Of a DNA stretch of 64,000 bases, positions 1 to 64,000 are shown in pieces (positions within the stretch are counted from its first letter, which is position 1; each line of letters opens with the position of its first letter). The position numbers were made by a program, and so were the translations under genes. The notes beneath the pieces are model-generated. The model did not search any database. It saw nothing but the letters and a program-made list of their open reading frames with translations, and had not been told where the DNA came from. The stretch comes from Limnohabitans sp. Hippo3 (GTDB taxonomy: Bacteria > Pseudomonadota > Gammaproteobacteria > Burkholderiales > Burkholderiaceae_C). The stretch lies in contig NZ_NESF01000002.1 of assembly GCF_003063665.1 (NCBI RefSeq), positions 62,001 through 126,000 of the forward strand. The letters are read 5' to 3'.

Positions 1-2
1 CC

Positions 3-1118
3 CTGGCTGCCTTGGCGGCTTTGCTGGTCAGCAATTCGCCCTGGGGGGCCTGGTACCAGTTTTTTCTGAGCATCCCCGGCCAGGTGCTCATTGGCGATCA
101 GGCCCTGGTGCTGTCCAAACCTCTGGTTGTGTGGGTCAATGACCTTTGGATGGCGGTCTTCTTCTTTTTGGTGGGGCTGGAAATCAAACGGGAGTTCCTG
201 GAAGGCGAGCTCTCAGGGCCAGGCCAGCTGTTGCTGCCCGCTGTGGCGGCACTGGGGGGCATGCTCATGCCCGCATTGATTTACACCACCATCAATTGGG
301 GGGACAGCACGGCCTTGCGCGGCTGGGCCATACCGGCGGCCACCGACATTGCGTTTGCTTTGGGCATCGTCGCCTTGCTGGGCTCGCGGGTGCCTGTGTC
401 GCTCAAGGTGTTTCTGACCGCTGTGGCCATCATCGATGACCTGGGCGCGATCGTTGTCATTGCGCTGTTCTACACCGCCAACTTGTCCTGGCCCATGCTG
501 GCGGGCGCACTGTTGTCGGGCGCAGTGCTCTTCGTGCTGAACCGCCTGCGCATCACCCGGGTCGATGTTTACATCGTGGTGGGCCTGTTGATGTGGGTGT
601 GCGTGCTCAAGTCCGGGATCCACGCCACGCTGGCCGGGGTCATCACGGCGCTGGCCGTCCCCATGCGCGATGCGCGTGGCCAGTCACCTCTGGCCAGCAT
701 CGAACACGGCCTGCACCCCTGGGTGGCCTTTGGGGTCTTGCCGATGTTTGCCTTCACCAACGCGGGTGTGGTGCTGGACGGGGTCAGCTTCAGCACCTTG
801 ATGTCACCTGTGCCACTGGGCATCGGCCTGGGTCTGGTCGCGGGCAAAGCCATCGGGGTCTTTGGCGCGGCACTCCTGATGGTCCGCAGCGGCCTGGCCC
901 AAGCGCCTGCCCATGCGTCAACCCTGCAACTGTTGGGAGTGAGCATGTTGTGCGGCATCGGTTTCACCATGAGTTTGTTCATTGGCGGTTTGGCTTTTGC
1001 CGGGCTCGGCCCGCAGTTTGAACTCCAGCTCAAACTGGGGGTGCTGGGTGGCTCGCTCGTGGCAGGTGTGTTGGGCACTTGGCTGTTGCGCACCCACCAC
1101 CGCTCGCACGCCCGATGA
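3..1118 (+). CDS. nhaA: Na+/H+ antiporter NhaA (5' partial)
   Basis: Inner-membrane antiporter that expels Na+ in exchange for protons, for pH and sodium homeostasis. The reading frame is open to the window edge, so the real start and roughly 20 residues are missing; the TTG at 12 is not a convincing start. About 371 residues are visible, against about 388 in E. coli NhaA. Family signatures are present: the VGLEIKRE segment, the WAIPAATDIAFALG stretch, and the adjacent aspartates of AIIDDLGA (visible residues 145-146), which bind Na+ and H+ in the family. HATLAGVI and GFTMSLFI are also typical. The gene ends 135 bp before an acid phosphatase gene on the same strand. Confidence 0.96.
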   Translation: MAALAALLVSNSPWGAWYQFFLSIPGQVLIGDQALVLSKPLVVWVNDLWMAVFFFLVGLEIKREFLEGELSGPGQLLLPAVAALGGMLMPALIYTTINWGDSTALRGWAIPAATDIAFALGIVALLGSRVPVSLKVFLTAVAIIDDLGAIVVIALFYTANLSWPMLAGALLSGAVLFVLNRLRITRVDVYIVVGLLMWVCVLKSGIHATLAGVITALAVPMRDARGQSPLASIEHGLHPWVAFGVLPMFAFTNAGVVLDGVSFSTLMSPVPLGIGLGLVAGKAIGVFGAALLMVRSGLAQAPAHASTLQLLGVSMLCGIGFTMSLFIGGLAFAGLGPQFELQLKLGVLGGSLVAGVLGTWLLRTHHRSHAR

Positions 1119-1253
1119 CCTCAAGGCACAAAACCCGGCATGGTGTTTCCACTTAAAAAGTCGCAGCGGTGACGATTTTCAGCACGGCTCCGGTCTGAAA
1201 TTCCGATGGCCCCATGAGACATCGGGCCCCACTGCACCACCAAGGAGACCCCT

Positions 1254-2096
1254 GTGATCACACGCCTGATGCCCCTGTGCGCCCTGGCCGCTGCCGCCCT
1301 GCTCTGCGCCTGCCAAACCGCCCCAGTCCAAACCGCTGTCCCACCGACCTCACCCGAAGTGGTGGGCGAATTCCGCAAAGGCTCAGGCTACCTGCACGGC
1401 TACATCGACCGCAAGGAGCTGCCCGACAGCCTGGCCCTGGTGCCGCCCCCACCCGCCCCCGGCTCGGCCCGCCAGGCGGCCGATCTGCAACTGCACCAGC
1501 AAACCCGGGCCCTGCGCGACACGCCGCGCTGGACCTACGCTTTCAAGGACGTGAACCTGAAGTTCCCCGAAGCCGCTGGGGTGTTCTCATGTGCCCTGGA
1601 CATGCCCATCTCGCAAGAGGCCACGCCCCACCTGAACATGCTGCTGCGCCGCAGTCTGGTGGACGCGGGCTTTGCGACTTACAAAGCCAAGGACCACTAC
1701 AACCGCAAGCGCCCCTTTGCCGAACTGGGTGAAACCACCTGCGCCCCCAAGGAAGAAGCCCACTTGTCGAAAGACGGCTCCTACCCCTCGGGCCACGCGG
1801 CGCTGGGCTGGGCCTGGGGCCTGATCCTGGCGGGCCTGGCCCCGGACAAGGCCAATGCCTTGCTGCAACGCGGCCACGCCTTTGGCGATAGCCGCATGGT
1901 GTGCGGCGTGCACTGGCAAAGTGACCTGGAAGCCGGGCGCGTGGTGGGCGCTGCCGCCGTGGCCCGACTGCAGGCCGACCCGGTGTTTCAGGCCCAAGCC
2001 CAGCTGGCCAAGGCCGAGATTGCGCAGGCCCGGGCCAAAGGCCTGAAATCAGACCGCCAGGATTGCGCGGCCGAAGCTGCGGCCCTCAAGCGCTGA
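1254..2096 (+). CDS. Class A (PhoN-type) acid phosphatase, PAP2 family lipoprotein
   Basis: Predicted periplasmic non-specific phosphomonoesterase. The start is GTG at 1254, 6 bases after AAGGAG (1242-1247). An N-terminal signal peptide ends in the lipobox LCAC, with the lipidated cysteine at residue 20. The complete PAP2 signature is present: K-x6-RP at 146-154, PSGH at 178-181 and SR-x5-H-x3-D at 213-224, so the catalytic histidines are intact. Length 280 aa is typical. It is convergent with metY, and I saw no Pho-box-like repeat in its 135-bp leader, unlike phoX further on. PAP2 enzymes can also act on lipid phosphates; the soluble lipoprotein layout without extra membrane helices favours the acid phosphatase group. 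Confidence 0.88.
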   Translation: MITRLMPLCALAAAALLCACQTAPVQTAVPPTSPEVVGEFRKGSGYLHGYIDRKELPDSLALVPPPPAPGSARQAADLQLHQQTRALRDTPRWTYAFKDVNLKFPEAAGVFSCALDMPISQEATPHLNMLLRRSLVDAGFATYKAKDHYNRKRPFAELGETTCAPKEEAHLSKDGSYPSGHAALGWAWGLILAGLAPDKANALLQRGHAFGDSRMVCGVHWQSDLEAGRVVGAAAVARLQADPVFQAQAQLAKAEIAQARAKGLKSDRQDCAAEAAALKR

Positions 2097-2097
2097 C

Positions 2098-2117
2098 AAA
2101 CCAAGGCCTGTGGTTTT
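2098..2117. terminator. Weak hairpin between the convergent acid phosphatase and metY genes
   Basis: AAACCA (2098-2103) pairs with TGGTTT (2111-2116) around a 7-base loop, with one further T. It starts 2 bases after the acid phosphatase stop. The stem is AT-rich and short, so this is at best a weak terminator. Confidence 0.3.
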
Positions 2118-2164
2118 CACAGCTCGATGGCTCCAGCCCTGACCAGTGCTTTTGCCAAGGCTGT

Positions 2165-3448
2165 TCAGCGGCTGGCCTTGTCCAGCGCCTGGTCGATGTC
2201 CCACAGGATGTCGTCCAGATTCTCCAGACCCACCGAAATGCGCACCATATCGGGCGGCACGCCTGCGGCCAGTTGCTGGGCTTCATCGAGCTGACGGTGC
2301 GTGGTGCTGGCCGGGTGGCTGATCAGGGTGCGGGTGTCGCCGATGTTGACCAGGTGGCTCATGAACTGGGCCGACTCGATGAACTTCACGCCTTGCGCCA
2401 AGCCGCCTTTCACGCCGAACGAAAACAGGCCCGAAGCGCCGCGCATCTGCCGCTGCATCAGGGCGTGCTGTGGGTGGTCACTCAGGCCGGGGTAGTTGAC
2501 CCAGGCCACGCGCGGGTCGGCCTGCAAAAACTTCGCCACACCCAAAGCGTTGTCGCAGTGCTTGCTCATGCGCAGCGGCAAGGTCTCAACACCCTGCAGA
2601 ATCTGCCAGGCGCTCATGGGGCTGAGCGATGCGCCAAACACGCGCAGGCTTTCCATGCGGCAGCGCATGGTGAAGCCGAAGTCGCCAAAGGTCTCGTAAA
2701 ACTTCACGCCGTGGTAGCCCTGCGAGGGCTCGGTCATGCCCGGATACTTGCCGTTGTCCCAAGGGAATTTGCCGCCTTCGACCACCACGCCGCCCAGCGT
2801 GGTGCCGTGCCCGGCCAGGTATTTGGTGGCCGAATGCACCACGATGTCGGCGCCCAGCGCCAGCGGGTTGCACAGCAGAGGGCTGGGCACGGTGTTGTCG
2901 ATGACCAGCGGCACACCGTGCGCATGGGCCACCTCGGCCACGGCGGCGATGTCCAGCACCACCATGCTCGGGTTGCCCAGACTCTCGGCATACACCGCTC
3001 GGGTGTTGGGACGCATGGCAGCGGCAAAGGCCTCAGGCTTTGTCGCGTCCACAAAAGTGGTTTCGATGCCAAACTTGGCCAGGCTGGTCGCCAGCAGGGT
3101 GACCGAGCCGCCGTACAAGGCCCCGGCCGCCACCACATGGTCACCCGATTGCAAGATGGTCATCAGCGCCATGGTTTCGGCCGCCATGCCCGAGGCACTG
3201 GCCACCGCAGCGCGCCCGCCTTCGAGCGCGGCCACACGCTCTTCGAGCACCGCCACCGTGGGGTTGCTCAGGCGCGAATACACATTGCCAAAGGTCTGCA
3301 GGTTGAAGAGCGATGCCGCATGCTCGGCGCTGTCAAACACAAAGCTGCTGGTCTGGTAGATCGGCAAGGCGCGTGCGCCTGTGGCCGCATCGGGGATTTG
3401 CCCGGCGTGGATGGCCAGGGTCTCGGGGTGGAATTGGCGGTCGGTCAT
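2165..3448 (-). CDS. metY: O-acetylhomoserine sulfhydrylase (aminocarboxypropyltransferase)
   Basis: PLP-dependent Cys/Met-metabolism enzyme, 427 aa, that makes homocysteine from O-acetylhomoserine and sulfide in the cytoplasm. The N-terminus ([12 protein letters not shown], then [11 protein letters not shown]) is characteristic of the MetY branch. The cofactor lysine lies in [12 protein letters not shown] (K209), and the aspartate contacting the pyridine nitrogen in VIDNT (D184). It begins 7 bp after the stop of a CoA-binding-domain gene, which itself follows an MFS gene by 21 bp, so the three are probably one transcript. A cystathionine synthase/lyase activity is the main alternative, but the length and the large insert in the C-terminal half fit MetY. 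Confidence 0.93.
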
Positions 3449-3455
3449 GGTCTTT

Positions 3456-3923
3456 TTATACCAGCCGCCGCGCCGAGATGATGCCGGTGTTCACGCCCAC
3501 CCAGTTCAGGCCGCCAAACAGCCGGGCGTGTTCGATCTTGACGCAGCGGTTCGTCACCGAATCCATGCCCGCCTGCTGGGCCAGCGCATCGGCTTGCGTG
3601 TTGGCCACGCCCAGCTGCTGCCAAAGACATTTGGCGCCGATCTGCACCGCCTGCTCGGCGATTGGCAGCACATCGTCGCTGCGGCGAAACACATCGACCA
3701 TGTCCACCTGGAAGGGGATGTCGCCCAGGCTGGCGTAACAGGTCTCGCCCAGCACAGGCGTGCCCGCATAGCGGGGGTTCACGGGCACGATCTTGAAACC
3801 GTGCGACTGCATGTACTTGGCAGCAAAGTAACTGGGCCGATGCCATTCGGCTGACAGGCCCACCACCGCGATGGTGTGGCAGCTTTTGAGGATGCGCCGC
3901 AGCGCGTGCAAATCGTTGTGCAT
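3456..3923 (-). CDS. CoA-binding domain protein, YccU type
   Basis: Small cytoplasmic protein of about 155 aa made of a single CoA-binding Rossmann domain. The TIAVVGLSAEWHRPSY start, the VPVNPRYAG segment and IGAKCLWQQLGV match the YccU-like family, which resembles the CoA-binding part of succinyl-CoA synthetase without its ligase domain; the family function is not established. I prefer ATG at 3923, preceded by AAGAAG with a 6-base spacer, over a TTG six codons upstream. It sits between an MFS transporter gene and metY on the same strand with short gaps. Confidence 0.8.
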   Translation of the reverse strand: MHNDLHALRRILKSCHTIAVVGLSAEWHRPSYFAAKYMQSHGFKIVPVNPRYAGTPVLGETCYASLGDIPFQVDMVDVFRRSDDVLPIAEQAVQIGAKCLWQQLGVANTQADALAQQAGMDSVTNRCVKIEHARLFGGLNWVGVNTGIISARRLV

Positions 3924-3944
3924 CAGGTGCTTCTTTCTCAAAAA

Positions 3945-5162
3945 TCAATACCGCGCTTGGCCGCAGCGTTTCATTTGCCGTGAGGCCCAGGTGGCCATCA
4001 GCGACAGCACGCCGCACACGGCCATCACGCCCAGGTAGTGCCCACTGAAATCAAAGGCTGCCCCAGCCAGCACAGGGCCCAGCAAATTACCCAGCGCCGC
4101 GCCGCTGTAGAGCGTGCCCACCACGCTGGCCACCGAACGGCCACCAAAATAATCCATGCAAATGGCGGGCAAGAGCGACACGATGGAGCCATAGCTCAGG
4201 CCAAACCACAGCGCAAACACCAGCAGCAGGGCCTGCCCGCCCGCCGCGCCCCACAGCAGATACGACGCGCCCATGGACAGTTGCATCAGCACCAGCGTCT
4301 GCGCCCGGCCCAGCCGATCGGCCACCACACCGATGGCAAAGCGCCCCACCAGACTGCCCACGCCAATCAAACCCACCAGACCCACGGCAAAAGCTTCGCC
4401 CAGGCCCAGATCGCGCGCCGAGGCGGACACATGCGCAAAAGGAATGAACATCACCGGTGAGGCCAGCACCGTGGCCAGGTAGAGCCATCGGAAAGTGGGG
4501 CTGCGCAAGGTCTCGCGCAAGCTCAGGCCTGTGGCCGAACCGCCCGCACCGCTTGAGGTGTTGCTCGGTGCACGCTTGAGCAAACCCGCCGCCAACAAGC
4601 CCAGCACCAACACGGCCAAGGCCAGCAGCTGCATGGCCTCGCGCCAGGGCATGGGCCCAATCGCCATGGCCACCAGTACAGGCACCAGCAAAGTGCCCGC
4701 CCCAACCCCCGAGCTAGCAATGCCCCCGGCCAGACCCCGGCGGGTGGTGAACCAGGGCTGCACGCTGGCGATCGACGGCGTGTAAACCAGCGCAATGCCG
4801 AAGCCCACCAGCAAGCCGTAGCTGACATACACCGCCAGCAAGGACGAGGCCCAGCTGGTGGCCAGCAGGCCCAGCGCAATGAACATCATGCCTGCCGAGC
4901 ACACGATGCGCGGCCCGAAGCGGTCGGCCAGCATGCCACCGCCCGCGCCCAGCACAAAGTAGACAAAGCCTGACAGGCCAAAAATCCAGGACACATCAGC
5001 CCGCTGCGCCGAGAACTCGGTCGCAAACGACTCAAAAAACGCCGCAAACGAGTACGACACCCCAAAGATCAGCGCCAGGCACACAAAGGTGGCCCAAACC
5101 ACCACCCAAGCATAGGGGGTTTCTTTCATGCGGTCTCCGTACTTTTCAAAGGTGTTGGCCAT
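3945..5162 (-). CDS. Major facilitator superfamily transporter, oxalate/formate antiporter-like
   Basis: Twelve-helix MFS protein of about 405 aa. It starts with the TPYAWVVVWATF pattern of the OFA/monocarboxylate branch, has the loop 2-3 motif GGMLADRFGPR and the repeated half-motif GVVADRLGRA after helix 8. The substrate is probably a small organic anion, but nothing in the sequence decides which. The start is uncertain: ATG at 5162 (GAAGG four bases upstream) or ATG at 5129, which has a better GGAGA at 5 bases. It leads a probable operon with the CoA-binding gene and metY and is divergent from the RpfE-like gene; the two promoters share about 80 bp. Confidence 0.82.
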   Translation of the reverse strand: MANTFEKYGDRMKETPYAWVVVWATFVCLALIFGVSYSFAAFFESFATEFSAQRADVSWIFGLSGFVYFVLGAGGGMLADRFGPRIVCSAGMMFIALGLLATSWASSLLAVYVSYGLLVGFGIALVYTPSIASVQPWFTTRRGLAGGIASSGVGAGTLLVPVLVAMAIGPMPWREAMQLLALAVLVLGLLAAGLLKRAPSNTSSGAGGSATGLSLRETLRSPTFRWLYLATVLASPVMFIPFAHVSASARDLGLGEAFAVGLVGLIGVGSLVGRFAIGVVADRLGRAQTLVLMQLSMGASYLLWGAAGGQALLLVFALWFGLSYGSIVSLLPAICMDYFGGRSVASVVGTLYSGAALGNLLGPVLAGAAFDFSGHYLGVMAVCGVLSLMATWASRQMKRCGQARY

Positions 5163-5241
5163 TGTGCCTTCAAGAGATCGGCAGGTCTGTCCGCCATGGA
5201 TCATCCCAATGCCTATTTGGAGCCTGCGACAATCCCACCCC

Positions 5242-6201
5242 ATGCACCTGATCATTCCTTATGCGGCCAGCCAGGCCTTCACCGGCCCCGAGGTCTGGGC
5301 CGGTTTGCAGTTGCCCAAGCTGCAAACCCTGCTGGGCCAGCTGCAGCGCCAGCAGGTGTTGCAAGACCGCCGCCCCACCCCCTGGCACCTGCCGCACGAA
5401 CGCCTGCAAGCCCAAGCCCTGGGCTGGTCACCGGATGCCAACACCTTGCCCTGGGCAGCTTGGCACCAGGCGCAGCAAGGCAGGCACAGCACCGCCCCCC
5501 AAGCCTGGATGACGCCCTGCCATTGGCAAATCGGCATGGACGAGGTGGTCATGGCCGACCCGGCGCATTTGCACCTGTCCGACGATGAATCGCAGCAACT
5601 GCTGCAAGCCATGCAACCGTTCTTGCAGGAAGACGGCCTGCACGTCACCTGGCACAGCGCCTTGCTCTGGCATGTCCAGGGGGCGCTGCTGGCCGACGTG
5701 CCCACCGCCTCGCTGGACCGGGTGATTGGCCAGAACGTGAAGCCCTGGATGCCCGATCATCCGGCAGCCCGCCCCTTGCAGCGCCTGCAAAGCGAGATGC
5801 AAATGCTGCTCTACAACCATCCGGTCAACGATGCCCGAGAAGCCAAGCGGCAGTACACCGTGAACGCTTTCTGGCTGCACGGCGCGGGCATGCTGCCCGA
5901 CCACACAGTCGCCGCTGAACAGGCCGTGACTTTGTCGCACGCCTTGCGCAGCAGTGCTTTGCATGGCGACGTGCAGGCTTGGCAGCAAGCCTGGCAGCAA
6001 CTCGATGCCACGGCCGTCGCCGACCTGTTGCAACACGTCAAGGCCACGGGCCAAGGCACGCTCAGCCTGTGCAGTGAGCACACAGCCCACACCTACACCG
6101 CTGCACCTGCCGCTTGGTACCAGCGCACCACTCGCACATTAACCCAGCTGTTCAACAAACCCTCTCCTGCAGCGGCACTCCAAGCCCTCATCACCTCCTG
6201 A
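5242..6201 (+). CDS. RpfE-like conserved protein next to recJ
   Basis: About 319 aa, cytoplasmic, starting MHLIIPYA. ATG at 5242 is chosen because the upstream part of the open frame overlaps the divergent MFS gene and looks non-coding. Betaproteobacterial proteins of this type are often labelled phosphoglycerate mutase, but I see no metal-ligand motifs of that enzyme. The closest recognisable family is RpfE of Xanthomonas, which is also encoded directly before recJ in the rpf region, so synteny supports the assignment. Visible features are the conserved LWHVQGALLAD segment and NAFWLHGAG near residue 210. It ends 18 bp before recJ and is probably co-transcribed. Biochemical function unknown. 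Confidence 0.6.
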   Translation: MHLIIPYAASQAFTGPEVWAGLQLPKLQTLLGQLQRQQVLQDRRPTPWHLPHERLQAQALGWSPDANTLPWAAWHQAQQGRHSTAPQAWMTPCHWQIGMDEVVMADPAHLHLSDDESQQLLQAMQPFLQEDGLHVTWHSALLWHVQGALLADVPTASLDRVIGQNVKPWMPDHPAARPLQRLQSEMQMLLYNHPVNDAREAKRQYTVNAFWLHGAGMLPDHTVAAEQAVTLSHALRSSALHGDVQAWQQAWQQLDATAVADLLQHVKATGQGTLSLCSEHTAHTYTAAPAAWYQRTTRTLTQLFNKPSPAAALQALITS

Positions 6202-6219
6202 ACATCCCTGAATCGCCCC

Positions 6220-7929
6220 ATGAATTTGCTCACCCGAGATGTGCCCCCCCGCAGCGCCTGGGCGCTGGAACAAGCAGGCATCCACCCCCTGCTGGCCCGC
6301 CTGTACGCCGCCCGTGGCGTGCAGTCCAAAGACGAACTCGACGACGCGCTGAACCTTTTGCTGCCCCCGGCGGGCATGCTGGGCACAACGGAAGCGGCCA
6401 AGCTGATGGCCGACGCCATCGCGCACAACAAGCGCATGTGCATCGTGGCCGATTACGACTGCGACGGCGCGACCGCCTGCGCCGTGGGCGTGCGTGGCCT
6501 GCGCATGCTGGGGGCGCAGAACGTGAGCTACCTGGTGCCCGACCGCGTGGTGGACGGCTATGGCCTCACACCCACCATCGCCCAGCGTGTGCACGCGCAA
6601 GGCGCCGATATGCTGATCACCGTGGACAACGGCATCGCCAGCGTGGCGGGCGTGCAGGCGGCGCAAGCCCTGGGCCTGCAGGTGCTGGTGACCGACCACC
6701 ATTTGCCCGGCAGCGAACTGCCCACGGCGGAGGTCATCGTCAACCCCAACCAGCCCGGTTGCGGCTTTGCCAGCAAGTCCATCGCAGGCGTGGGCGTGAT
6801 GTTTTACGTGCTGCTGGCCCTGCGGGCCGAGCTGCGCCAGCGCGGCGTGTTTGACGCCAGCAACCAGCCACGCCTCGACGCCCTGCTGCCCTTGGTGGCT
6901 TTGGGCACCGTGGCCGACGTGGTCAAGCTCGACGCCAACAACCGCCGCCTGGTGGCACAAGGCCTGCGCCGCGTACGTGCAGATGCCCTGCCCCCAGGCA
7001 TGGCCGCGCTCATGCGTGCGGCCAGCCGCGAAACCGCCAAGGCCACGACCTTTGACTTTGGTTTTGCCCTGGGGCCACGCATCAACGCGGCAGGCCGCCT
7101 GGCCGACATGACGCTGGGCATCGAGTGCCTGCTGACCGACGACGCAGGCCGCGCCGACGAGTTGGCTAAGCAGCTGGACGCGATCAACCGCGAGCGCCGC
7201 GTCATCGAAGGCGACATGCGCGAGATGGCGATGGAGATGGCCGAATCCCTGTTTGACGAAGGCGACGAGCCGCCGCCTGCCATTTGTGTGTTCGACCCGG
7301 ATTTTCACGAAGGCGTGGTGGGCATCGTGGCCTCGCGCATCAAGGACAAGCTGCACCGCCCCACTTTTGTGTTTGCGGCCAGCAGCGCCCCGGGCAAGGA
7401 GCACGAACTCAAGGGGTCAGGCCGCTCGATCGCTGGCTTTCATTTGCGCGACGCGCTCGATCTGGTGGCCAAACGCGCCCCGGGCGTGCTGCTGCGCTTT
7501 GGCGGCCACGCCATGGCGGCAGGCTGCACGATTGCCGAAGAGCATCTGGATGTCTTCGAGGAAACGCTGAACCAGGTGGCCATGGAATGGCTGGACGCGG
7601 CCACGCTGCAGCGCCGCCTGGAAACCGACGGCCCGCTGCCTGCCGAATACCGCCGGGTCGATCTGGTGGACATGCTGCACCACGAGGTCTGGGGCCAGGG
7701 CTTTGCACCGCCCGTGTTTTGCGAAGAGATCGAAGTGGTGTCGCAGCGCCTGGTGGGCGAAAAACACCTGTCCCTCAAGATGAAGCACCAAGGCCAGCCG
7801 GTGGACGGCATCTGGTTTGGCCGGACTGAACCTTTGCCAGCGCGGGTGAAATTGGCTTACCGACTGGACGCCGACGAGTGGCAGGGGCAAAAACGGGTGC
7901 GCTTTTTGGTGGAAGGCGCGGAGATTTGA
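6220..7929 (+). CDS. recJ: Single-stranded-DNA-specific 5'-3' exonuclease RecJ
   Basis: 569-aa RecJ, full family length. It degrades 5' ssDNA tails in RecF-pathway recombination, mismatch repair and base-excision repair. The DHH domain shows the metal ligands in VADYDCDG (D78, D80, D82), TVDNGIAS (from residue 134) and TDHHLPG (D159-H161). The DHHA1 domain has GSGRSIAGFHLRDAL and FGGHAMAAGC, and a C-terminal OB-like part follows. The predecessor ends 18 bp upstream, so the pair is likely one operon. A repetitive hairpin element follows the stop. Confidence 0.97.
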   Translation: MNLLTRDVPPRSAWALEQAGIHPLLARLYAARGVQSKDELDDALNLLLPPAGMLGTTEAAKLMADAIAHNKRMCIVADYDCDGATACAVGVRGLRMLGAQNVSYLVPDRVVDGYGLTPTIAQRVHAQGADMLITVDNGIASVAGVQAAQALGLQVLVTDHHLPGSELPTAEVIVNPNQPGCGFASKSIAGVGVMFYVLLALRAELRQRGVFDASNQPRLDALLPLVALGTVADVVKLDANNRRLVAQGLRRVRADALPPGMAALMRAASRETAKATTFDFGFALGPRINAAGRLADMTLGIECLLTDDAGRADELAKQLDAINRERRVIEGDMREMAMEMAESLFDEGDEPPPAICVFDPDFHEGVVGIVASRIKDKLHRPTFVFAASSAPGKEHELKGSGRSIAGFHLRDALDLVAKRAPGVLLRFGGHAMAAGCTIAEEHLDVFEETLNQVAMEWLDAATLQRRLETDGPLPAEYRRVDLVDMLHHEVWGQGFAPPVFCEEIEVVSQRLVGEKHLSLKMKHQGQPVDGIWFGRTEPLPARVKLAYRLDADEWQGQKRVRFLVEGAEI

Positions 7930-7934
7930 AAAAA

Positions 7935-7997
7935 GTCGGACCTGAAGGTCCGACCTACAGGGAGCGTCTCTGGTAGGTCGGCGGCTTCAGCCCCGAC
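7935..7997. repeat. REP-like double-hairpin element after recJ
   Basis: Two GC-rich hairpins in tandem. GTCGGACC (7935-7942) pairs perfectly with GGTCCGAC (7947-7954) over a TGAA loop. GTCGGCGGC (7977-7985) pairs with GCCCCGAC (7990-7997) over TTCA with one bulge. An alternative larger pairing, CCGACCTAC (7950-7958) with GTAGGTCGG (7973-7981), is also perfect. Head-to-head arms with a shared GGTCGG core are the arrangement of REP/BIME intergenic elements. It lies between the convergent ends of recJ and coaD and could also terminate both. Confidence 0.6.
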
Positions 7998-8004
7998 ATG
8001 CCTC

Positions 8005-8511
8005 TCAGTGCTTGGTCGCGACCTTGCTCTGCAAGGCGTTGAGCACAGGTGCCGACACCAAGCCCGACACATCACCGCCGAGTTTGGCGATTTCGCGAAC
8101 CAGGGTGCTGCTGATGTGCTGCACACCCGCGCTGGTGTGCAAAAACACGGTGTCCAACTCGGGGGCCAGGTGGCGGTTCATGCCCGACATTTGCGTTTCG
8201 TAGTCGTAGTCGGTCACCGAGCGCAGGCCGCGCACGATGACCTGGGCGTTTTGCGCGCGTACAAATTCCACAATCAGACCGTCAAAGGGCAGCGCCTTCA
8301 CGTTGGGGCAATCGGGCAAAGCGGCTTGCGCCAAGGCCACACGCTCGTCCAGGCTGAACAGGGTTTTTTTGTGGTGCGCCACGGCCACCGCAATGATGAC
8401 CTGGTCAAACATTTTCGCGGCCCGTCGGATCGCGTCTTCGTGCCCCAGCGTGAGCGGATCAAACGTGCCCGAATAGACGGCGGTCACAAGGGTGTTGGCA
8501 GAGCGGCTCAT
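8005..8511 (-). CDS. coaD: Phosphopantetheine adenylyltransferase
   Basis: 168-aa enzyme of CoA biosynthesis that transfers AMP from ATP to 4'-phosphopantetheine to make dephospho-CoA. Nucleotidyltransferase motifs are clear: GTFDPLTLGH (T/HxGH, residues 15-24) near the N-terminus and ISSTLVRE near the C-terminus, with RGLRSVTDYDYE between them. It follows rsmD on the same strand by 49 bp, the usual rsmD-coaD pairing of Proteobacteria. It converges with recJ across the REP-like element. Confidence 0.97.
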   Translation of the reverse strand: MSRSANTLVTAVYSGTFDPLTLGHEDAIRRAAKMFDQVIIAVAVAHHKKTLFSLDERVALAQAALPDCPNVKALPFDGLIVEFVRAQNAQVIVRGLRSVTDYDYETQMSGMNRHLAPELDTVFLHTSAGVQHISSTLVREIAKLGGDVSGLVSAPVLNALQSKVATKH

Positions 8512-8560
8512 GGAGGATCCTTGAAAGGCGGGAGCGGGCTTGAAGGGTTTGACCCGTCAA

Positions 8561-9208
8561 TTATGCGGTTCGTTGCAGCAGATGGGCGTGGACAGCGCCG
8601 GCTTTGAGGTGGCGTTCACATTGAAGGCCAAAGGCACCCAAGGCCTCAGCGGTCCAGGCCACAGGCGCTTCCAGATAAATCCACCCACCCACGGGCACGG
8701 CCTTGGCTGCCGCGATGAGGGCGGGCTCAAACCAGGGTCCGTCAAAAGGCGGGTCCAGAAACACCAGGTCCACACTGGCCGCGGGCAAACGGCCCAAGGC
8801 GGTCACGGCGTCACCGCGCTGCACGCTGACCATGCTGGCTTTGAGGCGGGTGGCGTTGTCCTGCAAGTCGCGCACCAGCACGGCATCTTGCTCGACCATC
8901 AGCACATGGGCTGCGCCACGCGAGGCGGCTTCGAGACCTAACACGCCTGTGCCTGCAAACGCATCCACACAGCGCCAACCGCTCAAGTCCTGGCCCAGCC
9001 AGTTGAACAAGGTTTCGCGCACACGGTCGGGTGTGGGACGCAGACCGGGTTTGTCGATCACCTTCAGCCGGGTGCGGCGCCATTGACCGCCGATGATGCG
9101 GATCTCGTGCGAAGGCGGGCCTTTGGGCGCTCGGTGCTGAGGCTTTTTGGCGTCAACTGTGCGGGAACTGCCGCTGGCCGACTGGCGTGAAGAAGAGGGT
9201 GAAGACAT
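8561..9208 (-). CDS. rsmD: 16S rRNA (guanine(966)-N(2))-methyltransferase RsmD
   Basis: SAM-dependent methyltransferase that modifies G966 of 16S rRNA. The RIIGGQWRR start of the fold, RPTPDRVRETLFNWL, the SAM motif DAFAGTGVLGLEA and the catalytic LDPPF are all present. The start is uncertain: ATG at 9208 gives about 215 aa; an in-frame ATG at 9250 adds 14 residues after a possible AGGGG. Either start leaves a Ser/Lys-rich tail before the conserved fold. It precedes coaD. Confidence 0.93.
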   Translation of the reverse strand: MSSPSSSRQSASGSSRTVDAKKPQHRAPKGPPSHEIRIIGGQWRRTRLKVIDKPGLRPTPDRVRETLFNWLGQDLSGWRCVDAFAGTGVLGLEAASRGAAHVLMVEQDAVLVRDLQDNATRLKASMVSVQRGDAVTALGRLPAASVDLVFLDPPFDGPWFEPALIAAAKAVPVGGWIYLEAPVAWTAEALGAFGLQCERHLKAGAVHAHLLQRTA

Positions 9209-9282
9209 AGGCCACAAGTGTAAAGGCCAGGACGACGAGCCCCCGGACATGCGACCCCTGCTCGGGCTTGAGGCGCCGACAG

Positions 9283-9311
9283 AAAAAAACCAGCGAACCG
9301 CTGGTTTTTTT
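9283..9311. terminator. Bidirectional rho-independent terminator
   Basis: CCAGCG (9290-9295) and CGCTGG (9299-9304) form a 6-bp GC stem with an AAC loop, flanked by seven A on the left and seven T on the right, so it can work on both strands. It lies 38 bases past the stop of the Ala/Lys-rich secreted protein gene (minus strand) and in the leader of rsmD. Confidence 0.85.
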
Positions 9312-9349
9312 CATCTGCGCTGGCTAGGCCAGAAGCCTGGCCATGGCGC

Positions 9350-9637
9350 TCACTTGGGCTGGGCGACTTTGGCGTCCACTTTGGCTTCGGCTTTCACCAC
9401 CGACGCATCGGCTTTGGCTGCAACTTGGGCCGCTTTTTTGTCTGTTTTGGTGGCGGCCTTTTTCTCGGCTTTGGCATCGGCTTTCAAAGCGGCCTTGGCA
9501 TCTTTGGCTTCTGTTTTGGCCGTGGCCACTGCAGCAGCAGGGGCAGCCGCAGCTGCAGCGGGCGCAGCAGCAGGTGCTTGGGCGAATGCGCCAACAGCAA
9601 AAAAACCGGCGACGAGAGTGGCGAGCAGCTTGTTCAT
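9350..9637 (-). CDS. Small secreted Ala/Lys-rich protein
   Basis: 95-residue protein of unknown function. ATG at 9637 is preceded by AAGGATC. Residues 1-20 form a clear Sec signal peptide ending GAFAQA, so the mature part is periplasmic or secreted. The mature chain is almost entirely Ala, Lys, Asp, Val and Thr, in repeated AKA/KAD/AEAK-like units, so it is highly charged and low in complexity, either helical or disordered. The open frame upstream of 9637 is non-coding in character and contains a strong inverted repeat. The gene is monocistronic, with a good terminator downstream. Confidence 0.72.
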   Translation of the reverse strand: MNKLLATLVAGFFAVGAFAQAPAAAPAAAAAAPAAAVATAKTEAKDAKAALKADAKAEKKAATKTDKKAAQVAAKADASVVKAEAKVDAKVAQPK

Positions 9638-9658
9638 TTGAAAGATCCTTGGTTCAGG

Positions 9659-9689
9659 TTGCAAGTCCAACACCTTGCTGGACTTGCAA
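9659..9689. promoter_or_regulatory. Perfect 11-bp inverted repeat before the Ala/Lys-rich gene
   Basis: TTGCAAGTCCA (9659-9669) and TGGACTTGCAA (9679-9689) are exact reverse complements around a 9-base spacer, ending 22 bp upstream of the minus-strand ATG at 9637. It could be an operator or a leader RNA hairpin. There is no T-run, so it is not a terminator. The rest of the 165-bp gap (9638-9802) shows nothing else clear. Confidence 0.6.
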
Positions 9690-9802
9690 CTACAACGCGG
9701 TCGAATACCTGGCTGATGACCCGTGAAGCACTGCAGTTGTAACGCCTTGTGTTTTCCTGTGTACCGAAAATCGCCTCGCACCCGATGCCCATTTAACTGG
9801 CA

Positions 9803-11197
9803 TCAAGGCGCTGTACCGACCACCACCGTGACCATGCGCTCGGGTTGCAAGACCCGGGCCATGGCGCGGCGCACATCGCTCAGGCTCACCCGCTCGACTT
9901 GCTGGGTCCAGGTGTCCAGGTAAGTGAGCGGCAAACGGTTCCAGGCGATGTTGGCCACGTTGTCCAGCAGCTTGCGGTTGCTGTCAATGCGCAGCGCAAA
10001 GCCGCCCACCAGATTGGATTTGGCCGCCTGCAACTCGGCCTCGGTGGGGCCTTCGCGCACAAAGGTTTGCACCACCTCGTGTGCCACCGCGACCGCTTGC
10101 GCGGCTTGATCCGGGCGGGTTTGCAGGCCCACAGTGAAAGCCCCCGCATGCAAACCGGGTGAAAAGTAGCTGTACACGCTGTAGGACAAACCCCGCTTTT
10201 CGCGCACTTGCTCGGTCAGGCGCGACACAAAGCCCCCACCGCCCAGAATGTGGTTGCCCACCAGCAGGGCAAAGAAGTCGGGGTCGCTGCGTGGGTAGCC
10301 GGGCTGCCCGATCAGGACATGGGCCTGGGCCGAATCGAAGGGCACGGTCAGGCTTTGCGCTTGGGTCAAAGCCGCCACTTCGGGCACAGCGGGCAAGGGC
10401 TTGCACGCCGCATTGTTGGGCCACAAGGCCAGCAAACGGGTGACCAGCGCATCGGTCTGCGCCCGGGTGAGTGCGCCCACCACGCTCACCGTTGCACGGC
10501 AGGTCTGCAGCGACTGGGCATGCAGCTTTTGCAAGTCCTGCACACCGATGCGCGACAGGGTCTCGGGGGTGGTGCGGTAGCCATAAGGGTGCGTGCCGTA
10601 GACGGCCGAGGCAAAGCGGTGCTGCACCAGCGTGGCCGGTTTGGTCAGCGACTCGCGGATGGCCGCGCTCATGCGCTCGCGGTCGCGCACCCACATGGCC
10701 TCGGGAAAGGCGGGATGCGCCATTTGCCGTGCCGCCAAGGCCACGGCCTTGTCGAGCAGGTCGGGGTAGCTCAGGCTGCGCAGGGCAAAGCTCATGCGGT
10801 CTGCACCCGCACTGCCGCCAAAGCTGGCGCCTAGGTCGGCCCAGGCTTCACCGATCTGGTTTTCATCCATGGCCTGCGCATACGGCCCCTGGCCCTGGGG
10901 ATGGGCTCGCATGCCACTGGCCATTTGCCCGGCCATGACCGAGGCCAGCCCAGCTTGCGCAGCCGGATCACGTCGGCTGCCCGCATCCAGATCGATCTGC
11001 ACATCGACCATGGGGATGGCGTTGCTCTCGACCAGGTACACGCGTGCACCGCTGGGCTGGGTCCAGTGCTGGATGGGCAAGGCCGCTTGGGCCCAGCAGG
11101 ACGCGCCCCAGCAGGTCAGCGCCAAGGCGGACCGCAGCAAAGCCTTGGGGGTCTTGAACAGGGAGGGCATCGGGGACATGGGGTGATGAACTTTCAT
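9803..11197 (-). CDS. M16 family peptidase-like subunit lacking the zinc site
   Basis: About 464 aa with an N-terminal signal peptide (hydrophobic segment ending CWAQA). It has the two-domain M16 fold, including LGGGGFVSRLTEQVREKRGLSY-type sequence in the second half, where the R...Y pair typical of the non-catalytic partner is found. No HxxEH zinc motif is present, so this is the inactive subunit that pairs with a zinc-bearing M16 protein, here encoded directly upstream. Homologous pairs are periplasmic or outer-membrane-associated oligopeptide-degrading complexes. The start is uncertain: ATG 11197, a TTG at 11215 overlapping the previous stop, or the later ATGs at 11179 and 11170. Confidence 0.87.
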   Translation of the reverse strand: MKVHHPMSPMPSLFKTPKALLRSALALTCWGASCWAQAALPIQHWTQPSGARVYLVESNAIPMVDVQIDLDAGSRRDPAAQAGLASVMAGQMASGMRAHPQGQGPYAQAMDENQIGEAWADLGASFGGSAGADRMSFALRSLSYPDLLDKAVALAARQMAHPAFPEAMWVRDRERMSAAIRESLTKPATLVQHRFASAVYGTHPYGYRTTPETLSRIGVQDLQKLHAQSLQTCRATVSVVGALTRAQTDALVTRLLALWPNNAACKPLPAVPEVAALTQAQSLTVPFDSAQAHVLIGQPGYPRSDPDFFALLVGNHILGGGGFVSRLTEQVREKRGLSYSVYSYFSPGLHAGAFTVGLQTRPDQAAQAVAVAHEVVQTFVREGPTEAELQAAKSNLVGGFALRIDSNRKLLDNVANIAWNRLPLTYLDTWTQQVERVSLSDVRRAMARVLQPERMVTVVVGTAP

Positions 11198-11211
11198 GAC
11201 TGAATCGCGGC

Positions 11212-12654
11212 TCAATGCCGGGCACCCGGCAAGGCACGGCGTGCCCGGGGCTGGCCCGAGAGGGGTTGGGGCCGCAGGGTGGCAACGGTGAGGCTGTCAT
11301 CGCCAAAATATTTTTGCGCCACGGCCTGCACCTGGGCGGGGGTGACTTGCCGCAAACGCGCGATCAACTGCGCGCCGTAGTCGGGAGGCAGGCCCAGTGT
11401 CCAGGCCACGCCCAATTCCCGGGCCTGGTTGAACACCGAGTCGAGCTTGTAGATTTCACTGGCCACCCATTGGGTCTTGACGCGCTGCAACTCGGCCTCG
11501 GTCACGCCTTCTGTGGCCACGCGCTGCACCTGGGCACGCAAGGCCGCCTCCAGAGCTTCGGGGCTTTGGCCTTTGGCGGGCACGCCGTCCAGGTAAAAGA
11601 ACTGCGGGCCGCGACCCATCAAGCCATTGTGCGCCCCCACACTGTCGGCCAGGCGGTTCTCGCCTTGCGTCAGGGCACGTTCCAGCCGGGCACCGCTGTA
11701 GCCATCGAGCACAGCGGCCAACACCGTCAAGGCCAGGGCATCGTCATGCTCGGGCGAGGCCGCGAGGTTCGCCAAGCGCGGCACCTTGAAGGCCAGCGCC
11801 ACATACGACTGCTCGGCAGGCGCTTTGAATTCGAAACGGCGCAGGCCTTGCTGCGCGGGTTCATCCCGGGGTTTGCGCTCGGGCACGGCGCGGGTCGGGA
11901 TGAGGCCATAGGTTTTCTCGGCCAAGGCCTTGACTTGCAGCGGGTCGACATCGCCCGCCACCACCACCACGGCGTTGGCTGGCGTGTACCACTTGCGGTA
12001 AAAGTCGCGGGCATCCTGCGCCGTCATGGCTTCCAGATCGCTCATCCAGCCCACGATGGGGCGGCGGTAGGGCGAGGCGATCAAAGCGGTCGCGGACAAC
12101 ATTTCGTGCAGCTGGGCACGCGGGTTGTCCTCGGTGCGCAGGCGACGTTCTTCTTTCACCACTTCCAGTTCTTTGGCGAATTCGGCGTCGGGCCATTGGT
12201 TGTTGGCAAAGCGGTCGGCCTCCAGACGCATCACGGCTTCGAGCTGGTTCGACGGGATTTGCTGGAAGTAGCCGGTGTAGTCCTTCGATGTGAACGCGTT
12301 GTCACGCCCACCCAAAGCGGCCACCCGGCGAGAGAACTCGCCCACAGCCAGGGTGGGCGTGCCTTTGAACAGCATGTGCTCCAGCACATGGGCCACGCCG
12401 CTGGTGCCGTCCACCTCGTCCATCGAGCCCGCACGCAGCCAGACCATGTGCACCGCAGTGGGCGCGCGCCGGTCGGGCTTGACCCACAACGCCATGCCGT
12501 TGGCCAGGGTGAAGGTGTGGGCCTGGGCCGCTGCAGCGTGGCCGGGCTGGGCCTGGGTCTGCTGCAAGCCTTGTGGTGCCTGCGCCCAGACGCTGCCGCT
12601 GCTGGCCAGACAGGCGGTGGCCAGCGAAAGTCCCAAGAGAAAGTTCGGTTTCAT
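11212..12654 (-). CDS. M16 family zinc metallopeptidase (catalytic subunit)
   Basis: About 480 aa, exported (signal peptide ending SVWAQA). The inverted zinc motif HVLEH lies at residues 89-93, and the third ligand glutamate is in EVVKEE around 164-169. It probably degrades peptides in the periplasm together with the non-catalytic partner encoded 14 bp downstream. ATG 12654 is used; a second ATG three codons upstream (12663) sits too close to the AAGGA. The gene is divergent from ftsY, with only 28 bp between the two start codons. Confidence 0.93.
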   Translation of the reverse strand: MKPNFLLGLSLATACLASSGSVWAQAPQGLQQTQAQPGHAAAAQAHTFTLANGMALWVKPDRRAPTAVHMVWLRAGSMDEVDGTSGVAHVLEHMLFKGTPTLAVGEFSRRVAALGGRDNAFTSKDYTGYFQQIPSNQLEAVMRLEADRFANNQWPDAEFAKELEVVKEERRLRTEDNPRAQLHEMLSATALIASPYRRPIVGWMSDLEAMTAQDARDFYRKWYTPANAVVVVAGDVDPLQVKALAEKTYGLIPTRAVPERKPRDEPAQQGLRRFEFKAPAEQSYVALAFKVPRLANLAASPEHDDALALTVLAAVLDGYSGARLERALTQGENRLADSVGAHNGLMGRGPQFFYLDGVPAKGQSPEALEAALRAQVQRVATEGVTEAELQRVKTQWVASEIYKLDSVFNQARELGVAWTLGLPPDYGAQLIARLRQVTPAQVQAVAQKYFGDDSLTVATLRPQPLSGQPRARRALPGARH

Positions 12655-12682
12655 AGAATGCATGATCCTTGAAATCCACACC

Positions 12683-13702
12683 ATGTTCAGTTTTTTCAAA
12701 AAAAAATCCCCGCCCACCGAGGTACAATCGGCCGCTGCGCCTGTCCCGGCGGTGCCTGTTGCTGCCCCTGTCACGGCTGTTGAGCCCACCGCCGCCCCGG
12801 CCGCTCGCCAGGGCTGGCTAGACCGCCTGAAGGCCGGGCTGCGCAAGACCGGCTCCAGCATCACCACCGTCTTCACCGGCACGCGCATCGACGACGAGCT
12901 CTACGAAGAGCTGGAAACCGCCTTGCTCATGGCCGATACCGGGGTCAAAGCGACCGAGCATTTGCTGCAAGACCTCAAGCGCCGCGTGAAAGACAGCAAG
13001 GCCACCGACCCTTCGCAGGTCAAAACCTTGCTGGCCGATGCCATCACCGACCTGCTGCAGCCCTTGCAAAAGCCGCTGGCCATTGGCGACCACCAGCCCA
13101 CGGTGATCATGGTGGCGGGGGTCAACGGCGCGGGCAAAACCACCTCGATTGGCAAACTGACCAAGCACCTGGCCGACGAGGGCCTGAGCGTGCTGCTGGC
13201 TGCCGCCGACACCTTCCGCGCCGCCGCCAAAGAGCAGCTGGCAGTTTGGGCCACCCGCAACACGGTGGAGATCGTCAGCCAGCAAGGCGGTGACCCGGCG
13301 GCCGTGAGCTTTGACGCGGTCAGCGCTGGCCGCGCACGGGGGCGCGATGTGGTGCTGGTGGACACAGCCGGACGCCTGCCGACGCAGCTGCACCTGATGG
13401 AAGAACTGAAAAAGATCAAGCGCGTGGTGCAAAAGGCCGACGGCACCGCCCCGCACGAGGTGCTGCTGGTGATCGATGGCAACACCGGCCAAAACGCCCT
13501 GGCCCAGGTCAAGGCCTTTGACGATACGCTGGGCCTGACGGGCCTGATCGTGACCAAACTGGACGGCACGGCCAAGGGCGGGGTGCTGTGCGCCATCGCC
13601 CGGGAAAAGCCGATTCCGGTGTATTTCATCGGCGTGGGCGAAAAACTGGAAGACCTGGAAACCTTCAACGCCCGCGAATTTGCCCAGGCGCTCTTGAGCT
13701 GA
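12683..13702 (+). CDS. ftsY: Signal recognition particle receptor FtsY
   Basis: 339-aa SRP receptor GTPase that docks SRP-bound ribosomes at the inner membrane. It has a short basic N-terminus (MFSFFKKK), an Ala/Pro-rich A-domain to about residue 42, a four-helix N domain, and the G domain with P-loop GVNGAGKTT (146-154), DTFRAAA, DTAGR and TKLDG. The start is ATG 12683 rather than the longer open frame, whose upstream part overlaps the divergent peptidase gene. The A-domain is short compared with E. coli, which is usual in Betaproteobacteria. Confidence 0.97.
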   Translation: MFSFFKKKSPPTEVQSAAAPVPAVPVAAPVTAVEPTAAPAARQGWLDRLKAGLRKTGSSITTVFTGTRIDDELYEELETALLMADTGVKATEHLLQDLKRRVKDSKATDPSQVKTLLADAITDLLQPLQKPLAIGDHQPTVIMVAGVNGAGKTTSIGKLTKHLADEGLSVLLAAADTFRAAAKEQLAVWATRNTVEIVSQQGGDPAAVSFDAVSAGRARGRDVVLVDTAGRLPTQLHLMEELKKIKRVVQKADGTAPHEVLLVIDGNTGQNALAQVKAFDDTLGLTGLIVTKLDGTAKGGVLCAIAREKPIPVYFIGVGEKLEDLETFNAREFAQALLS

Positions 13703-13798
13703 AGCGTTCAGCAGAGCACAGACGCAGCCTCGCCTTGCGCGCATCATTGCCTTGTAATTAAGGGAAAACCCTGATGCCCATGTGGTATCGGGCTCGCT

Positions 13799-13825
13799 TT
13801 AGCACTCACGGCTGGAGAGTGCTAA
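13799..13825 (+). promoter_or_regulatory. CIRCE element (HrcA operator) overlapping a promoter for rpoH
   Basis: TTAGCACTC (13799-13807), nine bases, then GAGTGCTAA (13817-13825): an exact match to the CIRCE consensus bound by the repressor HrcA. A plausible sigma-70 promoter is built into it: -35 TTAGCA (13799-13804), 18-base spacer, -10 TAATAT (13823-13828). Transcription would begin about 10 bases before the rpoH ribosome binding site. The operator match is seen directly; repression of rpoH is inferred. hrcA is not in this window. Confidence 0.93.
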
Positions 13826-13854
13826 TATTGCAGTATTCTGAAAGGAGTTCTGGT

Positions 13855-14787
13855 ATGAACATTCAAACTGGTTCCCCCGCCACAGCCCTCGCGCTGAGCA
13901 ACCCCTGGGCGGTCGTGCCCTCGCTCGGCCACCTCGACGCCTACATCTCTGCGGTCAACCGCATGCCCATGCTCACCCTCGAGGAAGAGCAGGAAGCCGC
14001 CCGCCGACTCAAAGCCAACGACGACCTCGAAGCCGCCCGCAAGCTGGTGCTTTCGCACCTGCGTCTGGTGGTGTCGGTGTCGCGCCAATACCTGGGCTAC
14101 GGCCTGCCCCACGGCGACCTGATCCAGGAAGGCAATGTGGGTTTGATGAAGGCCGTCAAGCGCTTTGACCCCGAGCAAGGCGTGCGCTTGGTCAGTTACG
14201 CGCTGCACTGGATCAAGGCCGAAATCCATGAGTACATCCTGAAAAACTGGCGCATGGTCAAGGTGGCCACCACCAAGGCCCAGCGCAAACTTTTTTTCAA
14301 CCTGCGTTCGATGAAGCAGGGCTACAAAGCCGATGCCGACGAAGGCACGCACCGCGACACCCTGACGCCCGACCAGGTGGACGCGATGGCCAGCAGCCTG
14401 AACGTCAAGCGCGAGGAAGTGCTGGAGATGGAAATGCGCATGGCTGGCGGCGATGTGCTGCTGGACCCGGCCCCCTCGGACGACGGCGAACAGGCTTTTG
14501 GCCCCATCGCCTACCTGGCCGATGTGAACCACGAGCCCACCGCCATGATCGAAGCGCACCAGCGCGATGTGATGGCCAGCGATGGTCTGGCGACCGCACT
14601 GGATGTGCTGGACGCACGCAGCCGCCGCATCGTCGAGGAGCGTTGGCTCAAGGTGAACGACAACGGCTCGGGCGGCATGACGCTGCACGAGCTGGCCGAC
14701 GAATACGGTGTGAGTGCCGAACGCATCCGCCAGATCGAAGTCGCGGCCATGAAGAAGATGAAGAAGGCTTTGGTCGAATTCGCCTGA
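13855..14787 (+). CDS. rpoH: RNA polymerase heat-shock sigma factor RpoH (sigma 32)
   Basis: 310-aa sigma-32 that directs transcription of chaperone and protease genes. ATG 13855 has AAAGGAG seven bases upstream. Region 2 shows VSVSRQYLGYGLPHGDLIQEG and WIKAEIHEYILKNWR; the RpoH box QRKLFFNLRS lies at about 140-150. The region 4 helix-turn-helix includes LADEYGVSAERIRQIE near the C-terminus. A longer frame to 13774 would run through the CIRCE element and is rejected. It is followed by a strong terminator. Confidence 0.97.
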   Translation: MNIQTGSPATALALSNPWAVVPSLGHLDAYISAVNRMPMLTLEEEQEAARRLKANDDLEAARKLVLSHLRLVVSVSRQYLGYGLPHGDLIQEGNVGLMKAVKRFDPEQGVRLVSYALHWIKAEIHEYILKNWRMVKVATTKAQRKLFFNLRSMKQGYKADADEGTHRDTLTPDQVDAMASSLNVKREEVLEMEMRMAGGDVLLDPAPSDDGEQAFGPIAYLADVNHEPTAMIEAHQRDVMASDGLATALDVLDARSRRIVEERWLKVNDNGSGGMTLHELADEYGVSAERIRQIEVAAMKKMKKALVEFA

Positions 14788-14814
14788 AGCCCCTGCAGAC
14801 AACCGCCCTGCGCC

Positions 14815-14841
14815 TACCCGGTCTTTGACCGGGTATTTTTT
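14815..14841 (+). terminator. Rho-independent terminator of rpoH
   Basis: TACCCGGTC (14815-14823), TTT loop, GACCGGGTA (14827-14835): a perfect 9-bp stem followed by six T (14836-14841), 27 bases after the rpoH stop. Confidence 0.93.
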
Positions 14842-14891
14842 CGTTTGCCGTGCGTTAAAGTGAAACTTGTTTTGTCTTGAAAGACCCTGCC

Positions 14892-15896
14892 ATGACCACT
14901 CGCCACCCCGCCTGTTTTTCCCGTCGCCACTGGGTCCAAGCCGTGGGTACGGCTTTGGCTTTGGGCCTGGCACCCGCTTGGGCCGCCTCGCCAACAGCGT
15001 CCTGGCCCACGCAAACCGTGCGTCTGGTGGTGGGCTTTCCGGCAGGCTCCAGCCCCGACCTGACAGCGCGTGCCTTGGCCGAACCGCTGGCCAAAGCCCT
15101 GGGCCAGAACGTGATCGTCGAGAACAAGGTGGGCGCGGGCGGCAACATCGCCGCCGACTTTGTCGCCAAGTCCACCGACGGCCACACCCTGGGCCTGATG
15201 ATCAACGGCAACATGACCATTACCCGCATCCTGAACCCCAAGGTGCCTTATGACCCGCTGAAAGACCTGGCGCCCATCAGCCTGATCGGCAAAGCGCCAC
15301 TGGTGCTGGCAGTACCGGCCAACGCGCCGGGTCAAACCGCTGCCGAATGGCTGAGCCAGGCCCAAAAAGCGGGTGACCAACTCAGTTATGCCTCGCCTGG
15401 CGTGGGCACGGTGGCGCACCTGGGCATGGAGCTGCTCAAGACCAAAGCTGGCATTGCGCCCGTGCATGTGCCCTACCCCGGCAATCCGCAAATCATCACT
15501 GCCATGATCGGTGGCCAGGTGCAACTGGCCTTGCTACCGCCCGCCATGGCCGCCGCCCAAGTGCGTGGCGGGAAATTGCGGGCCATCGGAACATCCAGCA
15601 CCGGGCGCAGCCCCTTGGCTGCCGATGTGCCCAGTCTGAGCGAGATCGGCGTGAAGGATTATCAGCTGGAGATCTGGAACGCGGTGGCCGCTCCGGCCTC
15701 AATGCCCGCAGCTGTGGCCAGCAAGCTGTCGGCCGTGGTCAGCGAAATCGTGCGTGCGCCCGAGATGCGTGCGCGGCTGTTCCAGCAGGGCTGGCAGGTG
15801 GTGGGTTCGTCGCCCGAAGGTTTGCGCAACCGCATTCAGTCCGACACGAAAGCCCTGGGCGACATCATCCGCAGCCAGAAAATCGAGTTGAACTGA
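14892..15896 (+). CDS. Bug-family tripartite tricarboxylate transporter substrate-binding protein
   Basis: 334-aa periplasmic binding protein of the Bordetella uptake gene (TctC) family, which is greatly expanded in Burkholderiales. It has a signal peptide with a twin-arginine-like SRRHW start and cleavage after PAWAA. The conserved WPTQTVRLVVGFPAGSSPD, YASPGVGTVAHLG and VHVPYPGNPQ segments are present. No TctA/TctB membrane genes are nearby, so it is an orphan receptor and the ligand cannot be told. ATG 14892 is preferred to a TTG five codons upstream. Confidence 0.9.
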   Translation: MTTRHPACFSRRHWVQAVGTALALGLAPAWAASPTASWPTQTVRLVVGFPAGSSPDLTARALAEPLAKALGQNVIVENKVGAGGNIAADFVAKSTDGHTLGLMINGNMTITRILNPKVPYDPLKDLAPISLIGKAPLVLAVPANAPGQTAAEWLSQAQKAGDQLSYASPGVGTVAHLGMELLKTKAGIAPVHVPYPGNPQIITAMIGGQVQLALLPPAMAAAQVRGGKLRAIGTSSTGRSPLAADVPSLSEIGVKDYQLEIWNAVAAPASMPAAVASKLSAVVSEIVRAPEMRARLFQQGWQVVGSSPEGLRNRIQSDTKALGDIIRSQKIELN

Positions 15897-15935
15897 AGGA
15901 CCTGAAGCGGGACACCTGAAGCTGTGTGTTCAGCC

Positions 15936-15953
15936 CCGGGCCCATCAGCCCGG
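15936..15953. terminator. Shared stem between Bug gene and sco1
   Basis: CCGGGC (15936-15941) and GCCCGG (15948-15953) pair around CCATCA in the 59-bp convergent gap. There is no T-run on either strand, so it is a possible terminator or 3'-end stabiliser only. Confidence 0.35.
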
Positions 15954-15955
15954 AC

Positions 15956-16564
15956 TCATTTGCCGCTGAGCAAGATCTTCACATCGGCGGCCAGCGCTTC
16001 GGCGCCGCTGGCATGGCGGTTGTACAGGCGAATCCGCCCTTGCGGGTCAAAGGTGAAGCTGCCCGCCGAGTGGTCCATGGTGTAGCTGGTGGGGGTTTTG
16101 CCTTCGACCTTTTTGTAATAGATCTTGAAGTCCTTGGTCACCTGGGGCAGCTGCTCCAGCGTGGGGCGCAAGGCCACAAAATCCGGACCGAAATTGGCCA
16201 TGTAGGCCTTGAGCAACTCCGATGTGTCGCGCTCAGGGTCCACCGTGATGAAGATGCCCTGCAGCCTGGCCCCATCGGCCCCCAGCAATTGTTTGGCCTG
16301 CGCCATTTCCTGCAAGGCGGTGGGGCAGACGTCGGGGCATTGGGTGAAACCAAAAAACACCACCACGGCTTTGCCCGCAAAGTCCTTGAGGGTGCGCACC
16401 TGACCGTCCTGGTCGCTCAGCTCCCAGCCTTGGGCATAGTCAGCGCCTGTGATGTCCACCGCGCGGAACGCCGGTTTGTCCTGACCGCAACCCATCAGGC
16501 CACCGACCACGGCAGCCAGGCCCAAAGCCAAAGCGGCGCGTGAAAAAACTCTGCGTTGCAACAT
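15956..16564 (-). CDS. SCO1/SenC copper chaperone for cytochrome oxidase
   Basis: 202-aa membrane-anchored thioredoxin-fold protein that delivers copper to the CuA site of cytochrome c oxidase. Lipobox GLMGC with lipidated C26. The copper ligands are CPDVC (C76, C80) and H165 in YTMDHSAG. It is the last gene of the surf1-ctaA-ctaB-sco run, starting 9 bp after ctaB, which matches its role in oxidase assembly. Confidence 0.94.
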   Translation of the reverse strand: MLQRRVFSRAALALGLAAVVGGLMGCGQDKPAFRAVDITGADYAQGWELSDQDGQVRTLKDFAGKAVVVFFGFTQCPDVCPTALQEMAQAKQLLGADGARLQGIFITVDPERDTSELLKAYMANFGPDFVALRPTLEQLPQVTKDFKIYYKKVEGKTPTSYTMDHSAGSFTFDPQGRIRLYNRHASGAEALAADVKILLSGK

Positions 16565-16573
16565 GCTGGGGTC

Positions 16574-17470
16574 TCAAAAAATGTAATGGTCGATCAACAA
16601 AGCGGCAAACAAGGCGCTCAGGTGGATCAGCGAAAAACGGAAGGTCTTGCGAGCCAGCTCGTCCGAATATTCGCGGTACAAAGCCACCGCATAGCCGATG
16701 AAGCCGATGCTCAGCACCACCGCCGCGGCCAGGTACAGCCAGGAGCTCATGCCGTACACAAAGGGCATCAGGCAGGACGCCATCAGCACGATGGTGTACA
16801 GCAGGATCTGCAGACGGGTGAATTCGTTGCCGTGCGTCACCGGCAGCATGGGCAGGCCCGACTTGCGGTAGTCCTCCACCCGGTACAGCGCCAGCGCCCA
16901 AAAGTGCGGGGGTGTCCACAGGAAGATGATGAGGAACAGGATCAGCGCCTCGGGCCCGACCTGGCCCGTCATGGCCGCCCAGCCCAGCACGGGCGGCATG
17001 GCCCCGCTGGCCCCGCCGATCACGATGTTTTGCGGCGTCAAGGGTTTCAGGATCACCGTGTAAATGATGGCGTAGCCCACAAAAGTGGCAAAGGTGAGCC
17101 ACATGGTCAGCGGGTTGACCAGCACGTACAGCACGGCCGAGCCCACCGCGCAGAGCACGGCCGAGAACAGCAAGGCCTGTCGGTCACTCAATTCGCCCTT
17201 GGCGGTAGGTCGCCAGGCGGTGCGCTTCATTTTGGCATCGATGGTTTTTTCGACCAGGCAGTTGAAGGCCGCTGCGGCACCCGCCACCAGCCAGATGCCG
17301 ATGCAGGCCCACAGGCCGAGCTTCAATTCAGCGAAACTGGGCAGGCCGGGCACAGCCAGCACCATGCCGATCAAGGCACAAAAGACGATCAGCTGAACCA
17401 CGCGGGGCTTGGTCAGCGCGTAATACTGTTGCCAGGCGGACAGGGGCAAACGGGCAGTGGCGGCGGTCAT
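16574..17470 (-). CDS. ctaB: Protoheme IX farnesyltransferase (heme O synthase)
   Basis: 298-aa polytopic UbiA-type prenyltransferase converting heme B to heme O with farnesyl diphosphate. The first Asp-rich-type motif is [15 protein letters not shown] and the second region is [23 protein letters not shown] is characteristic. Start ATG 17470 overlaps the stop of ctaA by four bases, so translation is coupled and heme B goes through O to A in consecutive steps. Confidence 0.97.
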
Positions 17471-18597
17471 TCGGCAGGCCTTGATGGATTGGAAAAACGC
17501 AAGGCATTATCGGCCCGACTGATGGAGAGCACCCAAGTCAGCGTGACGACCATCGCCGCAGCGCCCCCGGTGTGCAGCACAGCGGCCAGCAGGGGCCAGT
17601 CAAACACCACATTGCTCAAACCTGTGAAGAACTGAAGGGCCGACAGGCAGAGCAAGAGTCGGCCCGCCGTGTGCAGTTTTGCTTGCTGACGCAAGCGCCA
17701 GCCACACCACAGCAACACCGCCAACACCAGCCAGGCCGCCGAGCGGTGCACAAAATGGATGGTCGACAGGGCCACAAAAGGCAGGACCTGACCCTCGGGC
17801 GTGAGTCCCAACTCCCGCCAAAGGCTGAAGCCCTGCCAGTTCATGTCAGGCACCCACTCGCCGTTGCAGGTCGGAAAATCAGGACAGGCCAGCACCGCAT
17901 AGTTGGTGCTGACCCAGCCGCCCAAAGCGATTTGAAGCCACAGCAAGCCAAAACCCCACCACAAACCACTGCGCAAGGCCGACGGGATGGGCCGGGATGC
18001 AGCCCCTTCGTAACGCACTGCCTGCGCCATCAGCAAGGCCAGCAAGCCGATGCCGAACATCAGGTGCAAGGTCACGATGGCGGGGAACAGCTTCATGGTC
18101 ACCGTCAACGCCCCGAATGCCCCTTGCAAGCACACCCAGACCAGTGTGAAAGTGGGCCACCAGGGGCTGAGCACGCGGCTGTGACGACGCTGCCACCAGG
18201 TCATGGCCGCCAGGCTCATGATCAACACCCCCACGCCCGTGGCGAGGTAGCGATGCACCATCTCGATCCAGGCCTTGCCGTGCGTCACGGGCCCGGTGGG
18301 CATGGCGGTCTGCGCGGCCGTGATTTCGGTTTTGGCCCCGAGGGGTGTGGCACTGCCATAGCAGCCCGGCCAATCGGGGCATCCCAGGCCGGAATCGGTC
18401 AAGCGGGTGAAAGCGCCAAACAGCACCAAATCGAAGGTCAGGAACAAGGTGATCAGGGTCAAGGCCTTCAAACGGCTGGCGGGCGTGGCACTGCGCTGCC
18501 GCCAGAACCACCAGGCCAGGGGCAAGGCGGCCACGGCCAGGCCCACGGCCATCAACTGGAAAACAGGTGCCAGGTTGTACAGGTCCACTTCGGTCAT
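17467..18597 (-). CDS. ctaA: Heme A synthase, COX15/CtaA family
   Basis: 376-aa eight-helix membrane enzyme oxidising the heme O methyl group to the formyl of heme A. Two CtaA repeats are seen; the first carries [18 protein letters not shown] and the HRYLATGVG histidine, the second LACPDFPTC and HFVHRSAAW. Extracytoplasmic cysteine pairs are present in both halves. It begins 3 bp after the preceding thioredoxin-like gene and overlaps ctaB by 4 bp. Confidence 0.96.
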
Positions 18598-18600
18598 GTG

Positions 18601-19314
18601 TCAGCGCCCCGCTTGGTCCCAGGACGCTGAGGCCTTGAGCAGCCGCTCCAGATCGCGTTTGGCTTTGGACGCGCTGGGCACATCCATGTTGGCGGGAAAA
18701 CGCATCATGAAGTTGCCCATCGGGTCGACCACGTACAGATGGTCTTGCAGTTGCTGGCCCGGGGCCGGGCTGATCCAGCTTTGCACCGTGGCTGCATCCA
18801 GGCGCAGCACGTGCGCCATGTTCAGGGCCGGCAACAAGGTCTCGGCCACCGGCGCATCGTCGGTGATCAACCAGACACGATCGAGACGGTCCTTGTCACG
18901 GCCCAAAATTTCGCGCAACTGGCGCTGGAAGTACAGGTTTTGCTGGCAACGCTCGGCGCACGCACCCGAGCCCACATTCACCAGCAGCCACTGGCCTTTC
19001 AGGCCGGCCAGGGGTACCGACTCGCCCTGCAGATTTTGGGCCGAGGCCTTGGGCATGTCTTTTTGGGGCTGGATCAGTTCGCCATAATTGCGGCGTCCTT
19101 CTGGGCGCACCACGTAGTAGGTGAAATACGACGCGATGACCGGCGAAGCGCAGATCAGCAGCATGGCGATCATCTTCCAGCGGCCCATGCGCGTGCGCTG
19201 TGCATCGGCCTGTACGATATCGCCCGGTCGGGGCATCTCGTGCACGGTCATGGCCAGGGGACTGTCAGGCAGGTCGTTTTTGGCGGCGGGGTTGGACAAT
19301 TTGGAACCAGACAT
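18601..19314 (-). CDS. Membrane-anchored thioredoxin/SCO-like protein of the oxidase cluster
   Basis: 237 aa, with one transmembrane helix (about 46-66) and a periplasmic domain. A CAERC motif (C119, C123) sits where SCO proteins have CxxxC, followed by VVDPMGNFMMRFP as in SCO and peroxiredoxin folds; the C-terminal copper-ligand histidine of SCO1 is not evident. I infer a disulfide or copper-site reductase for oxidase assembly. With the annotated ATG it overlaps surf1 by 50 bp; an internal ATG at 19251 would remove the overlap and shorten the cytoplasmic N-terminus, so the start is open. Confidence 0.7.
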   Translation of the reverse strand: MSGSKLSNPAAKNDLPDSPLAMTVHEMPRPGDIVQADAQRTRMGRWKMIAMLLICASPVIASYFTYYVVRPEGRRNYGELIQPQKDMPKASAQNLQGESVPLAGLKGQWLLVNVGSGACAERCQQNLYFQRQLREILGRDKDRLDRVWLITDDAPVAETLLPALNMAHVLRLDAATVQSWISPAPGQQLQDHLYVVDPMGNFMMRFPANMDVPSASKAKRDLERLLKASASWDQAGR

Positions 19315-20008
19315 AAAGTAGAGCGATCAGGCCACTCAGGCCAAACCATTGAAAAGCGTATCCGTGGTGCTTTTCAACACCACTGGCCACCACAGGCCAC
19401 TCGCGCAGCAAGCCTTCAGACGCTGCACCCGATTGCAACAAGGTGACTTCGAACAAAGGCAGTGCCGTCTCACGCCGAAATGCTTGCAGGTCGAGATTTT
19501 GCCGTATCGGGCCTTCCTCGGCCCCGCCAAAGTCATAGAGCCTTGATGGCCATGGGGCCAAATGGCCTGGCACTTCGACTTGCCCGGCCGGGGTCTCGAT
19601 GGGAGGCAATGCGGTGCGGTCGGTGAAGGCGCGCTGCGCCCAGCCGCGCTGCACCAGCATCACCGCGCCCGTGCCCTCGATTTGCAGCGGGGTCAGCACA
19701 AAGAAGCCGGGCTTGCCGTTCATTTGCCGATTCTCCAGGTACACCGTGTGTTGGGGCAGCCAACGCCCTGTCAGCACCATGCGCCTGTGGATCAGCGCGG
19801 CACGCGAGGCTGCGTCGCCCGGTGCCGAGCCCAGGCTGCGGCCGTCCAGCGCGGCCATGGCCGATTGCTGCGTTCTGGCGTCTTGCAGCGCAGTTTTCTC
19901 GGCCGCTCGACCGAGCTGCCACAGACCGAGAGAGAAAGTCACAGCCACACCCAGCAGCGCCATGCCAAGCAACAGCCATCTTTGCCAGCCCGGGGTTTTC
20001 TCAGTCAT
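19265..20008 (-). CDS. SURF1 family cytochrome oxidase assembly protein
   Basis: 247 aa with helices at both ends (LLLGMALLGVAVTFSLGLWQLGR and WFGLSGLIALLYVWF), the SURF1 topology. Conserved GLWQLGRA, LTGRWLP, YLENRQMNGKPGFFVLTPL and VQRGW are seen. It helps insert heme A into subunit I. ATG 20008 is chosen over the longer open frame, which would run through a divergent gene. The divergent DUF2909 gene starts only 14 bp away. Confidence 0.92.
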   Translation of the reverse strand: MTEKTPGWQRWLLLGMALLGVAVTFSLGLWQLGRAAEKTALQDARTQQSAMAALDGRSLGSAPGDAASRAALIHRRMVLTGRWLPQHTVYLENRQMNGKPGFFVLTPLQIEGTGAVMLVQRGWAQRAFTDRTALPPIETPAGQVEVPGHLAPWPSRLYDFGGAEEGPIRQNLDLQAFRRETALPLFEVTLLQSGAASEGLLREWPVVASGVEKHHGYAFQWFGLSGLIALLYVWFQIVQPRRQKRPA

Positions 20009-20022
20009 TGGATAATGTGTCC

Positions 20023-20256
20023 ATGAAAATTCTGGTTGCCATCGCCTTCGTTGCCATTTTGTTGAGTCTGGGTGCGGCCCTGATGTACATGATGCGAGGC
20101 AGCGCGCCCCCTGCCGAAGGCCAGGCACCCAAAAAAGGCAACATGGCCACCGCTTTGGCTTTCCGGGTGGGCTTTTCGATTGTCCTCTTCATTTGCGTTC
20201 TGGTGTCCTGGAAGATGGGTTGGATCCAACCCACGGGCATTCCACCGGGAACCTGA
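20023..20256 (+). CDS. DUF2909 twin-transmembrane protein
   Basis: 77-aa protein with two hydrophobic helices (about 2-24 and 45-66) joined by a Pro/Lys loop, typical of the DUF2909 family that accompanies aa3 oxidase genes. Its role is unknown; context suggests oxidase assembly or stability. It is on the opposite strand to the rest of the cluster and is closed by the terminator at 20327-20360. Confidence 0.8.
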   Translation: MKILVAIAFVAILLSLGAALMYMMRGSAPPAEGQAPKKGNMATALAFRVGFSIVLFICVLVSWKMGWIQPTGIPPGT

Positions 20257-20326
20257 ACGCATCCCGCTGGCTTGACCGCTGCCACTTCGATCTGGCACTG
20301 CACACCACTCCAACGAGGCCAACCCG

Positions 20327-20360
20327 CAACAAAAAAGCGCCCTTGGGCGCTTTTTTGTTG
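20327..20360. terminator. Bidirectional terminator between DUF2909 gene and coxC
   Basis: GCGCCC (20337-20342) and GGGCGC (20345-20350) form the GC core, flanked by A6 on the left and T6 on the right with outer CAAC/GTTG pairing, in the convergent gap. Confidence 0.92.
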
Positions 20361-20374
20361 TGCCATCGGCTCTA

Positions 20375-21256
20375 TCACATCCAGTACACCAGGATGTACA
20401 AGCCCAGCCAGACCACGTCCACAAAGTGCCAGTACCAAGCCGCACCCTCGAAGCCGAAGTGGCGGTCTTTGGTGAAGTGGCCTTTTTGCAGACGCAAGGT
20501 GATGAACAAGAGCATCAACATGCCCACGAACACGTGGAAACCGTGGAAGCCGGTCAACATGTAGAAAGTGGAGCCGTAGATGCCGGACGACAGCTTGAGG
20601 TTCAAGTCACCCCAGGCGTGGGCGTATTCATAGCCCTGAACAAACAGGAAGGTCACACCCAGCAACACGGTCAACCACATGAATTTGATGGTCTTGCTGC
20701 GGTCACCCACTTGCAAGGCATGGTGTGCAATCGTCAAAGTGACGCCCGATGTCAGCAGCAAAGCCGTGTTGATGGTGGGCAACCAGAAAGGGCCCATGGT
20801 CTGGAAGGGCTCGACGATGCCCGCTGGCGAAGAGGTGGCACCGGCCACCACACTGGGCCAGGCCGCTTTGAAGTCAGGCCACAGCAATGCGTTTTCAAGG
20901 CTGCCCAAGGCTGGCACCGAATGCGAACGCGCCCACCACAAGGCCGTGAAGAAAGCGCCGAAGAACATGACTTCCGAGAAGATGAACCAGGTCATGCTCC
21001 AGCGGTAGGACAGGTCGATCTTGTGACCGTACATGCCGCCTTCGCTTTCACGAACGGCTTCCGAGAACCACTGGTACAAAACGATGAGCCACCAGGCCAA
21101 GCCAAAAAACAAGCAATACATGCCCCACTCGGAGCCATTGATCCACTGGCCTGCGCCCAGGATCACGAAAAACAAGCCAATGGCCGACATGACCGGATGA
21201 CGTGATTCGTGCGGTACGAAGTAATAAGGCGTGCTGCCGTGTGCTGCTGAACTCAT
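20375..21256 (-). CDS. ctaE: Cytochrome c oxidase subunit III
   Basis: 293-aa, seven-helix subunit III. It has the PHESRHPVMSAIG start, the SEVMFFGAFFTALWW helix, the long THNTALL-like helix (TINTALLLTSG), and the closing AAWYWHFVDVVWLGLYILVY. ATG 21256 is preceded by AGGAG. It is the last structural gene of the coxB-A-C transcript and is followed by a strong terminator. Confidence 0.97.
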   Translation of the reverse strand: MSSAAHGSTPYYFVPHESRHPVMSAIGLFFVILGAGQWINGSEWGMYCLFFGLAWWLIVLYQWFSEAVRESEGGMYGHKIDLSYRWSMTWFIFSEVMFFGAFFTALWWARSHSVPALGSLENALLWPDFKAAWPSVVAGATSSPAGIVEPFQTMGPFWLPTINTALLLTSGVTLTIAHHALQVGDRSKTIKFMWLTVLLGVTFLFVQGYEYAHAWGDLNLKLSSGIYGSTFYMLTGFHGFHVFVGMLMLLFITLRLQKGHFTKDRHFGFEGAAWYWHFVDVVWLGLYILVYWM

Positions 21257-21300
21257 GGGGACTCCTGCTCTCTCTTCTTTCGAAATCTAATTTTGATGGA

Positions 21301-21525
21301 TCAAAGGCCCGTTGGCTGGACCACAACCCAATTGACCAGGGCGATCAGCCCCAGGACAAACAACAATGCTGCGCCGATGGCCACACCGATGATGTGGAAC
21401 GGATTCAGCTTCTCAATGTCTTGCTGATATTCGGCGTTCTTGCGAAGACCTATAAAGGACCAAAGAACGGCCTGAATGGTACGCAACCAGGACGTTTTGG
21501 ACACGGGAAGCTTTGGCCCGCTCAT
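21301..21525 (-). CDS. DUF2970 small membrane protein
   Basis: 74 aa: a short cytoplasmic start, an amphipathic WLRTIQAVLWSFIGLRKNAEYQQD segment, then a C-terminal helix (IIGVAIGAALLFVLGLIALV). This is the DUF2970 pattern found between ctaG and subunit III in Betaproteobacteria. Its ATG overlaps the ctaG stop by four bases. Function unknown, probably oxidase biogenesis. Confidence 0.85.
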   Translation of the reverse strand: MSGPKLPVSKTSWLRTIQAVLWSFIGLRKNAEYQQDIEKLNPFHIIGVAIGAALLFVLGLIALVNWVVVQPTGL

Positions 21526-22151
21526 GAACCCAGACCTGTTTTGACCGGCAAGGGTTGTACGGCAGCCGCCAAGGGTGCTGTCGGCGCAGCCGGTGTCTTG
21601 CCACCCACTTCAAAGAAGGTGTAGGACAGCGTGATGGTGGTCACGTCTTTGGACAACTTCGGGTCGATCACAAAGGCAACAGGCCAAGCCTTCTTTTCGC
21701 CAGGCTCCAGGGTGTACTGGTTGAAACAGAAACACTCGAGCTTGTTGAAATGGTTGGCCGCCTGCCGTGGTGCATAGCTGGGAATGGCTTGCGCTGCCAT
21801 GCGGCGGTTTTGCACATTCTGGAACTCGTACATCACCGTGCTCAATTCACCGGGGTGAACCTGCATGGATCGCTTTTCAGGCTTGAACTGCCAGGGACCG
21901 CGCACGTTGGCATCGAATTCGACGGTGATGGTGCGCGTGGTGTCCACTTGGCTGTTGCGCAAGACCTCGGCCGCTTTACCCGCCTTGGCATTACCAGGGA
22001 TCTGGGTTTCGGAAATCGACAGGATGTTGATGCCTGTGATCTCGCAAATGGCCTTGTAAATGGGCACCAGCGCGTAACCGAAGCAGAACATGCCCGCGGT
22101 CACCACCGCCAGCTTGCCCACCATCTTCAGGTTTTCACCACGCAGGTTCAT
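21522..22151 (-). CDS. ctaG: Cytochrome c oxidase assembly protein CtaG/Cox11
   Basis: 209-aa copper chaperone that supplies CuB of subunit I. One N-terminal helix (about 10-32) and a periplasmic Ig-like domain with the copper ligands in LECFCFNQ (C140, C142). YALVPIYKAICEITG and VVTAGMFCFGYALVP are characteristic. It is translationally coupled to DUF2970 by a 4-bp overlap. Confidence 0.96.
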   Translation of the reverse strand: MNLRGENLKMVGKLAVVTAGMFCFGYALVPIYKAICEITGINILSISETQIPGNAKAGKAAEVLRNSQVDTTRTITVEFDANVRGPWQFKPEKRSMQVHPGELSTVMYEFQNVQNRRMAAQAIPSYAPRQAANHFNKLECFCFNQYTLEPGEKKAWPVAFVIDPKLSKDVTTITLSYTFFEVGGKTPAAPTAPLAAAVQPLPVKTGLGS

Positions 22152-22161
22152 TGGAGGTCTT

Positions 22162-22278
22162 TCAAGGGTTCAACAAAAGCAACTTGGCCACAAAACCCAG
22201 CAGCACCGCCAGTGCGACCGAAGCCAGGATCAGGCCCAGGCGCACATTGCTTTTTCTTTGCTCAGGTGTCATGGCCAT
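22162..22278 (-). CDS. 38-residue cytochrome oxidase small assembly protein
   Basis: Short gene filling the gap between ctaD and ctaG. It encodes a 38-residue protein beginning MAMTPEQRKSN, followed by one hydrophobic helix (about residues 13-36). It starts 5 bp after the ctaD stop and ends 10 bp before the ctaG start, so it is embedded in the operon. The single-helix layout and position match the small oxidase-associated proteins annotated here in other Burkholderiales (recalled, not searched). No independent ribosome binding site is obvious, which suggests coupling to ctaD translation. Confidence 0.75.
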   Translation of the reverse strand: MAMTPEQRKSNVRLGLILASVALAVLLGFVAKLLLLNP

Positions 22279-22283
22279 GTTGA

Positions 22284-23900
22284 TCAACCGATCACGCGAG
22301 TCGCGGTGGCGTCCAGCTTGGGTGGGTTTTCAAAGGTGTGGAAGGGCGCTGGCGAGGGCACTTCCCACTCCAGACCTTCGGCAGCTTCCCATGGCTTCTG
22401 AGCGGCTTTCTCGCCCTTGCCCATCATGGTCGGCAAGACCACGAACAGGAAGAAGTACACCTGGGCAAAACCGAAGAAGAATGCACCCACCGAAGCGATC
22501 ATGTTGAAGTCGGTGAACTGCATGGGGTAGTCGGCATAACGACGTGGCATGCCGGCCAGACCCAGGAAGTGCATGGGGAAAAACGTGATGTTGAAGGAAA
22601 TCAGCGACCACCAGAAGTGGATTTTGCCGCGTGTTTCGTTGTACATCACACCGGTCCACTTGGGCACCCAGTAGTAGAAACCGGCAAACAAAGCGAACAA
22701 GGAACCAGCCACCAGCACATAGTGGAAGTGGGCCACCACGTAATACGTGTCCTGCAACTGGATGTCGATGGGGGCCATGGCCAAAATCAAGCCGGTGAAA
22801 CCACCCATGGTGAACACGAAGATGAAGCCCACTGCGAACAGCATGGGGGTTTCAAACGTCATGGAACCGCGCCACATGGTGGCGATCCAGTTGAAGATCT
22901 TCACAGCGGTCGGCACGGCAATCAACATCGTGGCGTACATGAAGAACAGCTGGCCGGTCACTGGCATGCCGGTCGTGAACATGTGGTGGGCCCACACAAT
23001 GAACGACAGGATGGCGATCGACGATGTCGCGTACACCATGGAGGCGTAGCCGAAGAGTTTCTTGCGCGAGAACGCGGGCACGATCTGGCTGATGATGCCG
23101 AAGGCCGGCAAGATCATGATGTACACCTCGGGGTGACCGAAGAACCAGAAGATGTGCTGGTACATGACCGGGTCACCACCACCAGCGGGGTTGAAGAAGC
23201 TGGTGCCGAAATGACGGTCGGTCAAGGTCATGGTGATCGCGCCAGCCAACACAGGCATCACGGCGATCAGCAAGTAAGCGGTGATGAGCCAGGTCCATGC
23301 AAACATGGGCATCTTCATCAAGGTCATGCCGGGGGCGCGCATGTTCAGGATGGTCACGATGATGTTGATCGAGCCCATGATGGACGAAGCACCCAGGATG
23401 TGCATGGCAAAAATACCCGCATCCATGGAGGGACCCATTTGCAGAGTCAAAGGTGCGTAAAGCGTCCAGCCCGCAGCAGGTGCGCCGCCAGGCATGAAGA
23501 ACGAACCGACCAGCATCAGGCCAGCAGGAATCATCAACCAGAAGCTGAAGTTGTTCATGCGGGCAAAGGCCATGTCGGAAGCGCCAATTTGCAAAGGCAG
23601 CATCCAGTTCGCAAAGCCCACGAAGGCGGGCATGATCGCGCCGAACACCATGATGATGCCGTGCATGGTGGTGAACTGGTTGAACAGCTCGGGGTTGACC
23701 ACTTGCAGACCGGGCTGGAACAGCTCGGCGCGGATGCCCAGCGCCAGCACGCCACCGATCATGAGCATGGCAAAGCTGAACAACAGGTACAAAGTACCGA
23801 TGTCTTTGTGGTTGGTGGCATACACCCAGCGACGCCAGCCCGCAGGCGCGTGACCGTGATCGTCATGGGCGTGATCGTGATGGTCTAGAACGGCACTCAT
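22284..23900 (-). CDS. ctaD: Cytochrome c oxidase subunit I
   Basis: 538-aa catalytic subunit of the heme-copper oxidase, carrying heme a and the heme a3-CuB centre. It has twelve helices, with [13 protein letters not shown] (CuB histidine and the cross-linked Tyr), the WAHHMF histidine pair, the [11 protein letters not shown] heme a/a3 histidines and a K-channel region, giving an A-type oxidase. The N-terminus is His/Asp-rich before the first helix. Upstream is coxB, 32 bp away. Confidence 0.98.
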
Positions 23901-23932
23901 CTTGATTTCCTTTGATTTGAATACGGTACGGC

Positions 23933-25105
23933 TTATTTGCGAGCGGCCAGAACTTCAGCCGGTTGCACGATTTGACCGGTCTTGTTGGACCAGTTGTTCT
24001 TGGTGTACGTGATCACAGCGGCAATCTCGGTGTCCGACAACTGCTTCCAGGCAGGCATGGCACCGTTGTTCTGGCCGTTGAGCAAAATCGCAATTTGCTT
24101 GGATTTGTCAGCGTCCAGCACCACGGCAGAACCGTCGATGGCCTTGATGGCACCCGCACCTTTGCCGTTGGCTTGGTGGCAAGCAGCGCAATTGGCGGCA
24201 TACACTTTTTCACCACGCTTGGACAAGTCGTCCAGTGCCCACACTTTGGCTGGATCGTCAGCTTTGGCCGCTTGCTTTTTCTTCTCGGTGTCAACCCAGG
24301 CCGCGTAATCGGCAGCAGACAATACTTTCACATGGATGGGCATGTAAGCGTGTTCCTTGCCGCACAGTTCCTGGCACTGGCCGTAGAAATCACCGGTCTT
24401 CTCGGCACGGAACCAGGTGTCGCGCACGAAACCGGGAATCGCGTCTTGCTTGATGCCGAAAGCAGGCACGGCAAAAGCATGGATCACGTCGTTGGCGGTG
24501 GTGATCACGCGCACTTTCTGACCCACAGGCACCACCAAGGGGTTGTCCACTTTCAACAGGTAGTTGTCGCCTTCTGGCTTGCCCGCGTCAGACATGGCAC
24601 GCTGGGTGGAGTCCAGGGTGGAGATGTAGCTCAGGCCTTCGCCCTGGCCCTTGATGTAGTCATAGCCCCATTTCCACTGGTAGCCCGTGACCTTCACGGT
24701 CAGGTCGGCGTTGGTGGTGTCTTTCTGGGCCACCAGCACTTTGGTGGCGGGCAAGGCCATCAGGATCACGATCAGGAAAGGCACAGCCGTCCAGACGACC
24801 TCCACGGTGATGGACTCGGTGAAGGTCGCAGGTTTGTGACCCACCGACTTGCGGTGCTTCCAGATGGAATAGAACATGACCGCAAACACGGCAATGAAGA
24901 TCACCGTGCAGATGATCAACATCATCCAGTGCAGCCAGTGCTGCTCTTCCGCGATTTTGGTCGCTGCAGGTGCGAAGTTGAGCTGGTTGACCGCAGGGCC
25001 GCCCGGCAAATCATTGACGGCATGGGCTGCCGTAGCCACCCAAGCGCCTGCAAAAATGCCCGCGCGGGATAGCAGCGAAGCCAATTGGTTGGAAATATTC
25101 TTCAT
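23933..25105 (-). CDS. ctaC: Cytochrome c oxidase subunit II with fused cytochrome c domain (caa3 type)
   Basis: 390 aa. A signal/TM start, two helices (about 58-80 and 100-120), then the CuA cupredoxin domain with H209 and [12 protein letters not shown] (C244, C248, H252, M255). The C-terminal extension is a class I cytochrome c with CAACH (306-310), so this oxidase accepts electrons through a tethered heme, as in caa3 enzymes. ATG 25105 is chosen, since the upstream frame continues into non-coding DNA. Confidence 0.96.
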
Positions 25106-25182
25106 GGTTCTCACTAACTTCCAAGACTCTGTTGAACTCACACCTTTGGCAAACCAGGCCCAGCCCTGTCTACCGCCAGGCA

Positions 25183-25659
25183 TCACGCGGAACGCAATGC
25201 CCTTCTGATTTCTCGCGCCAAAACCTGACGCAGCTCGGGGCGCACAAAGCGCCCCACCTCGATCGAGCGACCCTGGCCTGACAACTCGATCAGGCTGTGG
25301 TCACCGGATTTGGGCTCAACCCTCACCCATTGACGCGCAAACTCAGCACGCTCACGGCGTCCGGCAGACTCTTTCTCCACCACCAGGCTGGTGCCCTGCA
25401 ATGAAATCCATTCGCCATCGGTCGCATGCCGGGCGTAGGCCAAAAAAGCCAAGCCCACCAGCGCGATTTCAAGCCCAGCGAAAGCCAGAACCAAAGTGGC
25501 CCCCTGCATCCAGAAGAACACCCCAATGCCCAGCGACAAGGCACACAAGGACAGGTAAAGCCAACCCAGCTGGGCGGGCGTCACCGAGCAATTGCGCCGA
25601 AGCTGCCATTGAATGGCCGGTCCGGACTCTTGTGCAAACTGGTAAGTTGGATTTGACAC
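25183..25659 (-). CDS. DUF2244 membrane protein upstream of coxB
   Basis: 158 aa with two central helices (about 31-52 and 58-76) flanked by cytoplasmic segments; RRNCSVTPAQL, DGEWISLQG and FVRPELRQVLAREIRRAL fit the DUF2244 family, which is often encoded beside oxidase genes. The GTG start at 25659 has no strong Shine-Dalgarno sequence. It lies 77 bp upstream of coxB on the same strand and may lead the transcript. Function unknown. Confidence 0.78.
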   Translation of the reverse strand: MSNPTYQFAQESGPAIQWQLRRNCSVTPAQLGWLYLSLCALSLGIGVFFWMQGATLVLAFAGLEIALVGLAFLAYARHATDGEWISLQGTSLVVEKESAGRRERAEFARQWVRVEPKSGDHSLIELSGQGRSIEVGRFVRPELRQVLAREIRRALRSA

Positions 25660-25753
25660 GCGTCAACTTTCAATAACCTAACATGCTGGCGGCACGCAAT
25701 CTGGCCAAAACCGGGCGGATTTTACCCGAGTTAACTCGGGGTTTTGATTCAAC

Positions 25754-26668
25754 TCAAACTTTGTCGGATATCCGGCTGCCACTGCGCAGCATTTGACGCA
25801 TCTGATCCAAGCCGATTTCGGTTTGGGCACTCACAGCGGCTCGTGGCTGGGGTTTCAGCGCATGGCCATACACGATCTCGAAACTGAGCGACAAACGCCC
25901 GCCCTCTTCAGGTCTGGCCAGTGCCATCAGCACCTGATCCAGCTGCGCTCGCCAGCGACGCCCTCGCAGACCTGCAAAACGCTGGACGTGCAAATTTCGG
26001 CCCCAGGCACGCAAATCGGCCAGCAGGCGCTCAGGCGTTTCATAAGTCAGGGTGATCCGCTCCATGTCCATGACCGGTTCGGCAAAACCAGCCTCCACCA
26101 GCATGTCACCCCAGTCGTGCATGTCGGTGAATTCATGGGCAGGTGCGGGCCAGCCCTGACGGGCATAGGCCTCGCGCAATTCCCTCAAGCTGTCAGGCCC
26201 CAAACAAGAAAACATCAAAAAGCCATCCACAGCCAGGGTGTTGTGCCAAATTTTCAGAATTTGTTGAGGTTGGGCACAGGTGTGCAGCAGCATGTTGGCC
26301 CACAGCATCTGGGCCTGGCCTGCTGGCGGCAAGCCCAGCGCGATGCGGGGCCCAAGCCAACGCTCGGCCTGCCACCAACGGGCCTGCGCCACCTCTCGCG
26401 CGGTCATGGCCTCAGCTGGCTGTTCGCTGGTCAACCAGACTTCGGCTTTCGGGTAACGCTTTTGCAAAGCCCGCTGCGCCTGCAGCCCACCGCGCCAAGG
26501 CTCCCAATGGACCCAGCGCTCGGGCTGCAACTTGATGAAATCCAGCCGCTCCTGCATGCGAGAAGCCACTTCTTCGTGCAGCCAAGGCGAAGCCTTGCCC
26601 ACCGGATGCACCGACCAGCGGGCAGCGGCAACAGGGTCCAGCGAGGGGGGGCGTTCAGGTGCAGACAT
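25754..26668 (-). CDS. BioC-like methyltransferase-fold protein
   Basis: 304 aa. The order of segments follows the BioC/methyltransferase type 11 fold: an HEEVASRMQERLDFI helix, a central MLWANMLLHTC block, FLMFSCLGPDSLRELREA and FTDMHDWGDMLVEAGFAEPVMDME. The usual SAM motif I (LDxGxGxG) is replaced by WVHWEPWRGG, so SAM binding is doubtful or altered. In Burkholderiales, homologues sit divergently from comF as here, so it is likely the resident biotin-synthesis BioC homologue or a degenerate paralogue. ATG 26668 is preferred to the TTG two codons upstream. Confidence 0.6.
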   Translation of the reverse strand: MSAPERPPSLDPVAAARWSVHPVGKASPWLHEEVASRMQERLDFIKLQPERWVHWEPWRGGLQAQRALQKRYPKAEVWLTSEQPAEAMTAREVAQARWWQAERWLGPRIALGLPPAGQAQMLWANMLLHTCAQPQQILKIWHNTLAVDGFLMFSCLGPDSLRELREAYARQGWPAPAHEFTDMHDWGDMLVEAGFAEPVMDMERITLTYETPERLLADLRAWGRNLHVQRFAGLRGRRWRAQLDQVLMALARPEEGGRLSLSFEIVYGHALKPQPRAAVSAQTEIGLDQMRQMLRSGSRISDKV

Positions 26669-26754
26669 GGCCAAGGCTCAAAAGATGAGGTCCTGCTTCA
26701 GGCCAACGACAGGTTCGCCTTGTGGTCAGGGGGTGGCGGCAGTATATTGATTTC

Positions 26755-27501
26755 ATGTGGCCCAAATGGTTTCAAGGGATAGGCTCAAAGTTCAGGTCGC
26801 CGCACCTCGACCCTGTTTGGGGCTGGCTGCCCAGCCGCTGCGCCATTTGCCAAAGCTGGCCCCAGTCACCGCTGTGCGAAGCCTGCATCAGCCGCTTTGC
26901 CCAGCCACAACACCGCTGCTCGGGCTGCGCCCTGCCCTTGCCCCACCCCAGCGAGCGCTGCGGCGCCTGCATCCAAACCCCGCCGCCACTGGACCGGTGT
27001 CTGGCAGCCACCGCCTATGCCTGGCCCTGGGTGGACCTGATCGCCCGCTACAAGTTTCAGCAGCAACCTGGCTGGGCCGGACCTTTGGCCACCCTGATGT
27101 TGAGCACCCCCTGGGCCGAAGACACGCTGGACGCGGCCGACTGGGTCCTGCCGATTCCGCTGTCGGCCCAGCGCCTGGCCGAGCGCGGTTACAACCAGTC
27201 CTGGCTGCTGGCACGCCAGCTCAGCCCCTACAAAGCCGACGCCCAATTGCTGCTGCGCACCCGCGACACGCCTTCGCAGCGCACCCTGCCCCGTGCGCAG
27301 CGGCTGGCCAATCTGGTGGGCGCTTTCGCGGTAGAGCCCTTGCGGGCCGCACAACTGCGCGGCAAAAAAGTGCTGCTGATCGACGACGTCATGACCAGCG
27401 GCGCCTCCCTGCACACCGCAGCCCGGGTGCTGCGCGAAGCCGGGGCTGCGCAGGTCAGCGCCCTGGTGCTGGCACGCACCGAAGCAGGCAGCGACGTCTG
27501 A
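26755..27501 (+). CDS. comF: ComF family phosphoribosyltransferase-like protein
   Basis: About 248 aa. An N-terminal zinc-ribbon-like part with four cysteine pairs (CAIC, CEAC, CSGC, CGAC), then a type I phosphoribosyltransferase fold with the PRPP loop VLLIDDVMTSGAS. ComF proteins act in uptake or processing of transforming DNA; a separate GntX role in gluconate or NADPH metabolism has been proposed for the family. ATG 26755 avoids the region shared with the divergent gene. trmL follows after 22 bp. Confidence 0.87.
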   Translation: MWPKWFQGIGSKFRSPHLDPVWGWLPSRCAICQSWPQSPLCEACISRFAQPQHRCSGCALPLPHPSERCGACIQTPPPLDRCLAATAYAWPWVDLIARYKFQQQPGWAGPLATLMLSTPWAEDTLDAADWVLPIPLSAQRLAERGYNQSWLLARQLSPYKADAQLLLRTRDTPSQRTLPRAQRLANLVGAFAVEPLRAAQLRGKKVLLIDDVMTSGASLHTAARVLREAGAAQVSALVLARTEAGSDV

Positions 27502-27523
27502 AGGCCAAGGCACAATACCGGCC

Positions 27524-28021
27524 ATGTTCCATATCGTCCTGGTTGAGCCCGAAATCCCGCCGAACACCGGCAACGTCATCCGCCTGGCGGCCAACACCGG
27601 CTGCACACTGCACCTGATCGAGCCGCTGGGCTTTTCGATGGACGACAAGCACATGCGCCGTGCGGGTCTGGACTACCACGAGTACGCCGACTTGCGCCGC
27701 CACGCCGACTGGGCCAGTTTTCTGGCACACGAACAACCCGACCCCGAGCGCATGTTTGCCCTGACCACACGCGGCAGCCGCGCTGCGCACGGCGTGGCTT
27801 TTGCACCCGGCGACTGGCTGGTCTTTGGCTCGGAAACCCGGGGCCTGTCACCCGAGCTGCGTGAACAGTTCGGCCCAGCCCAGCGCATCAAACTGCCCAT
27901 GCGCGAGGGCCAGCGCAGCCTGAACCTGTCGAACGCGGTGGCGGTGACCGTGTTCGAAGCCTGGCGGCAAAACGGCTTTGCCGGGGCCAGCCCGGCACCG
28001 GGCCTGCCGACTCAGGCGTAA
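27524..28021 (+). CDS. trmL: tRNA (cytidine(34)-2'-O)-methyltransferase
   Basis: 165-aa SPOUT methyltransferase that 2'-O-methylates the wobble base of tRNA-Leu. It begins MFHIVLVEPEIPPNTGNVIRLAANTG; the knot region has LVFGSETRGL and the SAM-binding IKLPMREGQRSLNLSNAVAV. It is probably co-transcribed with comF. Its last 10 bases overlap the 3' end of the convergent MaoC gene. Confidence 0.96.
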   Translation: MFHIVLVEPEIPPNTGNVIRLAANTGCTLHLIEPLGFSMDDKHMRRAGLDYHEYADLRRHADWASFLAHEQPDPERMFALTTRGSRAAHGVAFAPGDWLVFGSETRGLSPELREQFGPAQRIKLPMREGQRSLNLSNAVAVTVFEAWRQNGFAGASPAPGLPTQA

Positions 28022-28467
28022 ATGCGCACCAGCGACTCGGCCGCACACACTGGTTTGTCGCTGCCTTCGCGCTCCACCGTCACATTCCACTGCAGCTGCA
28101 AGCCATTGCCTTCAATGGGCGTGGCCGAGTACAAATGCAGGTGCGCGCGCAAACGGCTGCCCACCGGCACCGGCGCCATGAAACGCACCTTGTTCAGGCC
28201 ATAGTTGACCCCCATGCGGGCCGACGAAACCACAATGGTTTTGTCAAAGAACTGCGACAACAGGGACAAGGTCAGGAAGCCGTGCGCAATGGGCGCGCCA
28301 AATGGGCCCTGCTTGGCCCGCTCCACATCGACGTGGATCCACTGGTGATCACCCGTGGCTTCGGCAAACTGCTTGACCTGTTGCTGGGTGATGGTCACCC
28401 ACTCGGTCGCGGCCACATCCTGGCCCACGCAAGCGGCCAGATCGGCCAATGTTTGAAATGTTTTCAT
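28012..28467 (-). CDS. MaoC-like (R)-specific enoyl-CoA hydratase
   Basis: 151-aa hot-dog-fold hydratase. The hydratase-2 motif with catalytic Asp and His is seen in FAEATGDHQWIHVD, followed by FGAPIAHGFLTLSLL. Such enzymes hydrate trans-2-enoyl-CoA to (R)-3-hydroxyacyl-CoA, which can feed PHA synthesis; a phaC gene lies 32 kb away, so any link is indirect. It is convergent and overlapping with trmL and divergent from the next gene. Confidence 0.88.
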   Translation of the reverse strand: MKTFQTLADLAACVGQDVAATEWVTITQQQVKQFAEATGDHQWIHVDVERAKQGPFGAPIAHGFLTLSLLSQFFDKTIVVSSARMGVNYGLNKVRFMAPVPVGSRLRAHLHLYSATPIEGNGLQLQWNVTVEREGSDKPVCAAESLVRIYA

Positions 28468-28563
28468 TCGGTTACTTTATTCACCTTGCAAAACCCGGGC
28501 TGTCGACGAAGAGACACCACTTTGCGGTATGGTGAAAAACGACAACCACAACCCCTTTACCGC

Positions 28564-30555
28564 ATGCCCTCTCCACCGACCCTGCTGAGCCTGACACAAC
28601 AACTGATGCAACTGCCCCACAGGGTCGACCGTCACCTGTGGCTCAACGATGTGGTCCAGTGGGTGCGTGGTGACCGGCAATCGCCCGGGGAAGCGGCGGC
28701 CCGGCTGGGCCTGCTGGTCGACGCTTTGCTGGCCCGCCCCGACTTGACGGCCGCCTGGCAAAGCTGGTGGTGGGCGTTTCTGGACGACACCGATCCCACG
28801 CCTTTGCTGGCCGACTTGGGTTTTGCACCGCGCACGGCGTTCATCAGCGACATGGGCCAGCGCCTGCGCATGAAGCTGTTGCCCGCCACCCCCGATACAG
28901 GCGATCTGGGTTCACTGTTCCTGTTTCTGCAGCCAGAACCTTTTGATGTGCAATGGCTGCAAGCCCTGGACGAGCACACGCTGGGCGGTTTGACGCGGCT
29001 GATGCTGCCCCAGGCCCCTGCGCAAGCCCCGCCGGCATTGCAAGAGAATCTGATGGACGCGCTGACCTATTGCGTGGGCCAGATCAATGCCACCGGCCAC
29101 TCGGCCGAAATCCGCACCCGCATGAGCAGCCGGGACGAGAACACCCGGCCGTTTCACGATCTGCCCATGGCGCTGGAGGTGTTTCGCCAGGCCTTGCAGC
29201 AACACGGCCCGCACAGTCAAGCCTGCCAAACGGCCGCACAAGCCCTCAAGCTGCAACTGGACCATTGCAGGCATGCGGCCTACACCGTGTATGCCCATCT
29301 GCAGGAACACGGCATTTCGGTGGGCATCGTGTTCCGGCTGCGGCAGTTGCGGCATCTGGTGATCCGCTGCAAATACCTGATGGAAGCCTTGCTCACGCAC
29401 GAACCCATCCCGGCCATGCTGGCTTTGCTGGCGCACCTGGCGCAGGTCTGCCACGACAGCCGCAGCATCCGCAGCCTGTGGGCAGCCAACAGCCACATGC
29501 TGGCCGAAAAAGTGGCGCAGCGCAGCGCTGAAAACGGTGAGCACTACATCACCCGCAACGCTGTGGAATACCGACGCATGCTGGGCAAGGCCCTGGGCGG
29601 TGGCGCGGTCATCGGCCTGACCACCTGGGCCAAATTCGCGATCGTGGGTCTGGCCCTCTCCCCTTTCTGGGCAGGGCTGGCCGCAGGCACCAACTATGCG
29701 GCGTCGTTTGTGCTGGTCATGCTGCTGCACTGGACCGTGGCCACAAAACAACCGGCCGTGACAGCGCCTGCCATGGCCGCCAAACTCAAATCCATCGACA
29801 ACGACGAGGGCGTGCAAGGCTTTGTGGACGAGGTGGCTCACCTGTTCCGGTCCCAGATTGCGGCCATTTTGGGCAACCTGCTGGCTGTGGTGCCGATGGT
29901 GTTGCTGATTTGCCTGGCGCTGTCCCAACTCGGACTGGCCCCCATGGCCAACGAGGCCGAAGCCCGGTATGTGTTGTCCTCGGTCAGTTTGCTGGGCCCC
30001 ACAGCCTTGTTCGCCGCCTTCACAGGCGTGCTGCTGTTTGTCTCCAGCATCGTCGCAGGCTGGGTGGAAAACGCTTTTGTGCTGCACCAGCTGGGCTCGG
30101 CTTTGCGCTACCACCCGCGTCTGCGCCGCTGGATCGGGGTGCAGCGGGCAGAGCGCTTGGGTCTGTATCTGCAAAGCCATGTTTCAGGCCTGGCCGCCAA
30201 CATCTCGCTGGGCTTGATGCTCGGGCTGGTGCCGGTCATTGCCCAATTTTTTGGACTGGGTCTGGACGTCCGGCACGTGACCCTCTCGGCCGGTCAAATC
30301 GCTGCGGCAGCGTTCACGCTGGGCCTGCCCGCGCTCGGCACACCGGCCTTCAGCTGGGCCTTGGCGGGTTTGCTGGTGATCGGGCCGCTCAACCTGGGCG
30401 TGAGTTTTTACCTGGCCTTCCGCGTGGCCTTGACCTCACAAAGTGTGAGCATGGCCAACCGGGGGCGCATCCGCCAAGCCATCGTGCAACGCATCCGCAC
30501 ACAACCGATGTCGTTCCTCAGGCCACCCGCAACTGCTGCGGCATCAGAGGTCTGA
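28564..30555 (+). CDS. SpecificRecomb-family polytopic membrane protein (labelled site-specific recombinase)
   Basis: 663 aa. It matches the proteobacterial family conventionally named site-specific recombinase (Pfam SpecificRecomb). The N-terminal half is soluble and helical, with RTRMSSRDENTRPFHDLP and LQEHGISVGIVFRLRQL; the C-terminal half, from about residue 345, has six or more hydrophobic segments. No tyrosine- or serine-recombinase catalytic signature is visible. I judge it an inner-membrane protein of unknown function. ATG 28564 is used; the open frame upstream runs antisense to maoC. Its stop overlaps the end of the next, convergent gene by 12 bp. Confidence 0.75.
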   Translation: MPSPPTLLSLTQQLMQLPHRVDRHLWLNDVVQWVRGDRQSPGEAAARLGLLVDALLARPDLTAAWQSWWWAFLDDTDPTPLLADLGFAPRTAFISDMGQRLRMKLLPATPDTGDLGSLFLFLQPEPFDVQWLQALDEHTLGGLTRLMLPQAPAQAPPALQENLMDALTYCVGQINATGHSAEIRTRMSSRDENTRPFHDLPMALEVFRQALQQHGPHSQACQTAAQALKLQLDHCRHAAYTVYAHLQEHGISVGIVFRLRQLRHLVIRCKYLMEALLTHEPIPAMLALLAHLAQVCHDSRSIRSLWAANSHMLAEKVAQRSAENGEHYITRNAVEYRRMLGKALGGGAVIGLTTWAKFAIVGLALSPFWAGLAAGTNYAASFVLVMLLHWTVATKQPAVTAPAMAAKLKSIDNDEGVQGFVDEVAHLFRSQIAAILGNLLAVVPMVLLICLALSQLGLAPMANEAEARYVLSSVSLLGPTALFAAFTGVLLFVSSIVAGWVENAFVLHQLGSALRYHPRLRRWIGVQRAERLGLYLQSHVSGLAANISLGLMLGLVPVIAQFFGLGLDVRHVTLSAGQIAAAAFTLGLPALGTPAFSWALAGLLVIGPLNLGVSFYLAFRVALTSQSVSMANRGRIRQAIVQRIRTQPMSFLRPPATAAASEV

Positions 30556-31155
30556 GTTCGAAGCGTCCGTGCGCATCTGCATCAGTTCGGCCCGCAAACG
30601 GGCCAATTCGGCGCGGTAGTTTTCAGCGTCGCCGTAATCGGCAAAGCCATGGTAGTGCGCATGCGTTTGCATCATGCGGCGTGCGTGCTTGATCGGGCAC
30701 CAGTATTTTTCGGTCAATCCCACCACCTCACGGCCATAGGCCATCAAGCCATTGCCATACGAGCAGTAGGCGCAGTTGATTTTTTCCAGCCAGTTCAAAT
30801 AGGCCAAGTGTGTGCGATCGTACACAAAATAATCCGAGCGCTTGACGCGGGGAATGCCGCACAGAGGAAAGCACACCCATTGGTAGAGCGTGACAAACGC
30901 GTCAAGCAGCAGCATGGGCAAGAGCACCGGGTAAATGAAGGGCACACACAACACATGCCGCCACTCGGCCGTGAGCACATAACCGAGCAAGCCCTCCTTG
31001 AAGCGCTTTTGCTGCGCCAGCACCTCTTTTTCAAAGCGCACCTTGTGTTCTTCAAAATCGGCTTGCCGCTGTTGTCGGCGGCTTTTGGCTTCTTGCTCAA
31101 TGGCCGCTTCCAGCTGCTGAATGCGGTCCAGAAATTCCTGAATTTTGGGGTTCAT
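30544..31155 (-). CDS. Conserved hypothetical membrane protein with coiled coil and Cys motifs
   Basis: 203 aa. Residues 1-55 are a charged coiled coil (IQQLEAAIEQEAKSRRQQRQ), 68-98 are hydrophobic, then a conserved domain with CAYCSYGNG (C128, C131) and EKYWCPIKHARR (C153, H157), which look like a metal-binding or radical-sensitive site. A final Glu/Arg-rich helix follows. ATG 31155 has AAGGAGG. I do not recognise a function. Confidence 0.7.
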   Translation of the reverse strand: MNPKIQEFLDRIQQLEAAIEQEAKSRRQQRQADFEEHKVRFEKEVLAQQKRFKEGLLGYVLTAEWRHVLCVPFIYPVLLPMLLLDAFVTLYQWVCFPLCGIPRVKRSDYFVYDRTHLAYLNWLEKINCAYCSYGNGLMAYGREVVGLTEKYWCPIKHARRMMQTHAHYHGFADYGDAENYRAELARLRAELMQMRTDASNSDL

Positions 31156-31255
31156 GGGGCCTCCTTGGGCGAACGCAGATGGACAAAGGGCGAGGCCATC
31201 GGCTTCACTTGACTTGCGTCAAAACGCGCCCGTATGAGCACCCGCAAACTGAGCG

Positions 31256-33970
31256 ATGACCATGGCAATCGATCATCCACCCGATCACCTTAACACCGCA
31301 CCAGGCTTGACCACAGCCCAAGCCCAAGTGCGGCTGGCCGCGGATGGCCCGAACGAAGTGGCGCAGGGCACGCGTCGCTCCGTTTGGCGACGCCTGGCCG
31401 ACATGCTGCGCCAACCCATGTTCGCCTTGCTGGTCGCGGCAGCCCTGCTCTACATGCTGCTGGGCGACCTGACCGAAGGTCTGACGCTGTCGGTCTTTGT
31501 CTTGGCCGTGCTGGTGCTCAGCTTTTACCAGGAGGGGAAATCCGAAGCCGCCATCGAGGCCCTGCGCCAGCTCACACAAGCGCAGGCCCGCGTGCTGCGG
31601 GACGGTCAAACACAGCTGATCCCCGCCAGCGACGTCGTGGCAGGCGACTGCTTGCTGCTGTCAGAAGGCGACCGGGTGGCCGCAGACGGCTGGTTGCTGC
31701 AGGCCAGCAACCTGCAAATGGACGAATCCCTGTTGACGGGCGAATCGGTGGCTGTGGACAAAAGCCCGCTGGAGCCACAGCCAGGCGGCACTGGGTCGCC
31801 AATGCCCAAGCCGCCACCCCAGGCCTGCGTGCATGGCGGCACGTTTGTTGTGCGCGGCAGCGGCCAGGTGCGGGTCACGGCCACCGGCATGCGCAGCCAG
31901 ATCGGACAAATTGGTCTGTCATTGGGCCAGGTACAAGAAGCCGACACCCCCTTGCAACAACAGACCGCCCGATTGGTCAAGGTGCTGGCCAGTCTGGTGG
32001 CGGTGCTGTGCGTGGTGATGGTGCTGACCCTGGTATGGCGCACCGGTCAATGGGTGCCCGCCTTGCTGTCGGGCATCGCGCTGGCCATGGCCATCCTGCC
32101 CGAAGAGTATTCCGTGGTCCTCACACTGTTTCCGGCCATGGGTGCGCGTCGCCTGACGCGTGAAGGCGTGCTCACCCGCCACATCAACGCCATCGAAACC
32201 CTGGGGGCCATCAGCGTTTTGTGCACCGACAAAACCGGGACCCTGACGCAAAACCGCATGACCGTGACCGCACTGGCCGTGCCCCGGGTGGCTGGCAGCT
32301 CAGAACCTGGCGAGGTGCTGCAATGGCACACACCCACACTGGGCCATGCGTCGTCCACGCCGGCCCCAGCCGCTGCAACACTCTCAGCGGCTTTTCACCC
32401 CTTGATCGAGCACGCCATTTTGGCCAGTGCCCCTACACCTTTCGACCCGATGGAGAGTGCCTTCCATGCGATGGGCAAAGACCATCTGAGCGAGGCCGAT
32501 CGGACTTTTGGCGAGGGCCAGCTGGTGCAAACCTACGCCCTCAGCCCCAGCCTCAAAGCCATGTCGCATGTCTGGCAGTTCGACCCGGATGACCCACATG
32601 TGGTTTCGGTCAAAGGGGCCCCCGAAGCCGTCATGGACCTGTGCCACCTGAGCCCGGGTGCACGCGCGCACTGGCTGGCCCGCGTGGCAGACATGGCCGC
32701 ACAGGGCTTGCGCGTGCTCGCGGTGGCACACAGCCGGTTTGAAGGCCAAAGCTACCCCGACACCCTACACGACTTTGACTTTGAATGGCTGGGGCTGATC
32801 GGACTGACCGACCCCTTGCGCCCCGAAATCCCTCAGGCCATGGCCGACTGCCAATCGGCCGGCATTCAGGTCATTGTGATCACGGGCGACTTCCCTGCCA
32901 CAGCGCGCGAAATCGCCCGGCAAGCCGGACTGCCCGAGGGTGAAACCCTGACCGGTGATGTCCTGGAAGGCCTGGATGACGCCGCTTTGCGCGAGCGGCT
33001 GCGCCACGTCACCGTCTGTGCGCGCATCTCGCCGCACCAGAAGCTGCGCATTGTGCAGGCGCTGCAGGCCCAGGGTCAGGTGGTGGCCATGACGGGCGAT
33101 GGCGTGAACGACGCCCCGGCCCTGAAGGCCTCCCACGTGGGCATCGCCATGGGCGCACGGGGCACCGACGTCGCCCGCGAAGCCGCCGACCTGGTGCTGG
33201 TGGACGACAACTTCGCCTCGATCGTTCGGGGCATCCGTTTGGGCCGCCGCATTTTTGGCAACCTGCAAAAGTCGATGCAGTACATTTTTGCGATCCACAT
33301 TCCGATCGCAGGCATGGCCTTGGTGCCCATGCTGATGGGCTGGCCTGCACTGATGCTGCCCTTGCATGTGGCTTTGCTGGAGCTGGTGATCGACCCGGCC
33401 TGTTCGCTGGCCTTCGAGAACGAGCCCGCTCCGGCCAACGTGATGCGGCAAGCACCCCGCGATACCCGCACGGCCCTGTTTGGCGCTCGGACCATCGGCC
33501 TGGCCTTGGGACAAGGACTGGCCGTGCTGGCCTGTGTGGCCCTGGCGTACGCCATTGCCAAGCTCTGGCCTGGCGCAGGTGAGGGGTTCCGGTCCATACC
33601 GTGGACACCTGTGCTGGATGCGATGGCTTTGACTGTGGAATTGAGCGAAGCGCAAATCCGCGCCATGCTGTTCATCACACTGATCACTGGCAATGCCGCC
33701 TTGATCCTGTCCAACCGTGCAGGCGGTGGTCAGTTCTGGCGCAGCTTGCGCACCCCCAACGCCGTGGCCTACGGGGTGATCGCCCTGGCCGGTTTATTTC
33801 TGGTTTTGGCCATCCATTGGCCCTGGCTCTCAGGTCCGCTTCAGTTTGAGCCCCCGCCGCTATGGCCGTGGCTCATCGCGGTTGCTTCAGGTGTGCTCAG
33901 CGGTATCGGCGTCTCGGTTTTGCACTGGGCCATGAGCGCAAGGCCAAGCCCACCCCAGGGCCGTGGCTGA
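31256..33970 (+). CDS. P-type cation-transporting ATPase (P2-like, PEEY variant)
   Basis: 904 aa, full-length pump: an N-terminal cation-ATPase domain, actuator TGES (161-164), phosphorylation site DKTGTLT (D325), nucleotide-binding KGAPEAV, hinge TGDGVNDAP (613-621) and a C-terminal four-helix block. Transmembrane helix 4 carries AILPEEYSVV (PEEY 282-285) in place of the PEGL of SERCA-type Ca2+ pumps, so the ion is uncertain. The M5-M6 loop DPACSLAFENEP is typical of this subgroup. ATG 31256 or the ATG two codons later may be the start. It converges with the sensor kinase, 19 bp apart. Confidence 0.88.
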   Translation: MTMAIDHPPDHLNTAPGLTTAQAQVRLAADGPNEVAQGTRRSVWRRLADMLRQPMFALLVAAALLYMLLGDLTEGLTLSVFVLAVLVLSFYQEGKSEAAIEALRQLTQAQARVLRDGQTQLIPASDVVAGDCLLLSEGDRVAADGWLLQASNLQMDESLLTGESVAVDKSPLEPQPGGTGSPMPKPPPQACVHGGTFVVRGSGQVRVTATGMRSQIGQIGLSLGQVQEADTPLQQQTARLVKVLASLVAVLCVVMVLTLVWRTGQWVPALLSGIALAMAILPEEYSVVLTLFPAMGARRLTREGVLTRHINAIETLGAISVLCTDKTGTLTQNRMTVTALAVPRVAGSSEPGEVLQWHTPTLGHASSTPAPAAATLSAAFHPLIEHAILASAPTPFDPMESAFHAMGKDHLSEADRTFGEGQLVQTYALSPSLKAMSHVWQFDPDDPHVVSVKGAPEAVMDLCHLSPGARAHWLARVADMAAQGLRVLAVAHSRFEGQSYPDTLHDFDFEWLGLIGLTDPLRPEIPQAMADCQSAGIQVIVITGDFPATAREIARQAGLPEGETLTGDVLEGLDDAALRERLRHVTVCARISPHQKLRIVQALQAQGQVVAMTGDGVNDAPALKASHVGIAMGARGTDVAREAADLVLVDDNFASIVRGIRLGRRIFGNLQKSMQYIFAIHIPIAGMALVPMLMGWPALMLPLHVALLELVIDPACSLAFENEPAPANVMRQAPRDTRTALFGARTIGLALGQGLAVLACVALAYAIAKLWPGAGEGFRSIPWTPVLDAMALTVELSEAQIRAMLFITLITGNAALILSNRAGGGQFWRSLRTPNAVAYGVIALAGLFLVLAIHWPWLSGPLQFEPPPLWPWLIAVASGVLSGIGVSVLHWAMSARPSPPQGRG

Positions 33971-33989
33971 AGCTGAGCGCACAAGCCGC

Positions 33990-35336
33990 TCAGTTGTGCG
34001 CTGGCACGGCAGGCCAGCGCACGACGACGCTCAACCCACCCAAGTCTGGACTGTGCCCCAACGTCACCTGCAAGCGGTAGCGCTGGGCCAAGCGCCGAAC
34101 AATCGACCACCCCAAACCACTGCCATCCGCGCCATTGCCGGGGACCCGAAAGAAACGGTCCCCCAATCGGTCCAGATCGGCAGGACTCAAACCCGGGCCA
34201 CTGTCTTCGACACTAAGGCATGGGGTTGGTGATGCTTCCCAACGGACACGGATCTGTGCACCCACCGGGCTGTAGCGCTGGGCGTTGTCCACCAGATTGC
34301 CCACCAGCACCCCCACCAGACCCGGCGGCATGGGCACATGCAAGGAAGCAGGCGCGTCAAGACTCAAGACTTGCTGTTTGGCCCGTGCCTGCGGACCCAG
34401 GTCCGCCAACAGGGCCCGGGTGTCGGCGACGGCATCGCTGACCACAGCGCCCTGCGCGGCGTCATCGGCATCGAGTCTGGCCAACTGCAAGAGCTGGGTC
34501 ACCAGCCGTGTGGCACGGTCACACCCTCGCAACACGGCATCCAGGGCCATCTGGCGATCGCTGTCGGAATCGCTTCCACGCGCCACTTGTGCCTGCATGC
34601 GAATGGCCGCAATCGGTGTTCGCAACTCATGTGCAGCATCGGCCGTGAAACGGCGCTCGCCATCCATTTGCTGGGCCGTCTGCTCGAACCAACGGTTCAG
34701 GGCCTTGACCAGCGGCCGCACTTCGGCCGACACCTCTTCACTCAGAGGCTCGCGGGCATCGGCCTGGCGCTGCGAAACCGACTGGCTCAGCTGGCGAAGC
34801 GGCGCGAAGGACTTGAAAATCGCCCCCCAGATCAGCAAGGCCAAAACAGGCAAAGCCAGCAGCATGGGGACGATGGCCGACTTCAGGCCCGCTTTCAGGA
34901 TGTCGTTGCGGGCCGATTGCAACTCGGCCACCATGACCTGAACATCGCGCTCGCGCCCGGGTGTGGCAAAGACACGCCAGGCTTGGTCACCGAGCCGCTG
35001 GTCGGAGATGCCGGTTTGGTCCCAAGGTGCCAACGGCGACACAGGGGCCTCGGCCGAACGAAAGACCAGCTTTTTTTCATGCCAGACCTGAAAGGCGACC
35101 CGGGGCTGGTACTTGTGCAGCACCGGTGCGGTGGTGAAGTCGTCGTCGTGCTCATCGCTGGTCTGCACCGCGAGCACCGCTGCGGTTTGCGCCAGATGGG
35201 CGTCCAGCAACTCGTTGAGCTCGTGCTCGGTTTTGAGCCATGTCATGACCAGCACCAAAGTCCAGACCAGCCCGGTGACCACCAACAGGCTAAGCGTCAG
35301 CCGCCATTGAAGCGAAGAAGGTCGCCAGACTTTCAT
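33990..35336 (-). CDS. Sensor histidine kinase of the SHP/diheme cytochrome operon
   Basis: 448-aa QseC/PmrB-like kinase. Helices lie at about 13-33 and 153-173, flanking a periplasmic sensor domain; then HAMP, the phospho-acceptor H236 in AAHELRTPIAA, N box NLVDNAQRYS, and G boxes EDSGPGL and GSGLGWSIV. ATG 35336 overlaps the stop of the response regulator by 4 bp. Being downstream of shp, dhc and cytochrome b561, it probably senses the redox or ligand state that these proteins handle. Confidence 0.92.
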   Translation of the reverse strand: MKVWRPSSLQWRLTLSLLVVTGLVWTLVLVMTWLKTEHELNELLDAHLAQTAAVLAVQTSDEHDDDFTTAPVLHKYQPRVAFQVWHEKKLVFRSAEAPVSPLAPWDQTGISDQRLGDQAWRVFATPGRERDVQVMVAELQSARNDILKAGLKSAIVPMLLALPVLALLIWGAIFKSFAPLRQLSQSVSQRQADAREPLSEEVSAEVRPLVKALNRWFEQTAQQMDGERRFTADAAHELRTPIAAIRMQAQVARGSDSDSDRQMALDAVLRGCDRATRLVTQLLQLARLDADDAAQGAVVSDAVADTRALLADLGPQARAKQQVLSLDAPASLHVPMPPGLVGVLVGNLVDNAQRYSPVGAQIRVRWEASPTPCLSVEDSGPGLSPADLDRLGDRFFRVPGNGADGSGLGWSIVRRLAQRYRLQVTLGHSPDLGGLSVVVRWPAVPAHN

Positions 35337-36001
35337 GCCTTGACTTGCTGGGGCAGCATGTACCCCACGCCTCGCAGGGTTTCGATCACGTCCGCATGCA
35401 GCTTCTTGCGCAAGTTGTAAATGTGAACCTCGACCGTGTTGCTGCTCACCTCGGTGCCCCACTGGTACAGGTGCTGTTCGATCTGTCCACGGGTCAGCAC
35501 ACGGCCCGCGTGCAGCATGAAAATGTGCAGCACCTCGTACTCACGCGAGGACAATTCGACCGCCCGCTCGCCCAACCATACCTGGCGCGAGGCCGGGTCC
35601 AGGCGCAAAACCCCGGCCTCCAGAATGGGCTCTGCGACGCCATGGGCACGGCGCACCAGTGCCCGCAGGCGTGCGGCCAGCTCCATCAAATCCACCGGTT
35701 TGACCAGGTAGTCATCGGCACCGGCATCCAGTCCGGCGATGCGGTCGGGCACGCCGTCCCGCGCCGTCAAAATCAACACCGGGGTGGTGACTTTTTGGCG
35801 GCGCACCGCCGCCAGGCACTGCATGCCATCCTGGCGAGGCAAGCCCAGGTCGAGCACGCAGGCTTCGTACACACCGGCCAACAGCTCACGCTCAGCCGCC
35901 ACGCCGTCGCGGACCCAGTCCACCCAAAAGCCTTGTTGCTGCAAACCGGCTTTCAGGCCGGAGCCCAGCAACTCGTCATCTTCCGCCAATAAAACGCGCA
36001 T
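35333..36001 (-). CDS. OmpR-family response regulator of the SHP operon
   Basis: 222 aa, receiver plus winged helix. Phospho-acceptor D51 in VLDLGLPRQDG, switch Thr in LILTARD and Lys in DDYLVKP; the DNA-binding part ends VEVHIYNLRKKL...RGVGYML, the QseB/PmrA type. It starts 29 bp after the cytochrome b561 gene and overlaps the kinase gene. A QseB/PmrA-like direct repeat lies before shp (37803-37819), so autoregulation of the operon is plausible. Confidence 0.93.
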   Translation of the reverse strand: MRVLLAEDDELLGSGLKAGLQQQGFWVDWVRDGVAAERELLAGVYEACVLDLGLPRQDGMQCLAAVRRQKVTTPVLILTARDGVPDRIAGLDAGADDYLVKPVDLMELAARLRALVRRAHGVAEPILEAGVLRLDPASRQVWLGERAVELSSREYEVLHIFMLHAGRVLTRGQIEQHLYQWGTEVSSNTVEVHIYNLRKKLHADVIETLRGVGYMLPQQVKA

Positions 36002-36030
36002 GTGTCCAGCCTGAATGGGGGTCTGAAAAA

Positions 36031-36807
36031 TCAATCGTCATCGTCATGATCGTCGCTCTGCATCGATTGTGCCTTGCCAGGTGCAGGGTGCAACCAGGCG
36101 GCCACACCCTCGCCCTGTCCCTGAGGTGAGGCCTGCCACTGCCACACCCAGAACGACACAACCGCAGCGAGCAACACAATAGCCCACCACCTCTGGTTGG
36201 ATCGGATCAAATCGGGCCCGGCACCTTCCACACGCCCGGTCAACATGGGCGCGGCCAGATTACGTCGACGCAGCAGGCTGAGGACCACCACTCCGGCGAT
36301 GTGCGCCAGCACGGCCACCAACATGAAGTTGCCGAAAAACTCGTGCACTTCTTCCATCCACTCACCCGTCCACTCTTGGTAGGTGACGTAGCCTGAAAAC
36401 ACCACCGGGGCAATGGCCAGCAACACCGCCACAACCGTCAAGGCCATGTACAGGTTTTGACCCTGACGCCATGAGGCCTGCACGCCACCAAGCCCATTAG
36501 CAAGCCCATGACCAAGCCCCTGCAGCCAGGCACCCAAGCCGCGCAACTTGCCCAGCAGCGCAGACAGTCGCGCATGGCGCGGCCCCAGCAAACCCCAAAC
36601 CACACGCACCAGCAACAAACCGCCCAGCGTGTAGCCCAGGGTCACGTGCACCAACCTGAAAATTTCGCTCTCGGCCGTGATGTAGGCCCCCAAAAAACTC
36701 ATCGCCAACAAAGCGTGCAGCGTACGCGTGAACGCATCCACCGTGCGACGGGTCGGCATGGGTGCCTCAGTGCGGGCGGCGGTACCGAGAGAAGCATGGG
36801 TCATCAT
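36031..36807 (-). CDS. Cytochrome b561-family membrane subunit
   Basis: 258 aa, four predicted helices with heme-ligand histidines in RTLHALLAM, VHVTLGY, VHEFFGN and LAHIAGV. The C-terminus ends in an Asp/His-rich DDHDDDD tail. It follows the diheme cytochrome c gene by 55 bp; ATG 36807 has AAGGA. In the known shp-dhc-cytb clusters this protein passes quinol electrons to diheme cytochrome c (DHC). A start far upstream at 37065 would overlap dhc and is rejected. Confidence 0.88.
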   Translation of the reverse strand: MMTHASLGTAARTEAPMPTRRTVDAFTRTLHALLAMSFLGAYITAESEIFRLVHVTLGYTLGGLLLVRVVWGLLGPRHARLSALLGKLRGLGAWLQGLGHGLANGLGGVQASWRQGQNLYMALTVVAVLLAIAPVVFSGYVTYQEWTGEWMEEVHEFFGNFMLVAVLAHIAGVVVLSLLRRRNLAAPMLTGRVEGAGPDLIRSNQRWWAIVLLAAVVSFWVWQWQASPQGQGEGVAAWLHPAPGKAQSMQSDDHDDDD

Positions 36808-36862
36808 TTCAAATTCCTTGTGTTCAAACCCCCGCCGTTTGCACGGCCGGTTGGGGCCCAGT

Positions 36863-37348
36863 TCAACGGGGGATTCGCACCTGGTGTTCGTCAAACTGGC
36901 CTTGCTCGGCCTGGGTGTGGCAGGCACTGCACTGGGCCGCACTCTGGATGCTGGCGCGTTGCCAGACGGCGGGCGCGATTTCGCGGTGCTTGCGCGCAAA
37001 CCAGGCAGAACGCGTGATGCGGTCTTGTGGCGGCTCTTCGCGCACGCGCTTGTAGGTACCAGCATGGGCCAAGAGCCATGCAGACACTTGCTGCACCTGG
37101 GCCGGCTCTAGAGAGGCGTCACTGCCGTAATGCCGGTCCAGCCCACCCATGATGCGACGCCACGACGCCGCAGGCAACAAGCCCGGCGGGTAGGCCGTGT
37201 GGCAAGCCGCACACTCCTGCTTGTAAACAGACGGCACCTGCGCGGGCATCAGCGGTCCATCGGCCATGGCCGGCGCAGTCAGGCCAAGACACAACGCGCC
37301 GTACCACGCGCACAAAGCCGTCAATTTGGAAAGCGTCAGCCCGCTCAT
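36863..37348 (-). CDS. Diheme cytochrome c (DHC)
   Basis: 161-aa periplasmic c-type cytochrome. Signal peptide ending PAMAD, then CAACH (46-50) and CSACH (140-144) heme sites, with RRIMGGLDRHYG and WLLAHA between, matching the DHC family. DHC is the electron donor to SHP in Rhodobacter and Shewanella clusters. Its ATG overlaps the shp stop by four bases. Confidence 0.92.
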   Translation of the reverse strand: MSGLTLSKLTALCAWYGALCLGLTAPAMADGPLMPAQVPSVYKQECAACHTAYPPGLLPAASWRRIMGGLDRHYGSDASLEPAQVQQVSAWLLAHAGTYKRVREEPPQDRITRSAWFARKHREIAPAVWQRASIQSAAQCSACHTQAEQGQFDEHQVRIPR

Positions 37349-37755
37349 TTCAGACCCGCCAGATAAGCCAGCACATCGGCTTTTTCAGCGGGTGTGCATT
37401 CACGCGACAAGACGTCCTTGCAATTGCGCTTGAACCACTTGTCGACCTTGGCGCTGTCGGTCAAACGTTCGGCATTGAAGGCTGGAGCCAAAGCAGCGAT
37501 CTTTTTACCGGTGGCCGCATGCTTGGCTTCGCGGGTCGGTGGCTGTCCATGGCAGGACGCACACGACCACTCGCCGCCATGGCGCTGCTGAAAGAAGGCC
37601 TGACCTTTGGCCGCATCGCCCGCTTGCCCTGCGGCTTGCTGCCAGCGCTGCAGTTCCGACTCGGGCGTGGCCGCCAGCGCATGTGCGCCTGAGCCCCAGG
37701 CCAAGAAGGCAAGCGCCCAGGTAATCAGGCAGCTCCATTTTTTGAAGTTCAACAC
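37345..37755 (-). CDS. Sphaeroides heme protein (SHP) type cytochrome c, DUF1924
   Basis: 136 aa with signal peptide (cleavage near AHALAA). A single heme site CASCH (65-69). The C-terminal half WFKRNCKDVLSRECTPAEKAD carries the unusual asparagine axial ligand (N111) and the disulfide pair (C112, C120) of Rhodobacter SHP, a high-spin cytochrome c that binds O2 and NO. GTG start at 37755 with AAAGG. First gene of shp-dhc-cytb561-regulator-kinase; physiological role not settled. Confidence 0.92.
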   Translation of the reverse strand: MLNFKKWSCLITWALAFLAWGSGAHALAATPESELQRWQQAAGQAGDAAKGQAFFQQRHGGEWSCASCHGQPPTREAKHAATGKKIAALAPAFNAERLTDSAKVDKWFKRNCKDVLSRECTPAEKADVLAYLAGLK

Positions 37756-37802
37756 GGCATCGACCTTTCATCCCGTCTCAAACTCGAGATTAAAGGTCTT
37801 AC

Positions 37803-37819
37803 CTGAAGCGACTCTTAAG
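37803..37819 (-). promoter_or_regulatory. QseB/PmrA-like direct repeat upstream of shp
   Basis: On the minus strand: CTTAAG, five bases, CTTCAG, followed about 7 bases later by CTTTAAT. Hexamers of the TTAA type spaced by 5 are the usual binding pattern of PmrA/QseB regulators, the class encoded in this operon. It lies 48 bp before the shp start codon. The remaining 128-bp gap to phoR holds a short hairpin, ACGGCG/CGCCGT (37868-37884), at the phoR stop, a weak terminator candidate. Confidence 0.4.
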
Positions 37820-37883
37820 CCATACCGCTGGGGCACCCCTGCGCGACAAACCCATACGGCCTGCCAAACGGCGATGCCCGCCG

Positions 37884-39218
37884 TCAATCCTTCAAAGGCA
37901 CCACCCGACTGGCCGGGAAAGTCAGCATGAACTTGGAGCCTTTGCCCACCTGGCTTTCAATGCGCAACTCACCCCCATGGCGTTGCACCACATGCTTGGC
38001 AATGGCCAAGCCCAAACCTGTGCCACCCGTCTCGCGTGAGCGGCTGCGGTCGACCCTGTAAAAGCGCTCAGAAAGTCGCGGCAAATGTTCAGGGGCAATG
38101 CCCGGACCGGTATCGGTCACGGAAAATGTCGCGCCCTCGGGGGTCCTGATCCAGGATGCATGGACCGTGCCGCCCGCAGGGGTGTAGCGCACGGCATTGC
38201 TGACCAAATTCGAGATCGCACTGAACAACTCGGAGCGCACACCCAGCAAGGCCCAATCCGCCTGGGTGTCAAAATTCAGCACATGGACGGGACCACGCTC
38301 GTCCCCCTCTTGACCCGAGAGAACCGCCGACAAAGCCGCCGCATCGGCGGCAACTTGCGTCATCAACTCTGGCAAAGGCACCTGCTCGTGGTTACCTGGC
38401 GGCGAGCTGCCTTCCAGTTGTGACAGGGTCAACAAATCCGCCACCAGGCTTTGCATGCGCGCGGCCTGCACCGACATCAGATGCAAGTAATTCAGGCGCT
38501 CTTGCTCATTCAGAGGAATGGTTTGCAGCGTTTCCACAAATCCACTCAACACGGTCAAGGGCGTGCGAATTTCGTGCGACACATTGGCCACAAAATCGCG
38601 GCGCATGGCATCGGCCAAGGTCACCGAGGTGATGTCCCGACTGAGCAACAAAAGCTGCGCCTCACCATAGGCATGCAGCTGAACTGAGAGCTTCGGTGCT
38701 TGAATCAGCGAGTTGGACCGACCATCGATGATGACTTCTGCATCGTGCTGGCCTTGCGCAAAATACTTGGAAAAGACCGGATCACGCAACAGATGAACAA
38801 TGTGCTGTTTGACATCGCGCTTGGGGTCCAGTCCAAGGTGGTTGCTGGCCGTGGTATTGCACCATTCAATGCGGCCCTCGGCGTCAAGCAAGGTCACGCC
38901 GTTGGGAGAAGCCTGAATGGCCTGGAGAAAATACTGCAGGCGCTGTTCGCTGGTGAGCAACAGTTTGTCGTTCTGACGCAATTGACGCTGGATGCGCTGC
39001 GCAATTTCTGCCCACACACCCTTCCAGGGCAATTCAGTGCGCCAATCGGGCTGAGACAACCACAGCTCCAGCCGCCGGATTTTCCAAATTTGTTGAAGCA
39101 GAATCCACAGCAACAAGGCGCATGCCGCGAGTGCCGCCCAAAGCGGCCCACCCCAGAACCAGGCAGGCGCTGCCGCCAGCAGCACCAGCATCAGGATTTC
39201 AAGAACAGGAACCCACAT
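37884..39218 (-). CDS. phoR: Phosphate regulon sensor kinase PhoR
   Basis: 444 aa. Two N-terminal helices (about 5-43), a PAS domain (ASPNGVTLLDAEGRIEWCN), the phospho-acceptor H215 in VSHEIRTPLT, and HATPase with NLVSNAVRYTP, DTGPGI and GTGLGLAI. It phosphorylates PhoB under Pi limitation and is held in check through PhoU and PstB. Last gene of the pstSCAB-phoU-phoB-phoR run, 3 bp after phoB. Confidence 0.96.
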   Translation of the reverse strand: MWVPVLEILMLVLLAAAPAWFWGGPLWAALAACALLLWILLQQIWKIRRLELWLSQPDWRTELPWKGVWAEIAQRIQRQLRQNDKLLLTSEQRLQYFLQAIQASPNGVTLLDAEGRIEWCNTTASNHLGLDPKRDVKQHIVHLLRDPVFSKYFAQGQHDAEVIIDGRSNSLIQAPKLSVQLHAYGEAQLLLLSRDITSVTLADAMRRDFVANVSHEIRTPLTVLSGFVETLQTIPLNEQERLNYLHLMSVQAARMQSLVADLLTLSQLEGSSPPGNHEQVPLPELMTQVAADAAALSAVLSGQEGDERGPVHVLNFDTQADWALLGVRSELFSAISNLVSNAVRYTPAGGTVHASWIRTPEGATFSVTDTGPGIAPEHLPRLSERFYRVDRSRSRETGGTGLGLAIAKHVVQRHGGELRIESQVGKGSKFMLTFPASRVVPLKD

Positions 39219-39221
39219 CGC

Positions 39222-39917
39222 TCACGCTGCAGGTGCAGCAGTCAAGCGGTAGCCTGCGCCCCGCACAGTCTCGATCATGCTACCGGCATCGCCCAGCGAT
39301 TCGCGCAGACGCTTGACGTGCACATCCACGGTACGCTCTTCGATGTAGACATGATCGCCCCAGACCTTGTCGAGCAGCATGCCCCGGGTGTGTACCCGCT
39401 CTGGGTGCCGCATCATGTATTGCAGCAATTTGAACTCTGTCGGCCCGACCTTCAGGGGCTTGTCCTGCCAGCTCACCCGGTAGGTGTCGGCATCGAGTTG
39501 CAGATCGCCAATCTTCACGGCACCACCTGCAGACTCGGGCACACGCCGACGCAAGACCGCACGGATGCGCGCCAGCAATTCACGCGGTGAAAACGGCTTG
39601 ACGATGTAATCGTCCGCACCCGCGTCCAGGCCGGCCACGCGATCAGCCTCATCACCACGGGCTGTGAGCATGAGGATGGGCACGGTCTTTGTTCTTGCAG
39701 ACGCTCTCCAGCGGCGCGCCAGGGTCAGTCCGCTTTCGCCGGGCAGCATCCAATCGAGCAAGATGACATCCGGCAGGATCTCATCGAGCTCACGTTGCGC
39801 CGATTCCGCGTCCATCGCCCAGACTGGCTGGAAACCGTTGTGTCGCAAATTCACCGAAATCAATTCGGCAATCGACGCTTCATCCTCGACGATCAGAATT
39901 CTCGGCAAGCTTCTCAT
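39222..39917 (-). CDS. phoB: Phosphate regulon response regulator PhoB
   Basis: 231 aa. Receiver with D55 in LLDWMLPG, T in LMLTARG and K in DDYIVKPF; the winged helix recognition segment is EERTVDVHVKRLRESL. PhoB binds Pho boxes (7-bp direct repeats at 11-bp period), several of which I see in this window. Its start overlaps the phoU stop by four bases. Confidence 0.97.
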   Translation of the reverse strand: MRSLPRILIVEDEASIAELISVNLRHNGFQPVWAMDAESAQRELDEILPDVILLDWMLPGESGLTLARRWRASARTKTVPILMLTARGDEADRVAGLDAGADDYIVKPFSPRELLARIRAVLRRRVPESAGGAVKIGDLQLDADTYRVSWQDKPLKVGPTEFKLLQYMMRHPERVHTRGMLLDKVWGDHVYIEERTVDVHVKRLRESLGDAGSMIETVRGAGYRLTAAPAA

Positions 39918-40612
39918 TGGACCGCTTTTTCGATGTCCGTCAGGGCCGTGTGGCGCACGTCGGCACCCTTGACCACGTAGATCACAAACTCGGCGATGTT
40001 TTTGGCATGGTCGCCGATGCGCTCAATGGCCTTGGCCACAAACAGCAAGTCCAAGCTGGCCGAAATGGTGCGCGGGTCTTCCATCATGTAAGTGACCAGC
40101 TTGCGCACAAAACCGTTGAACTCCGCGTCGATCAGGTCGTCCTCTTTCAGGATGACCAAAGCCGTGTTCACATCCAGCCGTGCAAACGCATCCAGGGCCT
40201 TGCGCAACAGCCCGGAGGCCAGGTCGGACGCCACGCGCAATTCCGACGATGGCAAATTGCGGGGGCTGCCCTGCTCCAGGATCAGTTTGACCATGCGGGC
40301 AATGCGCTCGGCCTCATCGCCGGCACGCTCCAGATTGGCCGTGATTTTGGAGATCGCCATCAGCAAGCGCAAATCGCGTGCCGTGGGCTGGCGACGGGCA
40401 ATGATGGAAGCCAGTTCGGCGTCGATCTCGACCTCCAAGCTGTTGACTTGTTTTTCGGTGGCAATGACCTGGTTGGCCACTTCCAGACTGAACTGGGCCA
40501 AGGCATAGACCGCGTGGCGGGTCTGCGACTCCACCAGGCCACCCAGCTCCAGAACGCGGGAAGAGACGCTGGTCAGGTCCGCATCGAACTGACTTGAAAT
40601 GTGTTTTTCCAT
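39914..40612 (-). CDS. phoU: Phosphate signalling protein PhoU
   Basis: 232 aa, two three-helix PhoU repeats with the metal-binding E/D motifs (RAGDEAERIARM and KAIERIGDHAKNIAE). It links the Pst transporter to PhoR and dampens signalling when Pi is high. It lies 13 bp downstream of pstB and overlaps phoB. Confidence 0.97.
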   Translation of the reverse strand: MEKHISSQFDADLTSVSSRVLELGGLVESQTRHAVYALAQFSLEVANQVIATEKQVNSLEVEIDAELASIIARRQPTARDLRLLMAISKITANLERAGDEAERIARMVKLILEQGSPRNLPSSELRVASDLASGLLRKALDAFARLDVNTALVILKEDDLIDAEFNGFVRKLVTYMMEDPRTISASLDLLFVAKAIERIGDHAKNIAEFVIYVVKGADVRHTALTDIEKAVQ

Positions 40613-40625
40613 GGTGTGCTCCTGA

Positions 40626-41405
40626 TCAGCCGAAACGGCCAGTGATGTAGTCTTCGGTCTCTTGGCGGGCGGGCTTCATGAAGATCTGCTCGGTCTGCCC
40701 GAATTCGACCAACTCGCCCAGGTACATGTAAGCCGTGAAGTCGGACACACGGGCCGCTTGCTGCATGTTGTGCGTGACGATGGCCACGGTGTAGTCCTTC
40801 TTCAACTCACTGACCAGCTCTTCGACCTTGGCAGTCGAGATCGGATCGAGCGCCGAGGTGGGCTCGTCCAGCAAAATGACCTTGGGCTTGACCGCCACGG
40901 TGCGTGCGATGCATAGGCGCTGCTGCTGGCCACCGGACAGCGACAAACCGCTTTGGCCGAGCTTGTCCTTCACCTCGTTCCAGATGGCCGCCTTGGTCAA
41001 GGCCCACTCGACGCGCTCGTCCATGTCGGCACGGCTGAGGTTTTCATACAAGCGAATGCCGAAAGCGATGTTGTCGTAGATCGACATCGGGAACGGTGTC
41101 GGTTTCTGGAACACCATGCCCACCTGGGCACGCAGCAAGTTCAAATCCTGTTTGGGGTCCAGAATGTTCTGGCCATAAAAGTTGATCTGACCCTCAGCGC
41201 GCTGACCAGGGTACAGGCTGTACATGCGGTTGAGCGTGCGCAGCAGCGTGGACTTGCCGCAACCCGAAGGCCCGATGAAGGCGGTTACCTTGTGCTCGGC
41301 GATGTTGAGGTTGACGTTTTTCAGGCCCTTGAAGGTGCCATAGAAAAAGCTGAGGTCGCGGATTTCAATGGCATTTTTGAGTGGCACAGAAGCGGTATTG
41401 GGCAT
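40626..41405 (-). CDS. pstB: Phosphate ABC transporter ATP-binding protein
   Basis: 259 aa. Walker [11 protein letters not shown]-loop in VFQKPTPFP, signature [13 protein letters not shown], Walker [13 protein letters not shown] and the switch H in VTHNMQQA. It drives import of phosphate, and of arsenate, with PstA, PstC and PstS. Confidence 0.98.
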
Positions 41406-41424
41406 AGGAAACCTTGTCTTTCAA

Positions 41425-42273
41425 TCAGGCTTTGACTTTTTCGCGGAAGAACACGCGGGCCAAAATGTTCAGGACCAGCACCGTCAGGGTGATCAGCAGT
41501 GCGCCACCCCAGGCCAGTCGGACCCAGTTGTCATAGGGGCTCATGGCGAACTGGAAAATCACCACAGGCAAGTTTGCCATGGGCGAGTTCATGTCCCACG
41601 AGAAGAACTGGTTGTTCAAGGCGGTGAACAACAGCGGTGCGGTTTCACCGCTGATGCGGGCCAGCGCCAGCAGCAAACCGGTCATCACGCCTGCTTTGGC
41701 GGCACGCAAAGTCACGAAGGTCGCGACTTTCCAGCGCGGTGCGCCGAGTGCAAAAGCGGCTTCACGCAGACTGCCTGGCACCAGGCGCAGCATATTTTCG
41801 GTGGTGCGCACCACCACCGGAATGGCAATGAGCGCCAGCGCCAGCGAGCCCGCCCAACCCGAAAAGTGCTTCACCTGCGCCACCAGAATGGCGTACACAA
41901 ACAGGCCCAGCACAATGGAGGGCGCGGACAGCATGATGTCGGTGACAAAACGGGTCAACTCGGCGGTCTTGCTTTCGTCCCCGTATTCGGCCAGGTACAC
42001 GCCCGCAAAAATGCCAATGGGCGTGCTGACCAGGGCGGTGACCAGCACCATCATGACACTGCCCACGATGGCATTGGCCAAGCCGCCGCCCTCGGAGCCG
42101 GGGGCTGGCGTGGATTCGGTGAACATGGCCCAGTTGATGGCCGAGATGCCGTTCTTGAACAGCACAAACAAAATCCACAAGAGCACAAACAGGCCCAGGG
42201 CCATGGCCAGCATCGACAAGGTCAGGCCGATCTGGTTGACGCGCTTGCGGCGTGCGTAAATGGTCAGATTCAT
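41425..42273 (-). CDS. pstA: Phosphate ABC transporter permease PstA
   Basis: 282 aa, six helices, with the EAA-like loop [20 protein letters not shown] and [17 protein letters not shown] typical of PstA. It forms the channel with PstC. 19 bp separate it from pstB and 13 bp from pstC. Confidence 0.97.
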
Positions 42274-42286
42274 GGTGTCAGGCCTT

Positions 42287-43273
42287 TCAGGTCTTGGTGC
42301 CTTTGGCTTTTTCGGCCCGGATGATCATGATCTTGGCCAAGGCCAACACCACAAATGTGATCACGAACAACAAAAAGCCCAGCGCAAACAGGGTGGTAAG
42401 GTGGAAGTCATCGGCTTCGCCAAACTCATTGGCCAGCGTCGAAGCGATCGACGTGCCTGGCGAAAACAGCGAAGCGCTGATGCGCTGCGAATTGCCGATC
42501 ACAAAGGTCACGGCCATGGTCTCGCCCAGAGCCCGGCCCAGGCCCAGCATGATGCCGCCAATCACGCCTTTTTGGGTGTAGGGCAAAACGATGTTGCGCA
42601 CCACTTCCCAGGTGGTGCAACCCAGGCCATAGGCCGACTCGCGCAGGATGGGCGGCACGATCTCGAACACATCGCGCATCACAGCGGCAATGAAGGGCAA
42701 GATCATGAAGGCCAAAATGATGCCGGCCGCCAAAATGCCAATGCCGTTCATGGCACCACCAAACAAACTGCCAATCAGGGGCATCTGACCCAAGGTGGAC
42801 TGGAGTGCAGGCTGGCCATATTCGGCAAACAAAGGCGCAAAAATGAACAAGCCGAACATGCCGTAAATGATGGAAGGCACCGCCGCCAGCAACTCAATGG
42901 CCGTGCCCAATGGGCGGCGCAGGTAGGTCGGGCAGGTTTCGGTCAAAAACAGGGCAATGCCAAAAGACAAAGGCACGGCGATCACCAGTGCAATCAGCGC
43001 ACTGACCACCGTACCAAAGATGGCAATCGCTGCACCGAACTCACCGTTGATGATGTCCCATTCGACGCGCCAGACAAAGCCGACACCGAACTTGGCAAAC
43101 GAGGGCCAGGCATTGATCAGCAGCGAAATGATGATGCCCATCAAGGCACACAACACCAGGAGAGAAAAACCCATGGTGATCTTGTGGAAGAAAAAATCCT
43201 GCAAGCGTTGGCGCTTGACCACCGCCATCATGTTGGCTTGGGTCGCACTGTCCGCCACGGCCATCGGGTCCAT
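42287..43273 (-). CDS. pstC: Phosphate ABC transporter permease PstC
   Basis: About 328 aa. Six helices, with [23 protein letters not shown] as coupling loop and [21 protein letters not shown] 43273 is chosen with AAGGA upstream; the extra frame to 43411 passes through the pstS-pstC hairpins and the end of pstS. It lies 112 bp downstream of pstS. Confidence 0.95.
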
Positions 43274-43320
43274 ATTGATTCCTTGAGACAAAGCAACGTG
43301 TTCACTTTCAACTTGCATAC

Positions 43321-43373
43321 CCCGGCATCCTCCGATGGCGGGGCTGCATGGCAGGGTGTCGCCAGCGACACCC
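43321..43373 (-). promoter_or_regulatory. Two hairpins between pstS and pstC
   Basis: GGGTGTCG (43354-43361) and CGACACCC (43366-43373) form a perfect 8-bp stem with a 4-base loop, 12 bases after the pstS stop; a second stem, CCCGGCATC/GATGGCGGG (43321-43341), has one mismatch. There is no T-run. Such structures usually stabilise pstS mRNA or attenuate read-through so that the binding protein is made in excess over the permeases. Confidence 0.6.
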
Positions 43374-43385
43374 TTCAAAGGCTCA

Positions 43386-44405
43386 TCAGTTCTTGATCTG
43401 TGTCCAGACACGTTCGCGGATTTGCTTGGTCAAAGCGTCAGGCAGGGGCACATAGTCCAGCTCGGCAGCCATGCCTTTGCCACTTTTGAAAGCCCAGTCA
43501 AAGAACTTGATGGCTTCTTTGGACAGGTTCTTGTCGCTCGGGTCCTTGTACATCAGGATGAACGAAGCAGTGCTCACAGGCCAGCTGGTGGCGCCTTTGG
43601 CGTTCACCATCGAGATGCCCATGCCGGGCACGCTGAACCAGTCGGCACCGGCCGCAGCAGCAGCGAATGTCAAATCGTCAGGGCTGACGTATTTGCCATC
43701 GGCGTTTTGCAACTGCAGGAAGTTCATGTTGTTTTTCTTGACGTAGGCGTATTCCACGTAGCCAATCGCACCCTTGACGCGGTTCACGTTGGCGGCCACG
43801 CCTTCGTTGCCCTTGCCACCCACCGACGAAGCGGCAGGCCATTTGACAGCAGCACCCTTACCCACAGTGTCGGCCCACTCTTTGCTCACAGCGGTCAGGT
43901 AATCGGTCCAGTTGAAGGTGGTGCCGGAACCATCAGCGCGGTGCACCACGGTGATGGCTTGATCAGGCAAAGACTTGCCGGGGTTCAAAGCGACAAACTT
44001 GGGATCGTTCCACTTGGTGATCTTGCCCATGAACATCTCGGCCATCACAGTACCGGTGATGCGCAACTCGCCGGGCTTGAAACCGTCCAGGTTCACCACA
44101 GGCACGGTGCCACCAATGATGGCCGGGAACTGCACCATGCCGTCCTTGTCCAGATCCGCACCGGGCACGGGTGCATCGGTAGCACCGAATGTCACGGTCT
44201 TGGCGCGGATCTGACGAATGCCACCAGAGGAGCCAATGGACTGGTAGTTCAAACCGGTGCCGGTTTCCTTTTTGTAGGCCTCAGCCCACTTGGCATAGAT
44301 GGGGTACGGGAATGTAGCACCGGCGCCTGTGATGTCGGCAGCCCATGTGGTGGCAGCCACAACGCTCAGGCCCACAGCGGCCATGACGGATTTCAATTTC
44401 AACAT
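43386..44405 (-). CDS. pstS: Periplasmic phosphate-binding protein PstS
   Basis: 339 aa. Signal peptide ending TTWAA, then [17 protein letters not shown]; phosphate-binding loops are [19 protein letters not shown] and [15 protein letters not shown]. It captures Pi with high affinity and discriminates poorly against arsenate in many homologues. ATG 44405 has AGGAG 7 bases upstream; the longer frame is non-coding. A Pho-box-like repeat lies about 94 bp upstream. Confidence 0.97.
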
Positions 44406-44498
44406 GTCAACTCCTGGTTCAGGGTGATAAAAATTCTGCTCTTCAAAAGGTGCGCAAGATCGTTTCCTGCTCCCTTGTTTCAACTCTATCCGCCAATT

Positions 44499-44516
44499 GT
44501 GACAACTGCGTGTCAA
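44499..44516 (-). promoter_or_regulatory. Candidate Pho box of pstS
   Basis: Minus strand TTGACAC-GCAG-TTGTCAC: two 7-mers at 11-bp spacing resembling CTGTCAT-N4-CTGTCAC. A further TTGACAC lies 35 bp upstream (44545-44551). The box ends 93 bp before the pstS ATG. Confidence 0.65.
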
Positions 44517-44730
44517 TTCGCCACTTGTTTTGGTGACGCGCCACGTGTCAATGCAACAAAGACTGGCCCCGATCAATCGGGCAACCGGCTTGAACACTGG
44601 GGTTTGAGGTGCTTTTGCAGTTAAAAGCACCCAAATGTTGCGTTTTCCTTCCGATTTCAACCTTTGGGCCTGTTCACCGCCATCGCTGCGGTGTGGCTCT
44701 CTTGGAGGGTCATGCAGCGCCTGAATTGAA

Positions 44731-44756
44731 AAGGCCACGCGCGGTGGCGTGGCCTT
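44731..44756 (-). terminator. Terminator of phoX
   Basis: AAGGCCACGC (44731-44740) and GCGTGGCCTT (44747-44756) form a perfect 10-bp stem with a 6-base loop, 42 bases past the phoX stop. On the minus strand the stem ends in CCTTTTC, a short T-run. Confidence 0.75.
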
Positions 44757-44798
44757 GGACTCACCCGACAAGCGGGCAGAGGTGATTTCCGCGCAGCA

Positions 44799-47024
44799 TC
44801 ACAAGCCAATCACGCCACCATCCTTGCGCGTGATGACGATGGTGGCCGAACGTGGGCGACCGGCCACGCCATAACCCTGATTACCTGGCCAGACGCTCTG
44901 TGGCGCTGCGCCTGAGGAAAGGGGCTTGGACAATTCGCCGGGGTGCTGGATGTTGACAAACAAGGTACGGCCATCTGGCGTTTCGGTGATGCCCGTCACT
45001 TCAGCACCGGCTGGGGCCACCAGGAAGCGGCGCAATTGGGCCTCACCCAAAGCGGCACCGAGGAAAGTTTCCTGCGTGCCGGTCTGCTCGACACCGCCCA
45101 CCACCATCTTGTTTTTCACGGTGACTTTGCCACCGTCGCCCACCTGGCCGGGAATAGCGGCCAGCATCATGCAGTTGGTTTCGTCGGTGAAGGCCCCATC
45201 GTCGGTCTGGATCCAGCAAATGCCGGTGGCTTTGCTGAACCACAGGCCGTCGGGCGAAGAGAAAGAATTCTTGGCGGTCAGGCCCGACAAATTGGCATCA
45301 CCCATATCCTCTTCGGCACCAAAGAGGAAAATGTCCCATGCAAAAGTTTTGGCGGTGGCCGTCTGCCCGGCCTCTTTGAAACGGATGATGTGCCCATTGG
45401 GGTTGCCTGCGATTTTCTTGCCGTCCATGTCCATGTAGGCGCGAGGGTTGGCGGCATCGGTTTTTCCAGGGGTGCGGTTGGCCGCGCTGTTGTTGGTCAA
45501 CGCAAAATAAATTTCACCATTGCGGTGGTTGACAGCGCCCCACTCCGGGCGGTCCATCTTGGTCGCACCTACGGCATCGGCGGCATGGCGGGCATGGACC
45601 AACACATCCCCCTGGCTGGCGAATGGGTAGGCGCTGTGCTTGGCGATACGTGGGTCGGCGATGGTCAGCTCCAGCCATTCGCCCTGGCCCGAAGCATCAA
45701 AGCGGGCGGCATAGAGCTTGCCCTCGCTCAGGTACTTGTCGCCAGCGGCCATGCCACCACCCACGTCACGTGGGTCCCACACGGCAGTGGTCACAAATTT
45801 GTAGATGTATTCGTTGCGCGAGTCGCAGCCCATGTAAAACGCCAAAGGCTCGCCCGCCTTGGGCACACCGCAGACGGCCGCCTCATGGGCGAAACGGCCC
45901 ATGGCCACGCGCTTGGCCGGTGTGGAGTTGGGAGCCAGGGGGTCGATCTCCACGTTGAAACCAAAGGTGTTGGCTTCGTTGCGGAAATCCTTTTCGGCAT
46001 TCGCTCCCACGGCCGCGAGGTTCCAGCGGGCAAAGCGGTCATCGGTGGACGACACCGTATGCCAGCCCTGGCTGACTGACTTGGTCGAACCGGCAGCAGG
46101 CGCGGCAGCGGCCACACCGTAGCGCTTGCGCGAGGCCAACTCTTTCGCTGTCAAGGCTAAGCCTTCGCCAGTGGTCTGGAAGTAATAGGCCCAATTTTCT
46201 TCGCAGCCCAAATACGTGCCCCACGGCGTTTTGCCATGGCCGCAGTTGTTGAGTGTGCCGCGAGCCATGGCCCCGGCCGTGTCCCAGCGGGTCACCATCA
46301 GACTGCGAATCTGCTCGATCGAAGCGCGGGGGCCGCTGATACGCACAGGCGTTTGTGCGGTGATACGGCGGTTCAGGGGCGAATCTTGCTTGATTCGCCA
46401 GCCTTGCGGCGTTTTCACGATCTCGACCACAGAGACGCCGTGGTGGTTGATTTCCTTGAGCACTTCCAACTCAGGGCGGACGCCCAAATCCCAGTCGCCA
46501 AATTGGGTAAATTTCTTGCCGCTGACCTTGTTGGAAGTTTGGCCATTGGGGTGCATGAAGTGCGCATCGGCCGAGCTTTCGTGGTTCACGCACAGCACGG
46601 CGCGGCCCGTGTCCTTCTCGAAATAGCGGCCATTGGCGTCGATGTAATAAATGTCCATGCCATCGTGGTGATCGCCAATGCGGCGCGACCAGTCGTCCGA
46701 CTCAAGGCCGCGGTTGGAATAGGCCGCCAAGGCCGAATCGAGCGCATCGCCAGTGGCGTGCAGCACGCTGTATTGGTAGCCCGGCGGCAAGATCACGTTG
46801 TCGAGCAGGCTTTTTTCCACAGCGGCAAAGCCCAAGGCTTTGGGCGCAGCAGGCGCACCTGTGGTCAAGCTGGCGCAGCCGGGCAGCATGGCCAGCCCTG
46901 CCAAACCCAAACCACCACGCAGCAAACCCCGGCGTGCGGGGTTTTGCAGGGACTGGCTCAGGACGTCCTGAAAGTGGGGGTTGTCAGAGGTGTTGCAAAT
47001 CGGGTCAAGGTCGTGGTGAGACAT
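44799..47024 (-). CDS. phoX: PhoX-family alkaline phosphatase (Tat-exported)
   Basis: 741 aa, DUF839/PhoX family. PhoX is a Ca2+/Fe-dependent monomeric phosphatase that releases Pi from phosphomonoesters outside the cytoplasm. The N-terminus has a twin-arginine motif (RRGLLRGG, R31-R32) and LPGC (C50), a possible lipid anchor. Active-site-type segments include VNHESS, LNNCGHGKTPWGTYLGCEENW, FNVEIDP, GRFAHEAA and FSSPDGLWF. It lies directly upstream of pstS on the same strand, with its own terminator, and divergent from gap-arsJ. A strong Pho-box array precedes it. Confidence 0.95.
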   Translation of the reverse strand: MSHHDLDPICNTSDNPHFQDVLSQSLQNPARRGLLRGGLGLAGLAMLPGCASLTTGAPAAPKALGFAAVEKSLLDNVILPPGYQYSVLHATGDALDSALAAYSNRGLESDDWSRRIGDHHDGMDIYYIDANGRYFEKDTGRAVLCVNHESSADAHFMHPNGQTSNKVSGKKFTQFGDWDLGVRPELEVLKEINHHGVSVVEIVKTPQGWRIKQDSPLNRRITAQTPVRISGPRASIEQIRSLMVTRWDTAGAMARGTLNNCGHGKTPWGTYLGCEENWAYYFQTTGEGLALTAKELASRKRYGVAAAAPAAGSTKSVSQGWHTVSSTDDRFARWNLAAVGANAEKDFRNEANTFGFNVEIDPLAPNSTPAKRVAMGRFAHEAAVCGVPKAGEPLAFYMGCDSRNEYIYKFVTTAVWDPRDVGGGMAAGDKYLSEGKLYAARFDASGQGEWLELTIADPRIAKHSAYPFASQGDVLVHARHAADAVGATKMDRPEWGAVNHRNGEIYFALTNNSAANRTPGKTDAANPRAYMDMDGKKIAGNPNGHIIRFKEAGQTATAKTFAWDIFLFGAEEDMGDANLSGLTAKNSFSSPDGLWFSKATGICWIQTDDGAFTDETNCMMLAAIPGQVGDGGKVTVKNKMVVGGVEQTGTQETFLGAALGEAQLRRFLVAPAGAEVTGITETPDGRTLFVNIQHPGELSKPLSSGAAPQSVWPGNQGYGVAGRPRSATIVITRKDGGVIGL

Positions 47025-47064
47025 GTGAAGCTCCTGGGGAAAAGTCCGATTGAAGGGCTTTCAC

Positions 47065-47104
47065 GTGACAGTTTGATGGCGAAAATCTGAAGTTTGAATG
47101 ACAG
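47065..47104 (-). promoter_or_regulatory. Candidate Pho-box array of phoX
   Basis: Minus strand: CTGTCAT (47104-47098) and CTGTCAC (47071-47065), both exact consensus half-sites, start exactly 33 bp apart, that is three 11-bp turns; the two intervening registers are weaker. It ends 40 bp before the phoX ATG. Confidence 0.75.
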
Positions 47105-47130
47105 ATCCTCGGCCGGCTGCCTCTGAAATC

Positions 47131-47148
47131 TTGTCATGAATGCGTCAC
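47131..47148 (+). promoter_or_regulatory. Candidate Pho box of gap-arsJ-arsR
   Basis: TTGTCAT-GAAT-GCGTCAC on the plus strand: 14 of 18 positions equal the E. coli consensus CTGTCATAAATCTGTCAC. It ends 55 bp before the gap ATG and is 26 bp from the phoX array on the other strand. Confidence 0.72.
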
Positions 47149-47203
47149 AAATGCATGGCAAAGTACCGAAAATCACATTTCCAGAAGCATTGAAAGATCA
47201 GCC

Positions 47204-48247
47204 ATGAAAATCGGTATCAACGGTATGGGCCGCATTGGCCGCTTGGCCTTGCGTGCAGCCATGGGTGCTGCCGAGCGCCCCTCGGACGACCCCCGCGCAG
47301 GCAACCGCCTGGAGGTGGTGCACGTCAACGAACTCAAAGGCGGCGCAGCCGCCACAGCGCATTTGCTCGCGTTTGACAGCGTACAGGGCAAATGGCGCGA
47401 GCGCATTGAAGACGAAAGTGACACCCAGATCCGCATCGGAGATCGCACCCTTGGCTTCTCGTCGCATGCCAATCCGGCCGACATCCCTTGGGGCGAGATG
47501 GGGGTGGATGTGGTGCTGGAATGCACGGGCAAGTTTTTGACCCCCGAAACGATTCAGGGCCACCTGGACCGGGGCGCCAAGCGCGTCATTGTGGCCGCGC
47601 CTGTCAAGGTGGGCGATGTGCTGAACATCGTGGTCGGCATCAACCACACTCTCTACAACCCGGCCAAGGACCGCATCGTCACGGCCGCATCGTGCACCAC
47701 CAATTGCCTGGCCCCGGTGGTCAAAGTCGTGCACGAAGCCATTGGCATCCGCCACGGTCAGATCACCACCATCCACGACCCGACCAACACCAACCTGGTG
47801 GTGGACGCGCCGCACAAAGACCTGCGCCGCGCCCGCAGCGCCATGATGAGCCTGGCCCCCACCACCACGGGCAGCGCCACCGCCATTGCCTTGATCTACC
47901 CCGAACTCAAAGGCAAGCTCAACGGCCACGCGGTGCGTGCCCCGGTGCTCAACGCATCGCTGACCGACTGCGTGTTCGAGATGAAGCGCGAAACCAGCGC
48001 CGAAGAGGTCAACGCCTTGTTTGCTGCGGCGGCGCAAGGCCCATTGGCCGGCATCCTAGGTTATGAAACGCGCCCCTTGGTCAGCGTGGATTACGCCCGC
48101 GACACGCGCAGCGCGATCGTGGACGCGCTGTCTACCCTGGTGACCGACGGCACACTGCTCAAGGTCTACGCCTGGTACGACAACGAAATGGGCTATGCCT
48201 GCCGCATGGTGGACCTAGCTTGCCACATGAACGAAGTCGGCATCTGA
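47204..48247 (+). CDS. gap: ArsJ-associated glyceraldehyde-3-phosphate dehydrogenase
   Basis: 347 aa. Rossmann start [13 protein letters not shown], catalytic C164 in [11 protein letters not shown], and the C-terminal [14 protein letters not shown]. With arsenate in place of phosphate the enzyme makes 1-arseno-3-phosphoglycerate, which ArsJ exports (the established Gap/ArsJ pathway). The arsJ start is 1 bp after this stop, so this copy is dedicated to arsenic and not the glycolytic one. The N-terminal insertion [14 protein letters not shown] is typical of the arsenic-linked branch as I recall it. Confidence 0.92.
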
Positions 48248-48248
48248 G

Positions 48249-49535
48249 ATGAACGCGGCTGAGCGCAACGACGGCGGTATCACCGCCGCAGAACGTCAAT
48301 ACGGCATCGTGACCGCCGCCTATTGGGGCTTCACCCTGACCGACGGCGCTTTGCGCATGTTGGTGCTGCTGCACTTTTACAAGCTGGGTTACTCCCCTTT
48401 CACGCTGGCCTTTTTGTTCTTGCTCTACGAAGGCGCGGGTGTGCTGGCCAACCTGATCGGCGGCTGGCTGGCCACACGTTTTGGCATCGCCCGCATGCTC
48501 ACCGTGGGGGTGGTCACGCAGATCATCGGCTTTGGTTTGCTCTCGGCCTTGCAGCCCGAGTGGACGGCGACCATGTCGGTGGCTTGGGTTGTGCTGGCGC
48601 AGGGCGTGTGTGGCGTGGCCAAAGACCTGACCAAAACCGCCAGCAAATCGGCCATCAAGATCACTCAGGCGCAAGCCAAAGACCAAGGCAACGGCCAACT
48701 CTTCAAGTGGGTGGCCTGGTTCACGGGCAGCAAAAACGCCATGAAGGGCTTTGGCTTTTTTCTAGGCGGTTTGCTGCTGGAGACGCTGGGTTTCCAGGGG
48801 TCGCTGTGGGCCATGTCGGGTCTCCTGGCTTTGGTGCTGATCGGGGTGGTGACGAGCTTGCCGCCCATGATGGGTAAGAGCAAGCCATCGGGCTCGGCCA
48901 AAGAGTTGTTCGCCAAAAACGCAGGCATCAACGCACTGGCCGCCGCCCGCGTGGCTTTGTTTGGGGCGCGTGACGTGTGGTTTGTGGTGGGCGTGCCGGT
49001 GTTTTTGTATTCGGTGGGCTGGACTTTCACCATGGTGGGCGGCTTTTTGGCGACCTGGACCATTGGCTATGGCCTGGTGCAAGCACTGGCCCCGCAGCTG
49101 GTGCGCCGCAGCGCCGACGGCCTGAGCCGCGAAGTGCCTGCAGCCCGCTGGTGGTCGGCAGTCCTCACGCTCATTCCGTTGGGCATCGCCGCTGCGCTTT
49201 GGCTGCAAGCACCGCAGCTGCAATGGTGGGTGGTCGGTGGCCTGAGCCTGTTCGGCTTTGCCTTTGCCATCAACTCGTCGGTGCACAGTTATTTGGTGCT
49301 GGCCTATGCAGGCTCTGAAAAAGCGGCCGAAGACGTGGGCTTTTACTACGCCGCCAATGCACTCGGCCGCTTCATGGGCACGCTGCTGTCGGGCTTGCTC
49401 TACCAATGGGGCGGGCTGCTGTATGCCCTCTTGGGATCGGCGCTGATGCTGCTGCTGTGCTGGCTGACCACACTGCGCCTGCCCTTGGGCTTGCTTGAAA
49501 ACACCACCCCTTCAGAAAAGACAGGCACCCCATGA
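48249..49535 (+). CDS. arsJ: Organoarsenical efflux permease ArsJ
   Basis: 428-aa MFS protein, twelve helices, beginning TAAERQYGIVTAAYWGFTLTDGALRMLVLLHF, a hallmark of ArsJ. Other segments: KDLTKTASKSAIK, SKNAMKGFGFFLGG, ARDVWFVVGVPVFLY and SVHSYLVLAYA. It expels 1-arseno-3-phosphoglycerate, so arsenate is detoxified without reduction to arsenite. It overlaps arsR by four bases. Confidence 0.95.
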   Translation: MNAAERNDGGITAAERQYGIVTAAYWGFTLTDGALRMLVLLHFYKLGYSPFTLAFLFLLYEGAGVLANLIGGWLATRFGIARMLTVGVVTQIIGFGLLSALQPEWTATMSVAWVVLAQGVCGVAKDLTKTASKSAIKITQAQAKDQGNGQLFKWVAWFTGSKNAMKGFGFFLGGLLLETLGFQGSLWAMSGLLALVLIGVVTSLPPMMGKSKPSGSAKELFAKNAGINALAAARVALFGARDVWFVVGVPVFLYSVGWTFTMVGGFLATWTIGYGLVQALAPQLVRRSADGLSREVPAARWWSAVLTLIPLGIAAALWLQAPQLQWWVVGGLSLFGFAFAINSSVHSYLVLAYAGSEKAAEDVGFYYAANALGRFMGTLLSGLLYQWGGLLYALLGSALMLLLCWLTTLRLPLGLLENTTPSEKTGTP

Positions 49536-49915
49536 CCACCGACACCGTTTTGAACGCCATGGACGAAGACCTCGCCGTCAAGGCGCTGGCGGCTTTGGCA
49601 CAAACCTCTCGCTTGCGCGTGTTCCGCGCCATCGTGGGCGCAGGCCCTGAAGGCATGCAACCGGGCCAGTTGTCGCAAGCGCTGGCGGTGCCTGCCAACA
49701 CGCTGTCCTTTCACCTCAAGGAACTACACCATGCGGGCCTGGTGAGCGTGCAACGCGAAGGCCGGTTCATGCGTTACCGCGCCGACATGCCGACCATGCA
49801 AAACCTGGTCGGCTTCTTGACCGACCACTGCTGCCAAGGTGTGCCTTGTGTCGACATGCCTTGTGTGGCCTGCCATGACAAGCCGTCATCAAACGTTCAT
49901 GCAGACGTCACATAA
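49532..49915 (+). CDS. arsR: ArsR-family repressor with C-terminal cysteine cluster
   Basis: 127 aa. Winged helix with LAVPANTLSFHLKELHHAGLVSVQREGRFMRY as recognition part. The C-terminus is cysteine-rich: C100, C101, C106, C111, C114, arranged like the As(III) sites of Acidithiobacillus-type ArsR rather than the N-terminal CVC of E. coli. Last gene of gap-arsJ-arsR. No ArsR operator was evident before gap, so its target is uncertain. Confidence 0.9.
   Translation: MTTDTVLNAMDEDLAVKALAALAQTSRLRVFRAIVGAGPEGMQPGQLSQALAVPANTLSFHLKELHHAGLVSVQREGRFMRYRADMPTMQNLVGFLTDHCCQGVPCVDMPCVACHDKPSSNVHADVT
49883..49911 (+). promoter_or_regulatory. Candidate Pho-box array of ppx inside arsR
   Basis: CCGTCAT-CAAA-CGTTCAT-GCAG-ACGTCAC: three 7-mers at exact 11-bp spacing, 6, 5 and 5 of 7 positions matching the half-site. 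It lies in the last codons of arsR and is followed at once by CATAAT, a possible -10. It ends 36 bp before the ppx ATG. Confidence 0.55.
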
Positions 49916-49947
49916 TCAGCATTTTTCTGGTCCACGTCGTTCACCAC

Positions 49948-51450
49948 ATGCAAACCAAGTCCCTTTACGCTGCCATTGACCTGGGCTCCAACAGTTTTCG
50001 CCTCGAAATCGGTCAGATGGATGCGGGACAACTGCGAAGGGTCGAATACATCAAGGAAACCGTGCGGCAAGGTAATGGACTGGACGTCGAGCGCCATCTG
50101 ACAGAAGAGGCCATGGTCAGGGGCTGGGAATGCCTGGCCCGATTTGGCGAACGCATCGCAGGCTTTTGCCCCAGCCAAGTGCGGGCCGTGGCCACGCAAA
50201 CCCTGCGCGAAGCACGCAACCGCGATGTTTTTCTGAGCAAGGCCAAACGCCTACTGGGCTTCCCGATCGAGGTGATCGCCGGCAAGGAAGAAGCCCGACT
50301 CATCTATCTGGGCGTGTCACACCTGCTGCCGCAATCCGATGAGCATCGCCTGGTGGTGGACATCGGAGGTCGCTCGACCGAGATGATTTTGGGTCAACGT
50401 GAAAAAGCCAACACGCTGGAGTCTTACCGCGTGGGTAGCGTGGCCTGGTCCATGAAGTTCTTTCCCGACGGGATTTGGACGCCGGCCTGCTTCAAATCTG
50501 CGGAAATTGCAGCCAAGGCGGTGCTCGATGAAGCCCAGATCCTGTTCAACCGCAACCACTGGGACAAATGCTATGGCTCGTCCGGTACGGTCGGTGCTGT
50601 GGCCGATGTCTTGACCGCTTCCGGGTGGCCAGAGGGACTCATCACCCGCGAAGGCCTCGCCTGGCTCAAGGACCGCCTTCTCAAAGCCCAAAAGCCAGAC
50701 AACCTGCGGCTCGAAGGGGTCAAGGAAGACCGCAAGCCCGTGATTGGTGGGGGGCTGGCCGTCTTGCAAGCGGTGTTTGACCTGCTGCACATCGACGAGA
50801 TGCAAGCGGCCCAAGGTGCGCTCCGGCACGGTGCGCTTTACGATCTGATCGATCGGGAAAGCACACAGGATGTCAGGTCATCGATGGTGGACTGGCTGGC
50901 GCAACGCTTTGGTACCGACAAGCTGCAGGCCGAACGGGTATCACGCACGGCCCAAAGCCTGTTGCAATCGCTCATCCCGGAAAGCGGCAGCACTTCAGCG
51001 CAAGATCGTCAGCGCTATCTGCAAAAACTTCACTGGGCCTGCCAGTTGCACGAAACCGGCATGCGCATCTCGCACAGCGATTACCACAAGCATGGCGCTT
51101 ACATCCTGGACAATACAGACTTGCCCGGCTTCACCCTCGATGAGTTGCACCGCCTGAGCCAATTGGTGTTGGGGCATCGGGGCAAATTGCGCAAACTTGA
51201 AATCGAGATGGATGACGCGAGCTTTGTCCAGCAGCTCATGGCGCTCCGATTGGCGGTCATTTTGTGCCATGCCCGACGCGACCCGGACCTGTCGGGTTTG
51301 ACCATCCACTGCGATGCTCTGGAGCGCACCGCGCGTTTGACGCTGCGCAGCGACTGGGCCGAAGTCTGGCCGCAGTCGGCCCATCTCTTGCGTGAAGAGA
51401 AAACGGCTTGGCAAAAAACCGAATGGGCGTTAGAGGTCCACCAGGACTGA
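49948..51450 (+). CDS. ppx: Exopolyphosphatase Ppx/GppA
   Basis: 500 aa, actin-like ASKHA fold. AAIDLGSNSFRLEIGQ (phosphate 1), VVDIGGRSTEMI (phosphate 2) and YGSSGTVGAVADVL are characteristic, followed by an HD-like C-terminal domain (LHETGMRISHSDYHKHGAYIL). It releases Pi from polyphosphate; the GppA activity on pppGpp cannot be excluded. It lies 32 bp after arsR and 17 bp before the His-rich small gene. Confidence 0.94.
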   Translation: MQTKSLYAAIDLGSNSFRLEIGQMDAGQLRRVEYIKETVRQGNGLDVERHLTEEAMVRGWECLARFGERIAGFCPSQVRAVATQTLREARNRDVFLSKAKRLLGFPIEVIAGKEEARLIYLGVSHLLPQSDEHRLVVDIGGRSTEMILGQREKANTLESYRVGSVAWSMKFFPDGIWTPACFKSAEIAAKAVLDEAQILFNRNHWDKCYGSSGTVGAVADVLTASGWPEGLITREGLAWLKDRLLKAQKPDNLRLEGVKEDRKPVIGGGLAVLQAVFDLLHIDEMQAAQGALRHGALYDLIDRESTQDVRSSMVDWLAQRFGTDKLQAERVSRTAQSLLQSLIPESGSTSAQDRQRYLQKLHWACQLHETGMRISHSDYHKHGAYILDNTDLPGFTLDELHRLSQLVLGHRGKLRKLEIEMDDASFVQQLMALRLAVILCHARRDPDLSGLTIHCDALERTARLTLRSDWAEVWPQSAHLLREEKTAWQKTEWALEVHQD

Positions 51451-51467
51451 CATGTAAAATATTTCGC

Positions 51468-51827
51468 ATGCCACAAAGCAGTCGCGCCACTTTTTTGATC
51501 CTTGCAATTCTTTTGCAGGTGGTCGTGTGGCTCACGCCTTGGGGTCAAGAGCAAAGAATTGCCGACTTGGCCAATACCGTGGCACACGCCCAAGCCACGG
51601 CACACCACCATCATGACGATCACTCGCTGCACATGGATGACCATGTCACGGAAGCTGCACAGCATCAGCATGCCAGTGAAACCTTTCAGCTGGTCGGACT
51701 TGTGCCTCTAGTCAATGGCTTTGCTCTGGACCGGGCTCGGTCAACACGGTTTTCAAACAGTGCAGCGCCCATCGCCGCCGTCTTTCTTCAAGGGCCACTG
51801 CGCCCACCCCAACCAACAGCCGTCTGA
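51468..51827 (+). CDS. Small His-rich exported protein (CzcI-like)
   Basis: 119 aa. N-terminal hydrophobic segment (about 8-24), then a stretch dense in His and Asp (HHHHDDHSLHMDDH) and a C-terminal LRPPQ motif, an arrangement seen in CzcI and similar periplasmic metal-responsive proteins. ATG 51468 follows the ppx stop by 17 bp. I infer binding of Zn, Ni or Co; family assignment is tentative. Confidence 0.55.
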   Translation: MPQSSRATFLILAILLQVVVWLTPWGQEQRIADLANTVAHAQATAHHHHDDHSLHMDDHVTEAAQHQHASETFQLVGLVPLVNGFALDRARSTRFSNSAAPIAAVFLQGPLRPPQPTAV

Positions 51828-52000
51828 CCACAGACGACTCGTTTGAAGAACTTAACCGGCCCAGCCGGGTCAACACACATCTTTCAGATGGGCAGGCCGC
51901 GTTGTGCTGCAGCCACTCTTAAACGTATTTCTGCGTGATTCCGCTGATCGGCAGGATGCCCAAGCCGCACAAACCCTTCTTTCATTTCACTTTTTGACCT

Positions 52001-52789
52001 ATGAAAAACATCTTTTCTGGGCGACTGATGGCTTTGTTCTTTTTGGCCATGACCCCATTAGCTTGGGCGCATGGCATTTCTGAAGAAGACCGCCAGCGCA
52101 TGCTTGACGGCAGTTATTTCCAATACGTGGGCCTGGGTGCCAGCCACATGCTCACGGGATATGACCATCTGTTGTTCTTGTTCGGTGTGGTCTTCTTCTT
52201 GACCACCTTCAAGGATGTAGCCAAATTTGTCACGGTGTTCACACTGGGGCACTGCATCACGCTGATCTTTGCGACCTACTTCAAGATCACTTGGAACTTC
52301 TATCTGGTGGACGCCATCATTGCCATCAGTGTGATTTACAAGGGTTTTGACAACAACGGGGGATTTCAAAAGCACTTCGACATGAAGTCCCCCAACTTGT
52401 TGATGGCTGTTTTTGGATTTGGCCTGCTGCATGGTTTCGGCCTGTCCACGCGCTTGCAGCAACTCCCCCTGGGAGATGACCCTGTGGCTATGTTGTGGCG
52501 CATTCTGAGCTTCAATGTGGGCGTAGAAGTCGGTCAAATCGCGGCGCTGACCGTGATGGTGGCTGTACTGGCCTTCTGGCGCAATCGCCCCTCGTTCAAA
52601 CGCTTCAGCCACATGGCCAACCTGGGCCTGATCTACGCCGGTATTTACTTGTTGTTCACGCAACTGCATGGCTATCAGCATGACAGCCACCCCAACGACT
52701 TCCGCTTTCCAGCGCAAGAGCACCAGCATGCCCATGAAGACATGGCCATTGACAACACCACCGACGACAGTCGCAACACCCTGAAATAG
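52001..52789 (+). CDS. HupE/UreJ-family membrane protein
   Basis: 262 aa. Signal peptide ending PLAWA, mature N-terminus HGISEED, then GASHMLTGYDHLLFLFGVVFFL and six or so helices, the HupE/UreJ_2 pattern. HupE proteins are implicated in nickel or cobalt uptake. The C-terminus is His-rich (QEHQHAHED). A 173-bp gap precedes it; it contains a CCGGC/GCCGG hairpin (51856-51868) and nothing else that I can name. Confidence 0.82.
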   Translation: MKNIFSGRLMALFFLAMTPLAWAHGISEEDRQRMLDGSYFQYVGLGASHMLTGYDHLLFLFGVVFFLTTFKDVAKFVTVFTLGHCITLIFATYFKITWNFYLVDAIIAISVIYKGFDNNGGFQKHFDMKSPNLLMAVFGFGLLHGFGLSTRLQQLPLGDDPVAMLWRILSFNVGVEVGQIAALTVMVAVLAFWRNRPSFKRFSHMANLGLIYAGIYLLFTQLHGYQHDSHPNDFRFPAQEHQHAHEDMAIDNTTDDSRNTLK

Positions 52790-52831
52790 ACCAACGCTTC
52801 TGTTTTTAAAACCGTAACTCAAGGAATCATC

Positions 52832-53182
52832 ATGAAAAAATCTATCTTCGCTGCACTGACCTTGACCACTACTTTGTGGACACCTGTTGTTTTTGCGTCT
52901 GCTGGCGGCAGCTGCCATTTCCATGGCAACAAGCCAGCCGCTGAAGCCACCGTGAGCGGCTGTGCAGCTCAACGTAAAGACGCCTTGGTTAAAAGCGGCA
53001 AACTGGACGCCTCTTGGTCCGCTGTCAAACAAGACAAGATCGAGTCGGTTGACGGTAAAAAAGGCAAAGAGTGGAAAGTGACCTTCAAGGACCCCGCCGC
53101 CAAAGACAAAACCAAGGAAACGCTGTACATGTTCTTTACCCCGGTAGGCAACTTCATCGCGTCCAATTTCACAGGCCAGTAA
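52832..53182 (+). CDS. DUF6488-like periplasmic protein
   Basis: 116 aa. Sec signal peptide ending VVFASA, then GGSCHFHGNKP (a CHFH metal-site candidate) and SGCAAQRKDALVKSGKLDASW. ATG 52832 has AAGGAATC. The sequence uses more A/T at third positions than its neighbours. Homologues are found beside HupE genes (recalled). I infer a periplasmic metal-binding partner of HupE or of the next gene. Confidence 0.65.
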   Translation: MKKSIFAALTLTTTLWTPVVFASAGGSCHFHGNKPAAEATVSGCAAQRKDALVKSGKLDASWSAVKQDKIESVDGKKGKEWKVTFKDPAAKDKTKETLYMFFTPVGNFIASNFTGQ

Positions 53183-53185
53183 TCG

Positions 53186-54238
53186 ATGAGTAACGAGTCA
53201 ACGCCACCAGCCCTGAAAGGCGGTCTGCTGGCATTGCTGGCTTCTGCATTGTTCGGGTTGAGCACCCCGATGGTGCAAAGCCTGGGCAAGGGCGTTGGCT
53301 CGTTCACGACTGCGGCCCTGCTTTACGCAGGTGCTGCTGTCGTGGCTTGGGTTTTAAAACAACCTGCGGCACAAGAGGCAAGCATCAAGAAAAGCGATTT
53401 GCCCAGACTGTTTGCCATGGCGGGGACAGGCGCTGTGATCGGACCCGTCGCATTGGCCTGGGGTTTGCAGCACACCAGCGGCTCCAGTGCGTCCTTGATG
53501 CTCACGCTTGAAGCTGTTTTCACCGCTGTTTTGGCATGGCGATGGTACGGAGAGACCTTAGACAAGAGGGTCATTGCTGCTGTTGTTTTGATGCTGGCTG
53601 GCGGCGTGGTTTTGGTGGTCGAACAAGGCACTTTGGGTCAAGTTCAGCTGTGGGGCTTGCTGGCGGTGATGCTGGCCACGGTGGCCTGGGGAGTGGACAA
53701 CACGCTCTCGCGCGGGGTTGCCTATCGCGATCCCGGACAGGTGGTCTTGGTCAAAGCCACATTGGGTGCGATATGTACGCTGGCCTTGGCTACATTGTTT
53801 GATGAACCGATCCCACTGGCAACAACCGCGATGGGGTTGGTAGCTGTCGGTGCTACGGGTTATGGCTTGAGCCTGCGGTTTTACTTGCTCGCGCAACGTA
53901 CCTTCGGCGCAGCCCGCACCGGCTCTGTTTTTGCTTTTGCCCCGTTCATTGGGGCCATTGGCGCATTCGTCTTGGGAGAACGTTCAGGCAGTGCTTTGAT
54001 GGTCGTTGCGGGTGTGTTGATGATGCTGGGTGTTGTGTTGCACTTGATGGAATCTCATGCGCATGAGCACACCCACGATGCACTGGAACATGAACATGCC
54101 CACCGGCATGACGATGGACATCACACCCATGTGCACGACACCATGCCAGAGGGCACCCACAGCCATTGGCACACGCATGCGCCTGTCACGCACTGTCACG
54201 CCCATGTGCCAGACGCACACCACAGGCACGGTCATTGA
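53186..54238 (+). CDS. EamA/DMT-family transporter with His-rich tail
   Basis: 350 aa. Ten helices in two EamA repeats (from ALKGGLLALLASALFGLSTP and from LLAVMLATVAWGVDNTLSR). After helix ten, residues 286-350 are a tail with about two dozen histidines in HxH and HHxH runs, ending RHGH. It starts 3 bp after the DUF6488-like gene. The tail strongly suggests transport or sensing of Zn, Ni or Co; direction is unknown. Confidence 0.82.
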   Translation: MSNESTPPALKGGLLALLASALFGLSTPMVQSLGKGVGSFTTAALLYAGAAVVAWVLKQPAAQEASIKKSDLPRLFAMAGTGAVIGPVALAWGLQHTSGSSASLMLTLEAVFTAVLAWRWYGETLDKRVIAAVVLMLAGGVVLVVEQGTLGQVQLWGLLAVMLATVAWGVDNTLSRGVAYRDPGQVVLVKATLGAICTLALATLFDEPIPLATTAMGLVAVGATGYGLSLRFYLLAQRTFGAARTGSVFAFAPFIGAIGAFVLGERSGSALMVVAGVLMMLGVVLHLMESHAHEHTHDALEHEHAHRHDDGHHTHVHDTMPEGTHSHWHTHAPVTHCHAHVPDAHHRHGH

Positions 54239-54303
54239 CCGCGTGAGTTTTACTCATTGGCTGGCTGATAAAACGCACAATGAAACGCAACTTGTCATGT
54301 TTC

Positions 54304-54336
54304 ATTTAACGGTATAAACTGTATGCACCGTTAAAT
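54304..54336 (+). promoter_or_regulatory. Perfect inverted repeat over the promoter of the basic RHH gene
   Basis: ATTTAACGGT (54304-54313) and ACCGTTAAAT (54327-54336) are exact reverse complements with a 13-bp spacer. A promoter fits between them: TTGTCA (54292-54297), then TAAACT (54315-54320, spacer 17) or TATAAA (54313-54318, spacer 15). The palindrome brackets the -10, as expected for an operator. Confidence 0.65.
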
Positions 54337-54359
54337 CTCAACTTTCACCTTCAATACCC

Positions 54360-54797
54360 ATGACACAGACAACAGCCACGCCAAGCAAAGGAAGAAGCCA
54401 GGCCGCAAAAACGCCAGCGCCTCGCAAAGCCAAAGTCGCAGCCCCTAAAAAATCTACAACCACTTCAAGCGGTGCGCCCAGCCAAGCTGTCTCCAAGAAC
54501 CCACGCGCCAAGCCCGTGACGCCCAAGCCTGTGGCCAAGCAAGCTACTGCCGCACCCGCCAAACCCCTGAAAGACAAGAAAGTCAAAGTTGTGCGCGACA
54601 GCTTCACCATCCCCAAGACCGAATTGCTGCAAATTGCAGACATGAAAAAACGCGCTTTGGGTCTGGGTGTCGAGATCAAGAAAAGTGAACTCATCCGGGC
54701 AGGGTTGCAGGCGCTTCTTGGCCTGACTGATGCGAGCTTCAAAAAGGCGCTGAGCAGCGTTCCCACCATCAAAACCGGTCGGCCCGCCAAGGACTGA
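54360..54797 (+). CDS. Basic Ala/Lys/Pro-rich protein with ribbon-helix-helix-like C-terminus
   Basis: 145 aa. Residues 1-75 are a disordered, strongly basic Ala/Lys/Pro tail like those of histone-like proteins. Residues 78-125 (KVVRDSFTIPKTELL, then LGVEIKKSELIRAGLQALLGL) have the strand-helix-helix pattern of MetJ/Arc RHH DNA-binding domains. It could be a nucleoid protein or a repressor; the palindrome over its promoter points to autoregulation. No strong ribosome binding site precedes ATG 54360. It converges with sixA 6 bp away. Confidence 0.65.
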   Translation: MTQTTATPSKGRSQAAKTPAPRKAKVAAPKKSTTTSSGAPSQAVSKNPRAKPVTPKPVAKQATAAPAKPLKDKKVKVVRDSFTIPKTELLQIADMKKRALGLGVEIKKSELIRAGLQALLGLTDASFKKALSSVPTIKTGRPAKD

Positions 54798-54803
54798 GCC
54801 TGC

Positions 54804-55265
54804 TCACAGACGCTCTGGGGCGGTCACGGTCAGCAAAACGGTTTGATCCTGACCATCACGGCTGCGCCTGCGCAACCACCATACGGCCCCCTTGCGCACC
54901 GCGCACGCCGCAGTGGGCATGCGCAGCAACTGTGAAATCACCGCCCCCAGTCCGGGCTGGTGCCCAACCAGCAAAACCGGGTACCTGGCATCGGGCCAAC
55001 CCGCTGTTTCCAGAATATCCTCCACCGAAGCGCCCGGTGACAAGGCATCGCGAACTTTGTATTTACGCCCCAGGGCGCGCACCGTCTGCTCAGCCCTGAC
55101 TGCAGGGCTGCTCAAAATGCGCGTGCCTTCTGGAAGCTGACTTTCGAGCCAGACCGCCATCCGCTCAGCCTGCTTGCGGCCACGCGGCGTCAGAGCCCTT
55201 TGCAAGTCATCTTCTGCGGGTTCGGCCTCGTGGGCTTCGGCGTGACGCCACAAAATCAAGTCCAT
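54804..55265 (-). CDS. sixA: Phosphohistidine phosphatase SixA
   Basis: 153-aa histidine phosphatase. The catalytic RHG-type motif is WRHAEA (H8); second histidine in LVGHQPGLG. It removes phosphate from phosphohistidine proteins such as PTS components. It starts 5 bp after ppk and is very likely in the same transcript. Confidence 0.9.
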   Translation of the reverse strand: MDLILWRHAEAHEAEPAEDDLQRALTPRGRKQAERMAVWLESQLPEGTRILSSPAVRAEQTVRALGRKYKVRDALSPGASVEDILETAGWPDARYPVLLVGHQPGLGAVISQLLRMPTAACAVRKGAVWWLRRRSRDGQDQTVLLTVTAPERL

Positions 55266-55270
55266 CGCCC

Positions 55271-57355
55271 TCAGTCCCCTTTGGTAGACGCCCCGTAGCG
55301 CAGCATCAAGGCGTTTTGTGCTCCGTGTCCCGGTGCCGTCAGACCGACCCGGTGGTATTGACCGTCTGCCGCCAAATCCCAGGCGTCACGGCCATCATGC
55401 AGGTAGGCGATCAGGCATTCGTCGATGATGCGCTGACGCAAAACCGGGTCGGTCACAGGCCAGGCCAGCTCGATCCGGCGTGTCATGTTTCGACTCATCC
55501 AGTCGGCGCTGGACAAATACAGCGACTCTTCCTGACCGGCGCAGAAATAAAACACACGGGAATGCTCCAGAAAGCGGCCAATGACCGAGCGCACGCGGAT
55601 GTTTTCGCTCAAACCCGCCACACGCGCAGGCAACATGCAAGCGCCCCGCACGATCAAGTCAATCTTCGCACCCTTTTGCCCGGCTTCCAGCAAAGCCTCG
55701 ATCAGCGGTTGGTCGGTCAGGGCATTCATCTTGATGACAATGCGTGCAAAGTCACCACGCGCCGCTGCTTCGCCCACCGCCGCAATGCGCGATTGCAAGT
55801 CGCTGTGCAGCTGAAAAGGCGCGACCAGCAAGCGCTTCATTTTGGGCAGGCGGCTTTGGCTGGCCAAGTGACCAAACAATTGATCCATGTCGGATGTGAT
55901 GCCAGCGTCTGCCGTGAGGTAGCTGATGTCGGTGTACAGCGCTGCGGTGCGGCGGTTGTAATTGCCGGTCGACAAATGTCCGTAGCGCTTGAGCGAGCGG
56001 CCTTCGCGGCGAGTCACCAAAAGCATCTTGGCGTGCGTCTTGAGGCCGACAATGCCGTACACCACCTGCACCCCAATCGATTCGAGCTGCTCTGCCCAGT
56101 TGATGTTGGCTTCTTCGTCAAATCGGGCTTTGAGCTCCACCACAGCTGTGACTTCCTTGCCCCGACGCACCGCCTCGCGCAGCAAATCCATCATCGTGGG
56201 ATCGCTGCCTGCTCGGTAAATCGTTTGCTTGATGGCCAGCACGTTCGGGTCCATCACGGCTTCGCGCAAGAATGCCAAGACGCCGTCGAAACTCTCAAAG
56301 GGCTGGTGGATCATCACATCACCCGTTTTGAGGCGCGCAAAGATCGAGCCGTGCTGCGGCACCTGCGCAGGGAAACTCGCCTTGTAGGGCGGGAACAGCA
56401 ACTCCGGCGCATCGATCAAATCGATCAACTGCATCAGACGCACCAGATTGACCGGACCGTTGACCCGAAACACCGAGGCTTCGGGGAGTTGGAATTCCTT
56501 GCGCAAAAATTCTGCCAAACGTGGCGAGCAATTGGCCGAAACCTCCAGCCGGACCGCCTGACCGTAGTGGCGATGCTGCAAACCCTGCCGCAGAGCCATG
56601 CGCAAATTGGCAATCTCGTCTTCGTCAACCGCCAGCTCGGAGTTGCGCGTCACCCGAAACTGTGAGAACTGCCCCACTTCACGGCCCGGAAACAATTCGG
56701 CCAAATGCGCACGGATCACACTGGACAGCATGACAAAGGCGGTGGTGCCGTCACACACCCGCTCGGGCAGTGGAATGAGGCGGGGCAAAACGCGGGGCAC
56801 TTTGACAATCGCGATCTCATTGGAGCGACCAAAGGCGTCCTTGCCCGACAGCTGAACGATGAAATTCAGAGACTTGTTGGCCACCTGCGGGAACGGGTGC
56901 GCCGGGTCCAACCCCACTGGCACCAGCAAAGGCTGGACTTCGCGTTGAAAATAACTGCGCACCCATTGTCGCTGGGCCGCATTGCGCTCGCCGTGCGACA
57001 AGATCCGGTAACCCTTGCGCTGCAAAGTGGGCAACAAGTCGTCGTTGTACAGGGCGTATTGCCGCGCCACCATGGCGCTGATTTTTTCAGCCAAGGCGGC
57101 AAGACTGGCTTCTGTGTATTCCCCTGACTTCAGGCCTTGCAGGCTGCCCATCACATGGGGCTCTGCCCGTACCTCAAAAAACTCGTCCAGGTTGGAAGAC
57201 ACGATACACAAATAGCGCAAACGCTCGAGCACTGGCACTTCCGGGCGGTGAGCCCAATCCAGCACCCGCTCGTTGAAGGACAAGATGCTCTGATCGCGGT
57301 CGAGCAAGGCTGGCCGCTCGTTTGCAAAGGAAGTCTCGACTTTTGAATGAACCAT
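55271..57355 (-). CDS. ppk: Polyphosphate kinase 1
   Basis: 694 aa, full-length PPK1 with N, H, C1 and C2 domains: RDQSILSFNERVLDWA near the start, IYRAGSDPTMMDLL, the autophosphorylated histidine in GLKTHAKMLLV, GHLSTGNYN and SSADWMSRNMTRRIE. It makes polyphosphate from ATP reversibly. A Pho-box-like repeat precedes it, and the Agt-like gene ends 69 bp upstream. Confidence 0.97.
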   Translation of the reverse strand: MVHSKVETSFANERPALLDRDQSILSFNERVLDWAHRPEVPVLERLRYLCIVSSNLDEFFEVRAEPHVMGSLQGLKSGEYTEASLAALAEKISAMVARQYALYNDDLLPTLQRKGYRILSHGERNAAQRQWVRSYFQREVQPLLVPVGLDPAHPFPQVANKSLNFIVQLSGKDAFGRSNEIAIVKVPRVLPRLIPLPERVCDGTTAFVMLSSVIRAHLAELFPGREVGQFSQFRVTRNSELAVDEDEIANLRMALRQGLQHRHYGQAVRLEVSANCSPRLAEFLRKEFQLPEASVFRVNGPVNLVRLMQLIDLIDAPELLFPPYKASFPAQVPQHGSIFARLKTGDVMIHQPFESFDGVLAFLREAVMDPNVLAIKQTIYRAGSDPTMMDLLREAVRRGKEVTAVVELKARFDEEANINWAEQLESIGVQVVYGIVGLKTHAKMLLVTRREGRSLKRYGHLSTGNYNRRTAALYTDISYLTADAGITSDMDQLFGHLASQSRLPKMKRLLVAPFQLHSDLQSRIAAVGEAAARGDFARIVIKMNALTDQPLIEALLEAGQKGAKIDLIVRGACMLPARVAGLSENIRVRSVIGRFLEHSRVFYFCAGQEESLYLSSADWMSRNMTRRIELAWPVTDPVLRQRIIDECLIAYLHDGRDAWDLAADGQYHRVGLTAPGHGAQNALMLRYGASTKGD

Positions 57356-57397
57356 GACCGTGCCTGAATAGATTGAAAATCATTCTAGGAATTCGCT

Positions 57398-57415
57398 GTG
57401 TCAATTTGATGACAA
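57398..57415 (-). promoter_or_regulatory. Candidate Pho box of ppk-sixA
   Basis: Minus strand TTGTCAT-CAAA-TTGACAC: 13 of 18 positions equal the Pho-box consensus with exact 11-bp spacing. It ends 42 bp before the ppk ATG, in the 69-bp gap after the glycosyltransferase gene. Confidence 0.68.
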
Positions 57416-57424
57416 CACCGTGAA

Positions 57425-58471
57425 TCAGCCGCCCGTGCTTGCAGCGCCCGATACCGGCACCAGATGGGACACGAACAACTCGACCGTCTTGGGCCAGGCG
57501 AAGGCCTCAGCCCGCTGTCGGCACTCGGCCCTTGGAAGGGTCAGGCATTGGCGAAACGCCTCGGCCAGGTCTTCCGACAGCACGCCCCCCATCGTCTGGC
57601 CTTCGGTATGACCGAGCACTTGCAAAGGGCCATCGACCGGGTATGCGGCCACAGGGGTGCCGCAAGCCATGGCTTCGAGCATGACCAAGCCAAAGGTTTC
57701 ATTGCGCGAAGGAAAGACAAACACATCGGCTGCAGCATAGACCTTGGCCAACTGTTGGCGCGGCAACACTCCCATCCAGACCACATTCGGGTAACGCGCC
57801 TTGAGCTGCGCTTCCAAAGGCCCCACACCACACACGATGCGGGTTCCATCCAGCTTCAAGTCCAGAAACGCATCGATGTTTTTCTCGTAAGAAACTCGCC
57901 CGACAAACAAGGCGTAGGGGCGCGGAAACCCTTCCAATTCCGGCATATCCAGCGGCTCGGCGTGGTGGTCAAACAAATCCAGATCCACCCCGTGGGTCCA
58001 CGGCTTGAGTGATTGGAAGCCACGGCTTTTCAGCATGTTCAGTACGCCTTGGGTCGGCACCATCACCCCCGAAGACGGGCGGTGAAAATGGCGAAACAGG
58101 CCGTAGCCCAGAAACAAGGGCACGCGCAGCGCTGCTTTCAGGATTTCTGGAAACTTGGTGTGGAAGGCGGTGGTGAATTGCCAGCCTTTTTTCAGGCAAT
58201 GCTTGCGCGCTGCCCAGCCCAAAGGACCTTCTGTGGCGATGTGAACCGCATCGGGCTGCAATGTGTCCAGCACTTTGGCCAGCGCTTTGTAAGGGCGCAC
58301 CGCCAGATCAATGCCCGCATAACCCGGGCAGGGGCGGTTGCGGAACTGTCCGGGGTGGATCACCGTCACTTCGACGTCCCCCATGCTCAGGGCTTGCACC
58401 AGCTCGTGCAGCGTGGTCACCACGCCATTGACCTGAGGGTGCCAGGCATCGGTGATGAGGGCGAGCTTCAT
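57425..58471 (-). CDS. GT4 glycosyltransferase, Agt/MgtA-like (glycolipid synthesis)
   Basis: 348 aa. GT-B fold: N-terminal ITDAWHPQVNGVVTTLHEL (acceptor side) and AFHTKFPEIL; C-terminal donor domain with FVGRVSYEKNIDAFL, GVGPLEAQLKARYP and the E-x7-E motif FPSRNETFGLVMLEAMACG. The start, ATG 58471, overlaps the previous stop by four bases. Together with the PlcP-like gene this resembles the plcP-agt pair that replaces phospholipids by glycosyl-diacylglycerols under phosphate limitation. Mannosyltransferase activity is an alternative. Confidence 0.8.
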   Translation of the reverse strand: MKLALITDAWHPQVNGVVTTLHELVQALSMGDVEVTVIHPGQFRNRPCPGYAGIDLAVRPYKALAKVLDTLQPDAVHIATEGPLGWAARKHCLKKGWQFTTAFHTKFPEILKAALRVPLFLGYGLFRHFHRPSSGVMVPTQGVLNMLKSRGFQSLKPWTHGVDLDLFDHHAEPLDMPELEGFPRPYALFVGRVSYEKNIDAFLDLKLDGTRIVCGVGPLEAQLKARYPNVVWMGVLPRQQLAKVYAAADVFVFPSRNETFGLVMLEAMACGTPVAAYPVDGPLQVLGHTEGQTMGGVLSEDLAEAFRQCLTLPRAECRQRAEAFAWPKTVELFVSHLVPVSGAASTGG

Positions 58472-59388
58472 GCGGGCACCACCTGAGCTGCAGCCCCCCG
58501 TTGGCTCACCACCGCATGCGAACCCCAATGGACGATTTCGAGATGCCCGTCGGCATGCTCCACCAAGGCGGTCCGGCTTTCTACCCAATCGCCATCGTTG
58601 CAGTACAAGGTGCCATTCACATTCCGTATTTCTGCATGGTGGATGTGCCCGCACACCACGCCATCAAAGCCTCGGCGCTTGGCTTCGTGCGCTACGGCCA
58701 CTTCGAAATCGCTGATGAAGTTCACCGCCTTCTTGACCTTGAGCTTGAGGTACGCGGACAAAGACCAGTAGGGCCGCCCCACACGGGCCCTGAAGCTGTT
58801 CAGGTGCCGGTTGATTCGGAGGGTCAACTCGTACAACCAGTCACCCACATACGCGAGCCACTTGGCGCACTGGATCACGCCATCAAAATGGTCTCCATGC
58901 ACCACCCACAACTTGAGCCCCTGAGCGGTGGTGTGGGTCGTTTCATGCACCACCTCCACGCCGCCAAAAGCATGGCCCACAAAATGCCGGGCAAACTCGT
59001 CGTGGTTACCAGGCACATAGACCACGCGGCAACCTTTGCGCGCCCTGCGCAACAGTTTCTGCACCACATCGTTGTGACTTTGCGGCCAGAACCAGCGCCT
59101 GCGCAGCTGCCATCCGTCGACAATGTCACCCACCAAATACAGCACATCACTCGGGTGGTGCTTCAAAAAGTCGAGCAAGGCCTCGGCCTGAAATCCCGGT
59201 GTGCCGATGTGCAGGTCTGAAATGAAAATCGCCCTCAAACGAGGGCGGTCTGCAGCGTCGTCATCCTCGTCCTGTGCGGACGGGGACGACACATGGACGG
59301 GTGAGCCATGCACCCCATCCTGCGCCAGACTGGCGTCAAAGGTTTTCAGCAGCAGCGCGTGCTGCAAGGAGGTTGACGACACAGTCAT
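58468..59388 (-). CDS. Calcineurin-like metallophosphoesterase, PlcP-like
   Basis: 306 aa. All metallophosphoesterase motifs are present: SDLHIG (D58, H60), GDIVDGW (D88), GNHDE (N128, H129), VHGDHFD (H164) and CGHIHH (247-251). The DGWQLRRRWFWPQSHNDVVQKLLRRARKG region is that of the UDP-2,3-diacylglucosamine diphosphatase-like COG2908 group to which PlcP phospholipase C belongs. The N-terminal 50 residues are an Asp-rich extra segment. The overlap with olsB and the glycosyltransferase favours PlcP over LpxH. A lipid A role cannot be excluded. Confidence 0.8.
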   Translation of the reverse strand: MTVSSTSLQHALLLKTFDASLAQDGVHGSPVHVSSPSAQDEDDDAADRPRLRAIFISDLHIGTPGFQAEALLDFLKHHPSDVLYLVGDIVDGWQLRRRWFWPQSHNDVVQKLLRRARKGCRVVYVPGNHDEFARHFVGHAFGGVEVVHETTHTTAQGLKLWVVHGDHFDGVIQCAKWLAYVGDWLYELTLRINRHLNSFRARVGRPYWSLSAYLKLKVKKAVNFISDFEVAVAHEAKRRGFDGVVCGHIHHAEIRNVNGTLYCNDGDWVESRTALVEHADGHLEIVHWGSHAVVSQRGAAAQVVPA

Positions 59389-60230
59389 CTGACAGCCGCT
59401 GAAAAATGCTTGCAGTAACGCGCTGGCAAGTCTGCGGTGCACATCATCATCGGCAAATCGGCCGTGTTGAAATCCGGGTCCCAGGCGGGCGCACCCAGCA
59501 CCTTGGCACCCAAGCGCAGATAGCCCTTGATCAGCGCGGGCGGCTCGATCGGCAAGTTGCTGTCCAGCTCATCGATGGGCAATGGCAAACGCGGCCGGAC
59601 ATGGTATTGGATATCGGCCAGATGGCTCTGACGCAACTGGTTCCAGATGCTGGCTGCGGCATCACCCGTCACCACACCGTTGTGGAGCATGGGAATACTG
59701 GCGCAACCGATCATGGTGTCCAGGCGGTTGCGGTCCATGAATTCAAACAAAGCCCCCCACAGGGCCATGATGACGCCACCCTGGCGGTGCTCGGCGTGCA
59801 CGCAACTGCGGCCCAACTCCACCATGCGTTGGCGCATGTCGCGCAGACGGGTCAGGTCGAATTCGGTGTCGCTGTAGGTGCTGCCCACGCGTTTGGCCTG
59901 GGCCGGCGTGAGTACACGGTAGGTGCCAATCACCAAGCCCGACTCGCCGTGTCGGACCAGCAAATGCTCGCAGTAATCGTCGAACAGATCGATGTCATGG
60001 CCGGGCACCTGGGTCGACAAGCGTGCGCCCATTTCAGTGCCGAAAACATCAAACCTCAGTTTTTGTGCTTCGCGCACTTCGTCTTGATGTTTTGCCCAAG
60101 TGACGTGAATAGCATTTTGGGCACGTCGAGGCAGGAAATCCACAGGGGTTTGGACCTGCGCCGGATGAAGTAACCCCCTGGGCAAACTCACCGGGGACAA
60201 CGCGAACGTGGGGTTCGGCAACTCTTTCAT
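59385..60230 (-). CDS. olsB: GNAT-like N-acyltransferase, OlsB type (ornithine lipid synthesis)
   Basis: 281 aa, Acetyltransf_5/OlsB family. Signatures: EAQKLRFDVFGTEMGARL, ELGRSCVHAEHRQGGVIMALW, GCASIPM and the C-terminal KGYLRLGAKVLGAPAWDPDFNTADLP. OlsB transfers a 3-hydroxyacyl chain from ACP to ornithine, the first step to phosphorus-free ornithine lipids; olsA is not in the window. ATG 60230 has AAAGGAG 8 bases upstream. First gene of the olsB-plcP-agt operon. Confidence 0.85.
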   Translation of the reverse strand: MKELPNPTFALSPVSLPRGLLHPAQVQTPVDFLPRRAQNAIHVTWAKHQDEVREAQKLRFDVFGTEMGARLSTQVPGHDIDLFDDYCEHLLVRHGESGLVIGTYRVLTPAQAKRVGSTYSDTEFDLTRLRDMRQRMVELGRSCVHAEHRQGGVIMALWGALFEFMDRNRLDTMIGCASIPMLHNGVVTGDAAASIWNQLRQSHLADIQYHVRPRLPLPIDELDSNLPIEPPALIKGYLRLGAKVLGAPAWDPDFNTADLPMMMCTADLPARYCKHFSAAVR

Positions 60231-60275
60231 GACCAGTTCTCCTTTGGATCAATGCAGCCATGATCCAAAAGCGAA

Positions 60276-60315
60276 ATGACATGAAAAAGTCAATGGCGTG
60301 AATTCTTCGTGACGC
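60276..60315 (-). promoter_or_regulatory. Candidate Pho-box array of the olsB operon
   Basis: Minus strand units at exact 11-bp spacing: GCGTCAC, AATTCAC, TTGACTT, ATGTCAT (5, 4, 4 and 6 of 7 half-site positions). The first-to-last spacing of 33 bp equals that at phoX. It ends 45 bp before the olsB ATG. Individual units are weak, so this needs testing. Confidence 0.5.
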
Positions 60316-60347
60316 GGAACGTGCAGAGTGCCGGTCAAGAGCGGGGA

Positions 60348-60584
60348 TCAATGCGCTCGCAAGGCCTTGTTGAGCTGATCGACCTGGTGCGTCCAGTCGG
60401 AGTCCTGTTGCCAAGTTTCTCGCAAGAAGTTGGCTTGGGCCACTGTCCAAAAAGCAGCGTCGGCCAAGGCGATATCGCCCGACAAGGGGCTGTGCGCCCG
60501 AATGAACTGCGCAATGCTGCGCGAATCACAAGGCAAACCCAGCTGCGCAAACAACTCATGAAACGGGTGGTGAACGGGGTCCAT
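60348..60584 (-). CDS. DUF2789 protein
   Basis: 78 aa. MDPVHHPFHELFAQLGLP and IAQFIRAHSPL...LADAAFWTVAQANFLRE match the DUF2789 family, small cytoplasmic helical proteins of unknown function. ATG 60584 has a strong GAGGAGGT. It follows phaC by 13 bp and is probably co-transcribed with it. Confidence 0.85.
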   Translation of the reverse strand: MDPVHHPFHELFAQLGLPCDSRSIAQFIRAHSPLSGDIALADAAFWTVAQANFLRETWQQDSDWTHQVDQLNKALRAH

Positions 60585-60597
60585 GGGCAGTACCTCC

Positions 60598-62355
60598 TCA
60601 TTTCTTCAAAACGTAGTGTCCGGGCGCGTCAGCCAGCGGTGACAAACCCATGTCGGGCGCACCCATGTTGGGCAGTGGACCCGCTTCACCGGAATGGTCC
60701 TGCAACCAGCTCAGCCAGTGCGTCCACCACGAGCCCTCGTGTCTGCTGGCTGCACGCAACCAGACGTCCGGGTCCAGATAGGCCCCATCGTGCGGACGTG
60801 TCAGCGCCTGGAAGCTGCGCCCCGGGACACCCGGCGGATTGACGATGCCCACATTGTGCCCCCCTGATGTCAGGACAAAGGTGGTGTCCACATTGGTGAG
60901 TAAGTGAAGCTTGTGCACCGATCGCCATGGGGCCACGTGGTCACGCACGGTGCCCAAGGCATAAATCGGACACTGGATCGCGGTCAAGGCCACAGGTTTG
61001 CCGTGCACGGGATAGCGGCCACTGGCCAGGTCGTTGTTCAGGAACATGCGCCGCAAATACTCGGCATGCATGCGGTATGGCAAGCGCGTGCCGTCTGCGT
61101 TCCAGGCCATCAGATCGCTCATGGGTGCGCGTTCACCCAGCAAATAGTGCTTGAGCAGGCGCGACCAGATCAGATCGTTCGAATTCATCCACTGGAAAGC
61201 ACTGGCCATCTGGCTGCTGTCCAGATAGCCCCGGTCCCACATGATGTCTTCGAGGTGCGCCACCTGGCTCTCGTCGATGAACAGCTCCAACTCGCCAGGC
61301 TCGGTGAAGTCGGTTTGTGCCGCCAGCAGCGTCAAGCTGGCCAGGCGGTCATCGGCGTCCCTGGCCATGGCGGCTGCTGCGATGGCCAGCAGTGTGCCGC
61401 CCAGGCAATAGCCCAGCGCATGCACTTTTTGTCTGGGCACCACAGCGCACACCACCTCCAGAGCGTCCATCACGCCCATGCGCAAATAATCGTCCATATC
61501 CATATCCAGATCCCGGTCATCCGAGTCCGGGTTGACCCAAGACATGGCGAACACCGTGTGGCCTTGATCCACCAAGAAGCGGATCAAGGAGTTGTGCGGC
61601 GACAAATCGAGGATGTAGTACTTCATGATCCAGGATGGCACGATCAACACCGGCTCGGGCCGCACCTGATCGGTGGTGGGGGCGTACTGGATCAACTCGA
61701 TCAGGTGGTTGCGGTAAACGACCTGACCCGGCGTGATGGCCACCTGCTGCCCCACCTGGTACGCCTCGGTGCCTGCGGGTGGCTGGCCTCGCTGCCAACG
61801 CTGGGCGTCTTCCAGCCAATTCTGAAAACCCTGACGCAAATTCGCCCCCATGGTTTCCTGGGTGCGTTGCCACACCTCGGGGTTGGTCAGCACGAAATTG
61901 GCGGGTGACACCATGTCCAGGCACTGACGAGCCGCGAAATTGACCACCGATTCATGGTGGGGCGACACGCCACGCACACCGGTCGTGGCCTCTTGCCACC
62001 ATTGCTGTGTGAGCAAGAAGGCCTGGCTGATGGCATTGAAGGGCCAGGCCTGCCAGCCGGGGTGCGAAAAACGGGTGTCATGCACCATGGGCTCGATGCA
62101 GGGTTTGCAGTGTTGGTCGTGTGCCTGCGCTGCATAGTGCGCCCACTCCTGCGCGCTCAACACCCCCAGCTGCAGCAGTTTGAGTTGCTCGGCCGGGTTC
62201 ATGGCCAGGTGGCTCGCCCAGTCGTCGAAAGCCATGCGCAGGGAGACGGTCGAAATACCTTGCGTGAAAGGTGACAGCTGCGTGTGCGCCCAACGGTCCA
62301 GAATCGGACCGGGACGCGGGGCGCTCACAGAAAGGGGATGGCCAAAAATGTGCAC
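60598..62355 (-). CDS. phaC: Class I-like poly(3-hydroxyalkanoate) synthase
   Basis: 585 aa. PhaC N-terminal domain then alpha/beta hydrolase fold; lipase-like box GYCLGG with nucleophile C317, aspartate in LGTVRDHVAPW and histidine in SGGHNVGIVNPP. It polymerises (R)-3-hydroxyacyl-CoA into PHA granules. The start is uncertain: GTG 62355 lies inside a perfect inverted repeat and lacks a good ribosome binding site, yet homology runs upstream of the first ATG (62235). Confidence 0.9.
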   Translation of the reverse strand: MHIFGHPLSVSAPRPGPILDRWAHTQLSPFTQGISTVSLRMAFDDWASHLAMNPAEQLKLLQLGVLSAQEWAHYAAQAHDQHCKPCIEPMVHDTRFSHPGWQAWPFNAISQAFLLTQQWWQEATTGVRGVSPHHESVVNFAARQCLDMVSPANFVLTNPEVWQRTQETMGANLRQGFQNWLEDAQRWQRGQPPAGTEAYQVGQQVAITPGQVVYRNHLIELIQYAPTTDQVRPEPVLIVPSWIMKYYILDLSPHNSLIRFLVDQGHTVFAMSWVNPDSDDRDLDMDMDDYLRMGVMDALEVVCAVVPRQKVHALGYCLGGTLLAIAAAAMARDADDRLASLTLLAAQTDFTEPGELELFIDESQVAHLEDIMWDRGYLDSSQMASAFQWMNSNDLIWSRLLKHYLLGERAPMSDLMAWNADGTRLPYRMHAEYLRRMFLNNDLASGRYPVHGKPVALTAIQCPIYALGTVRDHVAPWRSVHKLHLLTNVDTTFVLTSGGHNVGIVNPPGVPGRSFQALTRPHDGAYLDPDVWLRAASRHEGSWWTHWLSWLQDHSGEAGPLPNMGAPDMGLSPLADAPGHYVLKK

Positions 62356-62380
62356 GCTGCCATGCTAGACGGCAGCGTGC
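62352..62380 (-). terminator. Perfect inverted repeat overlapping the phaC start
   Basis: GCACGCTGCC (62352-62361) and GGCAGCGTGC (62371-62380) are exact reverse complements with a 9-base loop. On the minus strand the stem is followed by ACATTTTTGG, so it may terminate the Rrf2 transcript (stop 62447) or fold over the phaC initiation region. Confidence 0.6.
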
Positions 62381-62446
62381 CGCTTGAACATTCACCTTTC
62401 GGTGTAGTCCAAGCCAGGCCTGTGGGCACAGGCCCGCAGCTCAACT

Positions 62447-62941
62447 TCAGAGCATCATGCTCAACTGGAACACTGAATTGGGTGCTCGCGGCATGACCGG
62501 CGCAGGCAAGGGCTTGAGGCGGAATTGGCCCAGCATGGAAGTCACGCGGGCGTCGCGTGGCATGAAGGGCACGGCGACATCGTCCAGGGTCTGCGAGGCC
62601 AGTGTTTCTTGCAGGTGGCGTTGGATGTCGGCTTCCAATGACTTCATCGGATGGCCATCGTCGGGGTACAGCTCGTCAAAGCTGTGCACCACTTCAAAGT
62701 GCTTGACCACATCCCACAAGCTGATGTCTTCGGGGTTGCCGCGGATCTGGTAGCCGCCGCCCGGGCCACGGTGTGCCCGGATCAATCCGGCCTCGCGCAG
62801 CTCCTTGAGTATCGACTCCGTGTAAGAGGACGACAACCCCAGGCCCGAAGCGATCTCTTCGGTCGTCACGGGCTCCACGGCTGAACGAGAAGTGATGAAA
62901 ACCGCGATGTCGACGGCTTTGGCTGTTTTCTTCAGGATCAT
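62447..62941 (-). CDS. Rrf2-family transcriptional regulator
   Basis: 164 aa. Rrf2 winged helix: KKTAKAVDIAVFI, VTTEEIASGLGLSSSYTESILKELREAGLIRAHRGPGGGY. The three [Fe-S] cysteines of IscR are absent, so it is not an IscR-type cluster sensor by this motif. The C-terminal third has no recognised domain. ATG 62941 has GAGGAG. It lies upstream of phaC and divergent from the MerR gene. Confidence 0.88.
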   Translation of the reverse strand: MILKKTAKAVDIAVFITSRSAVEPVTTEEIASGLGLSSSYTESILKELREAGLIRAHRGPGGGYQIRGNPEDISLWDVVKHFEVVHSFDELYPDDGHPMKSLEADIQRHLQETLASQTLDDVAVPFMPRDARVTSMLGQFRLKPLPAPVMPRAPNSVFQLSMML

Positions 62942-63065
62942 GATGCGCTCCTCATTTGAATCGGTATTGTATGGTTTAAACGCATAAAATCCACTCATAT
63001 CCTGTTTTATTTCTCAATAAACCTATTTTTACCTTAAAATATCTACTCAATACATAAACAAGACA
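62942..63065. promoter_or_regulatory. AT-rich divergent promoter region rrf2/merR
   Basis: 124 bp, visibly AT-richer than the rest of the window (for example GGTTTAAACGC, TTTTATTTCTC, TTTTACCTTAAAATATC). It must hold the promoters of both regulators; I could not single out one -35/-10 pair with confidence. Confidence 0.5.
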
Positions 63066-64000
63066 ATGCCCAACACCCTCGATCCCCGTCCAGCGCTTTA
63101 CCGCATCGGTGCCGTTTCCAAGCTCAGCGGCGTGCCTGTGCCCACCTTGCGGATCTGGCAAACGCGCTACAGCGCCTTCTCGCCCGCCACCACCCAAGGG
63201 CAGCACAGGCTCTACGACGAGGAAGACCTGCGCAAAGCCACATTGCTCAAGTCACTGACCAGCCAAGGACACGGCATCAGCTTGATTGCCGGGCTGAGCA
63301 CCGCACAGTTGCAGCAGTTGTTGCAAACTGGCTCCCAGATGGCACGCGGGTCAGCGCCAGCGCCGCGATCCCCTGACAGCCAGCGCCATCGCTGGGTGCT
63401 GGTCGGTCACCACTTGGCCGAGCGTTTGCAATCCGAACACTTCAGATCCACCCACCCAGGACCCGCTGTGCACATTCAAGCGGTGTGGGCCGATTTGAAC
63501 GAAGCCCGCCAGAACCCCGAGGCCGCCGACACCGATGTGCTCATGGTCGCGGTGAACAACCTGAGCGACAGCAGTGCCCAGCAAATTCTCGATTTGTCCG
63601 CGCAATTGAGCGCACGCCAGACCGTGGTGTTGTATGGCTTTGGCCAAATGAAAGCCATCGACAGCCTGGCCCGCACGGGCTGCCTGCTGCACCGTGAACC
63701 CCTGAACGATGCGGCTTTGGCCAACATCGTGCGCAGCACACGCCCAGCACTGACTGACGCCTCCTGGGGCCTGCCCCATCTGAACGACCCCGTGCCGCCA
63801 CGCCAGTTTTCAGATGCGGTGCTGCAGCGGGTGGCCAATATTCCCAGCCAGGTGCTGTGCGAATGCCCTCGCCATGTGGCCGAGCTGATTGGCCAGTTGG
63901 GCCGTTTCGAAGACTACAGCCTGGACTGCTTGCAACAAAGCCCCAAAGACAGCGAGTTGCACACGCAGCTCCACAAGATGGCAGGCACAGCCCGTGCCTT
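63066..64000 (+). CDS. MerR-family regulator with large C-terminal domain (3' partial)
   Basis: 312 codons visible, open at the window end. N-terminal MerR helix-turn-helix (YRIGAVSKLSGVPVPTLRIWQTRY...GQHRLYDEEDLRKATLLKSL). A central Rossmann-like part follows (HRWVLVGHHLAERL, DVLMVAVNNL, TVVLYGFG), which has the shape of a receiver or B12-binding fold but lacks the DxHxxG B12 motif. The visible C-terminus has SQVLCECPRHVAELIGQLGRFEDYS. ATG 63066 has no strong ribosome binding site. Ligand unknown. Confidence 0.82.
   Translation, partial: MPNTLDPRPALYRIGAVSKLSGVPVPTLRIWQTRYSAFSPATTQGQHRLYDEEDLRKATLLKSLTSQGHGISLIAGLSTAQLQQLLQTGSQMARGSAPAPRSPDSQRHRWVLVGHHLAERLQSEHFRSTHPGPAVHIQAVWADLNEARQNPEAADTDVLMVAVNNLSDSSAQQILDLSAQLSARQTVVLYGFGQMKAIDSLARTGCLLHREPLNDAALANIVRSTRPALTDASWGLPHLNDPVPPRQFSDAVLQRVANIPSQVLCECPRHVAELIGQLGRFEDYSLDCLQQSPKDSELHTQLHKMAGTARA

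Follow-up and report, generated by a model that had tools for sequence, protein, structure and literature searches.

A predicted phosphate-starvation operon for membrane lipid replacement, olsB-plcP-agt1, in Limnohabitans sp. Hippo3

What would an ornithine lipid gene do when it overlaps a pair of genes predicted to turn phospholipids into glycolipids? The window, a 64-kb stretch of the Limnohabitans sp. Hippo3 genome, carries on its minus strand, as read from the DNA, the tightly packed genes olsB, plcP and a GT4 glycosyltransferase gene. The first (59385..60230, minus strand, 281 aa) encodes an olsB-type N-acyltransferase predicted to catalyze the first step of ornithine lipid synthesis, the second (58468..59388, minus strand, 306 aa) a plcP-type metallophosphoesterase predicted to convert phospholipid to diacylglycerol, and the third (57425..58471, minus strand, 348 aa) a predicted agt1-type GT4 diacylglycerol glycosyltransferase. 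An ATGA overlap joins olsB to plcP at 59388-59385 and a second joins plcP to the GT4 gene at 58471-58468. The 4-bp overlaps and the three gene families proposed in a sequence-only reading of this DNA were confirmed, all Pfam matches being over their cut-offs. After a gap of 69 bp comes ppk1, encoding polyphosphate kinase 1 (55271..57355, minus strand; NCBIfam PRK05443.1-2, 1042 bits, cut-off 691). In 23 of 80 named loci it is found no more than 1.8 kb downstream of plcP, and it forms a conserved last member of the cluster. A histidine phosphatase gene, SixA-like by eye (54804..55265, minus strand; PF00300, 36.8 bits), lies 5 bp after ppk1. A terminator scan of 7.8 kb returned 12 terminator-like sites, against 8.4 +- 3.1 in shuffles; neither the junctions of olsB, plcP and the GT4 gene nor the 69-bp gap to ppk1 contained one. 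The proximity to ppk and Pho genes that had been noted earlier also holds, as the same window contains genes for PhoX (44799-47024), a PhoR-type kinase (37884-39218) and a PhoB-type response regulator (39222-39917). Genes of the pst group and phoU were recognized in the window by eye only.

Public records label proteins like the product of the second gene 'UDP-2,3-diacylglucosamine diphosphatase', and LpxH models match it weakly, with 34 and 38 bits. These observations favor a second LpxH-type lipid A enzyme, or one acting on other nucleotide sugars, with the glycosyltransferase serving a surface polysaccharide. The TIGR01854 (LpxH) score of the window protein was 33.9 bits, far from the cut-off of 190.35, and another locus of the genome holds a better LpxH candidate (G000:C1:86068-86703; 180 bits, just under the cut-off and typical of the genus). 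The window protein scored over the Pfam cut-offs for Metallophos_2 (49 bits) and Metallophos (42 bits) and shares 52% identity with the protein of the S. meliloti record and 56% with that of the P. aeruginosa record. Residues D58, H60, D88, N128, H129, H164, H248 and H250, which belong to the motifs of calcineurin-like metallophosphoesterases, were invariant in an alignment of eight sequences. The sequence-only reading had named grouping with LpxH as part of what could overturn its proposal; the phylogeny, when run, grouped the protein with PlcP. In this tree, built without the LpxH candidate of Limnohabitans sp. Hippo3 itself, 47 PlcP-type sequences, including those of the P. aeruginosa and S. 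meliloti records, separated from 20 LpxH sequences of the order with no mixing; the basal node of the PlcP group was weakly supported (0.39), but the branch between the two groups was long (3.5 substitutions per site). The co-occurrence of plcP with a diacylglycerol-type glycosyltransferase gene, computed for 34 genomes of the genus after two more that were cut by contig ends had been set aside, points the same way. All 27 Limnohabitans genomes with plcP carry agt1 and/or agt2 and none of the seven without plcP does; these counts are uncorrected for shared ancestry, and five of the seven plcP-less genomes are less than 90% complete, only G018 and G020 reaching at least 90%. An LpxH or lipid A identity was rejected on the TIGR01854 score, the separate candidate and the tree, and the alternative as a whole, nucleotide sugars and polysaccharide included, is highly improbable. 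As judged by family and phylogeny, the metallophosphoesterase is PlcP-type. Searches by sequence for solved structures, with PlcP and OlsB as queries, found nothing at E 0.01 and 0.1.

The product of the GT4 gene scored over the Pfam cut-offs for Glycos_transf_1 (81 bits) and Glyco_transf_4 (65 bits). It is 46% identical to the plcP-linked glycosyltransferase of P. aeruginosa (Agt1) and 31% identical to the Agt2-like one. A midpoint-rooted tree of 46 sequences placed it in the Agt1 clade with a support of 0.93, the Agt2-type paralogs falling outside. Its proposed Agt role was thereby narrowed to an Agt1 type, and a polysaccharide glycosyltransferase identity was rejected on the same placement. 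According to passages of a P. aeruginosa study (PMC8528852), UDP-glucose was the sole donor accepted by Agt1, whose product was MGDG; Agt2 worked with UDP-glucuronic acid and yielded GADG. Beyond the window gene, the Limnohabitans sp. Hippo3 genome gave no Agt match at E<=1e-30. It likewise has no UDP-glucose dehydrogenase match: no PF03721 match of the class of about 220 bits was found, the sole one over the cut-off being a TviB-type UDP-GlcNAc dehydrogenase, accompanied by a short match below the cut-off. Because agt2 and a UDP-glucose dehydrogenase match are both missing from this genome, the predicted lipids are glucosyl-diacylglycerol and ornithine lipid, and the glycosyltransferase most likely uses UDP-glucose here and not UDP-glucuronate. 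The head group is nevertheless uncertain, because a plcP-linked Agt from Pelagibacter yields MGDG as well as GADG in E. coli, as stated in section 13 of PMC4796936. The same cluster could by this precedent yield glucuronosyl-diacylglycerol or a mixture, with UDP-glucuronate taken from another source. The position of the window enzyme in the Agt1 and not the Agt2 clade, the PF03721 result, and the ugd-type gene adjoining agt2 in all six Agt2 loci examined make this product rather unlikely.

The genus as a whole carries both glycosyltransferase types. Among the 27 plcP genomes, 14 have both, seven have Agt1 only and six have Agt2 only; of 22 Agt2-type matches, six were placed in the tree and the rest were called by score. 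This resembles the Agt1/Agt2 pair of P. aeruginosa, with Agt1 by plcP and Agt2 elsewhere. It differs from that pair in that Agt2 of Limnohabitans lies with ugd- and lplT-type genes (six loci examined) and in that strains differ in the types they carry. A PhoR-like kinase gene, recognized by eye, stands directly before ugd in loci L175 and L178 and one gene off in L176, and was not found in such a position in the other three of the six loci. Pho-box-like sites were present at the Agt2 locus in all six.

The OlsB-type protein scored 116 bits with PF13444 (Acetyltransf_5), over the Pfam cut-off. Against two NCBIfam OlsB models it scored 149 and 141 bits, where 350 and 320 are required. Since these models, judging by their names, suggest Rhodobacter and Brucella types, the gene was named olsB-type and its reading was rested on other evidence. 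The protein is 30% identical (E 2e-32) to an OlsB-like protein of the S. meliloti record and 45% identical to a Streptomyces homologue; a portion of PMC4686642 reports that olsB is required for ornithine lipid in S. coelicolor, whose own protein was not compared with the window OlsB. Elsewhere in the order, eight of 14 genomes place an OlsB relative immediately next to an OlsA-type gene; G058, a fifteenth genome whose OlsB match is weak, was excluded from this count. The earlier OlsB assignment rests on PF13444, on the identity to the protein of the S. meliloti record and on this adjacency; the NCBIfam cut-offs were not reached. In Limnohabitans olsA is not linked to olsB. The OlsA-type acyltransferase candidate of the Limnohabitans sp. 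Hippo3 genome lies at G000:C12:176654-177394, and such a candidate occurs in 34 of 36 genomes of the genus, including all three that lack olsB; its persistence in these three means that it is not dedicated to the ornithine lipid pathway. The candidate grouped with olsB-adjacent OlsA proteins with a support of only 0.77-0.83 in the OlsA tree, and it may be the putative partner of OlsB. The unlinked olsA, the sub-cut-off OlsB scores and the retention of the OlsA-type gene without olsB would all fit an OlsB that makes another N-acyl amino acid, or a lyso-lipid only. Such a product is unlikely given the eight adjacent pairs, a GlsB model score of only 17 bits, and the identity to the Streptomyces homologue.

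Whether the gene order carries meaning was approached through its distribution. plcP follows olsB within the examined stretch in 25 of 29 OlsB loci from other genomes of the genus, and this order is more than chance. The two genes lie at most 10 kb apart in 13 of the 57 genomes of the order that have both, the present one included, with about 0.4 expected. The cluster is also found in Acidovorax, Polaromonas and Curvibacter, modules being absent in some strains. Within Limnohabitans itself, some genomes hold all modules, others lack agt1 or plcP-agt, and still others lack both olsB and plcP; in Limnohabitans sp. 15K (L091), agt1 is missing from the cluster. Of the claim that one operon unites both lipid routes here, the layout was confirmed; the arrangement is, however, shared by other Comamonadaceae and not peculiar to the window. 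All named loci in which plcP comes directly after olsB belong to Comamonadaceae or to unclassified Burkholderiales or betaproteobacterial MAGs, as would be expected if the order simply reflected descent within one family without functional meaning. Against this stand the several different arrangements that join olsB and plcP in the order, namely OlsB-PlcP-Agt, PlcP-Agt-OlsB with a divergent OlsA-type gene (G208, G252), and an Agt2-type glycosyltransferase and PlcP facing OlsB-OlsA (G055). An alphaproteobacterial Microvirga plasmid also holds olsB, a plcP piece and ppk1 together. Descent alone is thus a very unlikely explanation. None of the Burkholderia-group loci examined had olsB beside plcP-agt.

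Known systems offer partial parallels. The plcP-agt operons of Pelagibacter, Erythrobacter, Pseudomonas aeruginosa and Methylosinus likewise have an Agt-type glycosyltransferase directly after PlcP and, in the cases reported, a promoter Pho box, to which the Pho-box-like sites of the window may correspond. They differ from the window, where the overlapping unit opens with olsB ahead of plcP and has ppk1 behind it, an arrangement not among the context types described in section 13 of PMC4796936. Membership in the OlsB family connects the cluster with the olsBA ornithine lipid operon, from which it departs in that olsB of Limnohabitans has no OlsA-type neighbour and clusters instead with plcP-agt-ppk1. 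Searches of open-licence PMC papers turned up no description of an olsB-plcP-agt cluster or of a link to ppk1. The function of each part is known; what looks new is the fused arrangement and the exchange of agt1 and agt2.

A putative tandem Pho box before olsB (60276..60315, minus strand) was read by eye as four 7-bp units with 11-bp spacing, GCGTCAC, AATTCAC, TTGACTT and ATGTCAT. In an alignment of 17 upstream regions, that of the window and 16 chosen by hand, the GTCA and TTCA/TTAA columns were kept best and the later units less. The putative Pho box before ppk1, TTGTCATCAAATTGACAC (57398..57415, minus strand), scored as high as any site in the 64-kb window, level with one at 47131. Under a lenient shuffle control, 46 of 62 olsB upstream regions (that of the window counted twice) and 27 of 34 for ppk1 reached p<=0.05. 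Under a stricter control, comparison with windows from the same locus, the best olsB 18-mer was in the top 5% at 21 of 61 loci and the ppk1 upstream site at 20 of 32; other genes gave 18 of 89 (plcP), 6 of 54 (agt) and 0 of 2 (phaC). The putative Pho-box-like site appears good before ppk1 and imperfect before olsB. Excerpts of the literature on ornithine lipid regulation in Burkholderia and Acinetobacter report that a Pho box is predicted upstream of olsB in many or diverse strains, without describing a coupling to plcP-agt. For A. baumannii, a section of PMC11828411 describes a Pho box at olsB and an olsA that does not respond to phosphate.

Taken with gene identities that rest on family, trees and synteny, these data make it probable, in our estimate, that the cluster is a phosphate-starvation operon for membrane lipid replacement by glucosyl-diacylglycerol and ornithine lipid. 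The reactions, products and regulation are proposed by analogy with characterized relatives. Low phosphate would activate PhoB, which would bind the putative sites before olsB and ppk1. PlcP would then remove the phosphate head group of phospholipids to leave diacylglycerol, onto which the Agt1-type glycosyltransferase would transfer glucose to give monoglucosyl-diacylglycerol. OlsB would N-acylate ornithine, and the unlinked OlsA-type acyltransferase, apparently not under Pho control, would complete the ornithine lipid. PPK1, encoded by the next gene, would handle the polyphosphate pool of the cell. A more far-reaching and doubtful possibility, offered tentatively, is that the cluster works as a modular unit for recycling phosphorus within a single Pho program, in which PlcP removes phosphorus from the membrane, two phosphorus-free lipids from the OlsB and Agt routes take its place, and PPK1 feeds or buffers the freed phosphorus through polyphosphate, with swappable Agt1 (neutral glucose) and Agt2-Ugd (acidic glucuronate) modules setting the surface charge of a strain.

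Marine, soil and clinical bacteria are those in which lipid remodelling under phosphate stress is best understood. The genus Limnohabitans belongs to the freshwater plankton, and lakes are often limited by phosphorus. Because module combinations vary within this one genus, the cost and benefit of each lipid would be directly comparable. From the division into Agt1-only and Agt2-Ugd strains one would predict neutral versus acidic surface lipids, and the linkage to ppk1 raises the question of whether membrane phosphorus may pass into polyphosphate.

The three genes lie on the minus strand of the window in the order olsB (59385-60230), plcP (58468-59388) and a GT4 glycosyltransferase gene (57425-58471), and the positions proposed in the sequence-only reading, with overlaps at both junctions, were borne out, each overlap being an ATGA. 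The next gene, ppk1 (55271-57355), starts 69 bp past the glycosyltransferase gene, and a junction scan found no terminator-like site in the olsB-plcP, plcP-glycosyltransferase or glycosyltransferase-ppk1 junctions. A DUF2789 gene (60348-60584, minus strand, 99.9 bits) sits between phaC and olsB. At 44799-49915 of the window, a GAPDH gene, an MFS gene and a small gene that appears ArsR-like by eye are arranged divergently to phoX; the phoX-GAPDH interval (47065-47161) holds several Pho-box-like sites. This grouping is reminiscent of arsenate detoxification.

The alternative identity of the plcP product is the lipid A enzyme LpxH. Against the LpxH model TIGR01854 the window protein scored 34 bits (cut-off 190), whereas the LpxH candidate elsewhere in the same genome (G000:C1:86068-86703) scored 180 bits, slightly below the cut-off and within the genus range of 166-192 bits. 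The PlcP-like proteins of a P. aeruginosa record and of a record labelled S. meliloti shared 56% and 52% identity, respectively, with the window protein. The latter record (CP090106.1, 3.7 Mb, labelled pSymB), which has mutS and lspA among its genes, is apparently a mislabelled chromosome. PlcP-type (n = 47) and LpxH (n = 20) sequences from the order were unmixed in a FastTree phylogeny that left out the own-genome LpxH candidate, and the window protein was 1.5 substitutions per site from both named PlcP proteins and 5.4 from the nearest LpxH. The basal node of the PlcP set had weak support (0.39), which makes the rooting point uncertain, but the separation itself is settled. The grouping within LpxH that the sequence-only reading had named as counting against PlcP was thus not found; the tree puts the window protein with PlcP, apart from LpxH.

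A midpoint-rooted 46-sequence tree grouped the window glycosyltransferase with the plcP-linked enzyme of a P. aeruginosa record (support 0.93, 32 members), and a second glycosyltransferase of other Limnohabitans with another P. aeruginosa enzyme (support 1.0, 11 members), whose gene adjoins plcR and a gene for a phosphocholine-specific phospholipase C. By position, these plasmid-copy P. aeruginosa genes were taken as PA3218/Agt1 and PA0842/Agt2, respectively, a match that we assume from gene order. According to PMC8528852, the source of these tags and functions, Agt1 uses only UDP-glucose and forms monoglucosyl-diacylglycerol (MGDG), and Agt2 uses UDP-glucuronic acid to form glucuronosyl-diacylglycerol (GADG) and accepts UDP-glucose to some extent.

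The Agt2-type gene of Limnohabitans relatives is part of a further Pho-linked cassette in the order ugd-type, lplT-type and agt2 (L174-L178 and L181; lplT read from ORF starts), with Pho-box-like sites at the 5' end of the Agt2-type gene and PF03721 matches of about 220 bits in all six loci. In the sole locus run against models, L176, LplT scored 358 bits (cut-off 297) and the ugd-type protein 475 bits against TuaD, a UDP-glucose dehydrogenase model (cut-off 700). By eye, a PhoR-like gene sits immediately before ugd in L175 and L178 but one gene off in L176, with none seen in the examined stretch of the other three. The cassette is also accompanied by a divergent DUF962-like gene (by eye), with a psd gene close by in several loci. 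At E<=1e-30 the window genome yielded no Agt match besides the one in the cluster, and its PF03721 matches were one above the cut-off, a TviB-type protein (616 bits, cut-off 592), and a short one under the PF03721 cut-off. The TviB-type protein, a UDP-GlcNAc C-6 dehydrogenase, is encoded on contig 14, which carries other glycosyltransferase genes. Based on this gene content, the lipid of this genome is predicted to be glucosyl- rather than glucuronosyl-diacylglycerol.

Pho-box-like sites were scored from the published consensus CTGTCATNNNNCTGTCAT with ad hoc weights. The site before ppk1 ties for the best score in the window, with further top matches located around phoX. Four 7-bp units with 11-bp spacing were recognized by eye upstream of olsB, the first two being best kept in an alignment of 17 upstream regions hand-chosen from those scored. 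Relative to random windows from the same locus, the best site fell in the top 5% at 20 of 32 ppk1, 21 of 61 olsB, 18 of 89 plcP and 6 of 54 agt loci, and at neither of two phaC loci; because the loci are related, these counts are not independent.

The best candidate for OlsA, the second ornithine lipid acyltransferase (G000:C12:176654-177394), scored 130 bits with an OlsA model (cut-off 300) and clustered with three olsB-adjacent OlsA-type proteins (support 0.77-0.83). Of the 36 genus genomes, 34 had it, among them all three that lack olsB. An OlsA-type gene was the immediate olsB neighbor in 8 of 14 other OlsB-containing order genomes (60-genome set; G058, with a weak OlsB match, excluded). 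No Pho-box-like site above threshold was found in the 5 kb surrounding the candidate; in A. baumannii, regulation of olsA is described in PMC11828411 as not linked to olsB and phosphate-unresponsive.

Among 150 order genomes, OlsB was found in 100, PlcP in 70 and both in 57 (Fisher 5e-4). The two genes lay within 10 kb in 13 of these 57, the window genome (2.99 Mb) included, and within 3 kb in eight; random placement in a 3-Mb genome would give about 0.4 such pairs within 10 kb. Other arrangements included PlcP-Agt-OlsB with an OlsA-type gene in divergent orientation (G208, G252) and an Agt2-type gene with PlcP facing OlsB-OlsA (G055). Within a non-random sample, the best 80 of at least 580 named loci nearest to the window PlcP (13 with short flanks), olsB directly preceded plcP at 28 loci by script and one more (L107) by eye, including Limnohabitans, Acidovorax, Curvibacter, Polaromonas and Tepidicella; Agt1 adjoined plcP in 41, ppk1 lay shortly downstream in 23, and 27 had none of the three. 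In the loci examined from Burkholderia, Paraburkholderia, Caballeronia, Cupriavidus and Chromobacterium, plcP-agt had no adjoining olsB, and those of Variovorax had plcP without olsB, Agt1 or ppk1 beside it. A plasmid of the alphaproteobacterium Microvirga sp. VF16 (L173) carries olsB, a plcP-like frame piece and ppk1 together, which suggests that the association extends past Burkholderiales. Ornithine lipid and a plcP-agt glycolipid in one organism are already known from Methylosinus (PMC9239053); no description of the fused olsB-plcP-agt1(-ppk1) arrangement was found in the open-licence literature searched. The linkage by itself suggests that ppk1 may have a role in lipid remodelling.

The survey of the host genus, Limnohabitans, covered 36 genomes, the window's included. 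OlsB, PlcP and Agt1 occurred together in 20 (the agt1 of G029 being interrupted by an in-frame stop), OlsB and PlcP without Agt1 in six, OlsB followed by ppk1 without PlcP or Agt in four, and none of the three proteins in three. The remaining arrangement, in G031 (7 contigs, 100% completeness), is plcP-agt1-ppk1 with only the first 27 olsB residues recognizable, probably a recent loss. G005 and G024, where contig ends cut the cluster, were set aside, leaving 34 genomes; both had Agt2, one also Agt1, with no plcP match. All 27 plcP genomes had Agt1 and/or Agt2 (14 both, 7 Agt1 only, 6 Agt2 only), Agt2 being called by score (139-159 bits) except for six placed in the tree. Neither was detected at E<=1e-30 in the seven genomes without plcP (Fisher 1.9e-7, uncorrected for ancestry); of these seven, only G018 and G020 exceeded 90% completeness, the other five falling below it. 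That agt1 and agt2-ugd are exchanged among members of a single genus, in every case together with plcP, is the finding that we would follow first.
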